Source: an uncultured Bacteroidales bacterium
Lineage (GTDB): Bacteria; Bacteroidota; Bacteroidia; Bacteroidales; UBA932
Length of the DNA: 64,000 nt
Direction of reading: 5' to 3'
Assembly: GCA_944322565.1 (NCBI GenBank)
Contig: CALUPG010000010.1
Coordinates: forward strand, 1-64,000
The translations under genes and the position numbers were made by a program. The notes under the pieces were generated by a model. That model saw only the letters and a list, made by a program, of their open reading frames with translations, did no database searches and had not been told where the DNA came from. Each line of letters opens with the position of its first letter. Position 1 is the first letter of the stretch. Positions 1 to 64,000 of the stretch are shown here, one piece after another.

Positions 1-38
1 AGTGGTTGGTGGAATGCAGCTGCATTCCACCAACCACT
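1..38. repeat. Perfect 38-bp palindrome at window edge
   Basis: The first 19 bases are the exact reverse complement of the next 19 (AGTGGTTGGTGGAATGCAG and its complement), followed by a short T-rich stretch. It can form a long uninterrupted stem. It may be the terminator of a gene lying left of the window or half of a larger inverted repeat. The true left limit is unknown because the window starts here. Confidence 0.7.
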
Positions 39-445
39 TTTGTCATTGTCACCAACCAAAAATGTCAATTATACCGAGATTCCATATAGATAGATTATCC
101 AAAATTATTTTGGGAATACAGACAAGTACCTAAATGCTTGAATCTATATCGCTGCAGTCGGCATATTGAATTAGTTTGAAATTATACGGGGAGGACAACG
201 CAAGTTCTCCCTTTTCTGTGTCCGGTGATTCCAAACAGGAAAATTGGTTTGGAGACAGCAGCACATTATCTATACAGGACTGATTTCCAAATAAAAATGG
301 GAAATAGAGTTGGAAACTATATCGGACTGTCTTTAGATATACCTGTACTGATTCCGGAAAATTCGGAATGGATTTGGCAGTCGTTCTATCTGTTTACAGA
401 TAAAAAGACTATATTTGCGAAAGACGATAAACACAGGAGGTTAAT
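39..445. other. Stretch without a confident gene
   Basis: No reading frame here has convincing coding character. A 79-codon frame at 225-464 has no recognisable domain and runs across the ribosome-binding site of the antitoxin gene. The AGGAGG at about 436-441 belongs to the next gene. Promoter elements could not be assigned with confidence. Confidence 0.4.
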
Positions 446-631
446 ATGGCAACATATACGATAACGGTCAATGAGAGGACAAAGGAGGGAAGGGGTCTGG
501 TCAGATACCTTAAAACACTTGGAGTTATCGAGATTCCAAATGAAACGACAAGAAAGGCTATCAAGGAACTGGACGAGGGTAAAGGTACAGTGTGCAATAC
601 ATTTGAAGAATATCTGGAAGCTATCAAATGA
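446..631 (+). CDS. Probable type II antitoxin (small, RelB-like position)
   Basis: A 61-residue protein preceded by a strong AGGAGG ribosome-binding site. Its stop overlaps the start of the downstream toxin gene (ATGA), the translational coupling typical of type II toxin-antitoxin operons. The N-terminal segment (ATYTITVNER) looks like a beta strand of a ribbon-helix-helix or short regulator, and the C-terminal half is acidic, as expected for the part that wraps the toxin. The family is not certain. The assignment as antitoxin rests mainly on its size and on its overlap with a YafQ-like toxin gene. It should bind and neutralise that toxin and repress its own promoter. Confidence 0.7.
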   Translation: MATYTITVNERTKEGRGLVRYLKTLGVIEIPNETTRKAIKELDEGKGTVCNTFEEYLEAIK

Positions 632-888
632 AGCGAAAAATAATCCTTTCCAGTCAGTACAAGAAAGACATAAAATTGGCAAGGCGCAGGAATTTGCCAG
701 AGGAAGAACTCAATGGAATTGTCTTGAAACTGGCAAATGATGTTTCTTTATCAGCCAAAAATAAAGACCATGCCTTACAAGGAGAATTTGTCGGATGCAG
801 GGAATGTCACATCAGACCAGACTGGCTGCTGATATACAGAAAGACAGACAACAACGAATTACAGATACGCCCTCTTGCAGCGATGTGA
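628..888 (+). CDS. YafQ-like mRNA interferase toxin, C-terminus atypical
   Basis: An 86-residue RelE/ParE-superfamily protein. It shows the YafQ-type layout: a basic N-terminal helix region (SSQYKKDIKLARRR), a DHALQGEFVGCRECHIRPDWLLIYR block, and a short last strand. YafQ family members cleave mRNA in the ribosome and usually end with a Thr-Gly-Ser-His-type motif whose histidine is catalytic. Here the protein ends in IRPLAAM and no such motif is visible, so it may be weakened, inactive or a divergent subtype. The stop codon lies inside a hairpin that looks like a terminator, so the reading frame may have lost its last codons. It is co-transcribed with the preceding antitoxin. Confidence 0.75.
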   Translation: MKRKIILSSQYKKDIKLARRRNLPEEELNGIVLKLANDVSLSAKNKDHALQGEFVGCRECHIRPDWLLIYRKTDNNELQIRPLAAM

Positions 889-897
889 GAGGGTTTC
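870..897 (+). terminator. Terminator hairpin overlapping toxin 3' end
   Basis: CCCTCT at 870-875 pairs with AGAGGG at 888-893 and is followed by a T-rich run. The stem includes the last sense codons and the stop of the toxin gene, which is unusual and fits a truncated reading frame. Confidence 0.5.
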
Positions 898-988
898 TTG
901 TGTATTGACGCATCCAAATAAAATGGAAGCAGAATTGGAATCCACACAGCCTATTAGATATATTGACGCTCCATAAGATATAGAAACA

Positions 989-1020
989 AGAAAGGGCAGG
1001 CGATTAAACCTGTCCTTTCT
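989..1020 (-). terminator. Hairpin downstream of the 35-residue gene
   Basis: AGAAAGGGCAGG (989-1000) pairs with CCTGTCCTTTCT (1009-1020) through a 12-bp stem with one G-U pair and an 8-base loop. It lies about 20 bp after the stop of the minus-strand small gene, so it is probably that gene's terminator. Confidence 0.6.
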
Positions 1021-1040
1021 GTAAAGTATAGCACAGAGTA

Positions 1041-1148
1041 TTACTGTACTTTATGTGTTTTTTTCTCTTTTCTGTCCTGTCTCCAATAATAGATACCAGC
1101 GACATTGGCGATAATGATAGCCAAAGCGAACATTACTAATGCGCCCAT
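1041..1148 (-). CDS. 35-residue single-pass membrane protein
   Basis: A very short reading frame on the minus strand with an excellent AGGAGG ribosome-binding site 8 bases before its ATG. The product has a hydrophobic N-terminal helix of about 20 residues (starting MGALVMFALAIIIANVAG), then a basic tail rich in Lys and Arg ending THKVQ. This is a typical small membrane protein topology with the tail in the cytoplasm. Its ATG overlaps the stop of the upstream DUF6722-like gene (TAATG), so the two are translationally coupled. The function is unknown. I recall similar short proteins next to DUF6722 genes in Bacteroides, but this needs a database check. Confidence 0.65.
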   Translation of the reverse strand: MGALVMFALAIIIANVAGIYYWRQDRKEKKTHKVQ

Positions 1149-1345
1149 TATTCGACCTCCTTTTTATCTTTGTCCTTGTCCCGTAAGAGGTACAATCCCC
1201 AACCCAAAGTACAGGCAACGGTCAATGCACCTCCTGCATAGATTACCCATTTTTACGAGAACTCTCCAAAAACGGATGTCAATATAACTGCGGTCATGGT
1301 ATACTTCGCAATATCCATTAACCATTTTCCCAACTCTTTCTTCAT
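1148..1345 (-). pseudogene. DUF6722-like membrane protein with in-frame TAA
   Basis: The frame from 1345 reads MKKELGKWLMDIAKYTMTAV and continues for 30 residues, then meets a TAA at 1255-1253, then continues in the same frame as KWVIYAGGALTVACTLGWGL and a charged tail ending KKEVE. Together the two halves make one sensible 65-residue protein with two hydrophobic segments, resembling the DUF6722 family as I remember it. The stop would arise from a single GAA-to-TAA change. This is either a nonsense mutation or a sequencing error. The downstream part still contains the ribosome-binding site of the 35-residue gene. Confidence 0.6.
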
Positions 1346-1348
1346 GGC

Positions 1349-1639
1349 AAGACAAAATTAGAGAAAATATCCGAAAGACAAAACAACCTTATAAATTTAT
1401 CCTCACTCCACGCATAGACCAGTCTGGACAGGCATACCAGACCCGACAATGACACACGGCATAAACTGGCTGCAATCCCACCTGTACCGTCATCTGGATG
1501 ACTTCTGAGACGAAGCTCTCTTTTGAGAAGGTTGCCGCGCTGATGCCGCAAGACGGCCCTCCGGACAGACCATTATATAAATAGGAATGATGAAAATCGC
1601 CAGATGGCCGTGGACAAAACAGTCCCGACGGGCGCACTG
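1349..1639. other. Non-coding stretch
   Basis: I see no credible gene, RNA or repeat here. Short frames on both strands overlap each other and lack ribosome-binding sites and domain character. Confidence 0.4.
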
Positions 1640-2038
1640 TCAGTCGATATAAAGGATACACCAGATGTCGTGATAGTATGAATATGTCTCTTTGACATAA
1701 TCAGTCCGGCGCGGGTCATCCGGGGTGAGCTGCCGCCATACATCATTGAGGGCGCAGGCGGCGACAAGGGCAAATTCCTTGTTTTTCATCCGCAGGTGTC
1801 CATAGTCGTCATCGATTGCCAGATCCCAGGCCTGACGATAGAGTTTTGCGGCGTGGACAGGATAGCCGCTTGTCCGGCAAAGGCCGGCTGTCCTGAGGAG
1901 GCATTTGATCTTCTCGTGCACATCGCGGCATGAGGCGACTTCTTCTGCGCAGTCTGACATGATTTCCTGCAGCAGGGCATAACCGACTTCAAGCGACCCG
2001 TCTTCGGAACAACAGGCGCATCGTGTTTTAATCTCCAT
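1640..2038 (-). CDS. Hypothetical protein, probably helical
   Basis: A 132-residue protein of unknown family. The composition suggests a soluble, all-helical protein. It has six cysteines, two of them adjacent near the N-terminus (CACC). The central segment (CLLRTAGLCRTSGYPVHAAKLYRQAWDLA) looks like a tetratricopeptide-type helix pair. The start at 2038 is the only good ATG in the frame and lies about 140 bp after a TATATTTG promoter element. It stands alone between a non-coding stretch and queE, transcribed in the same direction as queE/queD. No function can be given. Confidence 0.6.
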   Translation of the reverse strand: MEIKTRCACCSEDGSLEVGYALLQEIMSDCAEEVASCRDVHEKIKCLLRTAGLCRTSGYPVHAAKLYRQAWDLAIDDDYGHLRMKNKEFALVAACALNDVWRQLTPDDPRRTDYVKETYSYYHDIWCILYID

Positions 2039-2178
2039 AATACCAATAATTTAAATGAACACTAATGATATTCTGGACGGATATGGCTGTACCGGCACTG
2101 TCGTTCACAAAAGAAGACAACAATCCCGTACTGCCGTTTTATCGGCGTCCAGAATTGTTGTCTTATGTCCATTTGCTG

Positions 2179-2186
2179 CAAATATA
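2179..2186 (-). promoter_or_regulatory. -7 promoter element TATATTTG
   Basis: On the minus strand this reads TATATTTG, a perfect match to the Bacteroidota TAnnTTTG -7 element, upstream of the 132-residue hypothetical gene and just past the end of queE. Confidence 0.5.
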
Positions 2187-2216
2187 GAGTCATCCGCAGG
2201 GAATTCCAAATCTTTT

Positions 2217-2846
2217 TCACCGGATTCCCAAAAACTTGTGCGTCTGGATAGACAGCCTCCACTCGGGATGTGACTTGCAGTATTCCACGGCACCTTGCAG
2301 AAGCAGCCTGTTGCGGTCAGGATGACCGGTATCGCACGGCTGAAGGAAGTGGTGTACGGCACTTATGCCGTCATATGCAGACATATCCTGTGCGGTATAT
2401 ACGACCTTGAGCTCATCGCATTCTGTGATATGCCAGTCATTCTTTGGAGAGAATGTAACCCAGTCAATCCCATCCGGAAGAGAGCCGGTGCCATTGGTCT
2501 CCACTGCGACATATTTCCCCAGTAAATGCAGGGATGAGACGAATTGCTCATCAATGAAAAGAGACGGTTCTCCTCCGGTCAGGACAACATGCCTTGCCGG
2601 ATATGAAGACACCGCCGACATAATGTCTTCCTCGGACATCATGACACCGGAGGTATGGTCCGTGTCACAGAACGGGCAGTTGAGATTGCAGCCGGAAAAA
2701 CGCACAAAGACAGCCGGCGTCCCCACATAATAGCCTTCGCCCTGCAGGGAATAGAATATCTCGTTGATTTTATATATCCTTTCCTTTTCTATCATCCGGA
2801 AGAGTGTCAGTTCCTGTCCCGGCATTTCCATAGGCCGGACCTGCAC
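2217..2846 (-). CDS. queE: 7-carboxy-7-deazaguanine synthase QueE
   Basis: A radical SAM enzyme that converts 6-carboxy-5,6,7,8-tetrahydropterin to 7-carboxy-7-deazaguanine in queuosine synthesis. The CxxxCxxC-type iron-sulfur motif is present as CNLNCPFC, preceded by the family hallmark FYSLQGEGYYVGTPAVFVRFSGC and followed by VLTGGEPSL. The length (about 190-209 residues) fits the compact QueE form. The start is ambiguous: the ATG at 2846 lies 6 bp after queD, but an internal start at 2795 (MIEKERIYKINEIF) gives the usual N-terminus and is perhaps more likely. It is co-transcribed with queD, the preceding step in the pathway. Confidence 0.93.
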   Translation of the reverse strand: MQVRPMEMPGQELTLFRMIEKERIYKINEIFYSLQGEGYYVGTPAVFVRFSGCNLNCPFCDTDHTSGVMMSEEDIMSAVSSYPARHVVLTGGEPSLFIDEQFVSSLHLLGKYVAVETNGTGSLPDGIDWVTFSPKNDWHITECDELKVVYTAQDMSAYDGISAVHHFLQPCDTGHPDRNRLLLQGAVEYCKSHPEWRLSIQTHKFLGIR

Positions 2847-2852
2847 ATGGGG

Positions 2853-3212
2853 CTACATCATTTTTGCAATTTCCTCATACCCGTCCTTAATATAGGCGGC
2901 GGCATTGCCCTCTGACTCCTGAAACACGACCTTATAGCAATTTGGCACCTGTCCGCAGATCCATCGGGCAAGGCTCTCCGCGGTCGGATTGAAATCCACG
3001 GCATCGTTGGCAAAGCCATGGTCAAGGTTGTCGTTTATGATTTTCTTGATGGCCGTAAAATCTGTCACCATACCGTTCTTGTCCAGTTCATTCGAGCAGC
3101 ACCAGACCGTGACAACCGCATTGTGTCCATGCAGGCGGGTACATTTGCTTTCATAGTCAAGCGAAAGTCTGTGCGCATAAGATATCTCAAGCCTTTTTGA
3201 TACAAAATACAT
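2853..3212 (-). CDS. queD: 6-carboxytetrahydropterin synthase QueD
   Basis: A 119-residue member of the PTPS/QueD family that makes 6-carboxy-5,6,7,8-tetrahydropterin from dihydroneopterin triphosphate. The zinc ligands are visible as the histidine of SYAHRL and the two of LHGHN, with the catalytic cysteine just before (KCTRLHGH). The fold hallmarks MVTDFTAIKKIINDNLDHGF and PTAESLARWI are present. It is the first gene of a two-gene queD-queE operon with a TATGTTTG promoter element about 25 bp upstream. The product acts in the cytosol on the route to queuosine-modified tRNA. Confidence 0.95.
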   Translation of the reverse strand: MYFVSKRLEISYAHRLSLDYESKCTRLHGHNAVVTVWCCSNELDKNGMVTDFTAIKKIINDNLDHGFANDAVDFNPTAESLARWICGQVPNCYKVVFQESEGNAAAYIKDGYEEIAKMM

Positions 3213-3234
3213 CTCTTTCTCTCATTTTCGGGCA

Positions 3235-3242
3235 CAAACATA
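3235..3242 (-). promoter_or_regulatory. -7 promoter element of queD-queE
   Basis: The minus strand reads TATGTTTG, matching TAnnTTTG, about 23 bp before the queD start codon. Confidence 0.55.
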
Positions 3243-3264
3243 TATAAAAAATCCGAAAAATGAT

Positions 3265-4464
3265 TTATTGTGCATAAATGAGGAAAGCAGACCGGACCTG
3301 ATTGATGAAATATTCTTCAGAGAAATTCTTCTCCACGACTTTTCTTCCGTTCTCCCCGAGAGTCTTTCCGTAAGCCGCATCAGCAAGCAGACGCTCTATG
3401 CAAGAGGCGAATTCTTCATCATTTTCAGCCACAAGCAAGTCCCGTCCGTTCATGAGATAATTTTCAAATCCTCTGACAGCATGCCTTGTCGCCACCACAG
3501 GCTTTGAATATGCCAGAGCCTCAAGAACCTTTATGTTTGTCCCCGAGCCATGAAATATCGGGACAATGACTATGTCTGCCAGCATATATTCCTGTACAAT
3601 GTCCTTGACAAAGCCTGCAATGCTGATGTCCCGGACAGATTCTGTCCATGATTTTGCATATTTCCGGGGAAGCCCCTTGCCGACAATCCGAAGATTGACC
3701 CGCCACCCCGTTTTATACAGATGCGGCAGCATATTCTTGATGAAATGCCCCATTCCCTTGATATTCGGCAGCCACCTCATGTAGCCGACAAAAAGAATCC
3801 TCCTGCAGTCCGAAGTGCCGCTACTCCCGGACACCCCGTCCGACGGCCTGACTCCGGCACCAGGGAAGTACGGGATATTCGGCAAATAAAAATTATGCTT
3901 CCCCGGATAAAGGTTGAGATGTCCGGCATTTGCAAAGGCGCACTGGTCCGCCTTTTCTATATATTTGCGTTCAAACCGGCAAAGATACCTGTATGCTGTC
4001 CGAAGAAACATTTTTGACAGGAAGAACGACGCCGTGCTCTTCAGTGCAAGGCAATACTCGGAAGGGAGGTCATCCACATCAATCATGACCCTTGAGTCCG
4101 GCCATCCGCAACGGTATACTGTCCCTATATATCTGAATACAACCAGATCATATTCTTTTTCTGACATGACAGTCCGGAATGTCTTGCGGATATCACAGTC
4201 AGAAACAGCAAAGTGCCCGAGTCCAAGCCTTCTGAGAACCCCGTTGTAACACTTGGATATGAAATTGAGATGTTTTCTTCCGGCCTTATATACAGACCTG
4301 ACCTTCGGCATGGCGAAAGATGCAGACGGGGAACCGCTGGAAATCACATCAATCTCAGATACGGATTCCTGGCTGGACAATGCCTTGAGCAGAAGGTAAC
4401 TTCTCTGACAAGCACCTGACACTATATCGAAAAGGTCATGAGGACTGACATATAATATTTTCAT
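3265..4464 (-). CDS. Glycosyltransferase family 4-type (group 1)
   Basis: A 399-residue GT-B fold glycosyltransferase. The N-terminus after the chosen start (MKILYVSPHDLFDIVSGACQ) is the nucleotide-independent Rossmann half. The C-terminal donor-binding half has ILFVGYMRWLPNIKG, then IVPIFHGSGTNIKVLEALAYSKPVVATRHAVRGF, the EX7E-like region of group 1 transferases. I prefer the start at 4464 over the upstream ATG at 4479 because it begins directly with the first beta strand. The acceptor and donor sugars are unknown. It follows another glycosyltransferase in the same direction, so both may build a surface glycan or glycolipid. Confidence 0.85.
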   Translation of the reverse strand: MKILYVSPHDLFDIVSGACQRSYLLLKALSSQESVSEIDVISSGSPSASFAMPKVRSVYKAGRKHLNFISKCYNGVLRRLGLGHFAVSDCDIRKTFRTVMSEKEYDLVVFRYIGTVYRCGWPDSRVMIDVDDLPSEYCLALKSTASFFLSKMFLRTAYRYLCRFERKYIEKADQCAFANAGHLNLYPGKHNFYLPNIPYFPGAGVRPSDGVSGSSGTSDCRRILFVGYMRWLPNIKGMGHFIKNMLPHLYKTGWRVNLRIVGKGLPRKYAKSWTESVRDISIAGFVKDIVQEYMLADIVIVPIFHGSGTNIKVLEALAYSKPVVATRHAVRGFENYLMNGRDLLVAENDEEFASCIERLLADAAYGKTLGENGRKVVEKNFSEEYFINQVRSAFLIYAQ

Positions 4465-4512
4465 TCCATCAGATTTCATAGGCAGAATTTATTGACAGAT
4501 GCCGAACTCTTG

Positions 4513-5664
4513 TCAAACGATGCAGTGTGATGCCAGAATTTCACGGAATTTTTCGCCCCAAACATTCCAGTTGAGTTTTTCTGAATAAATTCTCAGACAG
4601 CCTTGATGAAGAGAAGGCAATTCTCCGGAAAGGATACACCGCTCAATTGTTGCGGCAAAGCCTTCATGTCCTGACGAAAGGGGAAGCCTGTATCCATTGA
4701 CACCGTCAATGACATAATTTCCCACCCCGCCAGTGTCGTATGCAAATGACGGCAGGCCGTAGGCGGAAGCTTCGCAGAATACGATTCCCGCACATTCGGC
4801 CTTTGACGGCAGAATAAACAGGTGAGAACCGCTGACAGCATCGACATATTTCCGGTAATCGTCCTGACTGCCTTTGTCAAGGAATCCGAGATAATCCACA
4901 TAATCAAGGCCGTCGCATTCTTCCGGAATCTGTCTTGGCCCGACAACAACCAGCCTTGCATCATATCCTCTTTCCCTCAGAAGCCTTACGGTGTCCACAG
5001 CCACTGCTCCGCCCTTGCGCGACCAGTCGACTCCGGAGAAAAGGATATTCAGCGGCCCTCCTGTCCATGGAGCAGATTCACGGATATCCCGGTCGTCGAG
5101 ATTCGCCCCGAACTCAAGCACATGAACACGGGAGGCATCCCCGCCATAATCTCTGATGACTGATTCCGCAGCCCAGTCTGATGCCCGAATAATCACATCG
5201 CTATGTCTGAGTGCATATTCTTCACAGGCATTTCCCTGGCTGCGCATGCCGTTTTTCTGGCGGAACCAATAATAATCCAGCATTATTGCAAAAGTGGCGT
5301 CAGAGAAATTTATGACCGGCAGGCCAAAATCCGCATAGCGCGTCATCTGTGCATTGCTCGGAAAAAACAGGCAGTCACATCCGTCCAAATCACTTTTGAC
5401 CACTGATTCCGCACACAGTTTCCAATATGACGCAGACTGTATGAATTTGCTGTATTGTCCGAATCTTATCTTATTGCAAAGTTTACGGAACCTGTATTTG
5501 AAATTCGGGACATTAACCCTGACCCACCTGACATCGAACCCGGCCTCCACGATGGAACGGCACAACCTGAAAATTGTTCCGCTCCAGGCTTTCTTGTCCC
5601 GGAAGGGATCTGTAACCGACACAAATCCGACTGTAGTCTTTTTCCTGATGCCGTTTTCCTGCAT
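4513..5664 (-). CDS. Glycosyltransferase family 4-type (group 1)
   Basis: A 383-residue GT-B glycosyltransferase. The C-terminal half shows LNILFSGVDWSRKGGAVAVDTVRLL and HLFILPSKAECAGIVFCEASAYGLPSFAYDTGGVGNYV, a clear EX7E donor-binding motif of retaining group 1 enzymes. The N-terminal half is less conserved, as usual for acceptor recognition. It lies between the antiporter gene and a second glycosyltransferase, all on the minus strand with short gaps, so it may be the next-to-last gene of the long aro operon or start its own unit. Specificity cannot be predicted. Confidence 0.85.
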   Translation of the reverse strand: MQENGIRKKTTVGFVSVTDPFRDKKAWSGTIFRLCRSIVEAGFDVRWVRVNVPNFKYRFRKLCNKIRFGQYSKFIQSASYWKLCAESVVKSDLDGCDCLFFPSNAQMTRYADFGLPVINFSDATFAIMLDYYWFRQKNGMRSQGNACEEYALRHSDVIIRASDWAAESVIRDYGGDASRVHVLEFGANLDDRDIRESAPWTGGPLNILFSGVDWSRKGGAVAVDTVRLLRERGYDARLVVVGPRQIPEECDGLDYVDYLGFLDKGSQDDYRKYVDAVSGSHLFILPSKAECAGIVFCEASAYGLPSFAYDTGGVGNYVIDGVNGYRLPLSSGHEGFAATIERCILSGELPSLHQGCLRIYSEKLNWNVWGEKFREILASHCIV

Positions 5665-5704
5665 ATTAAGAATTTCTGCTGTTTACAAAAATGACAACTG
5701 GTCA

Positions 5705-7774
5705 TCATGAATTGCACCTCGGGTCAGAGAAAGACACAATATCTTGCCTGTCAATCTGTTCCGGGAATATTATCATAAGATTGCTTTCTGCAAAATCTTT
5801 GTTGAGCACCGCCGGAAGCCTGTCAAAAGATGGATCATATGATATTGACCCTGCCCTGGCACTCACAACGACAAGCAGCTGTTCCCTGCCCACTTTCATG
5901 CCGTCAATCCGGACAGGTTCATCCTGAGGAAGGCGCGTATAGTCAGCAAGGGTGCCGATGTCAGCCTTGTCGGCGACCTGTTTGAGTGCTTCCGGGGTAT
6001 CTCCGGCAGCATTAAAATGAATGCGGCAGCCTGTCTGCACCGCCATACGGCACAGATGTGTGACCCATCGGGCAAATCCAGTCTCGAACTCTGCCCTCGG
6101 AGGCACAAAGACCACTATCCCCTTGAATGTGTTGGGCGGCATCTCAAGCCTCACGACCATCACCTCCCGAGAGGTTCCCTTGAGGATGTTTCCGGTGAGG
6201 CTTCCGAAAAATGAATCCAGAATGCTGCTTTTCTTGTGAAGTCCGATGACAAGATCCGTGGCAGAGCATTCCTTGATTGTATGGACAATGCCGGAAGATA
6301 TGTTTATGTCATACCGGGTATGCATCTCGGCCTCGACATTTGCGGAAGACGCTATCCGCGCCGCCTTCTCAAGATTGCGACGCCCGGCTTCCCCGATTGA
6401 AGAATCACCGCTGTCATCAATGACATTCAAAGCCACGATGCCGTCTTTCCGGCGGCTGTCCTTTATCATAAGGGCGATGTTTATCAGATTTTCTATCGTA
6501 TCCGGATTAGCCACAGGAATGAGTATCTTTTCTCTTTCCTTTTCCCCTTCCGGAGGAATATCCGGACCGTCCACGACTGTAAATCTCCTGCAGGCCCGTT
6601 CGGTCTCTATCGTGCTGATGATGCATGTGATGAGAATCATCACTATCGTGCCGTTGAGCACATCGTCATTGAGAAGTCTCTCCCCGTTCTCCATTATGAT
6701 TTCATGTCCGACAAGCACGGCGGCAAGAGTTGCAGCCGCCTGGGCATTGCTGAGCCCGAAAATCATCTTTCTCTCATTGGAAGACATCCTGTATATCTTC
6801 TGGGTCAGCCATGCCGCCAGCCATTTGCTCAGAGTCGCAGCTGCTGTCATGACTACAGCGACCTTCAGAGCTGTCCCGCCTGCCACAAAACTGCGGACAT
6901 CCACAATCATTCCCACTCCTATCAGGAAATAAGGTATGAACAGGGCGTTCCCGACAAATTCCAGTCTGGTCATAAGGGGAGACACCTTCGGAATCAAAGG
7001 ATTGAGCACCATACCCACAAGAAAGGCGCCGAGGATTCCCTCCATGCCGGCAAGAGAGATGAGGCCGCCGCCGAGAAAAACGAGGGCGAGCACAAAGACG
7101 AACTGCATTACGGCATCGTCATACTTGCGGAAGAACAGCCTCCCTATCTTCGGGAACACGAATATAATCACCAGAGCTATCAGCGTGACCTTCAGCCCGA
7201 GCTTCACCCAATAAACCGGAGTGGCCGTGCCGTTGAAAAGACCGCTGACAAGGGCAAGGACGACAAGGGCCAGAGTCACTGTGACGGCTGTCCCTCCTAT
7301 GGAAATGGTAACGCTCCTCTGCCTGGACAGGCCGTAGCGGCTCACAATAGGATATGCTATAAGTGTATGTGAGGCATACATGCTGGCAAGAAGCACTGAC
7401 GACAGGGCGCCGAAGCCAAGGAGGGCCATGCTGCTCCAGATGCCGAGGGCCATCGGAATAAAGAATGTCAGCAGACCGAAGACCAGGCCCTTGACCTTGT
7501 TCTTGCGGAAATCCTCCATATCCATCTCAAGCCCCGCAAGGAACATGATATAGTACAGCCCGACCTGGCCGAAGAGCTGGAAACTGCTGTCCCTCTCGAG
7601 AACATTCAGTCCATGCTCTCCGATGATGACTCCCGCAAGAATCATCCCTATGATATGCGGAATCTTCAGCTTGCCCAGCAGAAGCGGAGCAAACAGAATG
7701 ATTACCAGCACAATCAGAAAAATCCACGTCGGATCGGTAATCGGGAGGCTGAACAATGGGAGGATTGCTGTCAT
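5705..7774 (-). CDS. CPA2 cation/proton antiporter with universal stress domains
   Basis: A membrane protein of 689 residues. The first part (to about residue 400) is a Na+/H+ exchanger domain of the KefB/NapA (CPA2) type with about twelve hydrophobic segments, opening with TWIFLIVLVIILFAPLLLGKLKIPHIIGMILAGVIIGEHGL. The C-terminal part has two universal-stress-protein-like stretches (EKILIPVANPDTIENLINIAL, and a second around MVVRLEMPPNTFKGIVVFVPP), which probably bind nucleotide and regulate transport. The upstream ATG at 7909 would overlap aroC and give a cysteine-rich non-hydrophobic leader, so I chose 7774 (MTAILPLFSLPITDP). It is encoded 53 bp after aroC. Confidence 0.88.
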   Translation of the reverse strand: MTAILPLFSLPITDPTWIFLIVLVIILFAPLLLGKLKIPHIIGMILAGVIIGEHGLNVLERDSSFQLFGQVGLYYIMFLAGLEMDMEDFRKNKVKGLVFGLLTFFIPMALGIWSSMALLGFGALSSVLLASMYASHTLIAYPIVSRYGLSRQRSVTISIGGTAVTVTLALVVLALVSGLFNGTATPVYWVKLGLKVTLIALVIIFVFPKIGRLFFRKYDDAVMQFVFVLALVFLGGGLISLAGMEGILGAFLVGMVLNPLIPKVSPLMTRLEFVGNALFIPYFLIGVGMIVDVRSFVAGGTALKVAVVMTAAATLSKWLAAWLTQKIYRMSSNERKMIFGLSNAQAAATLAAVLVGHEIIMENGERLLNDDVLNGTIVMILITCIISTIETERACRRFTVVDGPDIPPEGEKEREKILIPVANPDTIENLINIALMIKDSRRKDGIVALNVIDDSGDSSIGEAGRRNLEKAARIASSANVEAEMHTRYDINISSGIVHTIKECSATDLVIGLHKKSSILDSFFGSLTGNILKGTSREVMVVRLEMPPNTFKGIVVFVPPRAEFETGFARWVTHLCRMAVQTGCRIHFNAAGDTPEALKQVADKADIGTLADYTRLPQDEPVRIDGMKVGREQLLVVVSARAGSISYDPSFDRLPAVLNKDFAESNLMIIFPEQIDRQDIVSFSDPRCNS

Positions 7775-7827
7775 GGCAAAATCTGTGTCTGTGACAAATC
7801 TTATGTCAACGGACAAATTTAATGAAA

Positions 7828-8934
7828 TTATCTCAAAGATGCCGCAAGGTCGGCAAGCACAATTGCCGTCATTGCCTCCACGACAACAGGAGCCCTGAGG
7901 GCAAAGCAAGTGTCATGACGTCCTGAGATTTTCAGGTCCGACACTTCCCCTCTCGTAAAATTATATGTCCGCTGAAGTCCGGATATGCTTGACGCCGGCT
8001 TGAATGCCACCCGGAAAACTACAGGGTTGCCGTTGGTAAGACCACCGTTGATGCCACCGGCTCCGTTGCGAGAAGTCTTTCCGTCAAAGGATATTATCGG
8101 ATCATTATGCTCGGAGCCCTTCATCCTGGCGGAGGCAAAGCCATCCCCGAATTCAATGCCACGCACGCCGGGGATTGAAAAGACGGCATGGGATACGAGA
8201 GACTCGACAGAATCAAAGAACGGCTCGCCCAGTCCGACAGGGACATTGGCCACGACACATTCAGCCACACCTCCGAGCGAATCGCCTTCAGTTTCCGCCG
8301 CATCAAGCTCCGGCTTCCATAGCTCCGCATCCGAAAAATGGCATTGCTCCGGATTTCCCGACCCGATGTTCTCGTCAGGAATACCGGACAAATGCTTTTC
8401 CCGGGGACTGCCGCCTGCCTTGCGGACGGCACGGGCAAGTGCTTCCGACCTCAACACTCCGCCTATTTCCGTCAATGACGCAGTTATGGCAATGCCGTAT
8501 CCGGCAAGGATTTTCTTTGCTGCCGCACCTGCAGCCACAATCGGAAGAGTCAGTCTTCCGGAAAAATGACCTCCGCCCCTTATGTCATTGAAATCATGCC
8601 ATTTCACACCGGCAGCAAAGTCCGCGTGTCCGGGGCGGGGAATCTCCTTGAATAACTTGTAATCTGCGGGTTTGACATCCTCATTCAAGAAAAAAACGGC
8701 AATAGGAGCTCCGGTCGCATGTCCGGCAAAGACTCCGCTGATTATCTGCGGCCGGTCAGACTCATGCCTGGACGATGTCCCCCTTTTCCCGCTTTGCCGG
8801 CGGAGTATATCAGACTCAAAGTCTTTTTCCGAAAGTTCAAGTCCGGCAGGCACCCCGTCAAGGACAACTCCGATGCCGGTGCCATGGGATTCTCCGAATA
8901 TGCTTATCCTGAAATTTCTTCCGAATGTATTCAT
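7828..8934 (-). CDS. aroC: Chorismate synthase
   Basis: A 368-residue enzyme that converts 5-enolpyruvylshikimate 3-phosphate to chorismate using reduced FMN. The family signatures are present: GESHGTGIGVVLDGVPAG near the N-terminus, RPGHADFAAGVKWHDFNDIRGGGHFSGRLT, the glycine-rich NGAGGINGGLTNGNPVVF segment, and the C-terminal GRHDTCFALRAPVVVEAM. Length is normal. It lies 10 bp after the AroD-AroA fusion gene, in the same operon as aroB, so three of the late shikimate steps are encoded together. Confidence 0.96.
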   Translation of the reverse strand: MNTFGRNFRISIFGESHGTGIGVVLDGVPAGLELSEKDFESDILRRQSGKRGTSSRHESDRPQIISGVFAGHATGAPIAVFFLNEDVKPADYKLFKEIPRPGHADFAAGVKWHDFNDIRGGGHFSGRLTLPIVAAGAAAKKILAGYGIAITASLTEIGGVLRSEALARAVRKAGGSPREKHLSGIPDENIGSGNPEQCHFSDAELWKPELDAAETEGDSLGGVAECVVANVPVGLGEPFFDSVESLVSHAVFSIPGVRGIEFGDGFASARMKGSEHNDPIISFDGKTSRNGAGGINGGLTNGNPVVFRVAFKPASSISGLQRTYNFTRGEVSDLKISGRHDTCFALRAPVVVEAMTAIVLADLAASLR

Positions 8935-8944
8935 ATCATCATAT

Positions 8945-10984
8945 TTATCCGTTATATCTTAATTTTCCGAACATTTCGAAGAATGCCGGGAATGACTTCG
9001 CCACACATTCACGGTCATCGATGTTGACCGGAGAATCTGCCCCAAGTCCGGCAACAGCAAGCGCCATTGCCATCCTGTGGTCATGGAAAGATGAATAGTC
9101 TCCGCCCTTGAGAAGGGACCCTGTCAGGATTCTCATGGAGAGAGACTGCCCGTCAACATACAGCACATCATCCGCGATTCGTGCAGAAACTCCCATCTTC
9201 TCCAGCATGGCAAGAATGGCAGCCGCCCTGTCGCTTTCCTTATGCACAAGTCTTCCGGTACCCCTGAGACTGCTCCTGCCCTGACAGAAAGCGGAAAGCA
9301 CAGACGCAATCGGGAAAAGGTCCGGACAATTGTTCAAATCGGCATCAAAGGCATTCAGAGGAGCCCTCTGGACAGTTATTTCACCCCTGTCACCGTCTGT
9401 CTGCGAAAGACTTGCACCGGCATCCATCAGAATATCCATTATGGAAAGGTCGGCCTGGACGGATGTAGTATCAAGCCCCGACAGCCTCGCACGGCCGAAC
9501 ACAGCCCCGGCCACGAGGAAATTTGCCGCAGAACTCCAGTCTGCCTCGAGCGGGAACTCCGCAGGACGATATTTCTGCATTCCCCGGATTCTGAATTCAA
9601 TGTCGGTACAGTATGACCAGTCTCCTCCCGAGTCGATGAAATCTTGCCCTCCGAGCATCTCACTTGAAACTCTTATCCCGAATTTTTTCAGCACATCAAG
9701 AGTCATGTACATGTACGGGATACTCCTCGGCTCATGGACCGTCAGACGGGAATCCTTTTCAAGCAGCGGCAATGACATGAGCAGGCCGGAAACAGTCTGT
9801 GAGCCATGCAGCCCTGATATTTCGGCCCGGCAGGCCTTCAGCGGCCCCTTTACAGTCACAGGCACAGTCAGCGGTTCCCCGGACATACCGCCAGAACCAC
9901 CTGTCTGTTCTGCACACCCGGAGACAGAAACCGAGAATTTCTCAAGAATCTCCCCCACACCGGACATCGGACGGCAGGCAAGAGTCCCCGAACCGGACAC
10001 AGTGACAGGAGTATCCGACAAGACAGCAGACAGCGGAAAGACAATACGGGCAAGAAGCCCGGACTCACCCACATCAATTCCCGACAGATTGAGACATCCC
10101 GGGGCGGCAGCCACGCCTTCTATCTCAAGACTGTCCCCATCTGCGGCTACACGGGCGCCCAATGCCTCAGCGACTTTGAGTGCTGAAACATTGTCTCCGC
10201 ACGGAGTATAGCCTGTCAGCCGGGACTTCCCCGGAGCAAGTGCCGCAGCAATTATTGCCCTCTGGGCAAAACTCTTGGATGACGGCATCCGCATCGCATC
10301 CCCGTCAACGAATCTGAAACCGCCATAGACTTCCGCCCCCATCTCATCTGCCGGATATTGGCCGGGGGCGGCAGGGACTTCTCCGGGAAGAGAGGCGTAT
10401 GTATACGGAGAACCTTTTTTAAGACAGTCAATTCTGGATTCACGGCCTTCGTTTCCCATACAGAATGCTATCAAAGTACCAGGCTCGGCGTCGTCATACA
10501 GTGACATCACCCGGTTGACATCGGCCGGACAGGAGGCCATCGTAACAATCTTGATGACCTGGGCCCCCTCCCGGACACATCTGTCTGCAACAGAAACAAG
10601 GGCCTGCATGGAATCCGTACCTTCAAAATTGTGATACGACCTGATGAACACTGTCCCGCATTCCATCGCCGCCCGCCTTACTCTCTTGGACATGGAACGG
10701 GGGGCATCCAATTCAATGTCAACATATTTAGCCCCGGCCTCAATGGCCGCCACAAGGCGTTTTTCACACACCATCGAAGCCGCAATCTCATTCAAGGACA
10801 GGTCCGCCGCCATTACTTCACTCACACGGCAAGTCGCCGTCAGCGGCACATCCGAAGAAAAGCAGCTGCGGATTTCCGGCTCGGACAGAGGACATCTGTC
10901 AAGCCTGATTTCCGCCATCTCGCAATGTTCCAGAATTGTCTGGATTTCGTCAAAAGTCTTGTTCTGTATAACGGTGCATATCAT
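8945..10984 (-). CDS. aroDA: AroD-AroA fusion: dehydroquinate dehydratase / EPSP synthase
   Basis: A 679-residue fusion. Residues 1 to about 215 are a type I 3-dehydroquinate dehydratase: the catalytic histidine is in RSYHNFEGT and the Schiff-base lysine in QVIKIVTMA. Residues from about 235 to the end are EPSP synthase: MPSSKSFAQRAIIAAALAPG, CGDNVSALKVAEALGA, SGSQTVSGLLMSLPLL-like (GLHGSQTVSGLL), EADWSSAANFLVAGA, and HKESDRAAAI. The two activities are steps 3 and 6 of the shikimate pathway. The ATG at 10984 starts the dehydratase domain directly, and an upstream frame start at 11188 would overlap aroB by almost 200 bp. A proline-glycine linker (GEVPAAPGQYPADEMG) joins the domains. Confidence 0.92.
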   Translation of the reverse strand: MICTVIQNKTFDEIQTILEHCEMAEIRLDRCPLSEPEIRSCFSSDVPLTATCRVSEVMAADLSLNEIAASMVCEKRLVAAIEAGAKYVDIELDAPRSMSKRVRRAAMECGTVFIRSYHNFEGTDSMQALVSVADRCVREGAQVIKIVTMASCPADVNRVMSLYDDAEPGTLIAFCMGNEGRESRIDCLKKGSPYTYASLPGEVPAAPGQYPADEMGAEVYGGFRFVDGDAMRMPSSKSFAQRAIIAAALAPGKSRLTGYTPCGDNVSALKVAEALGARVAADGDSLEIEGVAAAPGCLNLSGIDVGESGLLARIVFPLSAVLSDTPVTVSGSGTLACRPMSGVGEILEKFSVSVSGCAEQTGGSGGMSGEPLTVPVTVKGPLKACRAEISGLHGSQTVSGLLMSLPLLEKDSRLTVHEPRSIPYMYMTLDVLKKFGIRVSSEMLGGQDFIDSGGDWSYCTDIEFRIRGMQKYRPAEFPLEADWSSAANFLVAGAVFGRARLSGLDTTSVQADLSIMDILMDAGASLSQTDGDRGEITVQRAPLNAFDADLNNCPDLFPIASVLSAFCQGRSSLRGTGRLVHKESDRAAAILAMLEKMGVSARIADDVLYVDGQSLSMRILTGSLLKGGDYSSFHDHRMAMALAVAGLGADSPVNIDDRECVAKSFPAFFEMFGKLRYNG

Positions 10985-10995
10985 ACGCCTGCATC

Positions 10996-12213
10996 TTAAA
11001 TAATATATTTTCCCCGATGTCCGGATTCCTGCCCATACCACTCCAGCAGACGGACCGCTTCGTCCGCAGTCATTATCTTTTCCGAGACATGACCGATATC
11101 GCCTATCAAGATGAAGTGAACCTGCCCCGATTCGGATTTCTTGTCCTTTGCCATGGCTGCGACAAGGGATGTCTGCGGCACAGGACATTCAGTCGGCAGT
11201 CCACATGAGACGAAATCCCGCTTAAGTCTGTCTGTCAACCCGGCAGCAGCGATGCCAGAAGCCTCTGAAAGCCTTGCTGCCATGATAATTCCGACAGCTA
11301 CGGCCTTGCCATGGGTCAGCTTCCGGTCAGAAGGAGAGACCACTCCGCAGGAAAGAGGCTTTTCCTTGCGCTCCGCATATTCCTCATGTTCAATCGCATG
11401 AGCAAAAGTATGTCCCAGATTCAGGACTCGTCTCTGTCCTGATTCAAACGGGTCTCCGGCGACAATCCCGGCCTTGGTTTCCGCCGCAGCCCGGACAAGA
11501 GCCGTCAGCTCCTCCATATTTTCCGAAAGGAAAGTCCGGAATACATTGTCATCCGGTTCTGCTGACGAGACTTGGGACAGAGAGTCCATCCTGGCCTTGA
11601 GCCCGGAAAGAAAACATACCGCCCGGCTGTACCATCCGCCGTCCGAAATGATGAATGTCTTGAGCATTTCTGCCGCTCCTGAAAGAAAGTCCCTGTATGG
11701 CAAGGTCAAAAGCACTTCGGCGCACAGCCACACGAAATCAGGCTGCCGCACAGTCCCGATGATGTTCTTGTAAGAATCCAGATTGACCCCTGTCTTGCCG
11801 CCGACAGAAGCGTCCACCTGCGCAAGAAGCGTCGTTGGAATATAAGAGCACCTTATGCCCCGCATATAGACAGATGCCGCAAATCCGACTATATCTGTCG
11901 TAATGCCCCCACCTATTGCGAGCAAGAGCGACCGTCGGTCAGCCCCGCGCTCCAGAAGCCATCGGCAGATATCCGTGACTGTTTCAATGGTCTTCTTCCC
12001 TTCCGAAGCCATGAGCGGATACATCCCTGAGACATGGCATCCGGCATGTCCGAGCTGACCTGCAATCTCTCGGGCAACTGCCCCTGCATTCATGTCATAG
12101 ACTGCATAGACTGCCGAATAACCGGCAGAAGATGACGAAAATTCCCGTATCTCCGTCACCTCCTGAAGAGTTTCAGAAAAATATATCCTGTGCAATGTCT
12201 CCGAACTGTCCAT
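10996..12213 (-). CDS. aroB: 3-dehydroquinate synthase
   Basis: A 405-residue NAD- and zinc-dependent enzyme that makes 3-dehydroquinate from DAHP. The signatures are ETVTDICRWLLERGADRRSLLLAIGGGITTDIVGFAASVYMRGIRCSYIPTTLLAQVDASVGGKTGVN, LNLGHTFAHAIEHE and THGKAVAVGIIMAARLSE, which hold the zinc ligands. It is slightly longer than usual because of an insertion around residues 160-200. The start at 12213 (MDSSETLHRIYF) matches the family, and the frame upstream is junk. It is the first gene of aroB-aroDA-aroC, with a TAACTTTG promoter element 66 bp before the ATG. Confidence 0.95.
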   Translation of the reverse strand: MDSSETLHRIYFSETLQEVTEIREFSSSSAGYSAVYAVYDMNAGAVAREIAGQLGHAGCHVSGMYPLMASEGKKTIETVTDICRWLLERGADRRSLLLAIGGGITTDIVGFAASVYMRGIRCSYIPTTLLAQVDASVGGKTGVNLDSYKNIIGTVRQPDFVWLCAEVLLTLPYRDFLSGAAEMLKTFIISDGGWYSRAVCFLSGLKARMDSLSQVSSAEPDDNVFRTFLSENMEELTALVRAAAETKAGIVAGDPFESGQRRVLNLGHTFAHAIEHEEYAERKEKPLSCGVVSPSDRKLTHGKAVAVGIIMAARLSEASGIAAAGLTDRLKRDFVSCGLPTECPVPQTSLVAAMAKDKKSESGQVHFILIGDIGHVSEKIMTADEAVRLLEWYGQESGHRGKYII

Positions 12214-12279
12214 AAAACTCTGCTGTCGGCATCCGCCAAAATACGAACTGCTGCCATGCGGGCCACACACTGCCGCCAA

Positions 12280-12287
12280 CAAAGTTA
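12280..12287 (-). promoter_or_regulatory. -7 promoter element of the aro operon
   Basis: The minus strand reads TAACTTTG (TAnnTTTG), 66 bp upstream of the aroB start. Confidence 0.5.
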
Positions 12288-12534
12288 GGAATTAAATACA
12301 AAAAGAAAAACCTTAAATTGCCACGCAAGGTGTGCAATTCAAGGCATACAAAATAGAAATAAACACACAACACAATATTGCATAGCACAACCTGTGCCAA
12401 ACTGCAATACCCTCATTCTTCCGGGATGCCGGCTGAATGAGGGCGCAAAGATAAGCAAAAAGTCCGAATCTCCATCAAATCTCCGAATCAGGCCTAAAAT
12501 ACGCGATAATATTGCATATTAATGCAAATTGTAA

Positions 12535-12542
12535 TACCTTTG
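12535..12542 (+). promoter_or_regulatory. -7 promoter element of tRNA-Leu
   Basis: TACCTTTG, a perfect TAnnTTTG match, 24 bp before the tRNA. A TTG-rich -33 region lies about 20 bp upstream. The intergenic stretch 12288-12534 otherwise shows no gene. Confidence 0.6.
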
Positions 12543-12566
12543 CCGTCCTATCGCAAATGCCGCAAT

Positions 12567-12650
12567 GCCCGGATGGCGGAATCGGTAGACGCGTTGGTCT
12601 CAAACACCAATGTCCGAAAGGATGTGCCGGTTCGACCCCGGCTCCGGGTA
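12567..12650 (+). tRNA. tRNA-Leu (anticodon CAA)
   Basis: An 84-base class II tRNA. The acceptor stem GCCCGGA pairs with TCCGGGT (last pair G-U) followed by discriminator A. The anticodon stem TTGGT/ACCAA encloses the loop CTCAAAC, giving anticodon CAA. A variable arm (TGTCCGAAAGGATG) and the T arm (GGTTCGACCCC) are present. CCA is not encoded. Its 3' end forms one side of a 66-bp direct repeat that bounds the integrated element downstream. Confidence 0.95.
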
Positions 12651-12701
12651 CAAAGATAGCCTCACAATCGCTTGATTATGAGGCTTTTTAATTTTAGCAG
12701 G
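12636..12701 (+). repeat. attL: tRNA-Leu 3' end plus terminator (direct repeat 1)
   Basis: This 66-bp copy holds the last 15 bases of tRNA-Leu and the following terminator. It differs from the copy at 21226-21291 at only three positions, two of which are just outside or at the end of the tRNA. Integration therefore restored the tRNA 3' end. Confidence 0.9.
12659..12690 (+). terminator. Terminator of tRNA-Leu
   Basis: GCCTCA (12659-12664) pairs with TGAGGC (12679-12684), with an inner ATC/GAT pairing, followed by TTTTTA. The same hairpin is duplicated at 21249-21280 as part of attR. Confidence 0.75.
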
Positions 12702-12702
12702 G

Positions 12703-12752
12703 TGTACTAAAGGAGTACTACTGCGCGAAAAATCGCAAAGGAAAGTCAAAAA
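12703..12752. repeat. Subterminal repeat, left copy (GTGTACTAAAGG type)
   Basis: The sequence TGTACTAAAGGAGTACTA followed by CGCGAAAAATC and AAAGTCAA is closely matched, in the same orientation, at 21092-21145 beside the integrase. Two such repeats just inside the att sites fit arm-type binding sites for the tyrosine integrase. Confidence 0.55.
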
Positions 12753-12816
12753 TATTGCTATTCTGAAAATTATCATTACATTTGCAATGTCATATTGGAG
12801 TGACTATAGCAAAATA

Positions 12817-12854
12817 AGGCAGGCATCTATCCCTAAATGGGTGCCTGCTTTTTT
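12817..12854 (+). terminator. Rho-independent terminator inside left end of element
   Basis: GCAGGCA (12819-12825) pairs with TGCCTGC (12842-12848), followed by six T. It reads on the plus strand and would stop transcription entering the element from tRNA-Leu. Confidence 0.75.
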
Positions 12855-12877
12855 GAACTCTACCGAGGGGAGGTAAT

Positions 12878-12967
12878 TATGCGAGGAGCCAATTGTTCTA
12901 CAGCTATAGTCTATTTAATCCAATATGAAAAAGAGAACAAATTGCAAGTTCGTAATAATCTCCATTA
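12878..12967 (+). CDS. Possible 29-residue peptide
   Basis: A short frame with a strong GGGGAGG ribosome-binding site 6-8 bases before ATG, directly after the terminator at 12817-12854. The peptide starts MRGANCSTAIVYLIQYEKEN. No family is recognised and no promoter is evident between the terminator and the start, so this may be chance. Confidence 0.2.
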
Positions 12968-13126
12968 GGGTGGAGATTGTCAGACTTGTCAGAATCAAGG
13001 CGTACAAGCGCATTCGATTCGGCAAGATTGAACGGGTAAGGAGCCACATCAGACGGTATTAGGGTACTGGCTGACTGGATTTGACCCGGTGCTGATATCA
13101 GGCACTCTTCCCTATCCCCTCGGTTT

Positions 13127-13615
13127 TTAGAAATCAATACTTTCCAGACTGTTATACAGGGGTATATACCCGAAAATGTTCAATGCCTTTTGGTGCTTCT
13201 CGTTGATTTTGGAAAGGCGTTCCGCCTTTTCCGTGTCGTTCAGTTCCTTTGCCCTCTTGTATGACTTCCTGCCACGGTCAAAATTGTGCTTCAAGTCATT
13301 GATTTTCGTGTGTATGGCAGTGTAGTTGCCAGAATGAGCTATCCTGTACACATACTCGAAGTAGTCCGTTTTCTTGTCGTGGGTCAGCAGTTCCAACGCT
13401 GCAAGCACGTCTTCATCCACACCTTTCCGGCGCAAATCATCTATCGTCAAATCAGAGTCCTCGACCACATCATGCAGGAAACCTGCCTTGATTTCAGCGT
13501 CATTGCTGCCCATGATACCGACCGCAATCGGGTGCAGGATAGCAGGCTTGCCATCCAAATCTTTCTGTCCTCTATGCGCATCAAGCGCAATCTGCAATGT
13601 TTCTTCTATCGTCAT
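13127..13615 (-). CDS. Small HD-domain hydrolase (Mesh1/SAH-like), element copy
   Basis: A 162-residue HD phosphohydrolase. Metal ligands are visible at about H28 (ILHPIAV), H48-D49 (FLHDVVEDSD, with the ED pair typical of ppGpp hydrolases) and D107 (HTKINDLKHN). This is the arrangement of small alarmone hydrolases and Mesh1, so it may cleave (p)ppGpp or a related nucleotide, but the substrate is inferred. It is nearly the same as the protein encoded at 21363-21824, just outside the right att site, except for an extra C-terminal tail (GYIPLYNSLESIDF). It follows a 107-residue hypothetical gene by 14 bp and is probably co-transcribed with it. Confidence 0.85.
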   Translation of the reverse strand: MTIEETLQIALDAHRGQKDLDGKPAILHPIAVGIMGSNDAEIKAGFLHDVVEDSDLTIDDLRRKGVDEDVLAALELLTHDKKTDYFEYVYRIAHSGNYTAIHTKINDLKHNFDRGRKSYKRAKELNDTEKAERLSKINEKHQKALNIFGYIPLYNSLESIDF

Positions 13616-13629
13616 TTTATTCGTTTATA

Positions 13630-13953
13630 TTAGCCACAATAGATATTGTACTTCAGATGATTATCATAGACAAACTCCGAAAACCTGTCGAATGCATCTG
13701 GCGTGCTGTAGTCCCGTTTCAGCACATCAATGAGTTCCTTGTCTGTCTTGACACCCATAGCAGACCTCAACTGTTCTACTGGCAGGTCGGATATTACCCG
13801 TTCATAGTCAGAGTCCCCGAACATTTCATCACACAATGACCCAATGTCTTGCTGCTCGAATGTGACAAACCCGTCTTTTATCTCAACTCTGATGCTTCTT
13901 GCCGCATTCGGGTTGTTGTCATGGTAGAGTTCCGTAAATTGTTGTTTTGTCAT
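13630..13953 (-). CDS. Hypothetical protein upstream of HD hydrolase
   Basis: A 107-residue soluble, acidic protein starting MTKQQFTELYHDNNPNAARS. The frame extends upstream to 14052, but that part is a cysteine-rich and hydrophobic jumble, so I chose the ATG at 13953. The region QQDIGSLCDEMFGDSDYERVISDLP and the C-terminal DAFDRFSEFVYDNH look helical. No family is recognised. It precedes the HD hydrolase by 14 bp, so the two are likely co-expressed. Confidence 0.6.
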   Translation of the reverse strand: MTKQQFTELYHDNNPNAARSIRVEIKDGFVTFEQQDIGSLCDEMFGDSDYERVISDLPVEQLRSAMGVKTDKELIDVLKRDYSTPDAFDRFSEFVYDNHLKYNIYCG

Positions 13954-14173
13954 AGTATCATGATTAAAAGGACAAACTGGATATGCCCGACAGCACAAAA
14001 ACAATATCCATATCGAGAACCTGTTCCGCATCAAAATCAATGGCAAAAGCAAAGGAATTCAACGAATAAAAAGCGGAACAGCCAAACATGTCATCTGCCA
14101 TAAGCAGATAAAGAACCGGAAATCATTGGTCAAATGATTCTGATCATATTCAGACTGTCAGGCATACCCATTC

Positions 14174-14206
14174 AGGCAGGTTTCGTGCAAGCACCCAGCC
14201 CTGCCT
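14174..14206 (-). other. Nested hairpin after truncated coiled-coil gene
   Basis: The outer stem AGGCAGG/CCTGCCT encloses an inner hairpin GTGC-AA-GCAC with spacers of 4 and 5 bases. It starts 6 bp past the stop of the coiled-coil gene. The same geometry (7-4-4-2-4-5-7) with a different outer stem recurs at 30851-30883 after the paralogous gene, so the structure is conserved while the stem sequence is not. Confidence 0.6.
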
Positions 14207-14212
14207 TATTTG

Positions 14213-14857
14213 TCACAATGTCCTTATTTTCTCATATATCGGTTTCAGTGAATCAGGAATGGCAATTTTCAGATTTTCAATCTCCCTGGACCTGGCTTCC
14301 TTTTCCCGCATGATCCTTTCTTTCAGGTTGACCAGGTCATTCGCCCATTTGTCATGCTCTATCGTCCACTTGTCATTCTTGTGCCTCCAGTCCTCATCAA
14401 TACGCCTCTCAATCTCATTCTTCATCCCGTTGAGTTCCGCCTGCGCCTTGCGGTGTTCGGACTGCAGGGCGAAAAACAGGGCATCTATCTCCTGTTCTTC
14501 GATGTTGGGATAATATGAGTATATCAATGTATCTTTCCCGTTCTCCTTGACCTGTTTAGGCGACAGCTTCCTGCCCATGAAATCCTTTCTCGCTTCAGAA
14601 TACTCTCCGTCCGGATGTATGAATTTGCCTATGACCGCACATCTTGTCTCAAGTTCAAGATAATGATTCCGTTCCTTGATGGAAAATGTGTCCAGCACCT
14701 GTTCAAATGTCAATTTTTCATCCTTCTTCGGTTCCTGTTCGGCAAGTTTCTTTATTTCGTCTGCGCCATAATCGTTCAAACCCTGTTTCAGCCTGTCCTT
14801 TGCCTTTATCGCTTCACGCAGATATGCAATATTTGTATGTCTTATCGGTTTCTGCTG
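14213..14857 (-). pseudogene. 5'-truncated paralog of the coiled-coil protein at 30932-31810
   Basis: From about 14835 this frame aligns with residues 105 to 292 of the intact paralog: YLREAIKAKDRL, IHPDGEYSEARKDF, NGKDTLIYSYYPN, EHRKAQAELNGMK, and the C-terminal IPDSLKPIYEK. A long charged coiled coil fills the last 90 residues. The first 100 or so residues of the paralog are missing. Upstream, the frame runs straight through the operator and promoter at 14858-14892, so the apparent ATG start at 14913 or beyond lies before transcription begins and is not real. No in-frame ATG follows the promoter, only a TTG at about 14860. I infer a deletion that removed the start and N-terminal part but kept the promoter. 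Confidence 0.7.
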
Positions 14858-14892
14858 CAAAGTAAATACATTGTTGTACCAAACTGCGGCAC
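14858..14892 (-). promoter_or_regulatory. Operator/promoter copy A (palindrome plus -7 element)
   Basis: The imperfect palindrome at 14876-14892 (minus strand GTGCC-GCAGTTT-GGTAC) lies 10 bp before TTACTTTG at 14865-14858, one base off TAnnTTTG. The arrangement matches the copies at 17562-17595 and 31840-31874, including a shared TTTGCA-CAG stretch. It is the likely binding site for the WYL regulators. Confidence 0.75.
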
Positions 14893-14940
14893 AAGTGTTT
14901 TTTTTAAGTGATGCTGACATTTGTAAATCTGCCCAAGAAA

Positions 14941-15621
14941 TCATTTGGTTATGTCAATTTCAAGAAAATACCAGTCACTCTGCCCATCTGAAGGATCCCA
15001 CTCCACTTCATATTCTTTGGTCAAATGCAATTCCTGAGGGAGCTTCGTTTCTCTGTTATCATGATACCTGACATACTTCACCGTTTTCTCAACAAGTCCA
15101 AACTCAGGATAATCGTCTGCCTTTGTCTTATATGCATTCTTCTTTTTATATGATTCAGAATCGGTAATAAGATAGAAGCGCCCTTCTGAATATCGAGTGA
15201 CTCCCTCTTCTCCATTGGCGTTTACTCGCTTATCCAAAGCGGCTATATCTTGATATGCCTTAAACATTTTGCTTGTAAAAGTATGCTCCGTTTTAAAGAA
15301 CTTCAATTCTATGGCACACGCATAAATTTTTCTATTGTCTTCCTTAAATCCGCACGTTATATCTATTCTCTCGCTTCCTTTTCCTGACGGAACACCCCAC
15401 TTGGTTTCAACTTCAAGGTAAAAATCCTCATTGCTGCACACTCTCATTTCACCTATGCGTTTTATTGTTGACGCAAAATAAAATTGAAAACCAGCTTCAT
15501 TGTCAATTTCGACATTAAATGTACCGTTCCTAAACTGCCATTTAAAGACTTCCCACGCCTCATCAAGAATTTTTTTCATCCTTGACGGGTAGTCTGTTTT
15601 GATTGATTGTAATTCAGTCAT
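14941..15621 (-). CDS. PD-(D/E)XK-like protein, active-site motif intact
   Basis: A 226-residue protein. The segment ERIDITCGFKEDNRKIYACAIELKFFK carries the D...E-x-K spacing of PD-(D/E)XK nucleases, with a short hairpin between. The rest (KTKADDYPEFGL, KYVRYHDNRE, SDWYFLEIDITK) is shared almost motif by motif with the C-terminal half of the 628-residue protein encoded just upstream. The assignment as a nuclease is inference from the motif; the family itself is not one I recognise. The start at 15621 (MTELQS) is preferred over a TTG at 15630. It lies 24 bp after the 628-residue gene and is probably the second gene of that operon. Confidence 0.65.
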   Translation of the reverse strand: MTELQSIKTDYPSRMKKILDEAWEVFKWQFRNGTFNVEIDNEAGFQFYFASTIKRIGEMRVCSNEDFYLEVETKWGVPSGKGSERIDITCGFKEDNRKIYACAIELKFFKTEHTFTSKMFKAYQDIAALDKRVNANGEEGVTRYSEGRFYLITDSESYKKKNAYKTKADDYPEFGLVEKTVKYVRYHDNRETKLPQELHLTKEYEVEWDPSDGQSDWYFLEIDITK

Positions 15622-15645
15622 AATTAACAATATTTATATTAAACA

Positions 15646-17532
15646 TTACTCAAAATTTTCCACATCCACCTCAAAATAGGCTGCCTTGACTTTGCCGACA
15701 ATACCGGACTTTTCTTTGCCTGCCAAAAGATAATCTTCCGCTTCGGAAAAATACTTTATCAGTTTTCTGTCCTCTATTTTAACCCTCAATGTCCTGCCTC
15801 CCATTTCCGCTGCATTGATTACAAGAAAGTCATTGAGCACATCGCATATTACAGAGTGCGCAGACTTGCTGACTTTAATATCCGATGCGTAAAGAATCTT
15901 GCCGTTTGACAAGGACCACGGCTGACTTTCCACATTTTCAAAAGGGATTTCCGAAAGGCGAAAAGCCGCTTCAAGAGCATCACCGGAATCCCCTTTCAGA
16001 AAGGAATCATACTCTTTTTCAGTAATGACAGCATGATTGTATACCATCCCGTTCTCCTCAAGATTCCGGAAAACACCTACTATACAATCCACGAATTTTT
16101 CATTTACGTCTATTTCGAGAAAATGCCATTCAGAGTGTCCAGACAGAGGATACCAACTGACATAGTATTCATTCCTGAACACGAGTTCCTGCCTCTCCCC
16201 TGTTCCCCGCGCATCGTGATACCTGACATATTTTGCAGTCATAGGCAGATTCAGCCCGAATTCAGGAAAATCTTCGGATTTGGTCTTGTACGCAGGCGTG
16301 GTTCTGTATTCATCAGCACCGGTGACCATATAAAAACGGCATTCCGAATAGCCGTTGACATTGTCCCTGCCACACAAAATGTTTTCAAGGAAATGCAAAT
16401 CCTTGTATATCCTGAATATCCTGCTTGTAAATGAATTCCTGTCACGTATGAGTTTCAGAATAATTGCGCATGAATAAGATGCCGTTTCCGTTTTGAATCC
16501 GCATACGATATCAACCTTTTTCCGCTGTGAAGAACCGGCAGGGATAATGCCTGTCTGTACAAAAAAGTCTTTTGCGTCCGTTGCACTTTCCTTGATTATA
16601 TCCGAAAAAGTCTCACAAAGGGAATCATGTCCGGGAACATATCCGTCAGAAATTCTGTCCTGCAATGTTTTCCATGCCCGATTGAGGATTTCGGACATTC
16701 TTCCGGGCATGAATTCGGATGATATGCCGTCCGAGGAAACCTCGTCAGACTTGGGATTCTCTATATTCTGCCACCAGTTTACAAGATGCCCTTGCATCCA
16801 GAGTGCTCCTGTTATTGCTTCTCTTTTTTTCGGCACTCCGGCGTCCCGAAACAATGTATTCCTGACATAAAGCGGCAATATAGTCTGTTCCTTATTGCCC
16901 ATGCCAAGCAGGATGTCGAGACGGCTCATCGGAATCCCCATTATATCAACGGATTCAACATATTGTACGAAAGACAGGAATTTATAGTCGTCCTTATAGT
17001 CTTCGTTTATCCGGACCAGCGCACTCAAGAACGAGGAATCAAGTGCAGCAGAAAATCTGTCGTCGGTATTGCATAAGTAGGCAAGTGCTGCAATGTTTGC
17101 CTCGCAAGTCTTTCCCTGCTGATACCTGTCCTTGCTTAAATGGTAATCAGTGGCAAAGAAACAGATTTCAGTCCCGGACTCCAATTTGATTGTCACAACT
17201 GCCTCAACATTATTGTCCCAGATTTCGACATCTTCAATTCTGCCCTTTACCGTCAATCCGTCCATAATGAACGGATAGCCGGACACCAATGCGCTGCGCC
17301 CGTCCTGCTCAGCAAGAATAGTCATAAAATTTATCGGAATCTGACTTTCGGACACAGGACACATCAGAGTAAGCAAATCCTTTTCTTCTACGCCGTCATC
17401 CAATACGACTGCGGCTCTCTTTTTCGACAGAATACCGCTGTTCTGTACGATTTCTTTAAGTTTTGCGACAATGCTTTCCTCTCCAAGCACTGTTTCCCAA
17501 TGGCTTCCGTGTCCCTGATCTTTCATGGTCAT
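15646..17532 (-). CDS. Two-part protein with degenerate PD-(D/E)XK-like C-terminal domain
   Basis: A 628-residue protein. Residues 1 to about 280 form an unrecognised domain (GHGSHWETVLGEESIVAK ... VRNTLFRDAGVPKKREAITGALWMQGHLVNWW). Residues of about 295-500 repeat the sequence pattern of the 226-residue neighbour: KVDIVCGFKTETASYSCAIILKL, KTKSEDFPEFGL, KYVRYHDARG, SEWHFLEIDVN. At the putative catalytic site the glutamate of ELK is replaced by isoleucine (ILK), so this copy is probably inactive as a nuclease and may serve as a sensor, scaffold or immunity partner. A last part of about 120 residues follows. The start may be 17532 or 17526 (MTM). It is transcribed from operator/promoter copy B about 30 bp upstream. 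Confidence 0.7.
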   Translation of the reverse strand: MTMKDQGHGSHWETVLGEESIVAKLKEIVQNSGILSKKRAAVVLDDGVEEKDLLTLMCPVSESQIPINFMTILAEQDGRSALVSGYPFIMDGLTVKGRIEDVEIWDNNVEAVVTIKLESGTEICFFATDYHLSKDRYQQGKTCEANIAALAYLCNTDDRFSAALDSSFLSALVRINEDYKDDYKFLSFVQYVESVDIMGIPMSRLDILLGMGNKEQTILPLYVRNTLFRDAGVPKKREAITGALWMQGHLVNWWQNIENPKSDEVSSDGISSEFMPGRMSEILNRAWKTLQDRISDGYVPGHDSLCETFSDIIKESATDAKDFFVQTGIIPAGSSQRKKVDIVCGFKTETASYSCAIILKLIRDRNSFTSRIFRIYKDLHFLENILCGRDNVNGYSECRFYMVTGADEYRTTPAYKTKSEDFPEFGLNLPMTAKYVRYHDARGTGERQELVFRNEYYVSWYPLSGHSEWHFLEIDVNEKFVDCIVGVFRNLEENGMVYNHAVITEKEYDSFLKGDSGDALEAAFRLSEIPFENVESQPWSLSNGKILYASDIKVSKSAHSVICDVLNDFLVINAAEMGGRTLRVKIEDRKLIKYFSEAEDYLLAGKEKSGIVGKVKAAYFEVDVENFE

Positions 17533-17561
17533 CCTATTTTAATGTTTTCCGTATCTGGTTG

Positions 17562-17595
17562 CAAAATTACCGTGCAGGGTGTCATGTTGCGGCAC
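17562..17595 (-). promoter_or_regulatory. Operator/promoter copy B (palindrome plus -7 element)
   Basis: On the minus strand GTGCC-GCAACAT-GACAC (17595-17579) is followed after 9 bp by TAATTTTG (17569-17562), a perfect TAnnTTTG. The ATG of the 628-residue gene follows 30 bp downstream. The placement of the palindrome just upstream of the -7 element fits repression by a dimeric regulator. Confidence 0.8.
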
Positions 17596-17620
17596 TGTGG
17601 CCATTCATCTTTGCCGACAG

Positions 17621-17692
17621 AAAAGCGTGGGCAATCCCGGCGGCTGTTGAGGTCCTGACAAAACCTTTGATGCACGACAGGAATGCCCACGC
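17621..17692 (-). terminator. Long hairpin between WYL gene and nuclease operon
   Basis: GCGTGGGCA (17625-17633) pairs with TGCCCACGC (17684-17692), and an inner AGGT/ACCT pairing is possible in the 50-base loop. On the minus strand the stem is followed by CTTTTC, so it probably ends the WYL transcript just before operator copy B. Confidence 0.6.
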
Positions 17693-17848
17693 TATGCGTA
17701 AGCAGACCTCATCTTTTGCATCAATTTGAAATTTGTCAGGTTTCAACAGACAAGATGAAGTATTGCAGTATTTCTATTTCAACAAATGTAAGAAACTGTT
17801 TCGGATTTTCCGAAAAAATCCGGATGATTCCACAAACAAACCAGCTTC

Positions 17849-18811
17849 TCAGGATTTTTCCGGAATTGCAGCTTCGTTGTCCAGACTGCCATTCCGCTCC
17901 AGAGCCTTCCTGTAAACTTCGCAGATTTCTTTACGAAGATGTTCGGGAGCAATGACGACAAGGTCGTCGCTTTGAGAAAGAAGTTCCTGCTTGAAGTCGT
18001 ATGTAATCTTGACTTTCAGACGGATACGGAATTCCTTTCCGTCGTCCACGAGTGTTTCCTGCGACTCATGCAGAGGGAAAGCCTCGTTATATCGTCCGCC
18101 TTTAGGGGAAAACGACAGGATGACTTCCTCGACCGGAAGATCATTGTTCGAATAGACTCCAACGACATCCCTGAACTCTTTTTCCGGATCTATCTCCGGA
18201 TTTCGCATGAACCGGTTTTTGGTGACATTCAAGTCCCTGATACGGTCAAGCCCCCAACTTTTGATTTCTCCTGCATGACGGACATTTTCCCCTATCTCAA
18301 TGGCAAGCAGATACCACCTTCCGCGTCCTTCCTTAAGGGCATAAGGCATGACACTGCGGCTGCGTGAAACATAATTGTTGAATTTCACATACGTGAATTC
18401 CACTATCAAACTCCGTTTGATGGCATGAATCAGCGGTGTCAGGAATTCGGTACCCCGCGGTTTTCTTCTTTCCGGGAACACAATCGAAGACAATTCTTCC
18501 CTGGCATGGAGAGATGTCATAAGATCATATTGCTCCAATATCCTTTCGATGTCGGATATCTGGTCCTCGTCTTCAGGTATGTAGTAACCGTTTTCAGACC
18601 TGGAGTATTCAATGCTGATGCCCATTACCGAACGGATTTCTTTCAGGTCACGCAGAATCGTCCTTCTGGAAACACCGATATCTTCTGCATCATCAAAATA
18701 TACAAGCCCATCCTCTACCTTACGGACAAGTTCCGGGAGCGAAATATAACGGTTATTTCTTATCAAGCGGATTATGAGCAGATACCGCTGAATATATCCC
18801 TGTTTCGACAT
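17849..18811 (-). CDS. WYL-domain transcriptional regulator (element locus)
   Basis: A 320-residue regulator. It has an N-terminal winged helix-turn-helix (residues about 1-75, with GVSRRTILRDLKEIR as recognition helix), a central WYL domain (GRGRWYLLAIEIGE holds the W-Y-L motif; preceded by IVEFTYVKFN) and a C-terminal WCX-type dimerisation domain (ELLSQSDDLVVIAPEHLRKEICEVYRKAL). WYL proteins such as BrxR and CapW bind inverted repeats and control defence systems, often sensing nucleic acid or nucleotide ligands. It is clearly paralogous to the regulator at 32775-33698. It sits upstream of the nuclease pair but is separated from it by a terminator-like hairpin and a separate promoter. Confidence 0.9.
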   Translation of the reverse strand: MSKQGYIQRYLLIIRLIRNNRYISLPELVRKVEDGLVYFDDAEDIGVSRRTILRDLKEIRSVMGISIEYSRSENGYYIPEDEDQISDIERILEQYDLMTSLHAREELSSIVFPERRKPRGTEFLTPLIHAIKRSLIVEFTYVKFNNYVSRSRSVMPYALKEGRGRWYLLAIEIGENVRHAGEIKSWGLDRIRDLNVTKNRFMRNPEIDPEKEFRDVVGVYSNNDLPVEEVILSFSPKGGRYNEAFPLHESQETLVDDGKEFRIRLKVKITYDFKQELLSQSDDLVVIAPEHLRKEICEVYRKALERNGSLDNEAAIPEKS

Positions 18812-18864
18812 AATCTTGCCAATTTTTCTGTTATCCTTATCCTTACCACGCAGATATTTTATAT

Positions 18865-20010
18865 CTACCCGTTTATTTCCCTTGATATGAACTTCTTTAT
18901 TTCATCTTCGGTAGGGAGTTCCACCATATATTTTTGAACGAAGATGTTTGGGTCAAGCCCTGCGGTCGCATACTTGACCAATGTATCCCCTTTTTCAGTA
19001 CACAGGAGAATGCCGACAGGAGGATTGTCGTCCGGCTGCATTATCTCCGCCTTGTAATAGTTGAGGTACATATTGAGTTGAGAAGCATATTCGTGGCGGA
19101 AACGGTCAATTTTCAGTTCCACTATTATATGGCATTTCAGAATGCGGTGGTAGAATACAAGGTCGGCAAAATAATAATCACCGTCTATCAGAATGCGTTT
19201 CTGACGGGCTTCAAAGCAGAAGCCGTGCCCCATTTCAAGCAGAAAGTTCTGCAGATTGTCAAGTATTGACTGTTCCAAGTCGCTTTCGGTCACCATTGCC
19301 CTGTCATTCAGACCGAGGAATTCCAGGGTAACAGGAGTGTTTATGACATCTTTAGGCTGTAACTGCGCTGCCTGCTGCTGCACCAACGCAGACAGGGCTT
19401 CCTTGTTCTGCGACAGTCCGCTGCGCTCATAATACAGGGAATGTATCTGACGCTCTAATTCCGCTGCAGACCAACAACCTCTGATTGTTTCCATTTCATA
19501 GAATGCTCGTTTTACAGGATTGTCAATCCTTGATATAAGCATCAGATTTGAATAAGTCATTTTATGAAACAACCTGTCGGCAGGTATCATCCATTTTGCA
19601 TCACAAGAAGATTTGGCGGATGCCGTCCGCCGAATGTCTGTTTCAAATTCGGCGGATGCCAACCGCCGAATTGGCTCTATGAATTCGGCACTCATTGACT
19701 GCCGAATATCCGAATTTGACATAAGATATTGTGCAACAGGGTTTTTAAGTTGAGGATATGCCAGATACAACTGTCTGAATTCCCGAAATCTCCGGGCAGT
19801 CAATCCCTTTGTCTTTAACTTAGACTCCAGTTTCTTCAGCAACTTCTCTCCGTATGCCGCCCTGTCCTCTCCGTTCTGCTCGAACTCCACTATATAGTAC
19901 CCTATCAGCCAGTTTCTTGCGGTAAGAGCAAGATTTACCGCGTGTGCCGCCTGTGCCTGCAAGGTGTGCTGAATGACATCTATCTGATTGGCCAATGCTT
20001 CAAAGTTCAT
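18865..20010 (-). CDS. YhcG/DUF1016-family PD-(D/E)XK nuclease
   Basis: A 381-residue protein. Residues 1-100 match the DUF1016 N-terminal domain (LTARNWLIGYYIVEFEQNGEDRAAYGEKLLKKLESKL, TARRFREFRQLYLAYPQ). The C-terminal part is the nuclease domain: FCFEARQKRILIDGDYYFADLVFYHRILKCHIIVELKIDRF, with the D ... E-x-K signature, followed by HEYASQLNMYLNYY. Such proteins are often found beside restriction-modification or in mobile islands, and the target is unknown. Between the domains (residues about 101-133) is a repeat region SAEFIEPIRRLASAEFETDIRRTASAK built from short DNA repeats that each form a hairpin. It lies on the tRNA-Leu element between the WYL gene and the integrase. Confidence 0.88.
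   Translation of the reverse strand: MNFEALANQIDVIQHTLQAQAAHAVNLALTARNWLIGYYIVEFEQNGEDRAAYGEKLLKKLESKLKTKGLTARRFREFRQLYLAYPQLKNPVAQYLMSNSDIRQSMSAEFIEPIRRLASAEFETDIRRTASAKSSCDAKWMIPADRLFHKMTYSNLMLISRIDNPVKRAFYEMETIRGCWSAAELERQIHSLYYERSGLSQNKEALSALVQQQAAQLQPKDVINTPVTLEFLGLNDRAMVTESDLEQSILDNLQNFLLEMGHGFCFEARQKRILIDGDYYFADLVFYHRILKCHIIVELKIDRFRHEYASQLNMYLNYYKAEIMQPDDNPPVGILLCTEKGDTLVKYATAGLDPNIFVQKYMVELPTEDEIKKFISREING
19613..19707. repeat. Three consecutive hairpin repeats inside the DUF1016 gene
   Basis: Three inverted repeats follow one another: TTGGCGG/CCGCCGAA at 19613-19634, ATTCGGCGG/CCGCCGAAT at 19647-19671, and ATTCGGC/GCCGAAT at 19683-19707. Their spacing keeps the reading frame and gives the repeated residues SAEF/IRR. 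They lie in the linker between the two protein domains, where length changes would be tolerated. Confidence 0.75.
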
Positions 20011-20032
20011 ATTCTCTTTTCTTTTTATATCG

Positions 20033-20998
20033 TCAAATCTTCAGTTCCGGCAGGCTGTTGATTGCTTCCCTTTTGCGGTCGTCAATAGCCCTTAAGTATT
20101 TTTCAGTATGTTTCAGCCCGGAATGCCCCAACAGGTTGGCTACTGTCACTATATTCGCTCCGTTGTCAAGAATGTTCGTAGCAAAGGAGTGACGGGCGCA
20201 ATGCCAGCTGATGTGCTTGTTTATCCCTGCTCTCTTGACCCACCTCTTGACTGACTTGCAACAACTTTCGTAGGTAGGGAGTTCAAATATCAGTTCTTCG
20301 TTTATATTGTCCGTCTTCGGACTGCCTATCAACGACAGAAGTCCGTCATTCATAGGGATAACAACTCCGCTGTTCCGCGAATGTCCCTTTGTCTTATGCT
20401 GTTCAAATTTAAGTAATTTATTCTGATAGTCCACATTGCCGTAGGTCAAATCCTTGACATCGCAAAACCTCAACCCCGTATATAGGCAGAAGATGAACGC
20501 ATTGCGCACCTGCGGATTCTCATACCTGTAATGAGTGTTTATCAGTTGCACTATTTCAGACGGGGAGAGCACAGCCTTACGCAATCTCTGGCCATCAACC
20601 TTTATTGATACTCCATTACAAGGGTTATTCGACATTACCCCGTGTTCTACGGCATAGTTCACTACCTTTTTGAACCTCTGATAAATACTCCTGGCTCCCT
20701 CTCCTTTACTCCGGCTTTGCAAATACTCCACGAAGTCTGTCATCATATCCTTTGTCAGTTGGTTGGGCTTGATACGGTGTTCGTAGATGCTATATGTCTT
20801 ATTGTCTTTCATAAAGTCCTGGAAACGCTTCAAGGCTATCTGCATCATCCGGATGTCTTTCTTCGTGTAGTTGTCTATATAGGACTGAAAGTAGTCATAG
20901 AAGTTCACATCCTTGTTCTGCATGATGCGGTAGCCAGTCTGGCTCTCTTTGAACTGCTGTTCCTTCTCAAACCTTATCTTTTCCGCAAGTGCCAGCAT
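20033..20998 (-). CDS. Tyrosine recombinase (integrase), N-terminus possibly lost
   Basis: A phage-type integrase of the Bacteroidota SAM-like family. The core-binding domain starts near NFYDYFQSYIDNYTKKDIRMMQIALKRFQDFMKDN. The catalytic domain shows the arginine of YTGLRFCDVKDLTY, a lysine in HKTKGHSRNSG, the HxxR box HCARHSFATN, GHS, and the tyrosine of EKYLRA. The annotated ATG at 20998 is internal: the same frame stays open upstream to a TGA near 21089 and encodes IKIIDLLAHPRKPADKEHNRQ, which belongs to the family. No ATG exists there, so the arm-binding domain of full-length relatives seems to be missing or an unusual start is used. It lies next to attR and should catalyse integration and excision. 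Confidence 0.9.
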   Translation of the reverse strand: MLALAEKIRFEKEQQFKESQTGYRIMQNKDVNFYDYFQSYIDNYTKKDIRMMQIALKRFQDFMKDNKTYSIYEHRIKPNQLTKDMMTDFVEYLQSRSKGEGARSIYQRFKKVVNYAVEHGVMSNNPCNGVSIKVDGQRLRKAVLSPSEIVQLINTHYRYENPQVRNAFIFCLYTGLRFCDVKDLTYGNVDYQNKLLKFEQHKTKGHSRNSGVVIPMNDGLLSLIGSPKTDNINEELIFELPTYESCCKSVKRWVKRAGINKHISWHCARHSFATNILDNGANIVTVANLLGHSGLKHTEKYLRAIDDRKREAINSLPELKI

Positions 20999-21091
20999 CT
21001 GTCTGTTATGTTCCTTGTCGGCTGGCTTACGGGGATGCGCCAGCAGGTCTATGATTTTGATAGACCAAATATAAAATCTTTTCGAAACTCA

Positions 21092-21145
21092 AGGTGTACT
21101 AAAGGTGTACTATTCCGCGAAAAATCTCAAAACAAAGTCAATAAA
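21092..21145. repeat. Subterminal repeat, right copy (GTGTACTAAAGG type)
   Basis: GGTGTACTAAAGGTGTACTA, CGCGAAAAATC and AAAGTCAA recur here as at 12703-12752. The repeat lies immediately upstream of the open part of the integrase frame and about 80 bp inside attR. Confidence 0.55.
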
Positions 21146-21225
21146 AGCCCAGACCGCATCCTCGTAACTAACTGATTTTTATTTACTTTATCTGATTATC
21201 TTTGACTATGTTTTTCACGATTACA

Positions 21226-21291
21226 CCCCGGCTCAGGGTACACAGATAGCCTCATAATCGCTTGATTATGAGGCTTTTTAATTTTAGCAGG
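21226..21291 (+). repeat. attR: direct repeat 2 of tRNA-Leu 3' end
   Basis: This copy repeats the last 15 bases of tRNA-Leu and the terminator hairpin with three differences from 12636-12701. The tRNA part is not preceded by a full tRNA, so this is a duplicated 3' end left by integration. Confidence 0.9.
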
Positions 21292-21362
21292 TAGCCAAAA
21301 ACGGCAATAACCTAATCCATTGTCACATTATCAAAGACACCTCGGATTCGAAGCAATCCGGT

Positions 21363-21824
21363 TTATATCATGTCGTGCCTGAATATCTGCAGTGCTTTAA
21401 GGTGTTTTTCATTGATTTTGGCAAGGCGTTCCGCCTTTTCAGTGTCGTTCAGTTCCTTTGCCATTCTGAATGACTTCATGCCGCGGTCGCAATTGTGTTT
21501 CAGGTCATTGATTTTAGTATGTATGGCAGTATAGTTGCCGGAATGGGCTATTCTGTGGACATACTCGAAATAATCAGTTCCCTTGTTGTGGGTCAAGAGT
21601 TCCAAGGCGGCAAGCACTTCTTTATCCACGCCTCTTTCCCGCAGGTCATCAATAGTCAAATCAGTGTCCTCCAGGACATCATGCAGGAATCCGGTCTTGA
21701 TTTCAGCATCATTGCTGCCCATAAGCCCTACGGCAACAGGATGCAGGACAGCAGGCTTGCCGTCCAGGTCTTTCTGTCCCTTGTGCGCATCAAGCGCAAT
21801 CTGCAATGTTTCTTCTATCGTCAT
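21363..21824 (-). CDS. Small HD-domain hydrolase (Mesh1/SAH-like), copy outside attR
   Basis: A 153-residue HD phosphohydrolase, nearly identical to the element copy at 13127-13615 through residue 145 or so. The metal ligands are conserved: VLHPVAV, FLHDVLEDTD and HTKINDLKHN. The C-terminus differs (QIFRHDMI). It probably hydrolyses an alarmone or similar nucleotide. It starts 72 bp outside the right att repeat, on the same strand and in the same position relative to the repeat as the element copy. This suggests that the locus has taken up related elements more than once, or that the gene was duplicated with the att site. Confidence 0.85.
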   Translation of the reverse strand: MTIEETLQIALDAHKGQKDLDGKPAVLHPVAVGLMGSNDAEIKTGFLHDVLEDTDLTIDDLRERGVDKEVLAALELLTHNKGTDYFEYVHRIAHSGNYTAIHTKINDLKHNCDRGMKSFRMAKELNDTEKAERLAKINEKHLKALQIFRHDMI

Positions 21825-21858
21825 ATTATTAAACCCCTTCTATGTCCGGCCGTTATGC

Positions 21859-22409
21859 TTATTGCATCTTGTTAAGATAAAATGTAACACCATCCTGTTT
21901 TACCTCAAGTTGGTCGTCATATTGGGCCATTATTTCAAGAACTTCTGTTTCCGGTATTGAGGCAATGTAGTCATTTGCCATTTCTTCATAGAATAAAGCC
22001 TTGTCCTCGTCATATGTTCCTTCTGCAAATACGAAATCTATTTTATCGACATTGTTGGTAATTGTCAGTGTCTTACCGTCCATATTCCACGTTCCGGGAA
22101 CTTTCATGAATTGCCGGCATTACCGTCATTGCCGGTTTTCTTCAATTTAATCCTCCCGTCTTCATTACCGAATGACATCCGTTCACCGTCAATGACAAGG
22201 TCAGGATAAAAATATCCTTCCTCATATTCCTTATTTTCTTGCTCATAGCTGTCATACCAAACCTTGTATTGATTTTTCCTGATTTCTTCAGCCATGCCAT
22301 CAATAATGGCTTCCATACCGATGGCAGAATACATTGCTGATTCAATATCGAAAAGTGCAGCGACGGAAGCACTCTCGGTAAGTTCATAATCCACATCATA
22401 TATTGCCAC
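21859..22409 (-). pseudogene. Decayed lipocalin-like gene (two fragments)
   Basis: Two minus-strand frames overlap by a few bases (stop of the upstream piece near 22104, ATG of the next at 22107). The upstream piece (DVDYELTESASVAALFDIESAMYSAIG ... YPDLVIDGERMSFGNEDGRIKLKK) starts only at a GTG, with a stop just before it. The downstream piece (MKVPGTWNMDGKTLTITNNVDKIDF) has the beta-hairpin style of lipocalin-like or DUF4923-type Bacteroidota lipoproteins. No signal peptide remains. Read together they look like one gene broken by a frameshift and lacking its 5' end. Two separate small genes remain possible. Confidence 0.45.
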
Positions 22410-22495
22410 ATCCAGAGATTTTCAATGCCATCATCCAAATCCGGTATTTTTCCATTCTTCATCAAATTTTATTTGGACGGGGGAGGAATTTTTCA

Positions 22496-22503
22496 TAGTT
22501 TTG
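22496..22503 (+). promoter_or_regulatory. -7 promoter element before the SPFH cluster
   Basis: TAGTTTTG matches TAnnTTTG and lies about 115 bp before the first gene of the plus-strand cluster. The intergenic region 22410-22619 is AT-rich, with a repeated ATAATTACTTGA stretch, and no gene is visible in it. Confidence 0.4.
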
Positions 22504-22619
22504 CATCATTGGTATTTTAATACGGGAATAATACATAATTACTTGAATACATAATTAATAATTACTTGACCTAAAAACATATTTAATTCTTTTTATTAAT
22601 AATCTAAAATCAAATCATC

Positions 22620-23300
22620 ATGGTATTTGTAATCATTCTTGTATTAATCGTAGGAGTATTCGTTTTCTTTAAAATGAGATCCGATCCTTCCTGGATGAAA
22701 AAACTGTACAAAGACCGCTCTGCTGAGCAGCGCGATGCCATCCGCTACTTTTTGTCCGAAGGATGTCTCGCCAAGAAACTTTCAGACAGCGATTATGACG
22801 CCATTGTACGCCGTAAAGTAGACAGCCTGAATCTGAGGCAGAAAGCCCTTGACAAGATTGGCCTTGACGAAGATGAAATCAAGGAAATTGAGCCGCTGTG
22901 CCTTGAAGGCTACCGCTTTGAGAAAGCCTACACAAAGTTCGGAGAAGACAAGAAGTGGCGTAGTTCAAAATATGAAGTTACCTGGATTTTTGCTTCTGAC
23001 AAGCAGCTGTACATCTATTCCTACATGTTCAACACTGACGAAGACGGAAAGAGAGAGCGTACAGAGGAATACTTCTGGAAAGATATCACCAATTTCTCCA
23101 CTATGTCAGAGACCAAAGAGGTCGGCGTTGACTGGGATGAAAAGAAACAGGAATACAAATCCCGCAAGAATATCGACACTCAGGAATTTGCAGTCGTAGT
23201 ACCTGGCGAGAAATTCATTTGTGCCGCACAGCAGAGCGAAGTTGTTGAGAATGCTGTCCGTGCAATGAAAGCAAAGCTTCGCGAGAAGAAGAGCGCATAG
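22620..23300 (+). CDS. Membrane-anchored hypothetical protein
   Basis: A 226-residue protein with one N-terminal transmembrane helix (VFVIILVLIVGVFVFFKM) and a soluble cytoplasmic part. The middle is helical and charged. The last 110 residues (KYEVTWIFASDKQLYIYSYMFNTDEDGKRERTEEYFWKDITNFST ... EFAVVVPGEKFICAA) look like a beta-rich PH-like domain as found in bacterial membrane-lipid or stress proteins. No named family is certain. It is the first gene of a plus-strand cluster with a YidD-like protein, an SPFH/GYF protein, a membrane protein and a TPR protein, which suggests a membrane-associated assembly. Confidence 0.7.
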   Translation: MVFVIILVLIVGVFVFFKMRSDPSWMKKLYKDRSAEQRDAIRYFLSEGCLAKKLSDSDYDAIVRRKVDSLNLRQKALDKIGLDEDEIKEIEPLCLEGYRFEKAYTKFGEDKKWRSSKYEVTWIFASDKQLYIYSYMFNTDEDGKRERTEEYFWKDITNFSTMSETKEVGVDWDEKKQEYKSRKNIDTQEFAVVVPGEKFICAAQQSEVVENAVRAMKAKLREKKSA

Positions 23301-23312
23301 TTCCAGAATGTC

Positions 23313-23744
23313 ATGTTTCATTCGGGAGACGAAGAAACCATGTCCGGGACCTGTTCCAGTCCAAAGATGGAACGCCCGGACATTAATTTCGGTTATATAT
23401 CCGCATATCTGCTGTTGCTTGAAGGTGCAGCCCTCGGGATTGCTTTTTTATGCAGGCTGATTCTCTCCCGGATGAATGTAACATGTCCATTTGAACTGCT
23501 GCATATAACCGCCGTCATCCTTGTCCTGCTGCTTACGGCTAAAGCCACCGCCCGCACAGCCATAAGGGCTTATCAGCGGTATGCACCGGAAAGAATCAGG
23601 CGCAAATGCATCTGCACTCCGACATGTTCGAACTACGCACTGATGGCATTGGACAAATATAATTTCTTCAAAGCCATAAGACTGATATACATCCGCCTCA
23701 CACGCACATGCAGAGGCTCCGGACATAAAATTGATTACCCGTAA
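23313..23744 (+). CDS. YidD-like protein with added membrane segment
   Basis: A 143-residue protein. The C-terminal 50 residues contain RKCICTPTCSNYALMALDKYNFFKAIRLIYIRLTRT, the PTCS-YA signature of the YidD family (membrane protein insertion efficiency factor). Unlike the usual 70-90-residue YidD, it has about 90 extra N-terminal residues with two hydrophobic helices (YISAYLLLLEGAALGIAFLC and LLHITAVILVLLLTAKAT). YidD acts beside YidC and the Sec translocon at the inner membrane. Here the gene sits within the SPFH cluster, not near yidC or rnpA, so it may be a specialised paralog. It begins 12 bp after the preceding gene. Confidence 0.75.
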   Translation: MFHSGDEETMSGTCSSPKMERPDINFGYISAYLLLLEGAALGIAFLCRLILSRMNVTCPFELLHITAVILVLLLTAKATARTAIRAYQRYAPERIRRKCICTPTCSNYALMALDKYNFFKAIRLIYIRLTRTCRGSGHKIDYP

Positions 23745-23761
23745 TTCTAACACTCACCGAC

Positions 23762-24970
23762 ATGGGACTTTTCAGCAAGCTGCGCACAGACGGCGCGACA
23801 TTTGACGGACAGGGAGAAGAACGCAAAGGACTGCTTGACCGCATCGAATACAATGGTCTGCCAGATGATCTGCTCTGGCGTTATCCTTATGACAATATCT
23901 CCACGGCAGCCCGACTGGTTGTTCAGGAAGGGCAGGAGGCCGTTCTGATGAAAGAAGGTGCGATATACGATGTATTCGGACCCGGCACTACCACTCTGTC
24001 CACAGGAAATATACCGCTGCTTCAGAAACTCATCAATCTTCCTTACGGCGGGAACACGCCTTTTACCGCCACAGTGGTATATGTGAACAAGAATACAAGG
24101 CGAAATCTGAAATTCGGGACTCCGGCACCATTTGATGTACAGGACCCGTTGTACGGAATGGCCATTCCTGTGCGTTCTTTCGGAATGTTCGGTATCAGAA
24201 TAACCGATTCGACACTGTTCCTGAGGGAAATCGTCGGCACACAGCACCTTTTCTCCACTGAAGATATCATTGCACAGTTCAAAGGCCTTATCACAAGAAA
24301 GCTGACAAGCAATGTCGGAAAATTCATTGAGCAGAACAAGATTTCCGTAACGAGAATCTCCGCTTACCTTGATGAACTTTCCAACTTCATTAAGAAAGCC
24401 ATTCAGGAAGAGTTTGAAACCTACGGACTTCAAGTCACAAACTTTGACATCGAATCCATCAACTTCGACAAGAACAATCCGAATGTCCAGAAGATTCAGG
24501 ATGCAGAGTCCGAAGCTGCAAAACGCCGGATGGAAGGCTATACCTACCAGCAGGAACGCCAGCTCGACATCATGGAAGGTGCGGCCAACAATGAAGGCGG
24601 CGCAGGCCAGATGATGGGAGCGGGAATGGGACTCGGAATGGGCTTCGGCATAGGCGGAGCATTCGGATCCCAGATGAGCAATATAGCGGGAGCAGCAATG
24701 GGCGCACAACCGGCTGTACAGCCGCAGCAGTCCGCAGCGGCACCGCCGCCTCCTCCAATACCTGAGATGGCAGTGTACCATGTTCTGATAAACAATGCCC
24801 AGCAAGGCCCGTTTGACATGAGCGTCCTCAGACAGATGGCAAGCCAGAGAACGCTTACTCGGGAGACATATGTTTGGAAAGCAGGCATGGCACAGTGGGC
24901 AAAAGCCGGTGACTGTCCTGAACTTCAGTCTCTTTTCGGAAGCGTCCCGCCACCTCCTCCGGCAATGTAA
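23762..24970 (+). CDS. SPFH-domain protein with C-terminal GYF_2 domain
   Basis: A 402-residue protein of the virion-core-like SPFH group. Residues about 30-250 are the SPFH/Band-7 region (VVQEGQEAVLMKEGAIYDVFGPGTTTLSTGNIPLL ... EEFETYGLQVTNFDIESINFD). A glycine/alanine/methionine-rich linker follows (GGAGQMMGAGMGLGMGFG), then proline runs, and finally a GYF_2 (DUF4339) domain (YHVLINNAQQGPFDMSVLRQMASQRTLTRETYVWKAGMAQWAKAGDC). SPFH proteins form membrane-associated oligomers, and GYF_2 domains bind proline-rich or ubiquitin-like partners. Neighbouring genes encode membrane and TPR proteins that may be its partners. Confidence 0.9.
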   Translation: MGLFSKLRTDGATFDGQGEERKGLLDRIEYNGLPDDLLWRYPYDNISTAARLVVQEGQEAVLMKEGAIYDVFGPGTTTLSTGNIPLLQKLINLPYGGNTPFTATVVYVNKNTRRNLKFGTPAPFDVQDPLYGMAIPVRSFGMFGIRITDSTLFLREIVGTQHLFSTEDIIAQFKGLITRKLTSNVGKFIEQNKISVTRISAYLDELSNFIKKAIQEEFETYGLQVTNFDIESINFDKNNPNVQKIQDAESEAAKRRMEGYTYQQERQLDIMEGAANNEGGAGQMMGAGMGLGMGFGIGGAFGSQMSNIAGAAMGAQPAVQPQQSAAAPPPPPIPEMAVYHVLINNAQQGPFDMSVLRQMASQRTLTRETYVWKAGMAQWAKAGDCPELQSLFGSVPPPPPAM

Positions 24971-24991
24971 AACTTTTCAGATAGTCATACC

Positions 24992-25738
24992 ATGTCTCAG
25001 AAAACCATAAACATTTTTTCGGAAATAGTATTGCCGGCCCTGACGACAATACTTACGATTGTCCTGTTCTTCATGTTCAAACCGGAAGAGACAACAGGAC
25101 TTTTCTGGCTCAATCTCATCTATACGGTACTGCTTGAAGCCATTTTCTTCGGATATATCATATCGCTGAGCCATAAAAGCGATACGGTATCAACACCTTT
25201 CAAGGCGGTATTCGGCATCTATGCCCTGTACTACATAATCATCGGCCTTGTATGGATGCTGCTGTACTCCCTTCTGCTTACACATTTCAATGTGTCGCTG
25301 AAAATTGACATTGCAGTAACAATAATCATCACCCTCCTGTGGATTATACTGTCTCTTATCACGGCACAAAGCGACAGCGGCTATCATGCCGAGATGAAAA
25401 ATTTCAATGACGCAAAAAAGGTACTGAACTTCAAGATAGACAAGATGCAGCTCCTTGCATCACGCTATTACAGAGTATGTTCAGAAAAAGGGCTGGCATA
25501 CGAGACCGAGTCCAACAACCGCACGGTTGTAGACAAGCTTGCAACCAAAATCAGCGGACTCACTCAGAATGTACTAAGGAATGAGATTGCCTCTTCACAA
25601 CTTAATTCCATCATCGACAAATGCGAAAGCCTTATAGAAGAGGCCGAGGAGGCATCCGGGGAGAAGCTTCAGGAGACGGACAAGAAAATGAAGAGGTTCG
25701 TTGAGAATGCAATTGCAGAAATTAATCTATTAAAATAA
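24992..25738 (+). CDS. Multi-pass membrane protein with coiled-coil tail
   Basis: A 248-residue protein with four likely transmembrane helices in the first 130 residues (two before and two after a short charged loop), then a cytoplasmic helical domain (AEMKNFNDAKKVLNFKIDKMQLLASRYYRVC ... DKCESLIEEAEEASGEKLQETDKKMKRFVENAIAEI). It has no recognised family. It starts 21 bp after the SPFH/GYF gene and lies before the TPR gene, so the five genes are probably one operon. Confidence 0.7.
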   Translation: MSQKTINIFSEIVLPALTTILTIVLFFMFKPEETTGLFWLNLIYTVLLEAIFFGYIISLSHKSDTVSTPFKAVFGIYALYYIIIGLVWMLLYSLLLTHFNVSLKIDIAVTIIITLLWIILSLITAQSDSGYHAEMKNFNDAKKVLNFKIDKMQLLASRYYRVCSEKGLAYETESNNRTVVDKLATKISGLTQNVLRNEIASSQLNSIIDKCESLIEEAEEASGEKLQETDKKMKRFVENAIAEINLLK

Positions 25739-25771
25739 AATACAGGAATCAGACTATCAACCTTACACTTA

Positions 25772-26374
25772 TTGATTATGCCAGTTGAAATCATCCATCT
25801 TGAATGTCCCAATTGTGGATCGGCAGTGTCTACCGAACAGAAAACATGTGAATACTGCAATAAACCGATTGTAATATCCAGATTCAGCAGTGTACAGAGC
25901 ATGCCGCCGGCTCAAGTGAACAAATATGCCAACAGCTACCGGAAGACTTTGGCTGAGAATCCGGACAATAAGGACATAAATATTGCAATAGCATTCTGCT
26001 ATCTGAGACTTAAACTTTACGACAAGGCTCTTCCTGCATTTGAGAAAGGCATGGAAGACAACTTTGACAATGCCGATGTATTTTTCTATGCGGCCGTCAC
26101 CCTGCTGAAGGGGCAGAAGGCATTCACCACACCCCGTCCGTCCATAGACAAAGCCCTGGAATACATCAATGCCGCCATAATGATTGAGCCGAAGGGCATA
26201 TACCAGTATTTTCTGGCATACATAAAATACGACTATTTCAAGAGGAAGTACCTCAATATCTCTCCTGACTGGAAAGAAACGCTGGAGTCCGCATATACCG
26301 ATTACGGCGTGACCGAGGAAGACATAGAGAGTCTATACAGCATTCTGGGAGTCCAGAGGCCGGATTGCCTGTAA
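25772..26374 (+). CDS. Zinc-ribbon and TPR-like protein
   Basis: A 200-residue protein. A zinc ribbon at residues about 10-35 is shown by two CxxC pairs (LECPNCGSAVSTEQKTCEYCNKPI). The rest is made of TPR-like helices (NPDNKDINIAIAFCYLRLKLYDKALPAFEKGMEDNFDNADVFFYAAVTLLKG). Such proteins often act as adaptors. It is the last gene of the SPFH cluster. Translation may begin at 25778 or so (MPVEIIHLECPNC) because the first two residues vary between candidate starts. Confidence 0.75.
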   Translation: MIMPVEIIHLECPNCGSAVSTEQKTCEYCNKPIVISRFSSVQSMPPAQVNKYANSYRKTLAENPDNKDINIAIAFCYLRLKLYDKALPAFEKGMEDNFDNADVFFYAAVTLLKGQKAFTTPRPSIDKALEYINAAIMIEPKGIYQYFLAYIKYDYFKRKYLNISPDWKETLESAYTDYGVTEEDIESLYSILGVQRPDCL

Positions 26375-26413
26375 AAGGGTCCGGGTATCCGGCTCAAGTA
26401 TTGGAATAACCAC

Positions 26414-26421
26414 TATATTTG
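26414..26421 (+). promoter_or_regulatory. -7 promoter element of SMR-fkp
   Basis: TATATTTG matches TAnnTTTG, 19 bp before the SMR start. Confidence 0.55.
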
Positions 26422-26440
26422 CCGTGAATTTGTAATCACG

Positions 26441-26770
26441 ATGCCGATGAACTGGATTATTCTTATTATAGCCGGATGCTTTGAGTCTGGATTCGCATTC
26501 TGCCTGGGAAAAATGAAAGAGGAATCCGGTACCGCATACTGGCTATGGGGTGCCGGATTTCTGCTATGCCTTGGATTGAGCATGCTGCTGCTTGCCAAGG
26601 CTGTCAAGACAATTCCAATAGGGACTGCATACCCCGTATGGACCGGGATAGGTGCCGTAGGCACTGTCATTCTCGGAATAATATTTTTTCATGAACCGGT
26701 GTCATTCATGAGACTGTTCTTCATCACGACACTGATAGCCTCAATCATCGGGTTAAAGCTTGTATCATGA
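26441..26770 (+). CDS. Small multidrug resistance (SMR) family transporter
   Basis: A 109-residue (107 from the second Met) four-helix inner-membrane protein. The membrane-embedded glutamate of helix 1 is present in IIAGCFESGFAF, at position 13 when counted from the second Met, as in Gdx/SugE proteins. Helix 3 has TAYPVWTGIGAVGTVILGIIFF, the family signature. SMR proteins work as antiparallel dimers that exchange protons for guanidinium or quaternary ammonium compounds. Without the diagnostic context I cannot choose between a guanidinium exporter and a drug exporter. A TATATTTG element precedes it and fkp follows at 25 bp. Confidence 0.9.
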   Translation: MPMNWIILIIAGCFESGFAFCLGKMKEESGTAYWLWGAGFLLCLGLSMLLLAKAVKTIPIGTAYPVWTGIGAVGTVILGIIFFHEPVSFMRLFFITTLIASIIGLKLVS

Positions 26771-26795
26771 TTTACCATAAATCCCCCAGTACACG

Positions 26796-29720
26796 ATGAG
26801 AAAATTATTGTCGCTTCCGCCGAATCTTGTCGGCTGCTTTCACGAAATAACCGGTCTCGGACACGACGAGTGGTTCTGCACCTCTGACCCGGCAGGAGAA
26901 AGACTCGGGTCAGGCGGTGGTACCGCATGGCTGCTTGATGCCTGTCGGAAATCTGACATCAGGGCCTCCTCCGGTAAAGCAATATCCTGTCAGGAACTTC
27001 TTGCAGAGTCTCAGGGGACGGGATTTCCGGCAGATTGGCTTGGCAGAGAAAAGAGGATTCTTCTCCATGCAGGAGGACAGGGGCGAAGAGTTCCTGCATA
27101 TGCTCCATCCGGCAAGATATTGACACCAGTGCCAGTATTCAGATGGGCCAGAGGACAGAAGCTGTCACAGGATCTGCTCTCCCTGCAGCTGCCTTTATAC
27201 GAGGAGATAATGGACAAGGCACCGGCATCACTCCACACACTCATTGCCAGCGGGGATGTCATGGTGAGATGCAAGGAGCCGCTCCAGGAAATTCCTGAGG
27301 CGGATGTTGTGTGCTTCGGACTATGGGCTGACCCTTCTCTTGCCACCAGACATGGAGTCTTCGTAACAGACAGAAACACTCCTGACAGGCTGGCCTATAT
27401 GCTTCAGAAGCCCGGACTTGACGAACTCGGAAAACTTTCGGGGACGCATTTCTTTATGATGGACATCGGCATTTGGCTTCTGAGTGACCGGGCTGTCGAA
27501 ATACTGTGGAGGCACTCGCTTGCCGAAGAAACATCGCCATCCGGCAACCGGGGACACAAAGCATCAGAAAATTGCCAGTTCAAGGAATACGACCTGTACT
27601 CTGAATTCGGACCTGCCCTCGGAGACAGTCCGAAAATCACAGACCGCGACATCAATTCCCTCTCCGTTGCCATTCTGCCGCTTCATGGCGGAGAATTCTA
27701 CCATTTCGGCACCAGCCGTGAACTTATTTCATCCACTCTTGCCGTACAAAATCTCGTGAACGACCAGAGGCATATCATGCAGCATAGCGTAAAGCCGCAT
27801 CCTGCCATGTTCGTCCAGAATGCAATTGTCAACACACGGCTTTCCGGGGACAATGCAATGCTCTGGATAGAAAACAGCTGGATAGGGGCAAGATGGCAGC
27901 TCTCACAGAGGCATGTAATCACAGGGGTGCCTGAGAATGACTGGACACTCTCACTCCCTGAAGGAATATGCTTAGATGTCATTCCATACGGGGACAAGTA
28001 TCTTGCTGCAAGACCTTACGGAATTGATGACCCGTTCCGGGGAGCGTCAGACAGTCACGGAACACTTTTTCTCGGCAGGCCGGCCGAAGAGTGGGCCTCG
28101 GAAAGAGGAATACAGCTGCCTGAATTCAAGGACATACAATTCGGCAGAATATTTCCTCTGTGCACAGACTCCGACAGTCTCGGGAAAGTCCTCCGGTGGA
28201 TGGTATCCGAACCAGACCTGGAAGAAGGCCGCAGAATATGGGAAAATGCAGAAAAGGTATCCGCAGACATGATTTCCGACAATGCCGACCTCAGGAGGCT
28301 TTTCGGACAAAGAAAAAATTTCATGAGAAGAAATATGCCGATGCTTGCCGCCAACTGGAGCAAAAGCATATTCTATCAGCTTGACCTGGACGATGTCGCA
28401 AAAAAATATTCCGAAGGCAATATTCCTGCTCCCGCTGAACTTCCTGACACGGCTCCGGTGATGATGCGTATCCAGGACAGCATGTTCCGCTCCCGTCTTC
28501 TTCAGGCAAACGACTCTGAGGCGATGCAGAAAAAAGCATTCGGGCTGCTGCGCGACAGCCTGACGGGAACAATTTCCGCACAGAAACAGAGCCCCCGGCT
28601 GAATGTATACCGCGACCAGATTGTATGGGGAAGGAGTCCTGTCAGAATCGACCTTGCCGGAGGATGGACAGACACACCGCCATATTGCATATATTCCGGA
28701 GGAAATGTCGTGAATATTGCCATAGACCTCAACGGACAGCAGCCGCTGCAGGTTTATGTAAAGCCGGCTGAAGAATATCGCATAATCCTCCGTTCCATAG
28801 ACTTGGGTGCCATGGAGATTGTGTCGGACAGAGACTCGCTCAGAGACTTCAACAAAGTCGGGTCTCCGTTTTCAATCCCCAAGGCTGCGCTTGCGCTGGC
28901 CGGCTTCCTTCCGGAATTTTCTCAGTCATCATTCAAGTCTCTTGAAGAACAGTTGAAAGATTTCGGATGCGGAATTGAAGTGACACTGCTTGCCGCCATC
29001 CCGGCAGGCTCCGGTCTCGGAACAAGTTCAATCCTTGCCGCCACAGTCCTCGGAGCTCTCTCTGATTTCTGCGGCCTGGCCTGGGACAAGAATGAAATCT
29101 GCAACAGGACACTCATCCTCGAGCAGATGCTGACAACCGGCGGAGGCTGGCAGGACCAGTACGGAGGAATCCTGCATGGAGTCAAGCTTCTCCAGACAAC
29201 CGAAAGCATCAGGCAGACGCCATCTGTCCGCTGGCTTCCCGAAGATATCTTCACCCGTCCTGAATACAGGGCCTGCCACCTTCTCTACTACACCGGCATC
29301 ACGAGGACTGCCAAAGGAATCCTTGCAGAAATTGTCAGAAAAATGTTCCTGAACAGCGGTCCGCACCTGCGCCTGCTGTCAGAGATGAAAGCACATGCAA
29401 TGGAAATGTTCGATGCCATCCAGCGCGGAGACTTCTCCCGGTACGGCAGACTCGTAAAAGACAGCTGGGAGCAGAACAAGGCCCTTGACTCCGGCACCAA
29501 TCCGCCTGCCGTGGAAGAACTGATCTCCAGAATAGATGACCTGGCTTCGGGGTACAAATTGCCGGGGGCCGGCGGCGGAGGATACCTCTATATGGTCGCC
29601 AAAGACCCGGAAGCCTCAGGCAGGATAAGACGCATCCTTACCGAAAGACCGCTCAACGCCAATGCCAGATTTGTTGAAATGGACCTGTCAGGGGCGGGGA
29701 TGCAGATCAGCAGGTCATGA
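26796..29720 (+). CDS. fkp: Bifunctional L-fucokinase / fucose-1-phosphate guanylyltransferase
   Basis: A 974-residue enzyme close in length to Bacteroides Fkp. The N-terminal half is the guanylyltransferase (GSGGGTAWLLDACRKS and LHAGGQGRRVPAYAPSGKILTPVPVF, the nucleotide-binding region). The C-terminal part is a GHMP kinase (GRSPVRIDLAGGWTDTPPYC, IPAGSGLGTSSILAATVLGAL with the ATP-binding glycine loop, and LPGAGGGGYLYMVA). It converts free L-fucose to GDP-fucose, which Bacteroidales attach to capsular polysaccharide and glycoproteins. It starts 25 bp after the SMR gene and shares its promoter. A dispersed repeat follows its stop. Confidence 0.95.
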   Translation: MRKLLSLPPNLVGCFHEITGLGHDEWFCTSDPAGERLGSGGGTAWLLDACRKSDIRASSGKAISCQELLAESQGTGFPADWLGREKRILLHAGGQGRRVPAYAPSGKILTPVPVFRWARGQKLSQDLLSLQLPLYEEIMDKAPASLHTLIASGDVMVRCKEPLQEIPEADVVCFGLWADPSLATRHGVFVTDRNTPDRLAYMLQKPGLDELGKLSGTHFFMMDIGIWLLSDRAVEILWRHSLAEETSPSGNRGHKASENCQFKEYDLYSEFGPALGDSPKITDRDINSLSVAILPLHGGEFYHFGTSRELISSTLAVQNLVNDQRHIMQHSVKPHPAMFVQNAIVNTRLSGDNAMLWIENSWIGARWQLSQRHVITGVPENDWTLSLPEGICLDVIPYGDKYLAARPYGIDDPFRGASDSHGTLFLGRPAEEWASERGIQLPEFKDIQFGRIFPLCTDSDSLGKVLRWMVSEPDLEEGRRIWENAEKVSADMISDNADLRRLFGQRKNFMRRNMPMLAANWSKSIFYQLDLDDVAKKYSEGNIPAPAELPDTAPVMMRIQDSMFRSRLLQANDSEAMQKKAFGLLRDSLTGTISAQKQSPRLNVYRDQIVWGRSPVRIDLAGGWTDTPPYCIYSGGNVVNIAIDLNGQQPLQVYVKPAEEYRIILRSIDLGAMEIVSDRDSLRDFNKVGSPFSIPKAALALAGFLPEFSQSSFKSLEEQLKDFGCGIEVTLLAAIPAGSGLGTSSILAATVLGALSDFCGLAWDKNEICNRTLILEQMLTTGGGWQDQYGGILHGVKLLQTTESIRQTPSVRWLPEDIFTRPEYRACHLLYYTGITRTAKGILAEIVRKMFLNSGPHLRLLSEMKAHAMEMFDAIQRGDFSRYGRLVKDSWEQNKALDSGTNPPAVEELISRIDDLASGYKLPGAGGGGYLYMVAKDPEASGRIRRILTERPLNANARFVEMDLSGAGMQISRS

Positions 29721-29749
29721 GATGATTCAGAAATACATTTTATTGTCAA

Positions 29750-29853
29750 CGGACCATGACAATATTTGATGGTAAATCCCTCCCGCCGCATGCGGCGGCC
29801 CCCCCGTTCACGAGGCCACGGGCGGCCACGCCATCAAATATTGTCATGGTCCG
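29750..29853. repeat. Dispersed core-and-arms repeat, copy 1
   Basis: Two 23-base arms (29750-29772 and 29831-29853) are perfectly complementary to each other. They enclose a 58-bp core starting TAAATCCCTCCCGCCGC and ending GGGCGGCCACG. The core recurs at 46353-46407 (inverted) and 61959-62019, but the arms there have other sequences. The copy lies 30 bp after fkp. Confidence 0.8.
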
Positions 29854-29945
29854 GCCAGGAATAAATAATATTTTGCTGCCATGCACAGCTGAGGCCTCCG
29901 GTACAGACGGATACACTTGAAATAATCTCCGTCAAATACAATTAC

Positions 29946-30230
29946 ATGGATATTGACAAAGAGAACTGGCCATGCAGGTTCATCTATAAGTCCACTACAG
30001 GATTCAATATCTGCGGACAAGAGTTCAAGATTGTTGATGTTGCAAGCGGATTTTTAGCAATTGAATTTACTTTGTCCGACGCATCCGCCCAAAACGGAAA
30101 GCGGTACAAATTGATGTATTTTGAAGAGGATGGAGAGATTCCCTTCGGTAAGACAATAAAAACCAAAACTATTATTTTTTCAAAATACGAATTTAAATGT
30201 GTTGACTACTACTCCCCAAAAAAACAATAA
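29946..30230 (+). CDS. Hypothetical protein
   Basis: A 94-residue protein starting MDIDKENWPCRFIYKSTTGF. The composition suggests a small beta-rich soluble protein (FNICGQEFKIVDVASGFLAIEFTLSD, KRYKLMYFEEDGEIPFGKT). The DNA is more AT-rich than its neighbours. No family is recognised. It stands alone between a dispersed repeat and a TonB-like remnant. Confidence 0.45.
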   Translation: MDIDKENWPCRFIYKSTTGFNICGQEFKIVDVASGFLAIEFTLSDASAQNGKRYKLMYFEEDGEIPFGKTIKTKTIIFSKYEFKCVDYYSPKKQ

Positions 30231-30243
30231 TATTGATGAAAAT

Positions 30244-30387
30244 ATGGAATCTTCAGAAGAAGCTATTCCATTCAGACTGGTGGAGGAAGAACCTTCATTC
30301 ATGGGCGGTGATGCCAACACATTCTCAAATGGACTCCGGGAAAACAAAGAGGGCAGGCAGTCACATTCCCCGTCATTTTTCAGTTGA
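30244..30387 (+). pseudogene. Remnant of a TonB C-terminal-domain protein
   Basis: The frame reads ESSEEAIPFRLVEEEPSFMGGDANTFSN, which matches the start of the TonB-like domain in Bacteroidota proteins (usually VEE-PSFQGGDANTFS-WV). After that the sequence goes out of register (GLRENKEGRQSH) and stops, so the domain itself is missing. It is a short leftover of a TonB-like or TonB-fused gene. Confidence 0.5.
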
Positions 30388-30407
30388 GATGAAAGAAGAA
30401 AGAGAAG

Positions 30408-30551
30408 CGCGCCCGGTGGAAAGCATTTTGGGCTCCAACGGGCGCGATTTTATTGTTTTTTCGCGGCCGGTGGCATTTTGAAAATGCCATCGGGCACACT
30501 TTTGCGGAAAAATCGCGGCCGGTGGACATGTGAAATAGTGTCCACCGGCCG
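30408..30551. repeat. Three GC-rich hairpins in tandem
   Basis: Three hairpins follow at about 50-bp spacing: 30408-30446 (CGCGCCCGGTGG stem), 30467-30493 (CCGGTGGCATTTT stem) and 30516-30551 (13-bp perfect CGGCCGGTGGACA stem). All share a CCGGTGG core on the left side, and the last two start with TCGCGGCCGGTGG. Their loops differ. They fill an intergenic region beside the second WYL locus. Confidence 0.7.
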
Positions 30552-30850
30552 TGATGCCGCACAATTTTCAAATGAAAAAAAATGGCAGACCGGACAAGCA
30601 CGACAGCACCGTAACGATGCCCAGAACAAGAGCCGGCTCTGCGCACAAAAGCGAAAGATAAGACAAAGTCAGAGATAAGGTACCGCCGGTCCCGGAATTT
30701 CCGGACGCGGCAGGCAGAGCCGCCGAAGTGTGTATGGGACGGGATAACCGGCCTTCCGCAGAAAGTTTTGCCCGGAAATTCACAATCCCCCGAAAGAGCA
30801 TGGTTTTACCGAAGTAAAACATTCATAAAGTCTGTCCTGCATATCCGTTC
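30552..30850. other. Intergenic stretch with one short hairpin
   Basis: No convincing gene. The perfect hairpin GTTTTAC-CGAA-GTAAAAC lies at 30803-30820. A minus-strand frame at 30568-30822 has a hydrophobic end but no ribosome-binding site or family. Confidence 0.4.
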
Positions 30851-30883
30851 AGACCGGTCAGGTGCAGGCACTTGGCCCGGTCT
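30851..30883 (-). other. Nested hairpin after intact coiled-coil gene
   Basis: The outer stem AGACCGG/CCGGTCT encloses GTGC-AG-GCAC with spacers of 4 and 5 bases, the same geometry as at 14174-14206. It lies 48 bp after the stop of the coiled-coil gene. On the plus strand both copies are preceded by TTC and followed by TTAT-TG-CAC. Confidence 0.6.
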
Positions 30884-30931
30884 TATCTGCCACAGCAAAT
30901 CAGAAGTTGTATATTGTTGTTTTTGGTTTTT

Positions 30932-31810
30932 TCAGAGTTGCCTCAATTTTTCATAAATCGGGCGCAGGCTGTCAGGAATCACAATCTTCAGCTTTTCCAC
31001 CTCTTCTCTCTTTCTCTCCCGGGCTGCATTTAGAGCTTCCCTTGCGAGCGCGACTTCGCCCTGCCACTTTTCATGTTCTGCCGTCCACCTGTTCCGCTTG
31101 GCTTCAGCATCACGGCGGATTTCAACCTCTATGCCGTGCTTTATGCCGTTGAGTTCAGCCTGGGCAGCCCTGTGCTCAGCCTGGAGTCTGAAGAACAGGT
31201 CCTCTACATCAGAGGCGGGGACATTCGGATAATATGAATAAATCAATGTGTCCCGGCCGTTTTCCCTAATATCCTTCGGTCCTGCGAGCCTCTTCTGGAA
31301 TTTCTTCCTTGCAGAAGAAAAACTTCCGTCGGGATGTATGCATTTGCCGAATGCGGCACATTTTGCCTCAAGAGCCAGATACCTTGTCTTCTGTCCGATG
31401 CCCATACGGTCAAGTACCTGATTTTCATCCAAAGGCTCCTCAAGCTCCGGCTCATTTTCAAGCAAAGAGTCAAGTTCGGGACTCGAGACGGCGTCCGTCG
31501 CCTCCACGACAAGCCGTTCCTTGGCTTTTATCGCCTCCCGGAGATATGCAATAAGGCTTTTGCAGACTGCCATCTCCTCCAGCCAGCCGGAAATCGATGA
31601 AAGCGTGTCCTCCCCGTTGCCGAACGACACCACAGTCTCCTCCGGTGCCCCTATCAGGGAAACCGTAGTCTTGTGGAAATCCAGCGAAGCCAGGCCGCCC
31701 TCAAGTGCCTGACAGTTCTCCTTGGCAATATTGGCGATATGATTCGCAGAAGTGGATGTAATCCCGTTGTCCGACAGGAACGGAGGGACGGTAACATTTT
31801 TCTTTTCCAT
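30932..31810 (-). CDS. Unrecognised coiled-coil protein of the WYL locus
   Basis: A 292-residue protein of a family I do not recognise. Residues 1-100 are a helical N-terminal domain (SDNGITSTSANHIANIAKENCQALEGGL). Residues of about 105-190 hold the conserved part shared with the truncated copy at 14213: YLREAIKAKERL, IHPDGSFSSARKKF, NGRDTLIYSYYPN. The last 90 residues are a long charged coiled coil ending IPDSLRPIYEKLRQL. The start at 31810 follows a perfect -7 element, and the frame upstream of it runs into the operator and is not coding. It is divergent from a metallo-beta-lactamase-fold gene and shares with it the operator at 31858-31874. Confidence 0.75.
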   Translation of the reverse strand: MEKKNVTVPPFLSDNGITSTSANHIANIAKENCQALEGGLASLDFHKTTVSLIGAPEETVVSFGNGEDTLSSISGWLEEMAVCKSLIAYLREAIKAKERLVVEATDAVSSPELDSLLENEPELEEPLDENQVLDRMGIGQKTRYLALEAKCAAFGKCIHPDGSFSSARKKFQKRLAGPKDIRENGRDTLIYSYYPNVPASDVEDLFFRLQAEHRAAQAELNGIKHGIEVEIRRDAEAKRNRWTAEHEKWQGEVALAREALNAARERKREEVEKLKIVIPDSLRPIYEKLRQL

Positions 31811-31839
31811 ATTATGCAGTCTCTTGATGTCAACTGATG

Positions 31840-31874
31840 CAAAGATATGCTTCCGGTGTGCCATACTGCGGCAC
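31840..31874 (-). promoter_or_regulatory. Operator/promoter copy C (palindrome plus -7 element)
   Basis: The best of three copies: minus strand GTGCC-GCAGTAT-GGCAC (31874-31858), a perfect 5-bp inverted repeat with 7-bp spacer, then 10 bp, then TATCTTTG (31847-31840). The coiled-coil gene starts 30 bp later. It also lies upstream of the divergent hydrolase promoter. Confidence 0.8.
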
Positions 31875-31903
31875 TGTGCAGCAGCACTGTAAAAATTATT
31901 TAA

Positions 31904-31911
31904 TATATTTG
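31904..31911 (+). promoter_or_regulatory. -7 promoter element of the MBL-fold gene
   Basis: TATATTTG matches TAnnTTTG and lies 52 bp before the hydrolase start. The operator is 30 bp upstream of it, so one regulator could affect both divergent genes. Confidence 0.6.
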
Positions 31912-31963
31912 CCGGATCAAATCCCGATGCCCAAAAGACAACCGGCAGCATATCAGTTCACAG

Positions 31964-32791
31964 ATGGACACAGATTCACCGCTCATAACAATGCTCGGCA
32001 CAGGAAGCGCCGCAGTCACCAGATGCTACAACACCTGTTTCCTTATGAATGACAGGGATACGAACCTGCTTGTGGATGCCGGCGGGGGCAACGGAATCCT
32101 GTCCCGGCTGGAAAAAGCGGGAACTGACATCAGAGACATACACAATATGTATCTGACACATGCCCATACGGACCACATCCTCGGGGCGGTGTGGGTGACA
32201 AGAGTCATCATGCAGGAAATGCTCAAGGGCCGCTACGAAGGCACATTTGACATTTTCGGCCATGACAAATCGCTCATGGTGCTGTCGGGAATATGCAGGA
32301 TGACCCTGCACAGAAAGTATTCGGACCTGCTGGGAAAATCCGTCATCCTGCACGAAGTCCATGACGGAGAGACAATCAATGCCGGAAACATTTCACTTGA
32401 ATGCTTCGACATCCTTTCCACGAAAGAAAAACAGTTCGGATTCAGGACGGTGCTGTCAAACGGATGCTCCCTGGTATGCCTCGGCGACGAGCCGTTCAAC
32501 GAAGCCAACCGGAAATATGCAGAAGGAGCCGGCTGGCTGATGTGCGAGGCTTTCTGCCTTTATGAGGACAGGGACAGATTCCGTCCATACGAAAAGAACC
32601 ACAGCACAGCCCTCGATGCAGGCAGACTCGCAGAGGACCTGAAAGTCAGGAATCTCATATTGTACCATACTGAAGACACCTGTCTTGAACAGCGCAGGGC
32701 AAGATATTCGGCCGAGGCCGGGAAATATTTCTCCGGGAACATATATGTCCCCGATGACCTGGAAACCATAGAAATCAGTCAAGCCTCTTAA
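31964..32791 (+). CDS. Metallo-beta-lactamase-fold hydrolase (RNase Z-like)
   Basis: A 275-residue enzyme of the metallo-beta-lactamase superfamily, RNase Z/phosphodiesterase-like branch. Metal ligands are seen in LTHAHTDHILG, in CLGDEPF (the second aspartate region) and in LYHTED near the end; HSTALDAGRLA is also typical of this branch. The N-terminal strand LITMLGTGSA-VTRCYNTCFLM is the family opening. The substrate could be a nucleic acid or cyclic nucleotide, but this is not shown. It is divergent from the coiled-coil gene across operator copy C, and its 3' end overlaps the convergent WYL gene by 17 bp. Confidence 0.88.
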   Translation: MDTDSPLITMLGTGSAAVTRCYNTCFLMNDRDTNLLVDAGGGNGILSRLEKAGTDIRDIHNMYLTHAHTDHILGAVWVTRVIMQEMLKGRYEGTFDIFGHDKSLMVLSGICRMTLHRKYSDLLGKSVILHEVHDGETINAGNISLECFDILSTKEKQFGFRTVLSNGCSLVCLGDEPFNEANRKYAEGAGWLMCEAFCLYEDRDRFRPYEKNHSTALDAGRLAEDLKVRNLILYHTEDTCLEQRRARYSAEAGKYFSGNIYVPDDLETIEISQAS

Positions 32792-33698
32792 GGGCCTTCC
32801 TGTAAATGTCTTTCAATTCCTTGCGAAGATGCTTCGGGGAAATGACGGTCATGTCTTCCGTCAATGACAGCAATTCCTGGATGAAATCCCGTGCAATCTT
32901 AAGCCTCAGCCTGATGCGGATTTCTTTCCCGTTGTCAGCCAGAGTCTCCTGAGACTCATGGAGCGGATATGCCTCGACATACCTCCCGGCCTTCGGCGGG
33001 AAAGAAAGGATGATTTCTTCCACCGGAATGTCTTTTCCGGAATATGCCCCGAATACATCCCTGAATTCTGATTCAGGATCTATTTTCCTGTCCCTGACAA
33101 ACCTTTCTTTCGTGATTTTCAGATTCTGAATCCTGTCCAGTCCCCAGCTTTTTATTGTCCCCGATGCCCTTTCCGCAGAAAAATCCGTCGCCAGCAGATA
33201 CCACCTGCCCTGGCTCTCCTTCAGAGCATAAGGCATCACCCTGCGCACATATGGAGCAGAATTGTCGAATTTGGCATACAGGAATTCAACAACAAGACTT
33301 TTCTTTATGGCGTGGATAAGAGGATTGAGATGCTCCGTGCCCCGTGCCTTGCGTTTCTCGGCAAAGACTATCTGCGACAGTTCCTCCCTTGCCTGAAGGG
33401 AAGTAATCAGGTCATATTGCTCCAGTATTCTTTCAATGTCAGACATCCTGTCCTCATCTTCGGGAATATAGTAGCCCTTGTGCCGGCGGGAATACTCGAT
33501 GCTGATGTCCATGCCGGACTTGATTTCCTTCAGGTCCCTGAGAATTGTGCGCCGCGACACGCCTACTTCATCAGCATCATCATAGTATGCCAGCCCGTCT
33601 TCAACCTCCCTGACAAGGTCTGGGAGAGATATATAGCGCCTGTTGCGGATCAGACGCACTATCAGAAGATATCTCAGTATATAGCCCTGCTTTGACAT
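32775..33698 (-). CDS. WYL-domain transcriptional regulator (second locus)
   Basis: A 307-residue paralog of the regulator at 17849-18811, alike from end to end (YILRYLLIVRLIRNRRYISLPDLVREVEDGLAYYDDADEVGVSRRTILRDLKEI ... GRWYLLATDFS ... LSLTEDMTVISPKHLRKELKDIYRKALK). It has the same winged-helix, WYL and C-terminal parts. The near identity of the recognition helices (GVSRRTILRDLKEI) suggests that both regulators can read the same operator. A TAACTTTA-like -7 element lies about 40 bp upstream. It converges on the MBL gene. Confidence 0.9.
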   Translation of the reverse strand: MSKQGYILRYLLIVRLIRNRRYISLPDLVREVEDGLAYYDDADEVGVSRRTILRDLKEIKSGMDISIEYSRRHKGYYIPEDEDRMSDIERILEQYDLITSLQAREELSQIVFAEKRKARGTEHLNPLIHAIKKSLVVEFLYAKFDNSAPYVRRVMPYALKESQGRWYLLATDFSAERASGTIKSWGLDRIQNLKITKERFVRDRKIDPESEFRDVFGAYSGKDIPVEEIILSFPPKAGRYVEAYPLHESQETLADNGKEIRIRLRLKIARDFIQELLSLTEDMTVISPKHLRKELKDIYRKALKRLD

Positions 33699-33770
33699 AT
33701 ATTTGGCCTCGGTTAATACAGTAATTTCACTGCCATAAAGTTAGCAAAAAGAGAAACTAAAGCAAAGGAT

Positions 33771-34943
33771 TCAGACGCCCAGTGAGGTCCAGAATTTGTC
33801 CGCATTCTGTCTCATGCCTGAAAGAGCGGAAGACAGCCGGGACTGGATTTCAGGGCGGCTGAACGGGAAGAATGTACTGCCGGGATCCAGGCCTGCCGCT
33901 GTCAGAAGCTGGATCTTGCGGCTGTCTGAGGCTGCATCGGGACACCAGAAGTCCCGGGCAAAAAGCATAGAAAAGACCATCAGATGAAATGATGTGCCGA
34001 CAGTACACGCCGAGTCTGCGACAAGGGACAGAAAGCCGTCCGGGCCGCACGGGAGCACGTCCGGGCCGGCATACTGCCCTGCCGATGCACCGTCAGTTAC
34101 TCTAAGCACCGGCATTCTCCTGTCTTCTGGCAGGACTGCTGCACTGCCTTTCCCCAGCATCCCGGACGAGGCAGCATCGGCAAGCATTTCCGCCGCCCGG
34201 TTCCGTTTTCCGGGAGAATACAGCAGGACATATTTCTTCTTTTCAGGCAGGCTTCCGTCTGCATCATGGCGGCTGATTGTATTGCTGCCTGAGGAAAACT
34301 TCAAAGCCACTGGCATCAGAGTCCTGTAGAAATCCGCTCCATGAAGCAGCACGGGATCCGGAAGCACGGCGACATCCCCGAGAGAAAAGAAATCAGCCGT
34401 GGACTTCTCCCTGACAGAGATGGCCTCATAGCAGGACAAAAGATTCCGGACCCCGGACATAGGGCCGGAGAGATGCGGATGCGGGCCGGCGGACGGGGCA
34501 TAGGCCACTTTTCTTGCCCTGTCAGTAAAATTCAGAAAATAGGCCGCTGAAAAGTCTATTGCGGAAGGGTTCCATATCTGGTCGCTGCCGGATACAATCA
34601 TATCAAAACAGGACCAGTCGTATGACATGAGTGCGGATTCAGTCCTGAAACACTTGTCCGTCAGCGTCAGATGACAGGAAGCAAAGGCACGGAAAGCCGC
34701 CTGCTTCCGGGCCATGAACCGGACTTCCTTCCAGTCATAAAGAAGGCGGCGGACTGTCCGCTTGGCATTGTAAAGGCTGTCGAAAGATATCGGTCCTGGA
34801 TACAGCCGCCGTTGGGAGGTACTGCGGAAGTCTATTATGCTGACATCATTTCCGCGGCTGCGGAGATATTCCTGCAGAGCGAATGCCTGCAGGACAGAGC
34901 CATAATTCATGGCCGCATGGAATGTAATAATGCCTATTTTCAT
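33771..34943 (-). CDS. Polysaccharide pyruvyl transferase family protein
   Basis: A 390-residue protein of the CsaB/WcaK family, which transfers pyruvate (or a related group) to sugars of surface polymers. The N-terminus KIGIITFHAAMNYGSVLQAFALQEYL and the central FDMIVSGSDQIWNPSAI are family signatures, and VADSACTVGTSFHLMVFSMLF is the C-terminal one. It lies downstream of an F420-hydrogenase-beta-like protein and a flippase on the same strand; this trio is common in Bacteroidales capsule or exopolysaccharide loci. Confidence 0.9.
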   Translation of the reverse strand: MKIGIITFHAAMNYGSVLQAFALQEYLRSRGNDVSIIDFRSTSQRRLYPGPISFDSLYNAKRTVRRLLYDWKEVRFMARKQAAFRAFASCHLTLTDKCFRTESALMSYDWSCFDMIVSGSDQIWNPSAIDFSAAYFLNFTDRARKVAYAPSAGPHPHLSGPMSGVRNLLSCYEAISVREKSTADFFSLGDVAVLPDPVLLHGADFYRTLMPVALKFSSGSNTISRHDADGSLPEKKKYVLLYSPGKRNRAAEMLADAASSGMLGKGSAAVLPEDRRMPVLRVTDGASAGQYAGPDVLPCGPDGFLSLVADSACTVGTSFHLMVFSMLFARDFWCPDAASDSRKIQLLTAAGLDPGSTFFPFSRPEIQSRLSSALSGMRQNADKFWTSLGV

Positions 34944-34997
34944 CGCTGCCTGCTGATTTTCATTGTTGGATGTTGATTTTCATCGCACCTTTGTCTT

Positions 34998-36218
34998 TTA
35001 CTGATGGCCTTCCTTGTGTCCTCCCTTGTTATGCTTCAGGCGCCGGCGCAGCATCCGGTCAAAGACCAGGGGATAATATACCGACGGACCGAATATCTTC
35101 TCCAGACTGCGGAACAGCCTTATCCTTATGCTCCTGTGCCTCGGAGAGCGCAGCTGGTCATTGCCCGCCTCCGCTTCGCCTACCGGCCTTGGGACAAGGG
35201 TCATCATGCAGGCCAGTCTTCCGGCCATCCTCTTTCCTTTGTCAGTCACCGGAAGAATCAGGGAAACACCGTGACCGGGCGCCGCCACACCTTTGTCCAG
35301 CCCCCAGAAATCCCCTATGGTCATATCCGACACCCTCCTCATTCCTGCATAAGGACATCTGTAGCAAGAGTCCCGGTAAGTGAAGCCGTCCATGAAAAGA
35401 TTGTAATACAGGTCCTCCGTCCTGAGTCCTGACAAAGGCTTGTGGGTATATAAGACTTTGCCGTCTTGCCCCTTTACGGTCATCCGAAATTCATCCCCGT
35501 CACGGAATGTCACCGACGATACTGAAGACGGGCTGATTTTCAAATTCTTCCGGAGATATTCAAGAAAAAACGACTCTGACGGAACCCCATGACACACAAG
35601 GTCTGCAATCATAAGATTTTCCGGCTCATCCGGGAAAATTCTGCGCACGGCGGCGGCCTGACAAGGCATTCCTGTAAAAAGTACTGGCTTGCCGCACCTG
35701 ACATCATCCCTGAGTTGAAACAGAATCCCCGCAATGCTGCTGTGGATATACTTGGAGCCTTTCAACCGCCACAGGTCATCCTCACTGTCTACTCTGATAT
35801 GACGGACACTGAAACTGCCGGTTCCGTCAGAGCCGGCAGTGCTGCCGTAGACGACACCTCCGTCAGAGAGGACAAGCCGGGAAAGCACGGATGCCGCACC
35901 TCCGGATGCACTCGAGAGATATTCCGCATTGTCATTGGCCCATGCCGCGAAAGCGGTCCGGGGGACAGCAGACTGTACGGACGGGGAAAACACAGCAGAA
36001 CCGGAAGACGCAGCAGAACCGGAAGACACAGCAGAACCGGCAGACGCAGCAGACGGACAGGCGCGGACGCAGGCCCCGCAGTCAATGCACACGGAAGCAT
36101 CTATATGCGGATACAGATGCCCCAGAGCTCCGGGCCGCATTGCGATGCAGGCCTTCGGACATACGAAAGCGCAGAGGGCACAGCCGGTACAGTCATTATG
36201 AGGACAGATACTCTTCAT
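34998..36218 (-). CDS. Ferredoxin / F420 hydrogenase beta-subunit-like protein
   Basis: A 406-residue protein. Two 4Fe-4S motifs are at the N-terminus (CTGCALCAFVCPKAC and CIDCGACVRACPSA). The rest is the FrhB-like N- and C-terminal domain pair (FTGMPCQAAAVRRIFP, LVCHGVPSESFFLEYL, CYRCPYAGMRRVSDMTIGDFWG). Proteins of this group next to pyruvyl transferases and flippases belong to polysaccharide loci, though the redox reaction is not known. After the second cluster comes a serine/alanine/glycine-rich stretch (SAASAGSAVSSGSAASSGSAV) coded by an 18-bp tandem repeat, which looks like a flexible linker of variable length. Confidence 0.88.
   Translation of the reverse strand: MKSICPHNDCTGCALCAFVCPKACIAMRPGALGHLYPHIDASVCIDCGACVRACPSAASAGSAVSSGSAASSGSAVFSPSVQSAVPRTAFAAWANDNAEYLSSASGGAASVLSRLVLSDGGVVYGSTAGSDGTGSFSVRHIRVDSEDDLWRLKGSKYIHSSIAGILFQLRDDVRCGKPVLFTGMPCQAAAVRRIFPDEPENLMIADLVCHGVPSESFFLEYLRKNLKISPSSVSSVTFRDGDEFRMTVKGQDGKVLYTHKPLSGLRTEDLYYNLFMDGFTYRDSCYRCPYAGMRRVSDMTIGDFWGLDKGVAAPGHGVSLILPVTDKGKRMAGRLACMMTLVPRPVGEAEAGNDQLRSPRHRSIRIRLFRSLEKIFGPSVYYPLVFDRMLRRRLKHNKGGHKEGHQ
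35991..36053. repeat. 18-bp tandem repeat inside the FrhB-like gene
   Basis: About 3.5 copies of an 18-bp unit (CACAGCAGAACCGGAAGA and close variants). The unit is a multiple of three, so copy-number change keeps the frame and only lengthens a Ser-Ala-Gly linker. Confidence 0.8.
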
Positions 36219-36264
36219 CTGCTCTTGGAGATATTATTCATTTTCATACACGCACGACAGACAT

Positions 36265-37818
36265 TCATCGCCTCGGCCGGAGCCTGCGCAGCCAGTCGGC
36301 AATCATTTTCCCTGTAGAGTCCCGCTCGGACCTGTCAAGGCCGGCAAACCACACCGAGGCCGCCACGCAGACGACGGACACGGCACACAAGGCAAGGAAA
36401 GTCCACACATTGTCCTCATGGAACATCAGCAGCCTCAGCGCAAGAGGCACCGGCAGGGACAGCACGAGAACGGCAGCCGTCCTCAGGAGCACCTTCCGGA
36501 CATAATTCCGCAGAGAAAAGCCTATCTGATGCCTTGCAAACAGGAAGCGGGCTGCACCTGACAGGGCGGAGAAACAAATCATCACCCAGTACACCGTCTC
36601 CGGAGCCATTTCGGAACGGAACAGAAAATATGAGACCGGGAGAGTCATCATGACGAGAAGACTCACTGTCACCTGATAATTCCGTATTCTTCCGGTTGCG
36701 GCAAGAGAAGTCATCAGCGGGCTTCCGGAAAGGCTGCAAACAAGGGCATCGCACATTATCAGGATGATGAATATGTCCGCATACTCCGGCACTTCCTTAA
36801 GCCAGACATCAAGAATAAACCTCACATTCAGCAGAAGAGGCAGGGCAATGAGATACAGCAGAAGGAAAGAAAACTTGAGCCCGCGCAGGGCAAGACGCTC
36901 CATCTCCTTCACTTCTCCGGCAGCATAGTTCTTGGTAATCTGCGGATTGAACGCCACCTGAAAATTATTCACGAAGCTGTTCACAGAATAGGACACTTGG
37001 GCGGCAATGCCTCTTGCAGCATTGACAGCAGTACCGAAAAAGAGATTGAGAAGAATATTGACACCCTGGTCTTTCATTATCCAGGCCAGGCTGCCGAGCA
37101 CATTCCATCCCGCAAAAGAAGACATCTCCCTGTACAGGGCAAGATCACGCACTGGAGCGGACCGGCATTCAGAATATCGGTTCCGGCACCACAGCTGATA
37201 AAATACTCTCACCCCCACCTGCACAAGAAGCATGAGCAGACCGTAGAGCACGAGCTTGTCATACGGGAGCACCTTCAGAAGAAACACCAGAAGCAGCTTT
37301 GCCATCACTTCCGCAATGCTGACATAGGCATATATGCTCATTTTCTCATGGGCAATGATGGCGGCATTGTACGGGACCTGGAGGACATTGACAAAAAATG
37401 TGATTACGGAAAAATGAAAGACCAACCTCGCCGCAGACATCCTTTCCGGGTCAATCACAAGCTTTTCATTCAGAAACCACAGACCCAGGGTCTCGGCAAG
37501 GATCACTATCACGACACCGAGCACCAGATGTATCCTGAGGGCAGCTGAAAAGACTGTTCTCAGCCTTGCTGCATCACCCCGTCCCAGTTCATAAGTAAGA
37601 TAGCGCTGCGTCGCCGAAGCCATGCTGTTGCTCAGGAAGGCAAACATCGCCACCACTCCCCCGACGACATTGTAGATGCCGTAGTCATTGACACCGAGCA
37701 CATCAAGAACAATCCTGGAGGTGTACAGCGTCACCCCCAGGATGAGAATCATTCTTACATACAGAAAAACTGTATTTCTCGCAACTCTCCTGTTGTCTGT
37801 AATCTTTGGCCCGGACAT
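36265..37818 (-). CDS. Polysaccharide flippase (Wzx/MOP type)
   Basis: A 517-residue membrane protein with about twelve to fourteen hydrophobic helices. The N-terminus (RVARNTVFLYVRMILILGVTLYTSRIVLDVLGVNDYGIYNVVGGVVAMFAFLSNSMASATQRYLTYELG) is typical of the oligosaccharide flippases of the MOP superfamily that move lipid-linked repeat units across the inner membrane. It is the first gene of the three-gene surface polysaccharide set. The start at 37818 (MSGPKITDN) lies only a few bases after a perfect TATCTTTG element (37829-37822), so the leader of this mRNA must be very short. Confidence 0.9.
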   Translation of the reverse strand: MSGPKITDNRRVARNTVFLYVRMILILGVTLYTSRIVLDVLGVNDYGIYNVVGGVVAMFAFLSNSMASATQRYLTYELGRGDAARLRTVFSAALRIHLVLGVVIVILAETLGLWFLNEKLVIDPERMSAARLVFHFSVITFFVNVLQVPYNAAIIAHEKMSIYAYVSIAEVMAKLLLVFLLKVLPYDKLVLYGLLMLLVQVGVRVFYQLWCRNRYSECRSAPVRDLALYREMSSFAGWNVLGSLAWIMKDQGVNILLNLFFGTAVNAARGIAAQVSYSVNSFVNNFQVAFNPQITKNYAAGEVKEMERLALRGLKFSFLLLYLIALPLLLNVRFILDVWLKEVPEYADIFIILIMCDALVCSLSGSPLMTSLAATGRIRNYQVTVSLLVMMTLPVSYFLFRSEMAPETVYWVMICFSALSGAARFLFARHQIGFSLRNYVRKVLLRTAAVLVLSLPVPLALRLLMFHEDNVWTFLALCAVSVVCVAASVWFAGLDRSERDSTGKMIADWLRRLRPRR

Positions 37819-37866
37819 GATGCAAAGATACACAAATTGTCACAGAAACCCTCTGTGCCGGAAACC

Positions 37867-38787
37867 TTATGCCATGGAGCCGCTCACTATGTCAAGCAGT
37901 TCATCCGTGATGGACTGCTGGCGCTGCCTGTTGTACTGCCGGGTCAGGTCCTGCAGAAGCTGGTTGCCGTTGTCAGTGGCCTCCTGCATAGCGACCATTC
38001 TTGAGGCATGTTCCGCCGCACTCGCATCCAGAAGCATTGTATATATCTTCAGGACAAGGACTTTCGGCAGCAGGGCCCGCAATACGGTCTCGGCGTCCGG
38101 CTCAATTATATAGTCCATACCGCTGTTTTCTGAATCAGGCTGCCGTAAGCCCTTATCTTGTCTGGAGACAGAAGTCCCGACATCCCGGGAAGATGCCGCA
38201 GAAAAAGGGAGATAGGTCTCCCTGACCGGCTCTTGGGAAGAGGAAGACTTGTAATGGCTGTAGACGAGTGCCACCTCATCCACTTCCTTCCGGAGGAATT
38301 TGTCAGTGAGGCTTTCCGCAAAAGCTTTCACATCGCCGAAGACATGCTTGTCGGCAAGAGAGTTGAAATCCCCCCTGGAAGCAAAGCCGGCCCTGGAAGA
38401 GGCCTCCGCCATCTTGCGCCCGACCGGAAAGACAAGGATGTCATCTCGGGAAAGCCCCGAAGCAAGGTAGCCTTCTGCTGTCTCATTGAAAAGCCGTATG
38501 ACATTGGCGTTGAATGCACCGCACAGGGAGCTGTTGGACGCCACGGCCACTATCGCGACTTTCCTGACCTGTCGCGAAGCCACGAATTCTTCACAGGACG
38601 GCGCCGACTCATCCGAGAGAAGACGATAAAGGATGCCGTGCATCTGGCTTTCATACGGAATCATGTTTGCCATGGCATCCTGTGCCTTGTGCAGCTTGGC
38701 AGATGCCACCATCTTCATCGCCGAAGTGATCTTCAGTGTCCCGTTGACCGTATTTATCCTACCCTTTATTTCTTTCAGTGTTGCCAT
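37867..38787 (-). CDS. atpG: ATP synthase gamma subunit
   Basis: A 306-residue subunit forming the rotating central stalk of the F1 part. The N-terminal coiled coil ([36 protein letters not shown]) and the C-terminal one ([40 protein letters not shown]) are typical. The start at 38787 was chosen because it begins with the conserved MATLKEI; it overlaps atpA by 29 bp, and the frame upstream is not conserved. It is the last gene of the operon. Confidence 0.96.
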
Positions 38788-40378
38788 ATGGCATCTTGCG
38801 GTATTGTGCAGAAACGAGTTCTGCGGTCTCAATGATTATTTTCTCTATGCCGGCGTCTATCTTTCCGGCGGCCAGCGGCTCCAGCACATCCTTTTCATGA
38901 GAGCCGCGCATCCTCTCCAGAAACGCGGACTGGAAGTCACGCACTTTGTCAAGCGGCACATCTTTCATGAGAGCGTGCGTTCCGCAATACAGAATGGCGA
39001 CCTGTTCTCCGACAGGCATCGGAGAATACTGCGGCTGGATGAGCAGCTCGCTGTTCTTTCTTCCCTTGTCAAGAGCCATGGCCGTCACGGGATCCATGTC
39101 ACTGCTGAACTTGGAGAAAGACTCCAGCTCCCTGTACTGGGCCTGGTCAATCTTCAGGGTGCCGGCAACCTTCTTCATGCTCCTGACCTGCGCGCTTCCT
39201 CCCACACGGGACACGGAGATGCCGACATTTATTGCCGGGCGGACCCCCCTGTTGAAAAGGTCTGTCTCCAGAAATATCTGCCCGTCGGTTATGGAAATCA
39301 CATTGGTCGGAATGTAGGCGGACACATCCCCGGCCTGGGTCTCTATTATAGGCAGGGCCGTAAGTGAACCCCCGCATCTGACCTTGCCCCGCAGACTCTC
39401 GGGAAGGTCATTCATCTGTTCGGCCACTTCTTGCTGACCAATGATTTTCGCCGCCCTTTCAAGAAGTCTGGAATGAAGATAGAAGATATCTCCCGGATAT
39501 GCCTCACGGCCTGACGGACGGCGCAGGATGAGAGACACCTCACGATAGGCCACGGCCTGCTTGGAAAGGTCATCGTACACCACAAGCGCATGACGCCCGG
39601 TATCCCTGAAATACTCACCTATGGCAGCTCCGGCAAATGGGGCGTAATACTGCAGTGCCGCCGGATCCGCAGCTGTCGCCGCCACCACAACGGTATAGTC
39701 CATGGCGCCTTTCTGCCTGAGAGTATTGACTATATTGGCGACTGTAGAAGCCTTCTGGCCCACAGCCACATAGATACAGTAGACCGGATTGCCGGCGAGA
39801 TATCCCGCCCTCTGGTGGATGATGGTGTCTATCGCGATTGCCGTCTTTCCGGTCTGACGGTCCCCGATGATGAGTTCCCTCTGCCCGCGGCCGATCGGAA
39901 TCATGGCGTCGATTGCCTTCAGTCCTGTCTGCAGCGGTTCAGTCACCGGCTGACGGAAAATCACGCCCGGGGCTTTCCTGTCCAGAGGCATCTCGGTCAG
40001 TTCCCCCTCTATCGGGCCACGGCCGTCAAGAGGGACACCAAGAGGGTCAACGACCCTGCCGAGCATGCTCTCCCCGACATCTATGGACGCAATATGCCTT
40101 GTCCGTCTGACTGTCATGCCCTCCTTGATCTGGTCAGTGGGCCCGAGCAGCACGGCGCCGACATTGTCTTCCTCAAGATTCATGACCACGGCCCTTATGC
40201 CGTTGTCGAACTCGAGCAACTCTCCGGCTTCAGCATTTATAAGCCCGAAAATCCTTACCACGCCGTCGCTGACCTGAAGGACTTCGCCGACTTCCTCATA
40301 TTTGAATTCCGCCCTGATATCCTTGAGCTGCTTCAGCAGCACATCAGATATTTCGCTTGCTTTTATATTTTGAGCCAT
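38759..40378 (-). CDS. atpA: ATP synthase alpha subunit
   Basis: A 539-residue F1 subunit. The P-loop reads [11 protein letters not shown] and the family signature [17 protein letters not shown] is present. It forms the non-catalytic nucleotide sites in the alpha3-beta3 ring. It follows atpH by 6 bp and overlaps atpG. Confidence 0.98.
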
Positions 40379-40384
40379 AATCTC

Positions 40385-40945
40385 TTATACTATTCTTCTG
40401 TTCTTTTCGACAAACTGCCGGCGCACTGCCCGCAGCTGAGACGCCACGCTGGCGTCAAGCCTCTCCCAGCCCATGTCCAGGACAAAGCCTCCTATTATGG
40501 ACGGATCCACTTTTGTCTCCAGCTCCAGCGACCCTCCTGTCTCATCATGCACGATATCAGTCAGACGGCGCTGAAGCTGTTCAGACGGAACGGCCACCAC
40601 AAGCCTGCCGAAGCTGATATTGTTCGCCTTTCTGTAAAGATCCATGAATATCAGGAGCATGAGACGGACATACATTATGCGCCTGTTCTTCATCACGAGA
40701 TTCAGGAAACGCAAGAGCTCCGGAGCCGCCTCCTTCTCTCCTCCGAGGGCAGTGACGAATACCCTGAGCTTATACCGGTCGGATGTGGCCTTCGGATGCC
40801 GCACGAGCAGCCTCAGGGCTTCAAGCGAAGAAAAACATCCTTCCAGATGCTTGGCCTGCTCATAGACCTTCTTTCCGTTTCCGGTCTCAGTGACATATTT
40901 CAGCAGAGCCTGCGCATACCTTTCTGATATGATACCTACATTCAT
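40385..40945 (-). CDS. atpH: ATP synthase delta subunit
   Basis: A 186-residue F1 subunit (OSCP type) joining F1 to the peripheral stalk. The N-terminus (ISERYAQALLKYVTETG) and C-terminus (SIIGGFVLDMGWERLDASVASQLRAVRRQF) match the family. It lies between atpF and atpA. Confidence 0.95.
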   Translation of the reverse strand: MNVGIISERYAQALLKYVTETGNGKKVYEQAKHLEGCFSSLEALRLLVRHPKATSDRYKLRVFVTALGGEKEAAPELLRFLNLVMKNRRIMYVRLMLLIFMDLYRKANNISFGRLVVAVPSEQLQRRLTDIVHDETGGSLELETKVDPSIIGGFVLDMGWERLDASVASQLRAVRRQFVEKNRRIV

Positions 40946-40989
40946 GCCATCTGTTTCTAACTAAAACCTGCTCTTTCTGTCCTGCAGCA

Positions 40990-41496
40990 TCAGTTTCCCC
41001 GCTTTGAGGAAGACACCTCATCGAGCATCTTGTTCACAAGGTCCATCTGCGCCTTGTCGGTGGACAGGTTCTGTCTGATGACCTTCTCCGCCACCTTGAC
41101 GGAAAGCAGAGCCACCTGACTGCGAATTTCCCTCAGGGCACTCTCCTTTTCCGCCTCAATCCGCACCCTTGCTTCCTCAAGGATTTTCCTGGCCTCATCC
41201 TGAGCCTGCTCCTTCGCCTTGCTGACAATATTGTCCCTCGCCTGCGCGGCCTCCCTGAGTATCCGGTTCTGCTCTTCCCGCGCCTGCGCTATCATCCGGG
41301 CCTGCTCCTGAGTCATCCTGGAGAGCTTCTCATCGGCCTCCCTTGCAAGACGCAGGGAATTGTCGATGTAGTCGCGCCGCTTCTCAAGCATCTTCGTGAT
41401 GACAGGAAAACCGTATCTGGCAAGTATCACGAAGACAATCGCGAAGATGATGACCATCCAGAACAGCAGACCGCTGTCCGGCAACAACAGAGACAT
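40990..41496 (-). CDS. atpF: ATP synthase b subunit
   Basis: A 168-residue peripheral stalk subunit. One N-terminal membrane helix (LLFWMVIIFAIVFVILARYGFPVI) is followed by a long charged coiled coil. It begins 3 bp after the atpE stop and precedes atpH. Confidence 0.95.
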   Translation of the reverse strand: MSLLLPDSGLLFWMVIIFAIVFVILARYGFPVITKMLEKRRDYIDNSLRLAREADEKLSRMTQEQARMIAQAREEQNRILREAAQARDNIVSKAKEQAQDEARKILEEARVRIEAEKESALREIRSQVALLSVKVAEKVIRQNLSTDKAQMDLVNKMLDEVSSSKRGN

Positions 41497-41499
41497 GGC

Positions 41500-41787
<288 letters not shown>

Positions 41788-41800
41788 TTACATTATCAGT

Positions 41801-42910
41801 TCAAGCCTTGTCTTTCTCCGGACGCTGACGGGACAGGCCGATGAACACTGCCGAAAGCATCGTGAACACATAGGCCTGGATGAAAGCCACAAGGAGTTCA
41901 AGGCAATCCATGAAAATCCCGAAGAACACCGACACCACGGTCATGGCCCCGCCTATTGCAGCCCCGAGCTTCGCCGTGATGAATATTATCACGACCACGC
42001 ACAGGATAAGACAATGTCCCGCCATGATGTTGGCAAAGAGTCGGAGCATCAGGGCAAAGGGCTTCGTGAACATTCCGAACACCTCTATCACGACCATTAT
42101 CGGCTTCAGCCACACTGGCACTTCCGGACAGAAAATGTCTTTCCAATAATACTTGTTTGTCGTGAGATTCGTCAGGAGGAAGGTGACAAAAGCCAGGGCA
42201 AATGTAATGGTTATGTTACCTGTGATATTGGCTCCTCCCGGGAAAAACGGGACAATTCCCATGAGATTGTTGATGAGGATGAAAAAGAACACCGTCAGCA
42301 GATACGGGGCGAATTTCGCATAACCCGGCCCGACTGCATCCTTTATCACATCATCATTTATCATCGCGATGACCGGCTCAAGAAGGGCAGCCACCCCGCG
42401 CGGAGCCTCCCTGAGCACATCGTGCTTCCTGTACCACCTTGAGCAGCACAGTATCAGAGTCACGAGAATCACGCTGCTTATCATCAGCGCCAGCACATTC
42501 TTGGTGACAGATATGTCCAGCGGTCGCACCTCATTTCCGGAAGCGTCAATCTCGACAATCTTGCCCTCATATTTTCCTGACCGGGAAATGAAAAGTCCCT
42601 CATGGACAGCCCCGTCTTCAAGTCTGGAGGAAAGGAAGCAATGCCAGCCGGTACTGCTCCTTACAATGACCGGAAGCGGGATTGTCAGGCTCTTGTCCCC
42701 TATGTCAGTGATATGCCATTCATAAGAATCACCTATGTGCCCGAAGATGATGCCCTGCACATCGATATCGGAATCCGCAGCATCCGGCGATGCGGACACA
42801 TGGACAGAATCCGCTCCGGCAGGCAGTCCGGACCCGTTCCCCGCAAAGGCTGCCGCCGCAGTGACGAGCATCATGACCAGCACTGATATATGTTTCAAGA
42901 AATATTTCAT
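41801..42910 (-). CDS. atpB: ATP synthase a subunit
   Basis: A 369-residue membrane subunit containing the half-channels for ions. The conserved arginine is in LMLRLFANIMAGH. The N-terminus is a signal-peptide-like helix (YFLKHISVLVMMLVTAAAAFA) followed by about 130 periplasmic residues, a feature of Bacteroidota AtpB. I chose the start at 42910, since the preceding 16 codons are charged and overlap atpC. Confidence 0.94.
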   Translation of the reverse strand: MKYFLKHISVLVMMLVTAAAAFAGNGSGLPAGADSVHVSASPDAADSDIDVQGIIFGHIGDSYEWHITDIGDKSLTIPLPVIVRSSTGWHCFLSSRLEDGAVHEGLFISRSGKYEGKIVEIDASGNEVRPLDISVTKNVLALMISSVILVTLILCCSRWYRKHDVLREAPRGVAALLEPVIAMINDDVIKDAVGPGYAKFAPYLLTVFFFILINNLMGIVPFFPGGANITGNITITFALAFVTFLLTNLTTNKYYWKDIFCPEVPVWLKPIMVVIEVFGMFTKPFALMLRLFANIMAGHCLILCVVVIIFITAKLGAAIGGAMTVVSVFFGIFMDCLELLVAFIQAYVFTMLSAVFIGLSRQRPEKDKA

Positions 42911-42947
42911 TACAACATCTCCCGATTCATCTCTTCTCAGCCGTCGT

Positions 42948-43199
42948 TCAGACTTCAACGCAGGCTGTTACCTTGTTGTCACATACCTCCACAAAACCGG
43001 AGCGGACATGCATTGAGGACGATTTGTCACCCGAAGAATAGATGATGTCCCCTTCCCCGAGGGCAGCAATCAGCGGAGCATGCCCCGAAAGAACAGTAAA
43101 GCGCCCGTCAAGCCCGGGGAAAGACACCTCCCCGACCATCAGACCGGTAAGGGACTTCTCCGGAGAAGTTATGTTGAGATATATGTCAGCCGTCCTCAT
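42948..43199 (-). CDS. atpC: ATP synthase epsilon subunit
   Basis: An 83-residue, short epsilon subunit made of the N-terminal beta sandwich only (SLTGLMVGEVSFPGLDGRFTVLSGHAPLIAALGEGDI). The C-terminal helical hairpin that inhibits ATP hydrolysis in other bacteria is absent, as is usual in Bacteroidota. It follows atpD by 9 bp. Confidence 0.95.
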   Translation of the reverse strand: MRTADIYLNITSPEKSLTGLMVGEVSFPGLDGRFTVLSGHAPLIAALGEGDIIYSSGDKSSSMHVRSGFVEVCDNKVTACVEV

Positions 43200-43208
43200 A
43201 AACCGCTA

Positions 43209-44834
<1,626 letters not shown>

Positions 44835-44893
44835 TCATCGGCCATTTCATCGCAAAAAGACTCCGGACAAGCACATTCAGGGATATCCCAACA

Positions 44894-46297
44894 TCACTCC
44901 AGACCCTGGCTCCGGAGGATTTCATGCATCCGGACGGTGCCGGCATCGGTGTCGCCGGTCTCGTCGCGCAGGCGCATCATCTCCTGCTTCATCTGCCGGA
45001 TGACTTTTTGATATTCAGGGTCTGAATAGGCGTTGTGGTCCTCGTGGGGGTCCTTCAGAAGGTCGTAGAACTCCCAGGACGGTTCGCTCACATAGTCGGT
45101 CGAGCCGGTCATACCGAGACGGTCGCCGTAGATGAACATCAGCTTGTAGCGGTCTGTCCTGACTCCGATGTGCGCCGGCCTTTCCTTGTGCTGCGTCCAG
45201 TATCTGTAGTAGATGCTTGTGCGCCAGTCGGCAGGAGTCTCTCCCCGGAGATTGTCCCTGAAGCTGCGGCCCTGTGAGCCGTCAGGCGGCCGGACTCCGG
45301 CATAGTCCGCAAGGGTTGCTGCAAAGTCGACATTCAGCACAAGGTCCCCGAGCCTCTGCCCGGCAGGAATCTCGGCGGGATATCTGATGACGAAAGGCAT
45401 TCTGGCGGCTTCCTCATAGAACATTCTCTTGTCGAAGAAGCCGTGTTCACCGAGGAAATAGCCCTGGTCGGCGACATAGACGACGATTGTATTGTCTGCA
45501 ATCCCCATCTCGTCAAGGGCAGCCAGCAGGCGTCCGATGTTGTCATCCACCGTCGCGGCACAGCGGAGATAGTCGCGTATCAGCTTCTGGTAGGCAGCCT
45601 TGCGGGCGGTCGTGCGGCTCATGCCTTCAGTACTGAACGGAAGTTCCGGATAGCGGCACCACCATTTGTCCGGGTCGGCAGAAGCCGCCATCCACCTTCT
45701 GGCTATCTCTTCTATTGTCTGCCCCTCGAATGTCCTGCCGTTGGTCTGCGGGCCCCAGTCGTAGAAATTCTCCGGCTCCGGGAAAGTGACGCCGTCATAC
45801 AGATGCCGCATCCTCTCGGGAAAATCGTACGGCTCATGCGTCGCCTTGAAATGGCAGCACATAAGGAACGGCTCGTCCTTCGGCTGGGCCTCCATCCACG
45901 CAATCGCCCTGTCCGTCACGAGGTCCGTGGAAAATCCTCGCACACGCTCCCCGAAATCCCGGTCTCCAGGCCACGGGTCCGTGCTGTTGATGAAAGTAGG
46001 GTCACGATAGACGCCCTGATCATAGAAGATTGAATACCAGTCAAATCCCTGAGGCTGAGACTTCAGGTGCCATTTCCCGACAAGGGCAGTGTTGTAGCCT
46101 GAGTCCTGAAGTACAGTGGCTATCGTCGGAAGAGAGACAGACAAAGTGTCGTCAAGGGTATAGACCCCGTTGGCATGACTGTAGCGCCCTGCACCTGAGC
46201 CGCACCATGTCCCGCAGCGGCAAATGCAGCCGGACCGGCCATAAGCGGGAGCATTCCGGAAAGTATCAGCTTATTTCTTATAATATGTGTTTTCAAC
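44894..46297 (-). pseudogene. Sulfatase gene lacking its catalytic N-terminal part
   Basis: From about 46200 downwards the frame encodes an S1-family sulfatase body (YSHANGVYTLDDTLSVSLPTIATVLQDSGYNTALVGKWHLK ... ADQGYFLGEHGFFDKRMFYEEAARMPFVIRYP). What should come before, the metal-binding Asp-Asp strand and the Cys/Ser-x-Pro-x-Arg site that is converted to formylglycine, is missing. Instead, a different frame just upstream (from TTG 46297: LKTHIIRNKLILSGMLPLMAGPAAFAAAGHGAAQ) encodes a good signal peptide. The gene thus seems to have lost about 70 codons by deletion with a frame change. It lies beside a glycan utilisation locus in which a sulfatase would fit. Confidence 0.75.
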
Positions 46298-46327
46298 AGA
46301 TATCTTTTATAATTTTAATATCGCACC

Positions 46328-46431
46328 GGCAGTATCAGGAGATTTTTGTCGGCGTGGCCGCCCGTGGCCTCGTGAACGGGAGGGGCCCGCGAAGCGGGAG
46401 GGATTTACCGACAAAAAATTCTGATACTGCC
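46328..46431. repeat. Dispersed core-and-arms repeat, copy 2 (inverted)
   Basis: Arms 46328-46352 and 46408-46431 are complementary (GGCAGTATCA and TTTTTGTCGG with their complements, with a small internal mismatch). The 55-bp core 46353-46407 is the reverse complement of the core in copies 1 and 3. It separates the DUF4838 gene from the sulfatase remnant. Confidence 0.8.
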
Positions 46432-46450
46432 TGTATGTCAGAAATATATT

Positions 46451-48658
46451 CTAATAGATCTCCACTTCGTCAATGAAGAACCATGACGGCTGGCCCACTC
46501 CGTAGTGCCATGACGGACACATCTTGGTGCCTTCTACGGCTATCCGGACATATCTTGCGGTGACAGGGGTGTCTGACTTGCAGCCGATTTTCTCGAATTT
46601 GACCTGAGGGGAATCATCCTCGGCCACCTGAGTCTTGCCGAAGAGAGTGTATTCTTCCCCATCGGAAGATGTCCAGCATGTGATGCTGACAGGGAGCAAT
46701 ATCCACTGGCCGAGCTGATGCAGGAAGTCGGCTCCTATATATGTCATCTCCGTGTCCTTGCCGAGGTCAACGATGAATTCGCCGTCGCATCCTTCCCAGC
46801 CTACCCAGCTCTCGACAAAGGTAGAGCCGCCGTATATGCCGTCAGTCAGGCCGGTCTCCCCCACTTTCCTGTACCTTTCGGCCGTAGGTTCAATCACATA
46901 CTCCACCTTGGCCCCGAGAGCCTTGTTGGTGCGTTCGCCCGGAAGATACCTTTCCCTGTAGAGGCGGCAATAGTCCCCCGGAGTGTTGTTTCTCTCGTTG
47001 AGCGTAGGGATTCCGAACATGGCCGTCCTTTCCTCGAAAAGGTCAAGAGCCTTGGAGATGGCAACCGGATCCTTGCAGCCTTCAGCGCGTGCAATTTCCA
47101 GCTCTGAATACTGGAGCGGCAGTCTGAGTATCTGAACCCTCTTCAGATATTCCGGACAGTCAGCGACCGCAGCCTCCGCCTTGTCAAAGAGGATATTGTA
47201 CTGCTTGCGGCAGGCGGCATTCAGCATGCCGTCCTTGTGGCTGACAGGAGAGTCATAAATCCAGAGTCTCTGCCCGGAGGCAAGCAGGGCGCCTTCGCGC
47301 ATCTTTTCATACTGATAGAGGTATTTGCCGGCAGGCCCGTAATAGCCGTCAAGGAAAGTCGTCATGAGGGAATCAAGGTCTGCATCCACATCCCACATCA
47401 GCTTTGCGGCCAGATAAGAGCGCATCTCCGAGAAATCAGTTCCGAGAGTGGAGGCTATCTGAGAGAAATGCATTGTGACATGATGGTCCCTGAAAATCTG
47501 CATATTTGGCTGGATGATATGGAAGTTCGGGAACGGGGCCACCATATTGTCAAAATTGATGCCGTAGTCCCACATGTAGATGTTGTCCGATATTTTGGAC
47601 CATCCTTCAAGCGCCTTCATGAAATACTGGCCGGAAGCATTGTCCGTCAGAGGCACTTCCCTGTCGCAGTCAATGTCGCAGAGCATTATGTTCACATTCG
47701 GAAGCGGCTTGACATGCTTCGGAGGATTCATCGTGAAGAGATATGCAAGGGTAGAGAATTCCTTGTCTGGAAAACGCGCCGCAATCTTGTTGAGGAACTC
47801 GATGTAAAGCCCTGACACGGCTCCTTCCCTCTCGATGACTTCCATGCAGTCCGGGCACTGGCAGTAAGTGTTGTTCCCGTCATTCTGGCTGACAGATATC
47901 ATGTTCATGCCGGGATTGGCCTTGAAAATTGAATCTATCTGCACGCAGGCCGCCTCAAGGACTTCAGGATTGGTCAGGCACCACTGGCTCGCCTTGCCCG
48001 GACGGTGCTCCCCTCCGATGAAAGAATACCAGTCAGGATGCTCCTTGCCGTATACGGATGCAGGAAGAATGCGGTTGAAAGTGTGTACCCAAAGATTGCC
48101 GGCAAATGCTTCATTCGGCTGCTCCAGCCTGAACCACACCTTGTACAGTGGGTCAAGGGCGAGGGAGTAAGACTGTGTCTGGCGGTATCTGAATGTCGGG
48201 GTCTCGCTGAACGAGAGGCCGTCCGGCAGGGACAGGCTTTCCGTCGTGTCATAATACAGGGCATCGGCGGCATAGTACCTTACGCCGAACCAGTTTTCAA
48301 GAAGAGTGACCACGGCATATGACGAGCCGTTGCCGCCTCCGGAGACGATTTCAGTCCTTCCGTCAGTGACATTGACGCTGAATGCGTCTTCGGTGAGGCC
48401 CGACTCCGGCACCACCCCGAGGATGACAACATCACCCTTCTTCGCCTTGCTGTCCAGCGGAAGAATCTCTGCCTCCGCACCGGTCAGGCGTTTCACAAAA
48501 TCCTGCAGCAGAAAAGCCGCGTCCTGCTCCGCCTGCGTGTCGGCAGCAAGAATACGCCCTGAAGCTTTTCCGTTCCTGACGATAAATGTGCCCGCCGATG
48601 CCTGATAAGACGCCAGGCAAAACAGGGCCAAAGTCACAATGAGTACAATCTTTTTCAT
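46451..48658 (-). CDS. DUF4838 glycoside hydrolase-like protein with C-terminal F5/8-type domain
   Basis: A 735-residue secreted protein. It has a signal peptide (KKIVLIVTLALFCLASYQASA), an alpha-glucuronidase-like N-terminal domain (residues about 25-135), a DUF4838 barrel (KEHPDWYSFIGGEHRPGKASQWCLTNPEVLE, SVSQNDGNNTYCQCPDC, YMWDYGINFDNMVAPFPNF), and a C-terminal beta-sandwich resembling F5/8 type C carbohydrate-binding domains (LTDGIYGGSTFVESWVGWEGCDGEFIVDLGK ... ARYVRIAVEG). DUF4838 proteins occur in glycan utilisation loci with GH18 enzymes. It has its own promoter and is separated from the SusCD operon by a terminator. Confidence 0.85.
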   Translation of the reverse strand: MKKIVLIVTLALFCLASYQASAGTFIVRNGKASGRILAADTQAEQDAAFLLQDFVKRLTGAEAEILPLDSKAKKGDVVILGVVPESGLTEDAFSVNVTDGRTEIVSGGGNGSSYAVVTLLENWFGVRYYAADALYYDTTESLSLPDGLSFSETPTFRYRQTQSYSLALDPLYKVWFRLEQPNEAFAGNLWVHTFNRILPASVYGKEHPDWYSFIGGEHRPGKASQWCLTNPEVLEAACVQIDSIFKANPGMNMISVSQNDGNNTYCQCPDCMEVIEREGAVSGLYIEFLNKIAARFPDKEFSTLAYLFTMNPPKHVKPLPNVNIMLCDIDCDREVPLTDNASGQYFMKALEGWSKISDNIYMWDYGINFDNMVAPFPNFHIIQPNMQIFRDHHVTMHFSQIASTLGTDFSEMRSYLAAKLMWDVDADLDSLMTTFLDGYYGPAGKYLYQYEKMREGALLASGQRLWIYDSPVSHKDGMLNAACRKQYNILFDKAEAAVADCPEYLKRVQILRLPLQYSELEIARAEGCKDPVAISKALDLFEERTAMFGIPTLNERNNTPGDYCRLYRERYLPGERTNKALGAKVEYVIEPTAERYRKVGETGLTDGIYGGSTFVESWVGWEGCDGEFIVDLGKDTEMTYIGADFLHQLGQWILLPVSITCWTSSDGEEYTLFGKTQVAEDDSPQVKFEKIGCKSDTPVTARYVRIAVEGTKMCPSWHYGVGQPSWFFIDEVEIY

Positions 48659-48744
48659 CTCTGAACAAATGGTTTGTTTATGATAAATTGATTTAATGAT
48701 TAATATTTTCTACGGTTATGTCGTGCATTTGTTTTTTCTGCTTC

Positions 48745-48752
48745 CAAATTTA
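48745..48752 (-). promoter_or_regulatory. -7 promoter element of DUF4838 gene
   Basis: The minus strand reads TAAATTTG, a perfect TAnnTTTG match. It lies between the terminator of the SusCD operon and the DUF4838 start, about 87 bp before the latter. Confidence 0.6.
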
Positions 48753-48773
48753 GGAAAAATTATCCCTCGGGAC

Positions 48774-48810
48774 AAAAAAGCCGGCCCTGAGTTTTCCACA
48801 GGGCCGGCTT
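48774..48810 (-). terminator. Rho-independent terminator of the SusCD operon
   Basis: GCCGGCCCTG (48780-48789) pairs with CAGGGCCGGC (48799-48808), and the minus-strand stem is followed by TTTTTTG. It is 45 bp after the stop of the surface lipoprotein gene. Confidence 0.88.
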
Positions 48811-48855
48811 CGGAATCATTCAATGTCTGAAAAACTTCCTGAAAGGCTGTTTTTC

Positions 48856-50010
48856 TTATTCAGCGGATGCGTTAGGGTTGGAGAAGTCGATTACTTCTCC
48901 CGTCCATGTAGGAGCCTGGGCGCATACAAGATCCCTTCCGTTGGATGTTGCGTCATAGTATACACTGCCTTCTCCTTCGTTGAGTTTCCAATAGCCGATA
49001 AGGTTCTCGGAAGTGGCAGGGACTTCACGGTTCATGGCATCCTTGATGGCATTTGCCGTAAGGGCCGTATTCCAGAAGCGTACCTGAGCCATCTTGCAGT
49101 TGGCACGGAAATACGAGCCTGAAGAGCAGAGCTGGAGATTATTGATGATATAATCCGTAGACGAGAGGTCCATAGATGCATCTTCCTGACCGTTGATGTA
49201 CATTATGCACTTTCCGTTGCCGCATACGAATGCAACATGATACCATGTTTCAGGTTCAAATGCGGAATTGCTGTTGAACTGCGAGCCGTATGTCTTGACC
49301 TGAAGCTTGTCATAATCGACATTTGCATCTCCGAAGCGGATATAAATCTCCGTTCCCTTTGACACAGGGGCATTGAAAATAGCCTGATTGTTTATAGGGA
49401 ATGCGCTCATCCACACCCATGCTTCCAAAGTCCAGGCATTGGTCTCCACACCCCAGTCTGCGGCATCTTCGGATTTAGCCGGCAATGTTCCCGAATTCAT
49501 TGTAGGAACAGTCTGATGCAGAGGTGCCGTGATAAGATAAATGAGCCTTCCCGATGCCTCCAATATCTGCACAGGAGAATCAGATCCGGCAACCTTTATC
49601 GGCAGGCAATATGCAAGGCCGTCACCGGAAGGAATCTCATTGATTGTGATTTCCACATCACCCGAAGAAATACTTCCCGCCGGAATGACAACCTCCGCAG
49701 GGAATTCCACATATTCTTCAGGGAGAGTCACATAGTTTGTCCCGTTTTTGGAATTGTACTCCTCCGTAAATTCAGGAGCAAGAGCCAAGGTTGCATGAAC
49801 GTCAACATCAAGAGGCTGAGCCAGTCTGAGATGAATAGTCGTCGTAGTAACGCCGTTAACGGTGATGTTCACGACCTGCTGAGTGAATCTGTCTGAAGGA
49901 GCAGCCTCGTTGATGAAGAGGCCGTTCTCAATGACATCATACTTTGTATTGCATCCGGCCGCAAGCACGACGGCAAGAGCAAGAGAGAATATTCTGAAAA
50001 TATATTTCAT
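48856..50010 (-). CDS. Surface glycan-binding lipoprotein (DUF1735 plus LamG-like)
   Basis: A 384-residue lipoprotein. The lipobox is AVVLAAGC at the N-terminus. Residues of about 25-165 form a DUF1735 (BT_3987-type N-terminal) domain (VDVHATLALAPEFTEEYNSKNGTNYVTLPEEYVEF). The C-terminal 200 residues form a concanavalin/LamG-like sandwich (WTLEAWVWMSAFPINNQAIFN, ETWYHVAFVCGNGKCIMYINGQED, MAQVRFWNTALTANAI, IGYWKLNEGEG). This combination is found in surface glycan-binding proteins encoded after SusCD and GH18 genes. It is the last gene of its operon. Confidence 0.85.
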   Translation of the reverse strand: MKYIFRIFSLALAVVLAAGCNTKYDVIENGLFINEAAPSDRFTQQVVNITVNGVTTTTIHLRLAQPLDVDVHATLALAPEFTEEYNSKNGTNYVTLPEEYVEFPAEVVIPAGSISSGDVEITINEIPSGDGLAYCLPIKVAGSDSPVQILEASGRLIYLITAPLHQTVPTMNSGTLPAKSEDAADWGVETNAWTLEAWVWMSAFPINNQAIFNAPVSKGTEIYIRFGDANVDYDKLQVKTYGSQFNSNSAFEPETWYHVAFVCGNGKCIMYINGQEDASMDLSSTDYIINNLQLCSSGSYFRANCKMAQVRFWNTALTANAIKDAMNREVPATSENLIGYWKLNEGEGSVYYDATSNGRDLVCAQAPTWTGEVIDFSNPNASAE

Positions 50011-50028
50011 CTGTATGATTTTTTAATG

Positions 50029-51177
50029 TTACTCACCGGCTTCTTCGCCTCCTTCAGCAGGCATTTCCCAAGGGTATACATAGCTGTGGAGAGTCTTCAT
50101 AGCCTGTCTGTAAAAATTATAGTTGGTATCGAAAACGACCCTGAACGCGCCTATGCCTCCGATAGGTGACTCGACTCCAGGATAATAGTACTGGGCAAAC
50201 CCGTTCAGCTGGAATGTGTACTCACCCTCTCTTGTCCTGTATGTAGGACCTCCGGTCGAACCGTAGGACTCGAAGTTGGAAGTAAGGATGGTCTTTCCCA
50301 CCACTGCCTCTGGTGAAAGTACGCCGTTATAGTTATTTATAAGGGAGTTCAAACGATAGTCTGTCGAACTGGTGGACCCGTCCCCATATGCCTGGATTAT
50401 GAAATAGTCAAGGATGAGTCCGTCAGAAGGATTGAGTATATCAGGCTCTCCGTCCACGCAGAGCATCATCTCCGACCCTGACGCAGGACCGTATTCCTTT
50501 GACATTTCATCCAGGAAAAAGCTAAGCCGGTCCGGATAGGAAGAAATATTTCCCGGTGATCCGTAATTAGGCTCAAGGTCAAGGTCAAAGCCGTCCCAGC
50601 CGTATTTGGCTATGGTATCCATGATGGAGCGGGCATATTTCCTGATGGCGGCCTCGCCGTTGTCAGCATTATCCCATCCCCAGAATGCGTTTACGGCTTC
50701 CTGCTCTGAAGAATATCCGTTCTCCGACCAGTTCTGACGTACTTCCGAAGGAGTGGTCTGGTCTCCGATGTTGGCGACGATGAAACAGAGGAGACATTTT
50801 GTTCCCTTGATTTCCTTTACTTTGCGGAGATCCTCATGTTTCTCTGGAGTAAGGTTGTTCCAGTTGCCCCAGATGGAGATGAAGTCCACTGAATCCGGCA
50901 GACCCATGAGCTGGTTGGACATGTTGCTGCCGACCCCTGACCAGTCACTGAACCATGCGAATGTCACGGAACGGTTAGGGATACCGTTCTCATCGACCGT
51001 ACGGCTTGCCTTCCATTCACGGAGGGCGGCATAGTACTCGTCACTGCGGGAAGATTCCTGAAGACCACCCGGTTCGTAGTTATTCGCCTCGGGTGTCACC
51101 CAGTCACTGCAGGCTGAAAAGGCAAACAGAGCCGTCAGACCTGCCAAGCCCATATAAATTATTCTTTTCATTTGCAT
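50029..51177 (-). CDS. GH18 endo-beta-N-acetylglucosaminidase-like lipoprotein
   Basis: A 382-residue lipoprotein with lipobox LFAFSAC. The GH18 catalytic signature DGxDxDxE is intact as YGWDGFDLDLEPNYG, so the catalytic glutamate is present. Flanking strands VDFISIWGNWNNL and LDYFIIQAYGDGSTSS fit the TIM barrel. Bacteroidota GH18 enzymes next to SusCD pairs often cleave the chitobiose core of N-glycans. Whether the target here is a high-mannose or complex N-glycan cannot be read from the sequence. The first or third Met may be the start. Confidence 0.87.
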   Translation of the reverse strand: MQMKRIIYMGLAGLTALFAFSACSDWVTPEANNYEPGGLQESSRSDEYYAALREWKASRTVDENGIPNRSVTFAWFSDWSGVGSNMSNQLMGLPDSVDFISIWGNWNNLTPEKHEDLRKVKEIKGTKCLLCFIVANIGDQTTPSEVRQNWSENGYSSEQEAVNAFWGWDNADNGEAAIRKYARSIMDTIAKYGWDGFDLDLEPNYGSPGNISSYPDRLSFFLDEMSKEYGPASGSEMMLCVDGEPDILNPSDGLILDYFIIQAYGDGSTSSTDYRLNSLINNYNGVLSPEAVVGKTILTSNFESYGSTGGPTYRTREGEYTFQLNGFAQYYYPGVESPIGGIGAFRVVFDTNYNFYRQAMKTLHSYVYPWEMPAEGGEEAGE

Positions 51178-51191
51178 CTTGTCAATTCAGA

Positions 51192-52775
51192 TTAATACTT
51201 TTTCTCGCCATTTTTCAAAGCCCACCAGAGCTCTGTTCCGTCCTCGTCTCCTCCTTCAAGCTTGGCAGCTGCAGCTTCGACATTTGCCGCATTGCGCTCA
51301 TACTCGCTCTGGGAGAATCTCAGGCGCCTCTGCTGGCGCTCTCCGTCTATCTGCGGCTGAGACAGATTGTTGCGCGGAGCAAAGAGATAAGGATAGCCTG
51401 TACGGCGGAAGTCACTCCAGCCCTCAAGGCTTGACGGGAAGCCCGCAATCCATTTCTGAGTGATGATTTTCTCAAGCTTCTGTTCGTCAGAGGCTCCCTC
51501 ATCCCAGGCGATGGTCACTTTGGACTTGTTGGTCACATTGTTTTCTCCGACCAGAGGATCAGTATGGTTGCCAGGTGTAAGTGTATTGTTCGCAATATAT
51601 GCATCGGCTCCCTCAACGCCCCATTCAGCGAATGAGAGTCGGATGCCCTGCTCGTAGAACTGCTGTGCTGTACCGCCCATGTTCCAGCCTTTGAGAGCCC
51701 CTTCGGCACGAAGGAAAGCGGCCTCGGCAGCGAACATTATCGGCATAGGAGTAGTCCTGTCAAGACTTTCATAAATAAGGCCGGAATAATACCTGTAATC
51801 AGACGGGATACAGCCCTGAATGCCGGAGCGGACTCCGATATATTCCTCAGGAGCATCTTCCGAAGCCGTATATGTCGTGAAGTATTTGGCACGGCGAGGA
51901 TCCTGATAGCCGTTCATATATGCGACTATACATGCGTTTGCCTTGACCTCGTATGAGCCCCAGCCTGCAGATACCTGATAATATCCGTTAGGATAGCGTC
52001 CGTTGAGATTGTCATATGCGCTGTCATCAATCGACTCCATGACGCCGGCAGCGACAGCCTCTTCTGCCTTCTGCTGGGCATAGACAGGGTCAACGCTGCT
52101 TATTCGCATGGCCATGCGGAGCTTGAGGGTATTGGCAAATTTCACCCACTTGCTGTTGTCTCCGCCATAAACACGGTCAACGGAAGAAAGAGGAGTAGAG
52201 CCGGACACAGCAGCTGCCTGAATTTCGGCAATAGCGGCATCCAGGTCATCGAACATGGCATGCCATGCAGTCTGCTCGTCGTCATATGCCACATAGAAAT
52301 CTCCGTTGGCTACGGAAGTATAAGGAAGCGGTCCCTGAAGGGATGCCACCATGGACATCACATACACTCTGAGAAGCTGCGCCATCTGGAAATAATAGCC
52401 TTCTCCATCGGTCTGGCGCTGTACAGAGAACCATCCCGGATAAAGGCCTTTTCCGCCTTCAGCCGTAAAGTACCAGTCGACAGTCCACTTGTTCCAATCG
52501 TCATCGATATTCATCGTAGAATAGAGAGTACCGCGGCTCCATGAGTTCGGAGCTGTGACATAGCCGCCGAAACAAGCCCAGAAGGTATTGTTCCTCTGGC
52601 AAGGGTTTTCCTCCGGAGAGGCAAGACAATCCAGCATTGCCGGGAAGAAGCTTGTCACAGGGAGCGCCTCCGGCTCATACGGATTAGTGTTGTATTCTTC
52701 GAAATTCTTTGTGCAGCCGCCTGCGATGACACCGGCGGAGACAAGCAGAAGAATATTTCTATATATTTTGTTCAT
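51192..52775 (-). CDS. SusD/RagB-family outer-membrane lipoprotein
   Basis: A 527-residue lipoprotein (lipobox VIAGGC, then TKNFEEYNTNPYEP). The TPR-based SusD fold is shown by TLKLRMAMRISSVDPVYAQQKAEEAV and the C-terminal ITQKWIAGFPSSLEGWSDFRRTGYPYL, which is the family end signature. SusD proteins cap the SusC channel and capture glycans at the cell surface. It directly follows the SusC gene (6-bp gap), as in nearly all such pairs. Confidence 0.93.
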   Translation of the reverse strand: MNKIYRNILLLVSAGVIAGGCTKNFEEYNTNPYEPEALPVTSFFPAMLDCLASPEENPCQRNNTFWACFGGYVTAPNSWSRGTLYSTMNIDDDWNKWTVDWYFTAEGGKGLYPGWFSVQRQTDGEGYYFQMAQLLRVYVMSMVASLQGPLPYTSVANGDFYVAYDDEQTAWHAMFDDLDAAIAEIQAAAVSGSTPLSSVDRVYGGDNSKWVKFANTLKLRMAMRISSVDPVYAQQKAEEAVAAGVMESIDDSAYDNLNGRYPNGYYQVSAGWGSYEVKANACIVAYMNGYQDPRRAKYFTTYTASEDAPEEYIGVRSGIQGCIPSDYRYYSGLIYESLDRTTPMPIMFAAEAAFLRAEGALKGWNMGGTAQQFYEQGIRLSFAEWGVEGADAYIANNTLTPGNHTDPLVGENNVTNKSKVTIAWDEGASDEQKLEKIITQKWIAGFPSSLEGWSDFRRTGYPYLFAPRNNLSQPQIDGERQQRRLRFSQSEYERNAANVEAAAAKLEGGDEDGTELWWALKNGEKKY

Positions 52776-52781
52776 ATTGCA

Positions 52782-55700
52782 CTAGAATTGAAGTTTGACG
52801 TTAAATCCGAGATTGCGTGTGCTCGGGAGCATGAATGTATCGAATCCCTGATAGTAGCTTGAAGTGACTTCCGCCGAAATTTCAGGATCGAACGGAGCCT
52901 TGCAGTAAATCATCCAGAGGTTCTTTCCCACGAAGCCAACTGTCAGCCTGACTTTGTCCTTGAACCACTTTGACGGAAGTGTATAGTTCACGCTGAGTTC
53001 CTGCAGACGGACATTGGTGGCATCATATGTATAGTATGCGGCATTTCCGGAAATCTTGGTATAGTATTCCTGGGCAGGGATGATTCCCTGGTTAATCTGT
53101 ATGCCGCCGGCATCCCTTGCGTCAGCAGAACGCTGCGAAACACCATAGAAATCAAGATACGACTCTGTGGCACTCATCACGATACCACCTATACGGGCGG
53201 CAAATGTAATGCCCACGTCAAGTCCCTTGTACCCGAAGTGCGTGTTCCATCCCATATTGAACTTCGGAAGAATTGATCCGAGATAGAAATCATCGACTTC
53301 TGTCACAGAAAGTCCTGCAGCCGGGTCATAATATACATTGCCGTTGTAATCCCTTGTAAGAAGATGGCTGGCATATACATCACCCATGGAACCTCCTTCC
53401 TTGAGTATCACGCGTGCATCCAGTCCTCCGAATGTACCCTTCTGGATTTCATTGGACATCTGAATCATTTCTCCTGTAAGAGGGTTGCGCACCTCATCGA
53501 TGAGGGAAATAATCTTGTTCTGGTTCCATGTCATGGTATAATTGGTGGAGAATGCGAAATCACCCCACTGGTTCTCATACCCTACGGCAAGCTCGATACC
53601 CTGGTTCATGATGTTTCCGCTCTGGACCGGAGTGCTGACATATCCTGATGAAGCAGGAAGCGGAGCATCGAATGTCTGGTTGAAAGTATTGGAACGGTAG
53701 TATGTAACATCAAGGTTGATGGAGTTCAGGAACTTGGCATTGAGACCGAATTCCCATGACTTTGTGCGTTCCGGCTTGAGGGCAGTGTTCGGATACTTGG
53801 CTGTGGAAGACCAGCTGTTTGACTCTCCGTCATATTTATAGAAAACCTTTGTCATATAACGGTCGTACGCATTACCGACTTCCGTATATGACCCTCTGAC
53901 CTTCAGGAATGAGAGCCACTTCGGAGCATCGAACATATTGGAGATGACAGCCGAGAGACCTACAGAAGGATAGAAAAAGCCCGGATAATCAGAGAATGCC
54001 AGCTTGGAATCCCAGTCATAACGGCCTGTGGTCGTAAGGTAAAGCATTGACTTCCATCCTATTTCCACGCTATAGTACACAGCCTGCATCTGGTCGTGAT
54101 ATCCTGCCTGGTCCGGCTTGTATTTGGTTGTCCTGTCCAGATTGTGGATTGCGAAGAAGTTAGGCATGTCCGCAGCCAACTGCCCGTTGTACCCCATGCG
54201 CTCATAGACATTGTCATTGATTGAAGCTCCGACATTGGCATTGATTGACCAGTCTGTCCAAGTCTTGTGGATAGTGGCAAGCACATCTGCATAAGTACTG
54301 TTGGCCGTAGTCCAGATATCCCTGTAGGAGCCGGCAGGACCGGCCCAGAGATTATCCGTGGAAGCATAGAGCTTATAAGTAAGCCTGTTGGTATAGTTGT
54401 CAAGCTTCACACGGCCGGAAATGTCAAGCCAGTCGGTTACATTCCATGTGAGGGATGCGCCCAGCATGTAACGCTTCTTGTCATTCTCGCGGAGCTCGCG
54501 GTTCTGCACCCAGTAAGGGTTCTGCATACCGATGTTGTTGTTTCCGTAAGGCCAGTAGTTGACATTGTATCCGAGGGCAGCATCATAGCGCTCGTACATC
54601 TGCACATCCTCGAAGCTTTCACCCCTCGGGAACAGATAAAGGCCAGGGAGCGGGTTGTAATAGATACCCTGCGACACGAGGTTGCGGTCATTCTGCTTCA
54701 CGAAGCTGGCCGAAAGGTCAAGGGTAAGCTTGTCCTTGGCAAACTTGGTCGTGTTGCGTCCAGTGAAGTTGTAGCGGTTGTAGGCGCTGTTAGGAAGGAT
54801 TCCTGTGGAGTTGGTGGAAGAAACGGACAGATAAGTCTGGTTCTTGTCATTGCCGGTGGAAAGGGATGCGGAAGAAATTATGTTCGCCCCAGTCTTGAAA
54901 TAGTTGCGGGCATTGAAATCAGAATTGACCTCCGGTCCCCAGCTTGATATGCTTCCTGCCACATTGCCGTATTTGCTCTGCATGCGCGGAGTCATATAGG
55001 CATTTGAGAATGTGGTGCTGTTCGACACGGTCACCGTCGTCTTGCCGGCTTCTCCTTTCTTGGTGGTGATGAGGACGACACCGGCGGCTGCGGCATTACC
55101 GTAAAGGGCGGCAGCAGAAGGACCGGTAAGCATGGTGATTGACTCGATGTCCTCAGGGTTGATGTCGGCGACACCGTCGGAACCAGGCTGGTCTGACATG
55201 TTTGAGGCATTTCCGCTGTTGCTCAGGTTGAACATCGGGATACCGTCAATCACATACAATGCAGTGTTGGAAGAAGTGAGGGACTTCACACCACGCATCA
55301 CGACGCGGGATGCACCTCCCGGGCCGTTCGCGCCTGCGTTGATGGTGACACCGGCCACCTTGCCGACCATGGAGTTCACGAAGTTGGCGTCCTTCACGGC
55401 CGTGAGTTCATCGGAATTCACCTGCTGGACATTGTAGGACAGCGCCTTCTCTTCGCGCTTGATACCGAGGGCAGTGACCACTACCTCATCGAGGAATTCC
55501 GTGGACACGGACAGATTGAAATTCTGTGTAGCCTGTCCGGTGTAAGGGATTTCCTGGGTCTCGTATCCGAGGATGGATACTACGATGACATCCCCAGGGT
55601 TAAGTCCGCTCAGGGTGTACTCGCCGTCGAATCCGGTGGTGACACCGCCCTGGCTGTCCTTGATCATTACGGCTGCGCCGATGACTGGACCCTGATCATC

Positions 55701-55832
55701 TGTAACGATTCCGCTGACGGTGCCCCCCCCGTCTTGGGCGAAGGCCTCAGAAGGCGTCAGCATATTCAGTGCGGTAAAGGCAAGGAGAGCCATGCAGCAA
55801 CTGAACAATGAAGACTTCATTGTTTTTAACAT
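52782..55832 (-). CDS. SusC/RagA-family TonB-dependent outer-membrane transporter
   Basis: A 1016-residue barrel protein. It has a signal peptide (residues 1-32), a carboxypeptidase-regulatory-like N-terminal domain (VSGIVTDDQGPVIGAAVMIKDSQGGVTTGFDGEYTLSGLNPGDVIVVSILGYETQEI), a plug (DEVVVTALGIKREEKALSYNVQQV, GVKSLTSSNTALYVIDGIPM, INPEDIESITMLTGPSAAALYGNAAAAGVVLITTKKG), and the C-terminal beta strand ending NLGFNVKLQF. It imports oligosaccharides with TonB energy. It is the first gene of the operon with SusD, GH18 and the surface lipoprotein. No sensor or anti-sigma gene for the locus is visible here. Confidence 0.96.
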   Translation of the reverse strand: MLKTMKSSLFSCCMALLAFTALNMLTPSEAFAQDGGGTVSGIVTDDQGPVIGAAVMIKDSQGGVTTGFDGEYTLSGLNPGDVIVVSILGYETQEIPYTGQATQNFNLSVSTEFLDEVVVTALGIKREEKALSYNVQQVNSDELTAVKDANFVNSMVGKVAGVTINAGANGPGGASRVVMRGVKSLTSSNTALYVIDGIPMFNLSNSGNASNMSDQPGSDGVADINPEDIESITMLTGPSAAALYGNAAAAGVVLITTKKGEAGKTTVTVSNSTTFSNAYMTPRMQSKYGNVAGSISSWGPEVNSDFNARNYFKTGANIISSASLSTGNDKNQTYLSVSSTNSTGILPNSAYNRYNFTGRNTTKFAKDKLTLDLSASFVKQNDRNLVSQGIYYNPLPGLYLFPRGESFEDVQMYERYDAALGYNVNYWPYGNNNIGMQNPYWVQNRELRENDKKRYMLGASLTWNVTDWLDISGRVKLDNYTNRLTYKLYASTDNLWAGPAGSYRDIWTTANSTYADVLATIHKTWTDWSINANVGASINDNVYERMGYNGQLAADMPNFFAIHNLDRTTKYKPDQAGYHDQMQAVYYSVEIGWKSMLYLTTTGRYDWDSKLAFSDYPGFFYPSVGLSAVISNMFDAPKWLSFLKVRGSYTEVGNAYDRYMTKVFYKYDGESNSWSSTAKYPNTALKPERTKSWEFGLNAKFLNSINLDVTYYRSNTFNQTFDAPLPASSGYVSTPVQSGNIMNQGIELAVGYENQWGDFAFSTNYTMTWNQNKIISLIDEVRNPLTGEMIQMSNEIQKGTFGGLDARVILKEGGSMGDVYASHLLTRDYNGNVYYDPAAGLSVTEVDDFYLGSILPKFNMGWNTHFGYKGLDVGITFAARIGGIVMSATESYLDFYGVSQRSADARDAGGIQINQGIIPAQEYYTKISGNAAYYTYDATNVRLQELSVNYTLPSKWFKDKVRLTVGFVGKNLWMIYCKAPFDPEISAEVTSSYYQGFDTFMLPSTRNLGFNVKLQF

Positions 55833-55873
55833 AAACAGAATTTTTGGTTATTAATTGTAATTATGTAATCCAC

Positions 55874-55881
55874 AAAATTAA
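55874..55881 (-). promoter_or_regulatory. -7 promoter element of the SusCD operon
   Basis: The minus strand reads TAATTTTG, matching TAnnTTTG, about 42 bp before the susC start, with a TTTG about 20 bp further upstream as a possible -33 element. Confidence 0.6.
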
Positions 55882-55949
55882 CCAAAATTTGTTTATAACA
55901 AATCTATTTCCAGCAAATTTTCCCGAATCCCCGCAGCGGAGCCCTTATT

Positions 55950-57665
55950 CTATGATATTTTCAGGGAGAATATGAATTCCAGCCCGCCCTCCTTACGGTT
56001 GACGGCACGGATATCTCCGCCATGGAAGGCCACGGCATTGCGGACGATGGACAGGCCGAGACCGGAGCCGCCGGCATCCCTGGTCCTGCCTTCGGATATC
56101 CTGTAGAAGCGCTCGAATATGCGGGACAGGTGCTCCTCGCTGACACCCTTGCCGGTGTCGTAATATGTGAAATGGAGATGACCGTCGCTGCGGGCGTAGC
56201 ACTCGAAATGGATACGGACACCGTCTCCGCCGTATTTCATGCTGTTTTCGATGAGATTCCTGAATATGGAATATATGAGGGTGGCATTGCCGATGATGAC
56301 AAGGTCGTCTCCGAGCATGTTCTCCACCGTTATTTTCTTGCTGTCCAGGACTTCCCTGAACTCCTCGATGATTTCATCAGTGACCTGCCTGATGTTGACC
56401 TTCTCTTTCTGGAGCTGCTCCGGGGCCTCCTCGATTTTCGTAATCAGGGCGATGTCCCTTATCAGGTCCGAGAGCCGGAGGGTCTGCACATAGGCCCTGT
56501 CTATGAATACCTGCTTACGCTCGTCAGACACGTCGGGGCATGAAATGAGGGTCTCGAGATACCCGCGGATGCTGCTGACAGGAGTGCGGAGCTCATGCGC
56601 GATGTTGTTGGTCATCTGCTGCTTCATCGTCTTGTTTTTCTCGGATTCGGTGACATCATTGATGGTGACTTCAAATCCGTTGTCCGGATAGATGAGCATC
56701 TGGATGTCATAGTTCCTCCCTCCCCTGGAGAGCTTGAAGCGGAACACGGGGAGATAATCGGTCTTGACCGGAGTATTATGTTCAAGGAATTCAGCAAGAG
56801 GAGCGAAGACCGCACTCTTCCAGATGTCGTTTATGTCAGGAGTCGGCCTGTCGAGCAATGTATTGACGAACTGGACGAAACGGTAGTTGGCATACTGCTT
56901 CTCCCTCCGGGGGGAAAAGATGGCTATGCCTCCTTCATAATAATGTATATGCAGCAGCAGGCGCTCTTTTTCCAGGGCTATCATCCTGTTGCTCTGCTCA
57001 AGCCTCCGGTAGCTTTCAAGCATCTTGTCCCCGATGGCACCCAGCTCCGAGTCCGGAAATGTGATTTTGTCATAGTCCACCGCCCCCTTGTCCGCAGCCT
57101 CGGCGAAACTGTGCAGCCTTGAGATGCCTTCCCCGAAATGGTCGGCCAGGAAAATGAGAGAAAACAGGGCCACGACGAAGAGCGAGAACACCAGCACAAG
57201 GAAAAGCGTGTCCGGCTGGAAGAATCTCCTGACATCGACCTCATAAGGCAGGGCTACCCTGACGACAAAGCCCCCGTACGATTTGGCGAAATAGAAATAC
57301 GGCAGGCCTGTCGTGTCGGACACCCGTATGGCAAAGCCCTCTGACCTGAGTATGGACTCCTGCACTTCCGGACGCAGCAGATGATTGTCCAGGGAATCCA
57401 CATCCGCCCGGGAGTCAAAGAACACCGTGCCGTCCTTGCCCATCACCGAGACCCGCAGTTCCGTCGGGAGCAACGCCATCACCCCTTCATAGTCATCCGT
57501 CTGGGCTATAATGTCGGAGTAGACCGACAGCCGCGACTGGAGAATTTCTTCCTTGTATTTCCTCTCGCTGCTGAGCTGGAACAGCACTATCAGCACCGTG
57601 AATACAGTGAATACTCCGGCAAAATACAGAAGCAACTGTTTCTTGTATGTCCATTCCCTTTTCAT
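55950..57665 (-). CDS. PhoR-like sensor histidine kinase
   Basis: A 571-residue membrane kinase. Two transmembrane helices (residues about 9-30 and 152-172) enclose a periplasmic sensor domain. A HAMP-like and a PAS-like segment follow. The phosphoacceptor box is NNIAHELRTPVSSIRGYLETL (histidine near 356), and the ATP-binding motifs are IFRNLIENSMKYGG, YYDTGKGVSEEHLSRIFERFYR and GGSGLGLSIV. It lies downstream of the response regulator gene, and next to a phosphate transporter, so it probably responds to phosphate supply. Confidence 0.9.
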   Translation of the reverse strand: MKREWTYKKQLLLYFAGVFTVFTVLIVLFQLSSERKYKEEILQSRLSVYSDIIAQTDDYEGVMALLPTELRVSVMGKDGTVFFDSRADVDSLDNHLLRPEVQESILRSEGFAIRVSDTTGLPYFYFAKSYGGFVVRVALPYEVDVRRFFQPDTLFLVLVFSLFVVALFSLIFLADHFGEGISRLHSFAEAADKGAVDYDKITFPDSELGAIGDKMLESYRRLEQSNRMIALEKERLLLHIHYYEGGIAIFSPRREKQYANYRFVQFVNTLLDRPTPDINDIWKSAVFAPLAEFLEHNTPVKTDYLPVFRFKLSRGGRNYDIQMLIYPDNGFEVTINDVTESEKNKTMKQQMTNNIAHELRTPVSSIRGYLETLISCPDVSDERKQVFIDRAYVQTLRLSDLIRDIALITKIEEAPEQLQKEKVNIRQVTDEIIEEFREVLDSKKITVENMLGDDLVIIGNATLIYSIFRNLIENSMKYGGDGVRIHFECYARSDGHLHFTYYDTGKGVSEEHLSRIFERFYRISEGRTRDAGGSGLGLSIVRNAVAFHGGDIRAVNRKEGGLEFIFSLKIS

Positions 57666-57716
57666 CCGACCATATATATATATTTATCCGGACATCAGAC
57701 ATTGTCCGAGAATATG

Positions 57717-58412
57717 TCAGGCATTGTCGGTGACACTGAAGCAATAGCCGTATCCGGACCTGTTGGTGAGATAGTTCTTGTATGTCCCGAGCTTGCTTCT
57801 TATCCTTGCGATATGCACATCAACGGTCCTGTCAAGCACATACGGGGCATCTTTCCAGAGCTCGCCGATGATTTCCTCGCGGGAATAGACCCTTCCGGCG
57901 TGGGAAGCGAGAAGATTGAGAATTTCAAATTCCTTCTTTGACAGCAGGATGGCCTCGCCGTCGGCGTATACCATCTTCTTCAGCGCATCTATCCTGAGAT
58001 GGCCGGCCACTATCGGCTCGTCCTCCTTTTCTTTGACGGCATGAGCATTGCTGCGCTTGATGACGGCCTTGACCCTCGCCAATACCTCATGTATCGAGAA
58101 CGGCTTGCTTATGTAATCGTCGCCTCCGGCGGAAAATCCTGTGAGAAGGTCGTTTTCGCCGCTCCTTGCGGTAAGGAAAATTATCGGCACCTGCGACTTT
58201 TTCTCTTTCCTGAGCACCTCGGCCATCTTGAATCCGGACATCCCCTCCATCATCACATCCAGCAGGATGAGCGAATATGCGGGGGTGAAGACCGAAAGGG
58301 CTTCTTCCGCCGACTCCGCACAGGTCACCTCATATCCGGCATTCTCAAGATTGAACTGGAGGATTTCCCTGATGTCTTCCTCGTCGTCCACTATCAGAAT
58401 CTTCTCTTTCAT
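57717..58412 (-). CDS. PhoB/OmpR-family response regulator
   Basis: A 231-residue regulator. The receiver domain has the acidic pair in ILIVDDEEDI, the phosphorylated aspartate in SLILLDVMMEGMSGF and the lysine in DDYISKPFS. The C-terminal winged helix is of OmpR type (LLSKKEFEILNLLASHAGRVYSREEIIGELWKDAPYVLDRTVDVHIARIRSKLG). It is upstream of the kinase gene by 51 bp, and divergent from the phosphate transporter, so it may control that gene. Confidence 0.94.
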   Translation of the reverse strand: MKEKILIVDDEEDIREILQFNLENAGYEVTCAESAEEALSVFTPAYSLILLDVMMEGMSGFKMAEVLRKEKKSQVPIIFLTARSGENDLLTGFSAGGDDYISKPFSIHEVLARVKAVIKRSNAHAVKEKEDEPIVAGHLRIDALKKMVYADGEAILLSKKEFEILNLLASHAGRVYSREEIIGELWKDAPYVLDRTVDVHIARIRSKLGTYKNYLTNRSGYGYCFSVTDNA

Positions 58413-58431
58413 CGCGATTGAATTTTGGGAG

Positions 58432-58439
58432 CAAAGGTA
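58432..58439 (-). promoter_or_regulatory. -7 promoter element of the response regulator
   Basis: The minus strand reads TACCTTTG, a perfect TAnnTTTG match, only 20 bp before the start codon. Confidence 0.6.
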
Positions 58440-58566
58440 ACTCTTTCAGACAAATGGAGGACAGGACTACGGGAAATATTTGGTTACGGAATTGTTAAGA
58501 ATATGTTGCCGGATGTCGTAACAATTATTTAACATGAGTCAGGCAGATATTTAGGATTTAGTTGTT

Positions 58567-58574
58567 TACCTTTG
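58567..58574 (+). promoter_or_regulatory. -7 promoter element of the phosphate transporter
   Basis: TACCTTTG, a perfect match, 24 bp before the start. The intergenic region shared with the response regulator (58413-58598) could hold Pho-box-like sites, but no clear repeat is seen. Confidence 0.6.
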
Positions 58575-58598
58575 CCGCGAATATCTAAAACAGAAGCA

Positions 58599-60839
58599 AT
58601 GGACTTCATTTATCTTGGATTTGTAATCTTTCTGTTCGTACTCGCCGTATCAGATCTCTGGGTGGGTGTAAGCAATGACGCAGTCAATTTTCTCAATTCG
58701 GCCATAGGCTCCAAAGTGGCGAGATTCCGCACCATCATCATAATTGCCGCCATCGGCGTGTTCTTCGGGGCTGTCATGAGCAACGGCATGATGGACATAG
58801 CAAGGCACGGCATCTTCCGTCCGGAACAGTTCAGTTTCCAGTCGATTATGTATATCTGCCTGGCAGTGATGGTCACGGACATCATCCTGCTGGATGTGTT
58901 CAATTCCCTCGGAATGCCTACCTCGACTACGGTTTCCATGGTATTCGAACTCCTCGGAGCCACTTTCGCATTCTCGATGTTCGAGATTGCAGGAAATGAC
59001 GGGGCACTCGGATTCGCGGACTACATGAACACCGAAAAGGCCCTGTCTGTCATAATGGCAATCTTCGTGTCGGTGGCCCTCGCATTCTTCTTCGGACTTG
59101 TCATCGAATATGTCTGCAGGCTGATTTTCACCTTCAACTACAAGAAAAACCTCAAATGGAAAATAGGCCTCTTCGGAGGCATTGCAGCTACGGCAATCAT
59201 ATATTTCCTCCTCATCAAAGGTGCCAAGGACCTTTCATTCATGACGCCTGAGGTGAAGGGCTGGATTGCCTCCCATACATGGGAACTGCTCGGCATCTGC
59301 CTTGTAGCCTTCACGATACTCATGCAGATTCTGCATTTCTGCAGGGTGAATGTATTCAAGGTGGTGGTGCTCATCGGGACATTCGCTCTGGCGACGGCAT
59401 TCGCAGGCAACGACCTTGTCAATTTCATCGGTGTGCCGCTCACCGGATACGACTCCTACCTTGACTATATGGCATCCGGAGAAACCGACCCGGACGCACA
59501 CATGATGGGAGTGCTGAACAGTCCGGCCAAGACGCCGCTGATTTTCCTGGTCCTCGCCGGCATAGTGATGGTGATAGCCCTCGCTACTTCCAAGAAGGCA
59601 CACAATGTTACCAAGACGGAAATCAGTCTTGCAAAACAGGATGAGGGAGATGAGATGTTCGGCTCGTCAAAGGTTGCCAGAAGCATCGTGAGATGGTCAT
59701 CTTCAATGGCAAACGGCCTGATAGCAATAACCCCTCCCAAAGCACGGGCCTGGATCAACAAGAGGTTTGACTCGACTCGGATAGAAATGGAGGATGGGGC
59801 CTCATACGACCTCGTCAGGGCTTCCGTCAATCTGGTGGTGGCATCCCTGCTGATAGCATTCGGCACATCGCTCAAGCTGCCTCTGTCCACGACTTATGTA
59901 ACCTTCATGGTCGCAATGGGCTCGTCCCTCGCAGACAGGGCATGGAGCCGCGAGAGCGCAGTGTTCAGGGTGACGGGCGTGCTCTCGGTCATCGGCGGCT
60001 GGTTCGTCACCGCCGGAGTGGCATTCGCAAGTGCGTTCATCATTGCCCTCCTTATGCACTTCGGAGGAAACATTGTGGCAGTCATCATCGTCATCGCAGG
60101 ACTTGCTGCACTGATACACAACAACATCCGCTACAAGGAGAAGAATGAGGACATCAACGGCGACAAGGATTTCAGGGCAATACTCTCATGCAGGAATGCC
60201 GATGAGACCTGGCCTCTGGTAAGCAGATACATCGCAAACAACGAATATTCGTTCCTCAACGCCATGACCGGCCACTACAAGGACATCACCGACGGACTGG
60301 TTGAGGAGAATGTGAAGATACTGCGCAAGACCAGCGACGAACTCAGGAAAGAAAAGATGAAGCTCAAGAACCTCCGCCGCAAGGAGACACTCGCGCTCAG
60401 GCACATTGACTCCGAGGAAGGCCTGCGCAAGAGCGCATGGTTCCACCAGAGGTTCAACAACATGGAGCAGCTGTACTACTCCCTCAGGAGAATCTGCGAG
60501 CCTGTCTATGAACATGTGGACAACAATTTCTCCCCTCTGCCGGAAAAATATGCGGCAGAATTCAAGTCCCGCAGAGACAAGGTGACCGCAATCATCGGCA
60601 GAATTGCCACACTGTGCAAAGACGGAGACTATGCCGACCTCAGAAGTCTTGACGAGGACATCGCCGGGCTGCAGGGAGAGTTTTCAGACATGCGAAAGTC
60701 CCTGATGGCAGACATCCAGCAGGGAGACGTGAATCTCACGGTGGCATACCTGTACCTCAACCTTCTGCAGGAGTCTGAGCAGATTACCATTGAACTCCAG
60801 CAGATGTCAAGGGCATCGAGGAAATTCCAGCAGGGCTGA
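58599..60839 (+). CDS. PiT-family phosphate transporter with PhoU-like tail
   Basis: A 746-residue membrane protein. The PiT signature occurs twice, in inverted halves: GVSNDAVNFLNSAIGSKVA with LGMPTSTTVSMVFELLG, and FAGNDLVNFIGVPLTGY with LKLPLSTTYVTFMVAMGSS. From about residue 515 the protein is a soluble helical domain (DGLVEENVKILRKTSDELRKEKMKLKNLRRKETLALRH) that looks like PhoU. It imports inorganic phosphate with a proton or sodium. The start at 58599 (MDFIYLGFVIF) follows the promoter and is preferred over an upstream in-frame ATG at 58572, which overlaps the -7 element. Confidence 0.93.
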   Translation: MDFIYLGFVIFLFVLAVSDLWVGVSNDAVNFLNSAIGSKVARFRTIIIIAAIGVFFGAVMSNGMMDIARHGIFRPEQFSFQSIMYICLAVMVTDIILLDVFNSLGMPTSTTVSMVFELLGATFAFSMFEIAGNDGALGFADYMNTEKALSVIMAIFVSVALAFFFGLVIEYVCRLIFTFNYKKNLKWKIGLFGGIAATAIIYFLLIKGAKDLSFMTPEVKGWIASHTWELLGICLVAFTILMQILHFCRVNVFKVVVLIGTFALATAFAGNDLVNFIGVPLTGYDSYLDYMASGETDPDAHMMGVLNSPAKTPLIFLVLAGIVMVIALATSKKAHNVTKTEISLAKQDEGDEMFGSSKVARSIVRWSSSMANGLIAITPPKARAWINKRFDSTRIEMEDGASYDLVRASVNLVVASLLIAFGTSLKLPLSTTYVTFMVAMGSSLADRAWSRESAVFRVTGVLSVIGGWFVTAGVAFASAFIIALLMHFGGNIVAVIIVIAGLAALIHNNIRYKEKNEDINGDKDFRAILSCRNADETWPLVSRYIANNEYSFLNAMTGHYKDITDGLVEENVKILRKTSDELRKEKMKLKNLRRKETLALRHIDSEEGLRKSAWFHQRFNNMEQLYYSLRRICEPVYEHVDNNFSPLPEKYAAEFKSRRDKVTAIIGRIATLCKDGDYADLRSLDEDIAGLQGEFSDMRKSLMADIQQGDVNLTVAYLYLNLLQESEQITIELQQMSRASRKFQQG

Positions 60840-60846
60840 CAGCCTG

Positions 60847-61830
60847 TCAGACTTCGGTCCAATGTATTTTTATACCCTTGCGCTCCATCCCGCGGAACCA
60901 TGTCATCTGCCTTTTGGCAAACTGATGTATGGCGATTGAGAGCCGCATCTTCATCTCCTGATATGTCATCTTTCCGGTAAGGTACAGGGTGACATATTTG
61001 TATTCAAGCCCATAATATATAAGGTCATCAGCCGGAATGCCGTCCTCAAGCAGGGAGCGCACCTCTCCGACCATGCCTTCCTCCAGCCTGGCATCCAGCC
61101 TGCGGTCTATCCGCGCATTGCGCTCGTCGCGGCTTACCAGAGTACCGATATAATATGTATGTTTCGGCAGGAAATGCGTCGTGTCCACCGGATGCTCCTG
61201 CTCATAGAATGCAATCTCAAGAGCCCTGATGAGCCTTTTGCGAGTATCGTAGTCCGTGGAATTGTGCAGTGGCTTGAGCGAAGCGAGCATCTTTATGAGG
61301 ACATCCGTGTCCTCTTTCTCAAGCCTTTCGCGCAGTTCATGGTCTGCAGGGACATCGGGAAGAGAATATCCGCAGGTGACAGCCTCGATGTAGAGCCCTG
61401 ACCCGCCGCAAAGTATAGGGATTCCTCCCCTGCCCCTTATGTCGGAATAAACCCTCTCAAAGTCATTCTGATACTGGAAAATATTGTATTTGAATCCTGC
61501 CGGGGCGATGTCAACGAGATGCACCGGGATTTCGCCGTACTCCGACAGATCCTTGCCTGTCCCTATGTCCATCCCCCTGTAGACCTGTCTGGAATCCGCC
61601 GAAATGATTTCCGCCCTGCCCTGCCCGCCGAGCCTTGCATTGAATTCCCTTGCAATGGAGACAGCATACCTCGTTTTCCCGGACGCAGTAGGGCCCAGGA
61701 TACAGATGAGGTCCAGTCCGCCGTCAAGATATTCCCGGAGAAGTCCTTCGGTGTCTATGTGTTCAGGAGACGGCAGTTCAGCCATCGGCGGCACTCCGCT
61801 CCCCTTCTGTCTGTCATTTTTCTTCGTCAT
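60847..61830 (-). CDS. miaA: tRNA dimethylallyltransferase MiaA
   Basis: A 327-residue enzyme that adds an isoprenoid group to A37 of tRNAs reading UNN codons. The P-loop is ILGPTASGKTRYAVSIARE, followed by SADSRQVYRGMDIGTGK and GGSGLYIEAVTCGY, all family signatures. The start at 61830 (MTKKNDRQKGSG) was chosen, since the frame upstream is not conserved. It converges on the phosphate transporter gene with a gap of only 7 bp. Confidence 0.93.
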   Translation of the reverse strand: MTKKNDRQKGSGVPPMAELPSPEHIDTEGLLREYLDGGLDLICILGPTASGKTRYAVSIAREFNARLGGQGRAEIISADSRQVYRGMDIGTGKDLSEYGEIPVHLVDIAPAGFKYNIFQYQNDFERVYSDIRGRGGIPILCGGSGLYIEAVTCGYSLPDVPADHELRERLEKEDTDVLIKMLASLKPLHNSTDYDTRKRLIRALEIAFYEQEHPVDTTHFLPKHTYYIGTLVSRDERNARIDRRLDARLEEGMVGEVRSLLEDGIPADDLIYYGLEYKYVTLYLTGKMTYQEMKMRLSIAIHQFAKRQMTWFRGMERKGIKIHWTEV

Positions 61831-61931
61831 AGGATATGAATTTGAAAATACTGCCGGCCTTTTGGGCAAATCAGAGGACAATTTTAATAAAAATAAATGT
61901 CTATCCGCAAAAATTTGCCGGATATCATTAC

Positions 61932-62047
61932 TGCTGCAAGGACATGGGGTACTGACGGTAAATCCCTCCCACCGCATTGCGGCGGGCCCCTCCCGTTCAC
62001 GAGACCACGGGCGGTCACGCCGTCGGTACCCTCATGTCCCTGCAGCA
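61932..62047. repeat. Dispersed core-and-arms repeat, copy 3
   Basis: Arms 61932-61958 and 62020-62047 are complementary apart from a few G-U pairs and one bulge. The 61-bp core 61959-62019 matches copies 1 and 2 closely (TAAATCCCTCCC at the start, GGGCGGTCACG at the end). It lies between miaA and smpB. Confidence 0.8.
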
Positions 62048-62175
62048 ATGAACAAACGGCAATATTATTATGGATTTACTGATGAAAATATACACTGTGG
62101 CCGATGGTATTTTGAAATATGTCATCATTCCGTACAATATATCATCATAATGTCGTATAATAAATAAAATAGAGA

Positions 62176-62183
62176 TAACTTTG
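62176..62183 (+). promoter_or_regulatory. -7 promoter element of smpB
   Basis: TAACTTTG matches TAnnTTTG, 70 bp before the smpB start. Confidence 0.55.
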
Positions 62184-62253
62184 CAGCCGGAAAGTCCGGA
62201 AAGATGACGGCCGGAGCAGACATGACGGACAAAGGAAAAATGGAGGGAAAAAT

Positions 62254-62712
62254 ATGCCGAAGGCAAAAAGCAATGTGGAAATAAAGAACAGAAGGGCTTC
62301 GTTCGACTACGAATTCCTTGAGACATATACTGCAGGAATAGTGCTGAGCGGGACGGAAATCAAGTCAATCCGCGCAGGGAAGGCCTCGCTTGCCGATGCA
62401 TTCTGCTATTTCAACAACGGCGAGCTTTATGTCAGGAACATGCACGTGGCGGAATACCTGTGGAGCAGCAGCTGGGGCAGGCACGACCCGAGGAGGGACC
62501 GCAAGCTCCTGCTCACAAGAAAAGAGCTGAACAAACTGCAGCGGGCAGTAAAGGAAAAGGGCATGACCATCGTGGCCGTAAAGCTCTACATCGCACAGAA
62601 CGGCTATGCCAAGCTCCTGATAGCCCTTGCCAGGGGAAAGAAAGAATACGACAAGCGCCAGTCAATAAAAGAAAAGGACCTGCGCCGTGAAATGGACAGG
62701 TCCGGATATTGA
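62254..62712 (+). CDS. smpB: SsrA-binding protein SmpB
   Basis: A 152-residue tmRNA-binding protein for ribosome rescue. Family motifs are [52 protein letters not shown] and the basic C-terminal tail [22 protein letters not shown]. The start at 62254 (MPKAKSN) is the usual one. The tmRNA gene itself is not in this window. Confidence 0.97.
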
Positions 62713-62769
62713 TACATCTGCACCCCGGGACGGCATCCCGTCATCCGAAGACGGTGCTTCTGCTTTCAG

Positions 62770-62843
<74 letters not shown>

Positions 62844-62937
62844 GAATGAGGATGCAAAGATAATACATTTTCCGACAAATCAATGCATCCCCGCAAACTT
62901 CCTTGAATTTCCCGCTGCAGGTTTCCGAGTCCTTCTG

Positions 62938-64000
62938 CTAAATCACTTCCTTCACGACAGCCTCAAATCTGGACTCCAGCTCATCAGCAGCAGCAGTTTC
63001 GCCTCCGAGGCGCATGATATCCGTCAGATAGTAGAGATATTGGCAGCCTTCCTCATAATTGGACTGGGCAAAGTCATAGAACTCCAGATAGAATTTTATT
63101 GAAGACAGGAGTTCATTGCCAAATCTTACGGCAAGACCTGTAGCCTTCTCCTTTGCCTCAAGACGATAGTACAGGTCAATCATTTGTACCACAGCATGTT
63201 CGTTTCCTGTTCTCAGATATGTGATGTCAAGAGGGTAGCTTGACTCCGGCACACAGGCCTGGCATTTGTCAAGGATTTCCTCGGCACGGTCATATTCGCC
63301 GGCCTTGTACAGTTCTTCGGCGACATTGCAGAACAGGCGGCGCTGCGACATCACCCCGCAGAAAGTAGTCAAATTCTGGTAATCCACGAAATAATCGCTC
63401 CTTCTGAGGGCGTCCCAAGTATATACATCCGTCATCTTGTGATAGAGGTCATCCGGGTCTGAAAATCCCGGAATGGACAGAGAGGTCTTGCTCTTTATCG
63501 GCACGAAACGGTATGAAAAGCCGTCGTACAGCAGATATTCCCTGAGTCCGACATTGATTTCCCCGCCCATCTGCAGCAGGCTCAGCGGCCTGTCCCACTG
63601 ATAATTTGACAGAAGGTCAAGTATGAAAAGCTCCGGCTTTGACAGGAAATTCTTGTCCTGCGGAATCGTCAGGACAATCTCATCAGGTATCATGTCCGCA
63701 TATTTCTCGTCAAGGATACCGTATTTTATGACATTCTCCTTGTTGACAGGAATAGTGAACTTGTGAGATATGATGAAGTTCACATTGGAGCCGTCATTCA
63801 TGGGCAATTTTATTCGCGGGTCGCGGAAAACTTCCATCACGGCCGAAAGCGGAAGCGGGCTGTCACTGATGTCATGGATGATGACATAGTCATTCGTGCC
63901 GTAAAGATACTGCTCCGGCCCGACCCTGAGGTCAAGGGGAGCGGACTCATTGCAGGCATATTTCATCTGGTCGATGTGCCAGTCTGTCCCGAGCAGGGAT
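62938..64000 (-). CDS. DUF2723 membrane protein, C-terminal part (runs off window)
   Basis: The C-terminal 354 residues of a DUF2723-family protein. The frame stays open to the window end; the first visible residues are SLLGTDWHIDQMKYACNESAPLDL, which matches the family after its membrane part (usual form: TDWYIDQM). The visible part is periplasmic: VGPEQYLYGTNDYVIIHDISD, FIISHKFTIPVNKENVIKYG, IVLTIPQDKNFLSKPELFILDLLSNYQWDRPL, then a TPR-like helical end (FCNVAEELYKAGEYDRAEEILDKCQACVP). DUF2723 proteins resemble protein O-mannosyltransferases of the GT-C fold, and full length is about 1000-1150 residues. The true start lies beyond position 64000. Confidence 0.9.
   Translation of the reverse strand, partial: SLLGTDWHIDQMKYACNESAPLDLRVGPEQYLYGTNDYVIIHDISDSPLPLSAVMEVFRDPRIKLPMNDGSNVNFIISHKFTIPVNKENVIKYGILDEKYADMIPDEIVLTIPQDKNFLSKPELFILDLLSNYQWDRPLSLLQMGGEINVGLREYLLYDGFSYRFVPIKSKTSLSIPGFSDPDDLYHKMTDVYTWDALRRSDYFVDYQNLTTFCGVMSQRRLFCNVAEELYKAGEYDRAEEILDKCQACVPESSYPLDITYLRTGNEHAVVQMIDLYYRLEAKEKATGLAVRFGNELLSSIKFYLEFYDFAQSNYEEGCQYLYYLTDIMRLGGETAAADELESRFEAVVKEVI

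Follow-up and report, generated by a model that had tools for sequence, protein, structure and literature searches.

Why would a bacterium keep side by side two versions of what looks like the same nuclease domain, one with a complete active site and the other without it? The question is raised by a locus in the genome of an uncultured Bacteroidales bacterium (UBA932 in the GTDB lineage, assembly GCA_944322565.1), located within the 64,000 nucleotides of contig CALUPG010000010.1 (positions 1 to 64,000) that were analyzed as a whole and that we refer to as the window. The original prediction, made from the letters alone, had described here a 226-aa and a 628-aa open reading frame, and both were found where it had located them, on the minus strand. 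We call the smaller protein S and the other one, in which three modules can be delimited, the large protein:

14941..15621 (-), S gene, coding for a 226-aa PD-(D/E)XK-like protein with intact E..E..D..ExK
15646..17532 (-), large gene, coding for a three-module protein of 628 aa
16723..17532 (-), N-X module of the large protein, residues 1-270
16093..16710 (-), Z domain, pseudo-PD-(D/E)XK, residues 275-480
15649..16092 (-), C module, residues 481-628

The 226 aa of S are counted from an ATG; an alternative TTG at 15630 would give 229 aa, and it is from this second start that the spacing of 15 nt to the large gene is measured. The resemblance between the two proteins is far above chance (37% identity over 217 columns, E 2e-44 by BLASTP). 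The homology had been placed in the C-terminal half of the 628-aa protein, and the BLASTP alignment moves it to the middle, residues 276-478. All the motif pairs that had been named were recovered in the alignment, RIDITCGF in S with KVDIVCGF in the large protein, KTKADDYPEFGL with KTKSEDFPEFGL, KYVRYHD, and WYFLEID in S with WHFLEID in the large protein, and the difference between AIELK and AIILK is real. A third copy of S or Z was not found in the genome of this bacterium, which has only these two. The pairing of Z-type and S-type genes recurs in at least seven distinct loci in the genus and, where both are intact, the Z-type gene is directly before S.

S-type relatives and Z-type twins were gathered from genomes of the order, the family and the genus. 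The catalytic-type residues of S are E41, E71, D86, E104 and K106 (the numbering omits the first Met), with the codons of D86 at 15361-15363, of E104 at 15307-15309 and of K106 at 15301-15303. These five and Q45 are invariant in an alignment of 13 diverged S-type proteins. D86, E104 and K106 are retained in all 23 full S-type sequences, i.e., every one of them has the D...(D/E)xK motif of the PD-(D/E)XK superfamily, and E41 and E71 vary in some of the distant solo proteins included among them. On the Z side, the glutamate of ELK (the E104 position), which an active PD-(D/E)XK nuclease needs in its ExK, is missing in eight out of eight sequences and replaced by I or L, although these loci do not count as independent events given the single origin of Z (see below). 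The motif is ILK in the window, LLK in L031 and L032, LLR in L033 and L117, III in the decayed L034, and LFQ in the short forms, designated Z', of L044 and L048. The Z of the window retains D341 and K360, with I358 at the glutamate position. The other fused Z domains also keep the equivalent of D86 and mostly that of K106 (R in two), and in the short Z' forms D and K have both been lost too. One intact and one broken site, as had been predicted, are thus a constant of the homologous operons, and a homolog of the 628-residue type keeping the glutamate was looked for in this set and none was found. Since the first-helix acid may persist as D/E in Z, the active site of the fused forms might conceivably have migrated, with this first-helix D/E or the conserved D in YKDL as candidate catalytic acids.

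The assignment to the PD-(D/E)XK fold could be upheld only in part. In its favor, the AlphaFold model of S has a core (H41-59, E65-74, E83-93, E96-108, H126-135, E142-151) with an element order that fits alpha-beta-beta-beta-alpha-beta and with D86 opposite E104/K106 in a hairpin, at a mean pLDDT of only 50 (alignment of four sequences). In addition, two distant solo S relatives match PDDEXK_9 (PF08011) at 1e-4 and 5e-4, below the curated cut-off. The low pLDDT speaks against it, and so does the Foldseek search with the S model, in which nothing was significant (all E >0.1, the best being 0.12 for EcoRV). The model of the large protein (two sequences) had a mean pLDDT of 32. The fold alignments were made with sequences of the window and the related loci, leaving out homologs from the wider genome searches. 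The likeness to PDDEXK_9 is restricted to those two relatives, as neither S nor the large protein of the window matches it, and in Pfam, PADLOC, NCBIfam, PHROG and PDB chains there was no meaningful match for either of them. The lack of significant Foldseek or Pfam matches for the window proteins themselves is what would be found if D..ELK were a lookalike motif in a pair unrelated to nucleases. We consider this very unlikely in view of the six residues invariant over 13 diverged sequences, of the sub-threshold PDDEXK_9 matches and of the composition of the otherwise weak Foldseek list, headed by PD-(D/E)XK nucleases (EcoRV, SduA, SfiI, McrBC, EcoT38I, NucC, MspJI). A PD-(D/E)XK fold is, on these models and matches, the likely one for S.

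In a maximum-likelihood tree, Z forms a single clade (100/100) nested within the S proteins of the islands, beside the lineage to which the S of the window belongs (99/97). The simplest reading of this topology would be one duplication of an S followed by one loss of the active site. Even with the caveat that synonymous sites are near saturation in several pairs, the dN/dS values of Z (0.11-0.18 in five of six pairs, and 0.45 in the recombinant window/L031 pair) are in the same range as those of S (0.08-0.42), with a looser 0.64 for Z'. Purifying selection on Z indicates a maintained pseudo-nuclease rather than a decaying one. The pairing of a live and a dead nuclease is already known from the XPF family of eukaryotic repair proteins. 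XPF-ERCC1, MUS81-EME1 and FANCM-FAAP24 are heterodimers of homologous ERCC4-type nuclease domains in which the catalytic residues have been lost on one or both sides (PMC3905867). The likeness lies in the combination of active and inactive homologous nuclease domains kept by selection; the pair described here differs in belonging to a bacterial mobile island, in having Z inside a three-module protein and in being known from the genes alone, and a Pfam search of the pair gave no match to the (HhH)2 domain of the XPF/ERCC1 type. Among bacteria, RecC has an inactivated nuclease-like domain, so that in RecB-RecC a live PD-(D/E)XK-like domain has a dead one as its partner. Unlike RecB-RecC, our pair has no helicase domains, and S exists without Z.

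The large protein is a fusion of three parts, of which the two flanking modules also exist alone. Stand-alone N-X proteins (~274-293 aa) adjoin Hsp70-type genes (L036, L037) or an AAA ATPase gene (L047), and stand-alone C-module proteins (154-175 aa) are found in L039, L043, L045 and L046. In the first two loci (L036:1121-6068 and L037:1141-5145) the solo N-X and the Hsp70-type genes are accompanied by a further protein that seems to be shared in part; the location of solo N-X beside Hsp70-type genes suggests a separate, chaperone-linked system. The Z' proteins have only the first N-X residues left (MKD.G.GSH.ET) and no C module. A 437-aa frame containing Z, C and S (L034/L081) was discarded as a telling gene fusion because the large gene is there broken by frameshifts. 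The large gene of L031 is a mosaic, similar to that of L032 up to residue ~360 and then 92-100% similar to that of the window, with a sharp breakpoint at residue ~360-369, i.e., the N-terminal ~360 residues and the remainder of the protein have recombined as blocks. The alleles of S and Z are not strictly co-inherited either: the window and L032 share 92% in S and 57% in Z, and the window and L031 only 60% in S although their Z-C halves are 96-100% alike. Recombination in blocks is what recognition modules do, and it would fit a specificity or restriction-type role in which the mosaic N-X recognizes a DNA or RNA feature and S cuts, as a split restriction enzyme or a heterodimer of the XPF-ERCC1 type. 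We regard this role as possible and rather unlikely, given that the operon has no methylase or recognizable DNA-binding domain and that solo N-X is found beside Hsp70 genes.

Two genes on the same strand lie upstream of the pair:

17849..18811 (-), WYL/WCX-domain HTH regulator, upstream of the Z-type gene
18865..20010 (-), DUF1016/YhcG PD-(D/E)XK protein, PADLOC PDC-S02 candidate

These two neighbors were the only ones with a match in PADLOC, which gave none for S, the large protein or the island gene P3 (see below). The WYL gene is upstream of the Z-type gene in all the intact Z-type loci examined (window, L031, L032, L033 and L117) and precedes the Z'-S pair in L044 and L048/L050. Its product has the HTH, WYL and WCX domains of BrxR/CapW-like regulators. 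BrxR, which shares this domain plan, functions as a repressor and has homologs that co-localize with phage-defence systems (PMC9122601). The likeness to BrxR/CapW-type regulators (PMC9122601, PMC9122588) includes the position upstream of the effector operon of a mobile island; the difference is that the effector is not here a listed system. In three other loci (L038, L040 and L078) the WYL gene is followed by S and there is no Z, so that Z is not essential. This bears directly on the view of the pair as a toxin-antitoxin system, where S would be the toxin, a nuclease, and the large protein would act, via its dead twin domain, as antitoxin or immunity protein. The genes are indeed adjacent with the larger inactive homolog first, they have spread horizontally, and the Z-type gene lacks an accompanying S only in decayed loci or in those truncated by the end of a contig. 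However, the WYL-S loci are devoid of any Z protein and the solo S-type genes of a partner homolog, when a type II toxin should never appear without its antitoxin. Since S does occur without Z, a strict toxin-antitoxin pair is disfavored, and we hold this view to be unlikely.

Elsewhere, the slot behind the WYL gene contains a GIY-YIG protein (L039), Nmad2/Nmad3 (L043) or Nmad3 (L083), and DUF1016 recurs adjoining a WYL gene of the same kind in L084. Such a variety of nucleic-acid genes indicates that the slot is a swap-in place for nucleic-acid enzymes. The Nmad2/Nmad3 (nucleotide-modification-associated) proteins are located at L043:7975-9365 and L083:9292-10101, and a gene for a TROVE/Ro60-type RNA-binding protein comes after the WYL-S pair of L038 (L038:8013-9536).

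The gap between the WYL gene and the large gene, outside 14941-17532, contains one more element:

17603..17763 (-), structured RNA, ~160 nt, 71 nt upstream of the ATG of the large gene

This block of 160 nt is 91-98% identical between loci in which the neighboring WYL genes have, for the most part, differences at 31-72% of their fourfold sites, and its fold on the strand of the genes has a z of -5.6. All the Z-type loci examined have it (partially in the decayed L034) and the WYL-S loci lack it, and no family was found for it in Rfam 15 even at loose thresholds. A covariance model search retrieved diverged relatives across the genus (L045, L046, L118, L120, L122, L169-L192 and L204-L216), and a second model (R2) detected eight copies in the genome under study, one of them (G000:C1:216328-216510) directly before a GmrSD gene. 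In 20 sequences, whose alignment was fitted to the covariance model, 48 of the 54 pairs had double changes, 92.8% of the cells paired, and changes on both sides amounted to 240 cells vs 71.5 in shuffles and 49 or less in slid controls; when the structure was predicted freely from a MAFFT alignment, double changes were present in 15 of 20 pairs. A same-strand gene starts within 250 nt of the RNA 3' end in 33 of 41 copies, not all of them independent (8 in the mirror control, p 5e-6). The median distance is 48 nt, and the usual interval between the RNA and the gene that follows on its strand is 10-200 nt. Covarying structure and position 5' of same-strand genes are the marks of a cis-regulatory RNA and, judging by them, the RNA at 17603-17763 represents a leader-type family, about 140-200 nt long and with conserved GAAACCUGAGAAAUUUCAA / GGUUUUCUCAGGACCUCA arms. 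It shares these two marks with riboswitch-like leaders and with the candidates of structured RNA surveys (PMC2864571), from which the absence of an Rfam 15 match sets it apart; the family appears to be undescribed, as far as Rfam 15 and a limited literature search extend. In many copies an apical GCGUGGG has two possible partners, the other strand of its hairpin and a 3' CCCACGC that is followed by a U run, an alternative that suggests a possible attenuator. A palindrome at the DNA level is less likely because many of the pairs are G-U in the modeled strand, and single-base indels speak against a coding sequence. Four IMG/VR matches to a 20-base piece of the RNA fell inside a phage tape-measure-like gene and were discarded as chance.

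The genes behind the RNA, given here as occurrences and not as a frequency against the genome background, include GmrSD, an EcoRI-type methylase with GmrSD_N-HNH, an HsdR_N nuclease in four IMG/VR contigs, two solo S-type genes, a PDDEXK_5-like gene in L079 and, 332 nt downstream and with a short ORF between, a gene of the UDG family. A link of the RNA solely to the Z-type gene was dropped since copies precede many other genes; those in front of membrane and lipoprotein genes, OmpA, PEGA and beta-barrel ones among them, indicate that the RNA is not specific of defence. GmrSD, HsdR_N and the EcoRI-type methylase with GmrSD_N led by relatives of the same RNA do, on the other hand, lend something to the restriction-type role mentioned above. 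Tentatively, and with confidence slightly short of the midpoint, we propose that this is an undescribed Bacteroidales class of regulatory RNA located just upstream of restriction- or defence-type genes and that it would here control a nuclease and its maintained pseudo-nuclease partner. A covarying RNA absent from Rfam and placed before GmrSD, HsdR-type, methylase and PD-(D/E)XK genes would point to control of defence genes at the RNA level, and the leader RNA may matter more than the nuclease pair itself.

The whole locus is contained in a genomic island of 8.7 kb that extends from a tRNA-Leu to an imperfect 74-nt repeat of the tRNA 3' end, with a recombinase at the far end:

12567..12651 (+), tRNA-Leu (CAA), island integration site
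12628..12701 (.), left direct repeat, att-like, includes the tRNA 3' end
13127..13615 (-), HD-domain-like island backbone gene
14213..14944 (-), P3, backbone gene of WYL islands, 243 aa
20033..20998 (-), tyrosine recombinase (Phage_integrase, SAM-like N-terminal domain)
21218..21291 (.), right direct repeat, 92% identical over 74 nt

The integrase and the pair of direct repeats, one of which overlaps the 3' end of the tRNA, are those of a tRNA-integrated island. The P3 of the window is shortened at the N-terminus relative to the 291-aa homologs of L031 and L044. An empty insertion site was sought in relatives and not found, nor were the flanking genes found together there. Another species (G683) has a contig of 4,468 bp with 100% identity to 14754-19221, and the atpA of that species is only 78% identical, which indicates a recent transfer, with the caveat that draft assemblies may hold misbinned small contigs. 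Searches of viral, phage and plasmid sequences with the large protein gave nothing useful; distant S relatives are found on Comamonas and Sphingobium plasmids.

The reading that we prefer, with a confidence that stands at the midpoint between belief and doubt, is a mobile and regulated nuclease effector module provided with a pseudo-nuclease partner. It starts from what is directly supported, i.e., the duplication, the loss of catalytic residues on one side and their retention on the other, the purifying selection on Z, the modular fusion, the island, the WYL neighbor and the covarying leader RNA. From there we infer that S would be the catalytic subunit, with the activity of a PD-(D/E)XK-type nuclease. 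The duplicated nuclease domain of the large protein would have lost its catalytic acid once and been kept afterwards as a non-catalytic partner. Flanked by N-X and C, Z would most likely dock on S, in a physical interaction, or on the substrate, and the docked large protein would set the specificity of S or restrain it. The WYL regulator and the structured leader RNA would gate expression, so that the effector would be produced only under a trigger such as the invasion by a phage or another mobile element, against which it presumably acts. The loose co-inheritance of the S and Z alleles, the loci with S and no Z, and the RNA copies in front of membrane and lipoprotein genes weigh against this reading, as do the lack of database matches for both proteins, the low pLDDT of the models and a conceivable migrated acid in Z. 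A live and dead pair in a bacterial island, of single origin, selected and moving between species, would be a tractable model for studying nucleases that are controlled or aimed by a pseudo-nuclease.

Traces of similar elements were found elsewhere in the window. A second WYL regulator, 71% identical, is located at 32775-33698 (-) with a P3-like gene nearby, at 30932-31951 (-), and an MBL-fold-like ORF in the opposite strand between them. They represent a further copy of the WYL/P3 backbone, differently loaded. Just beyond the right repeat there is also a second HD-domain-like gene, at 21363-21824 (-), with a protein 85% identical to that of 13127-13615 (-), as if it were the remnant of an older island at the same tRNA.
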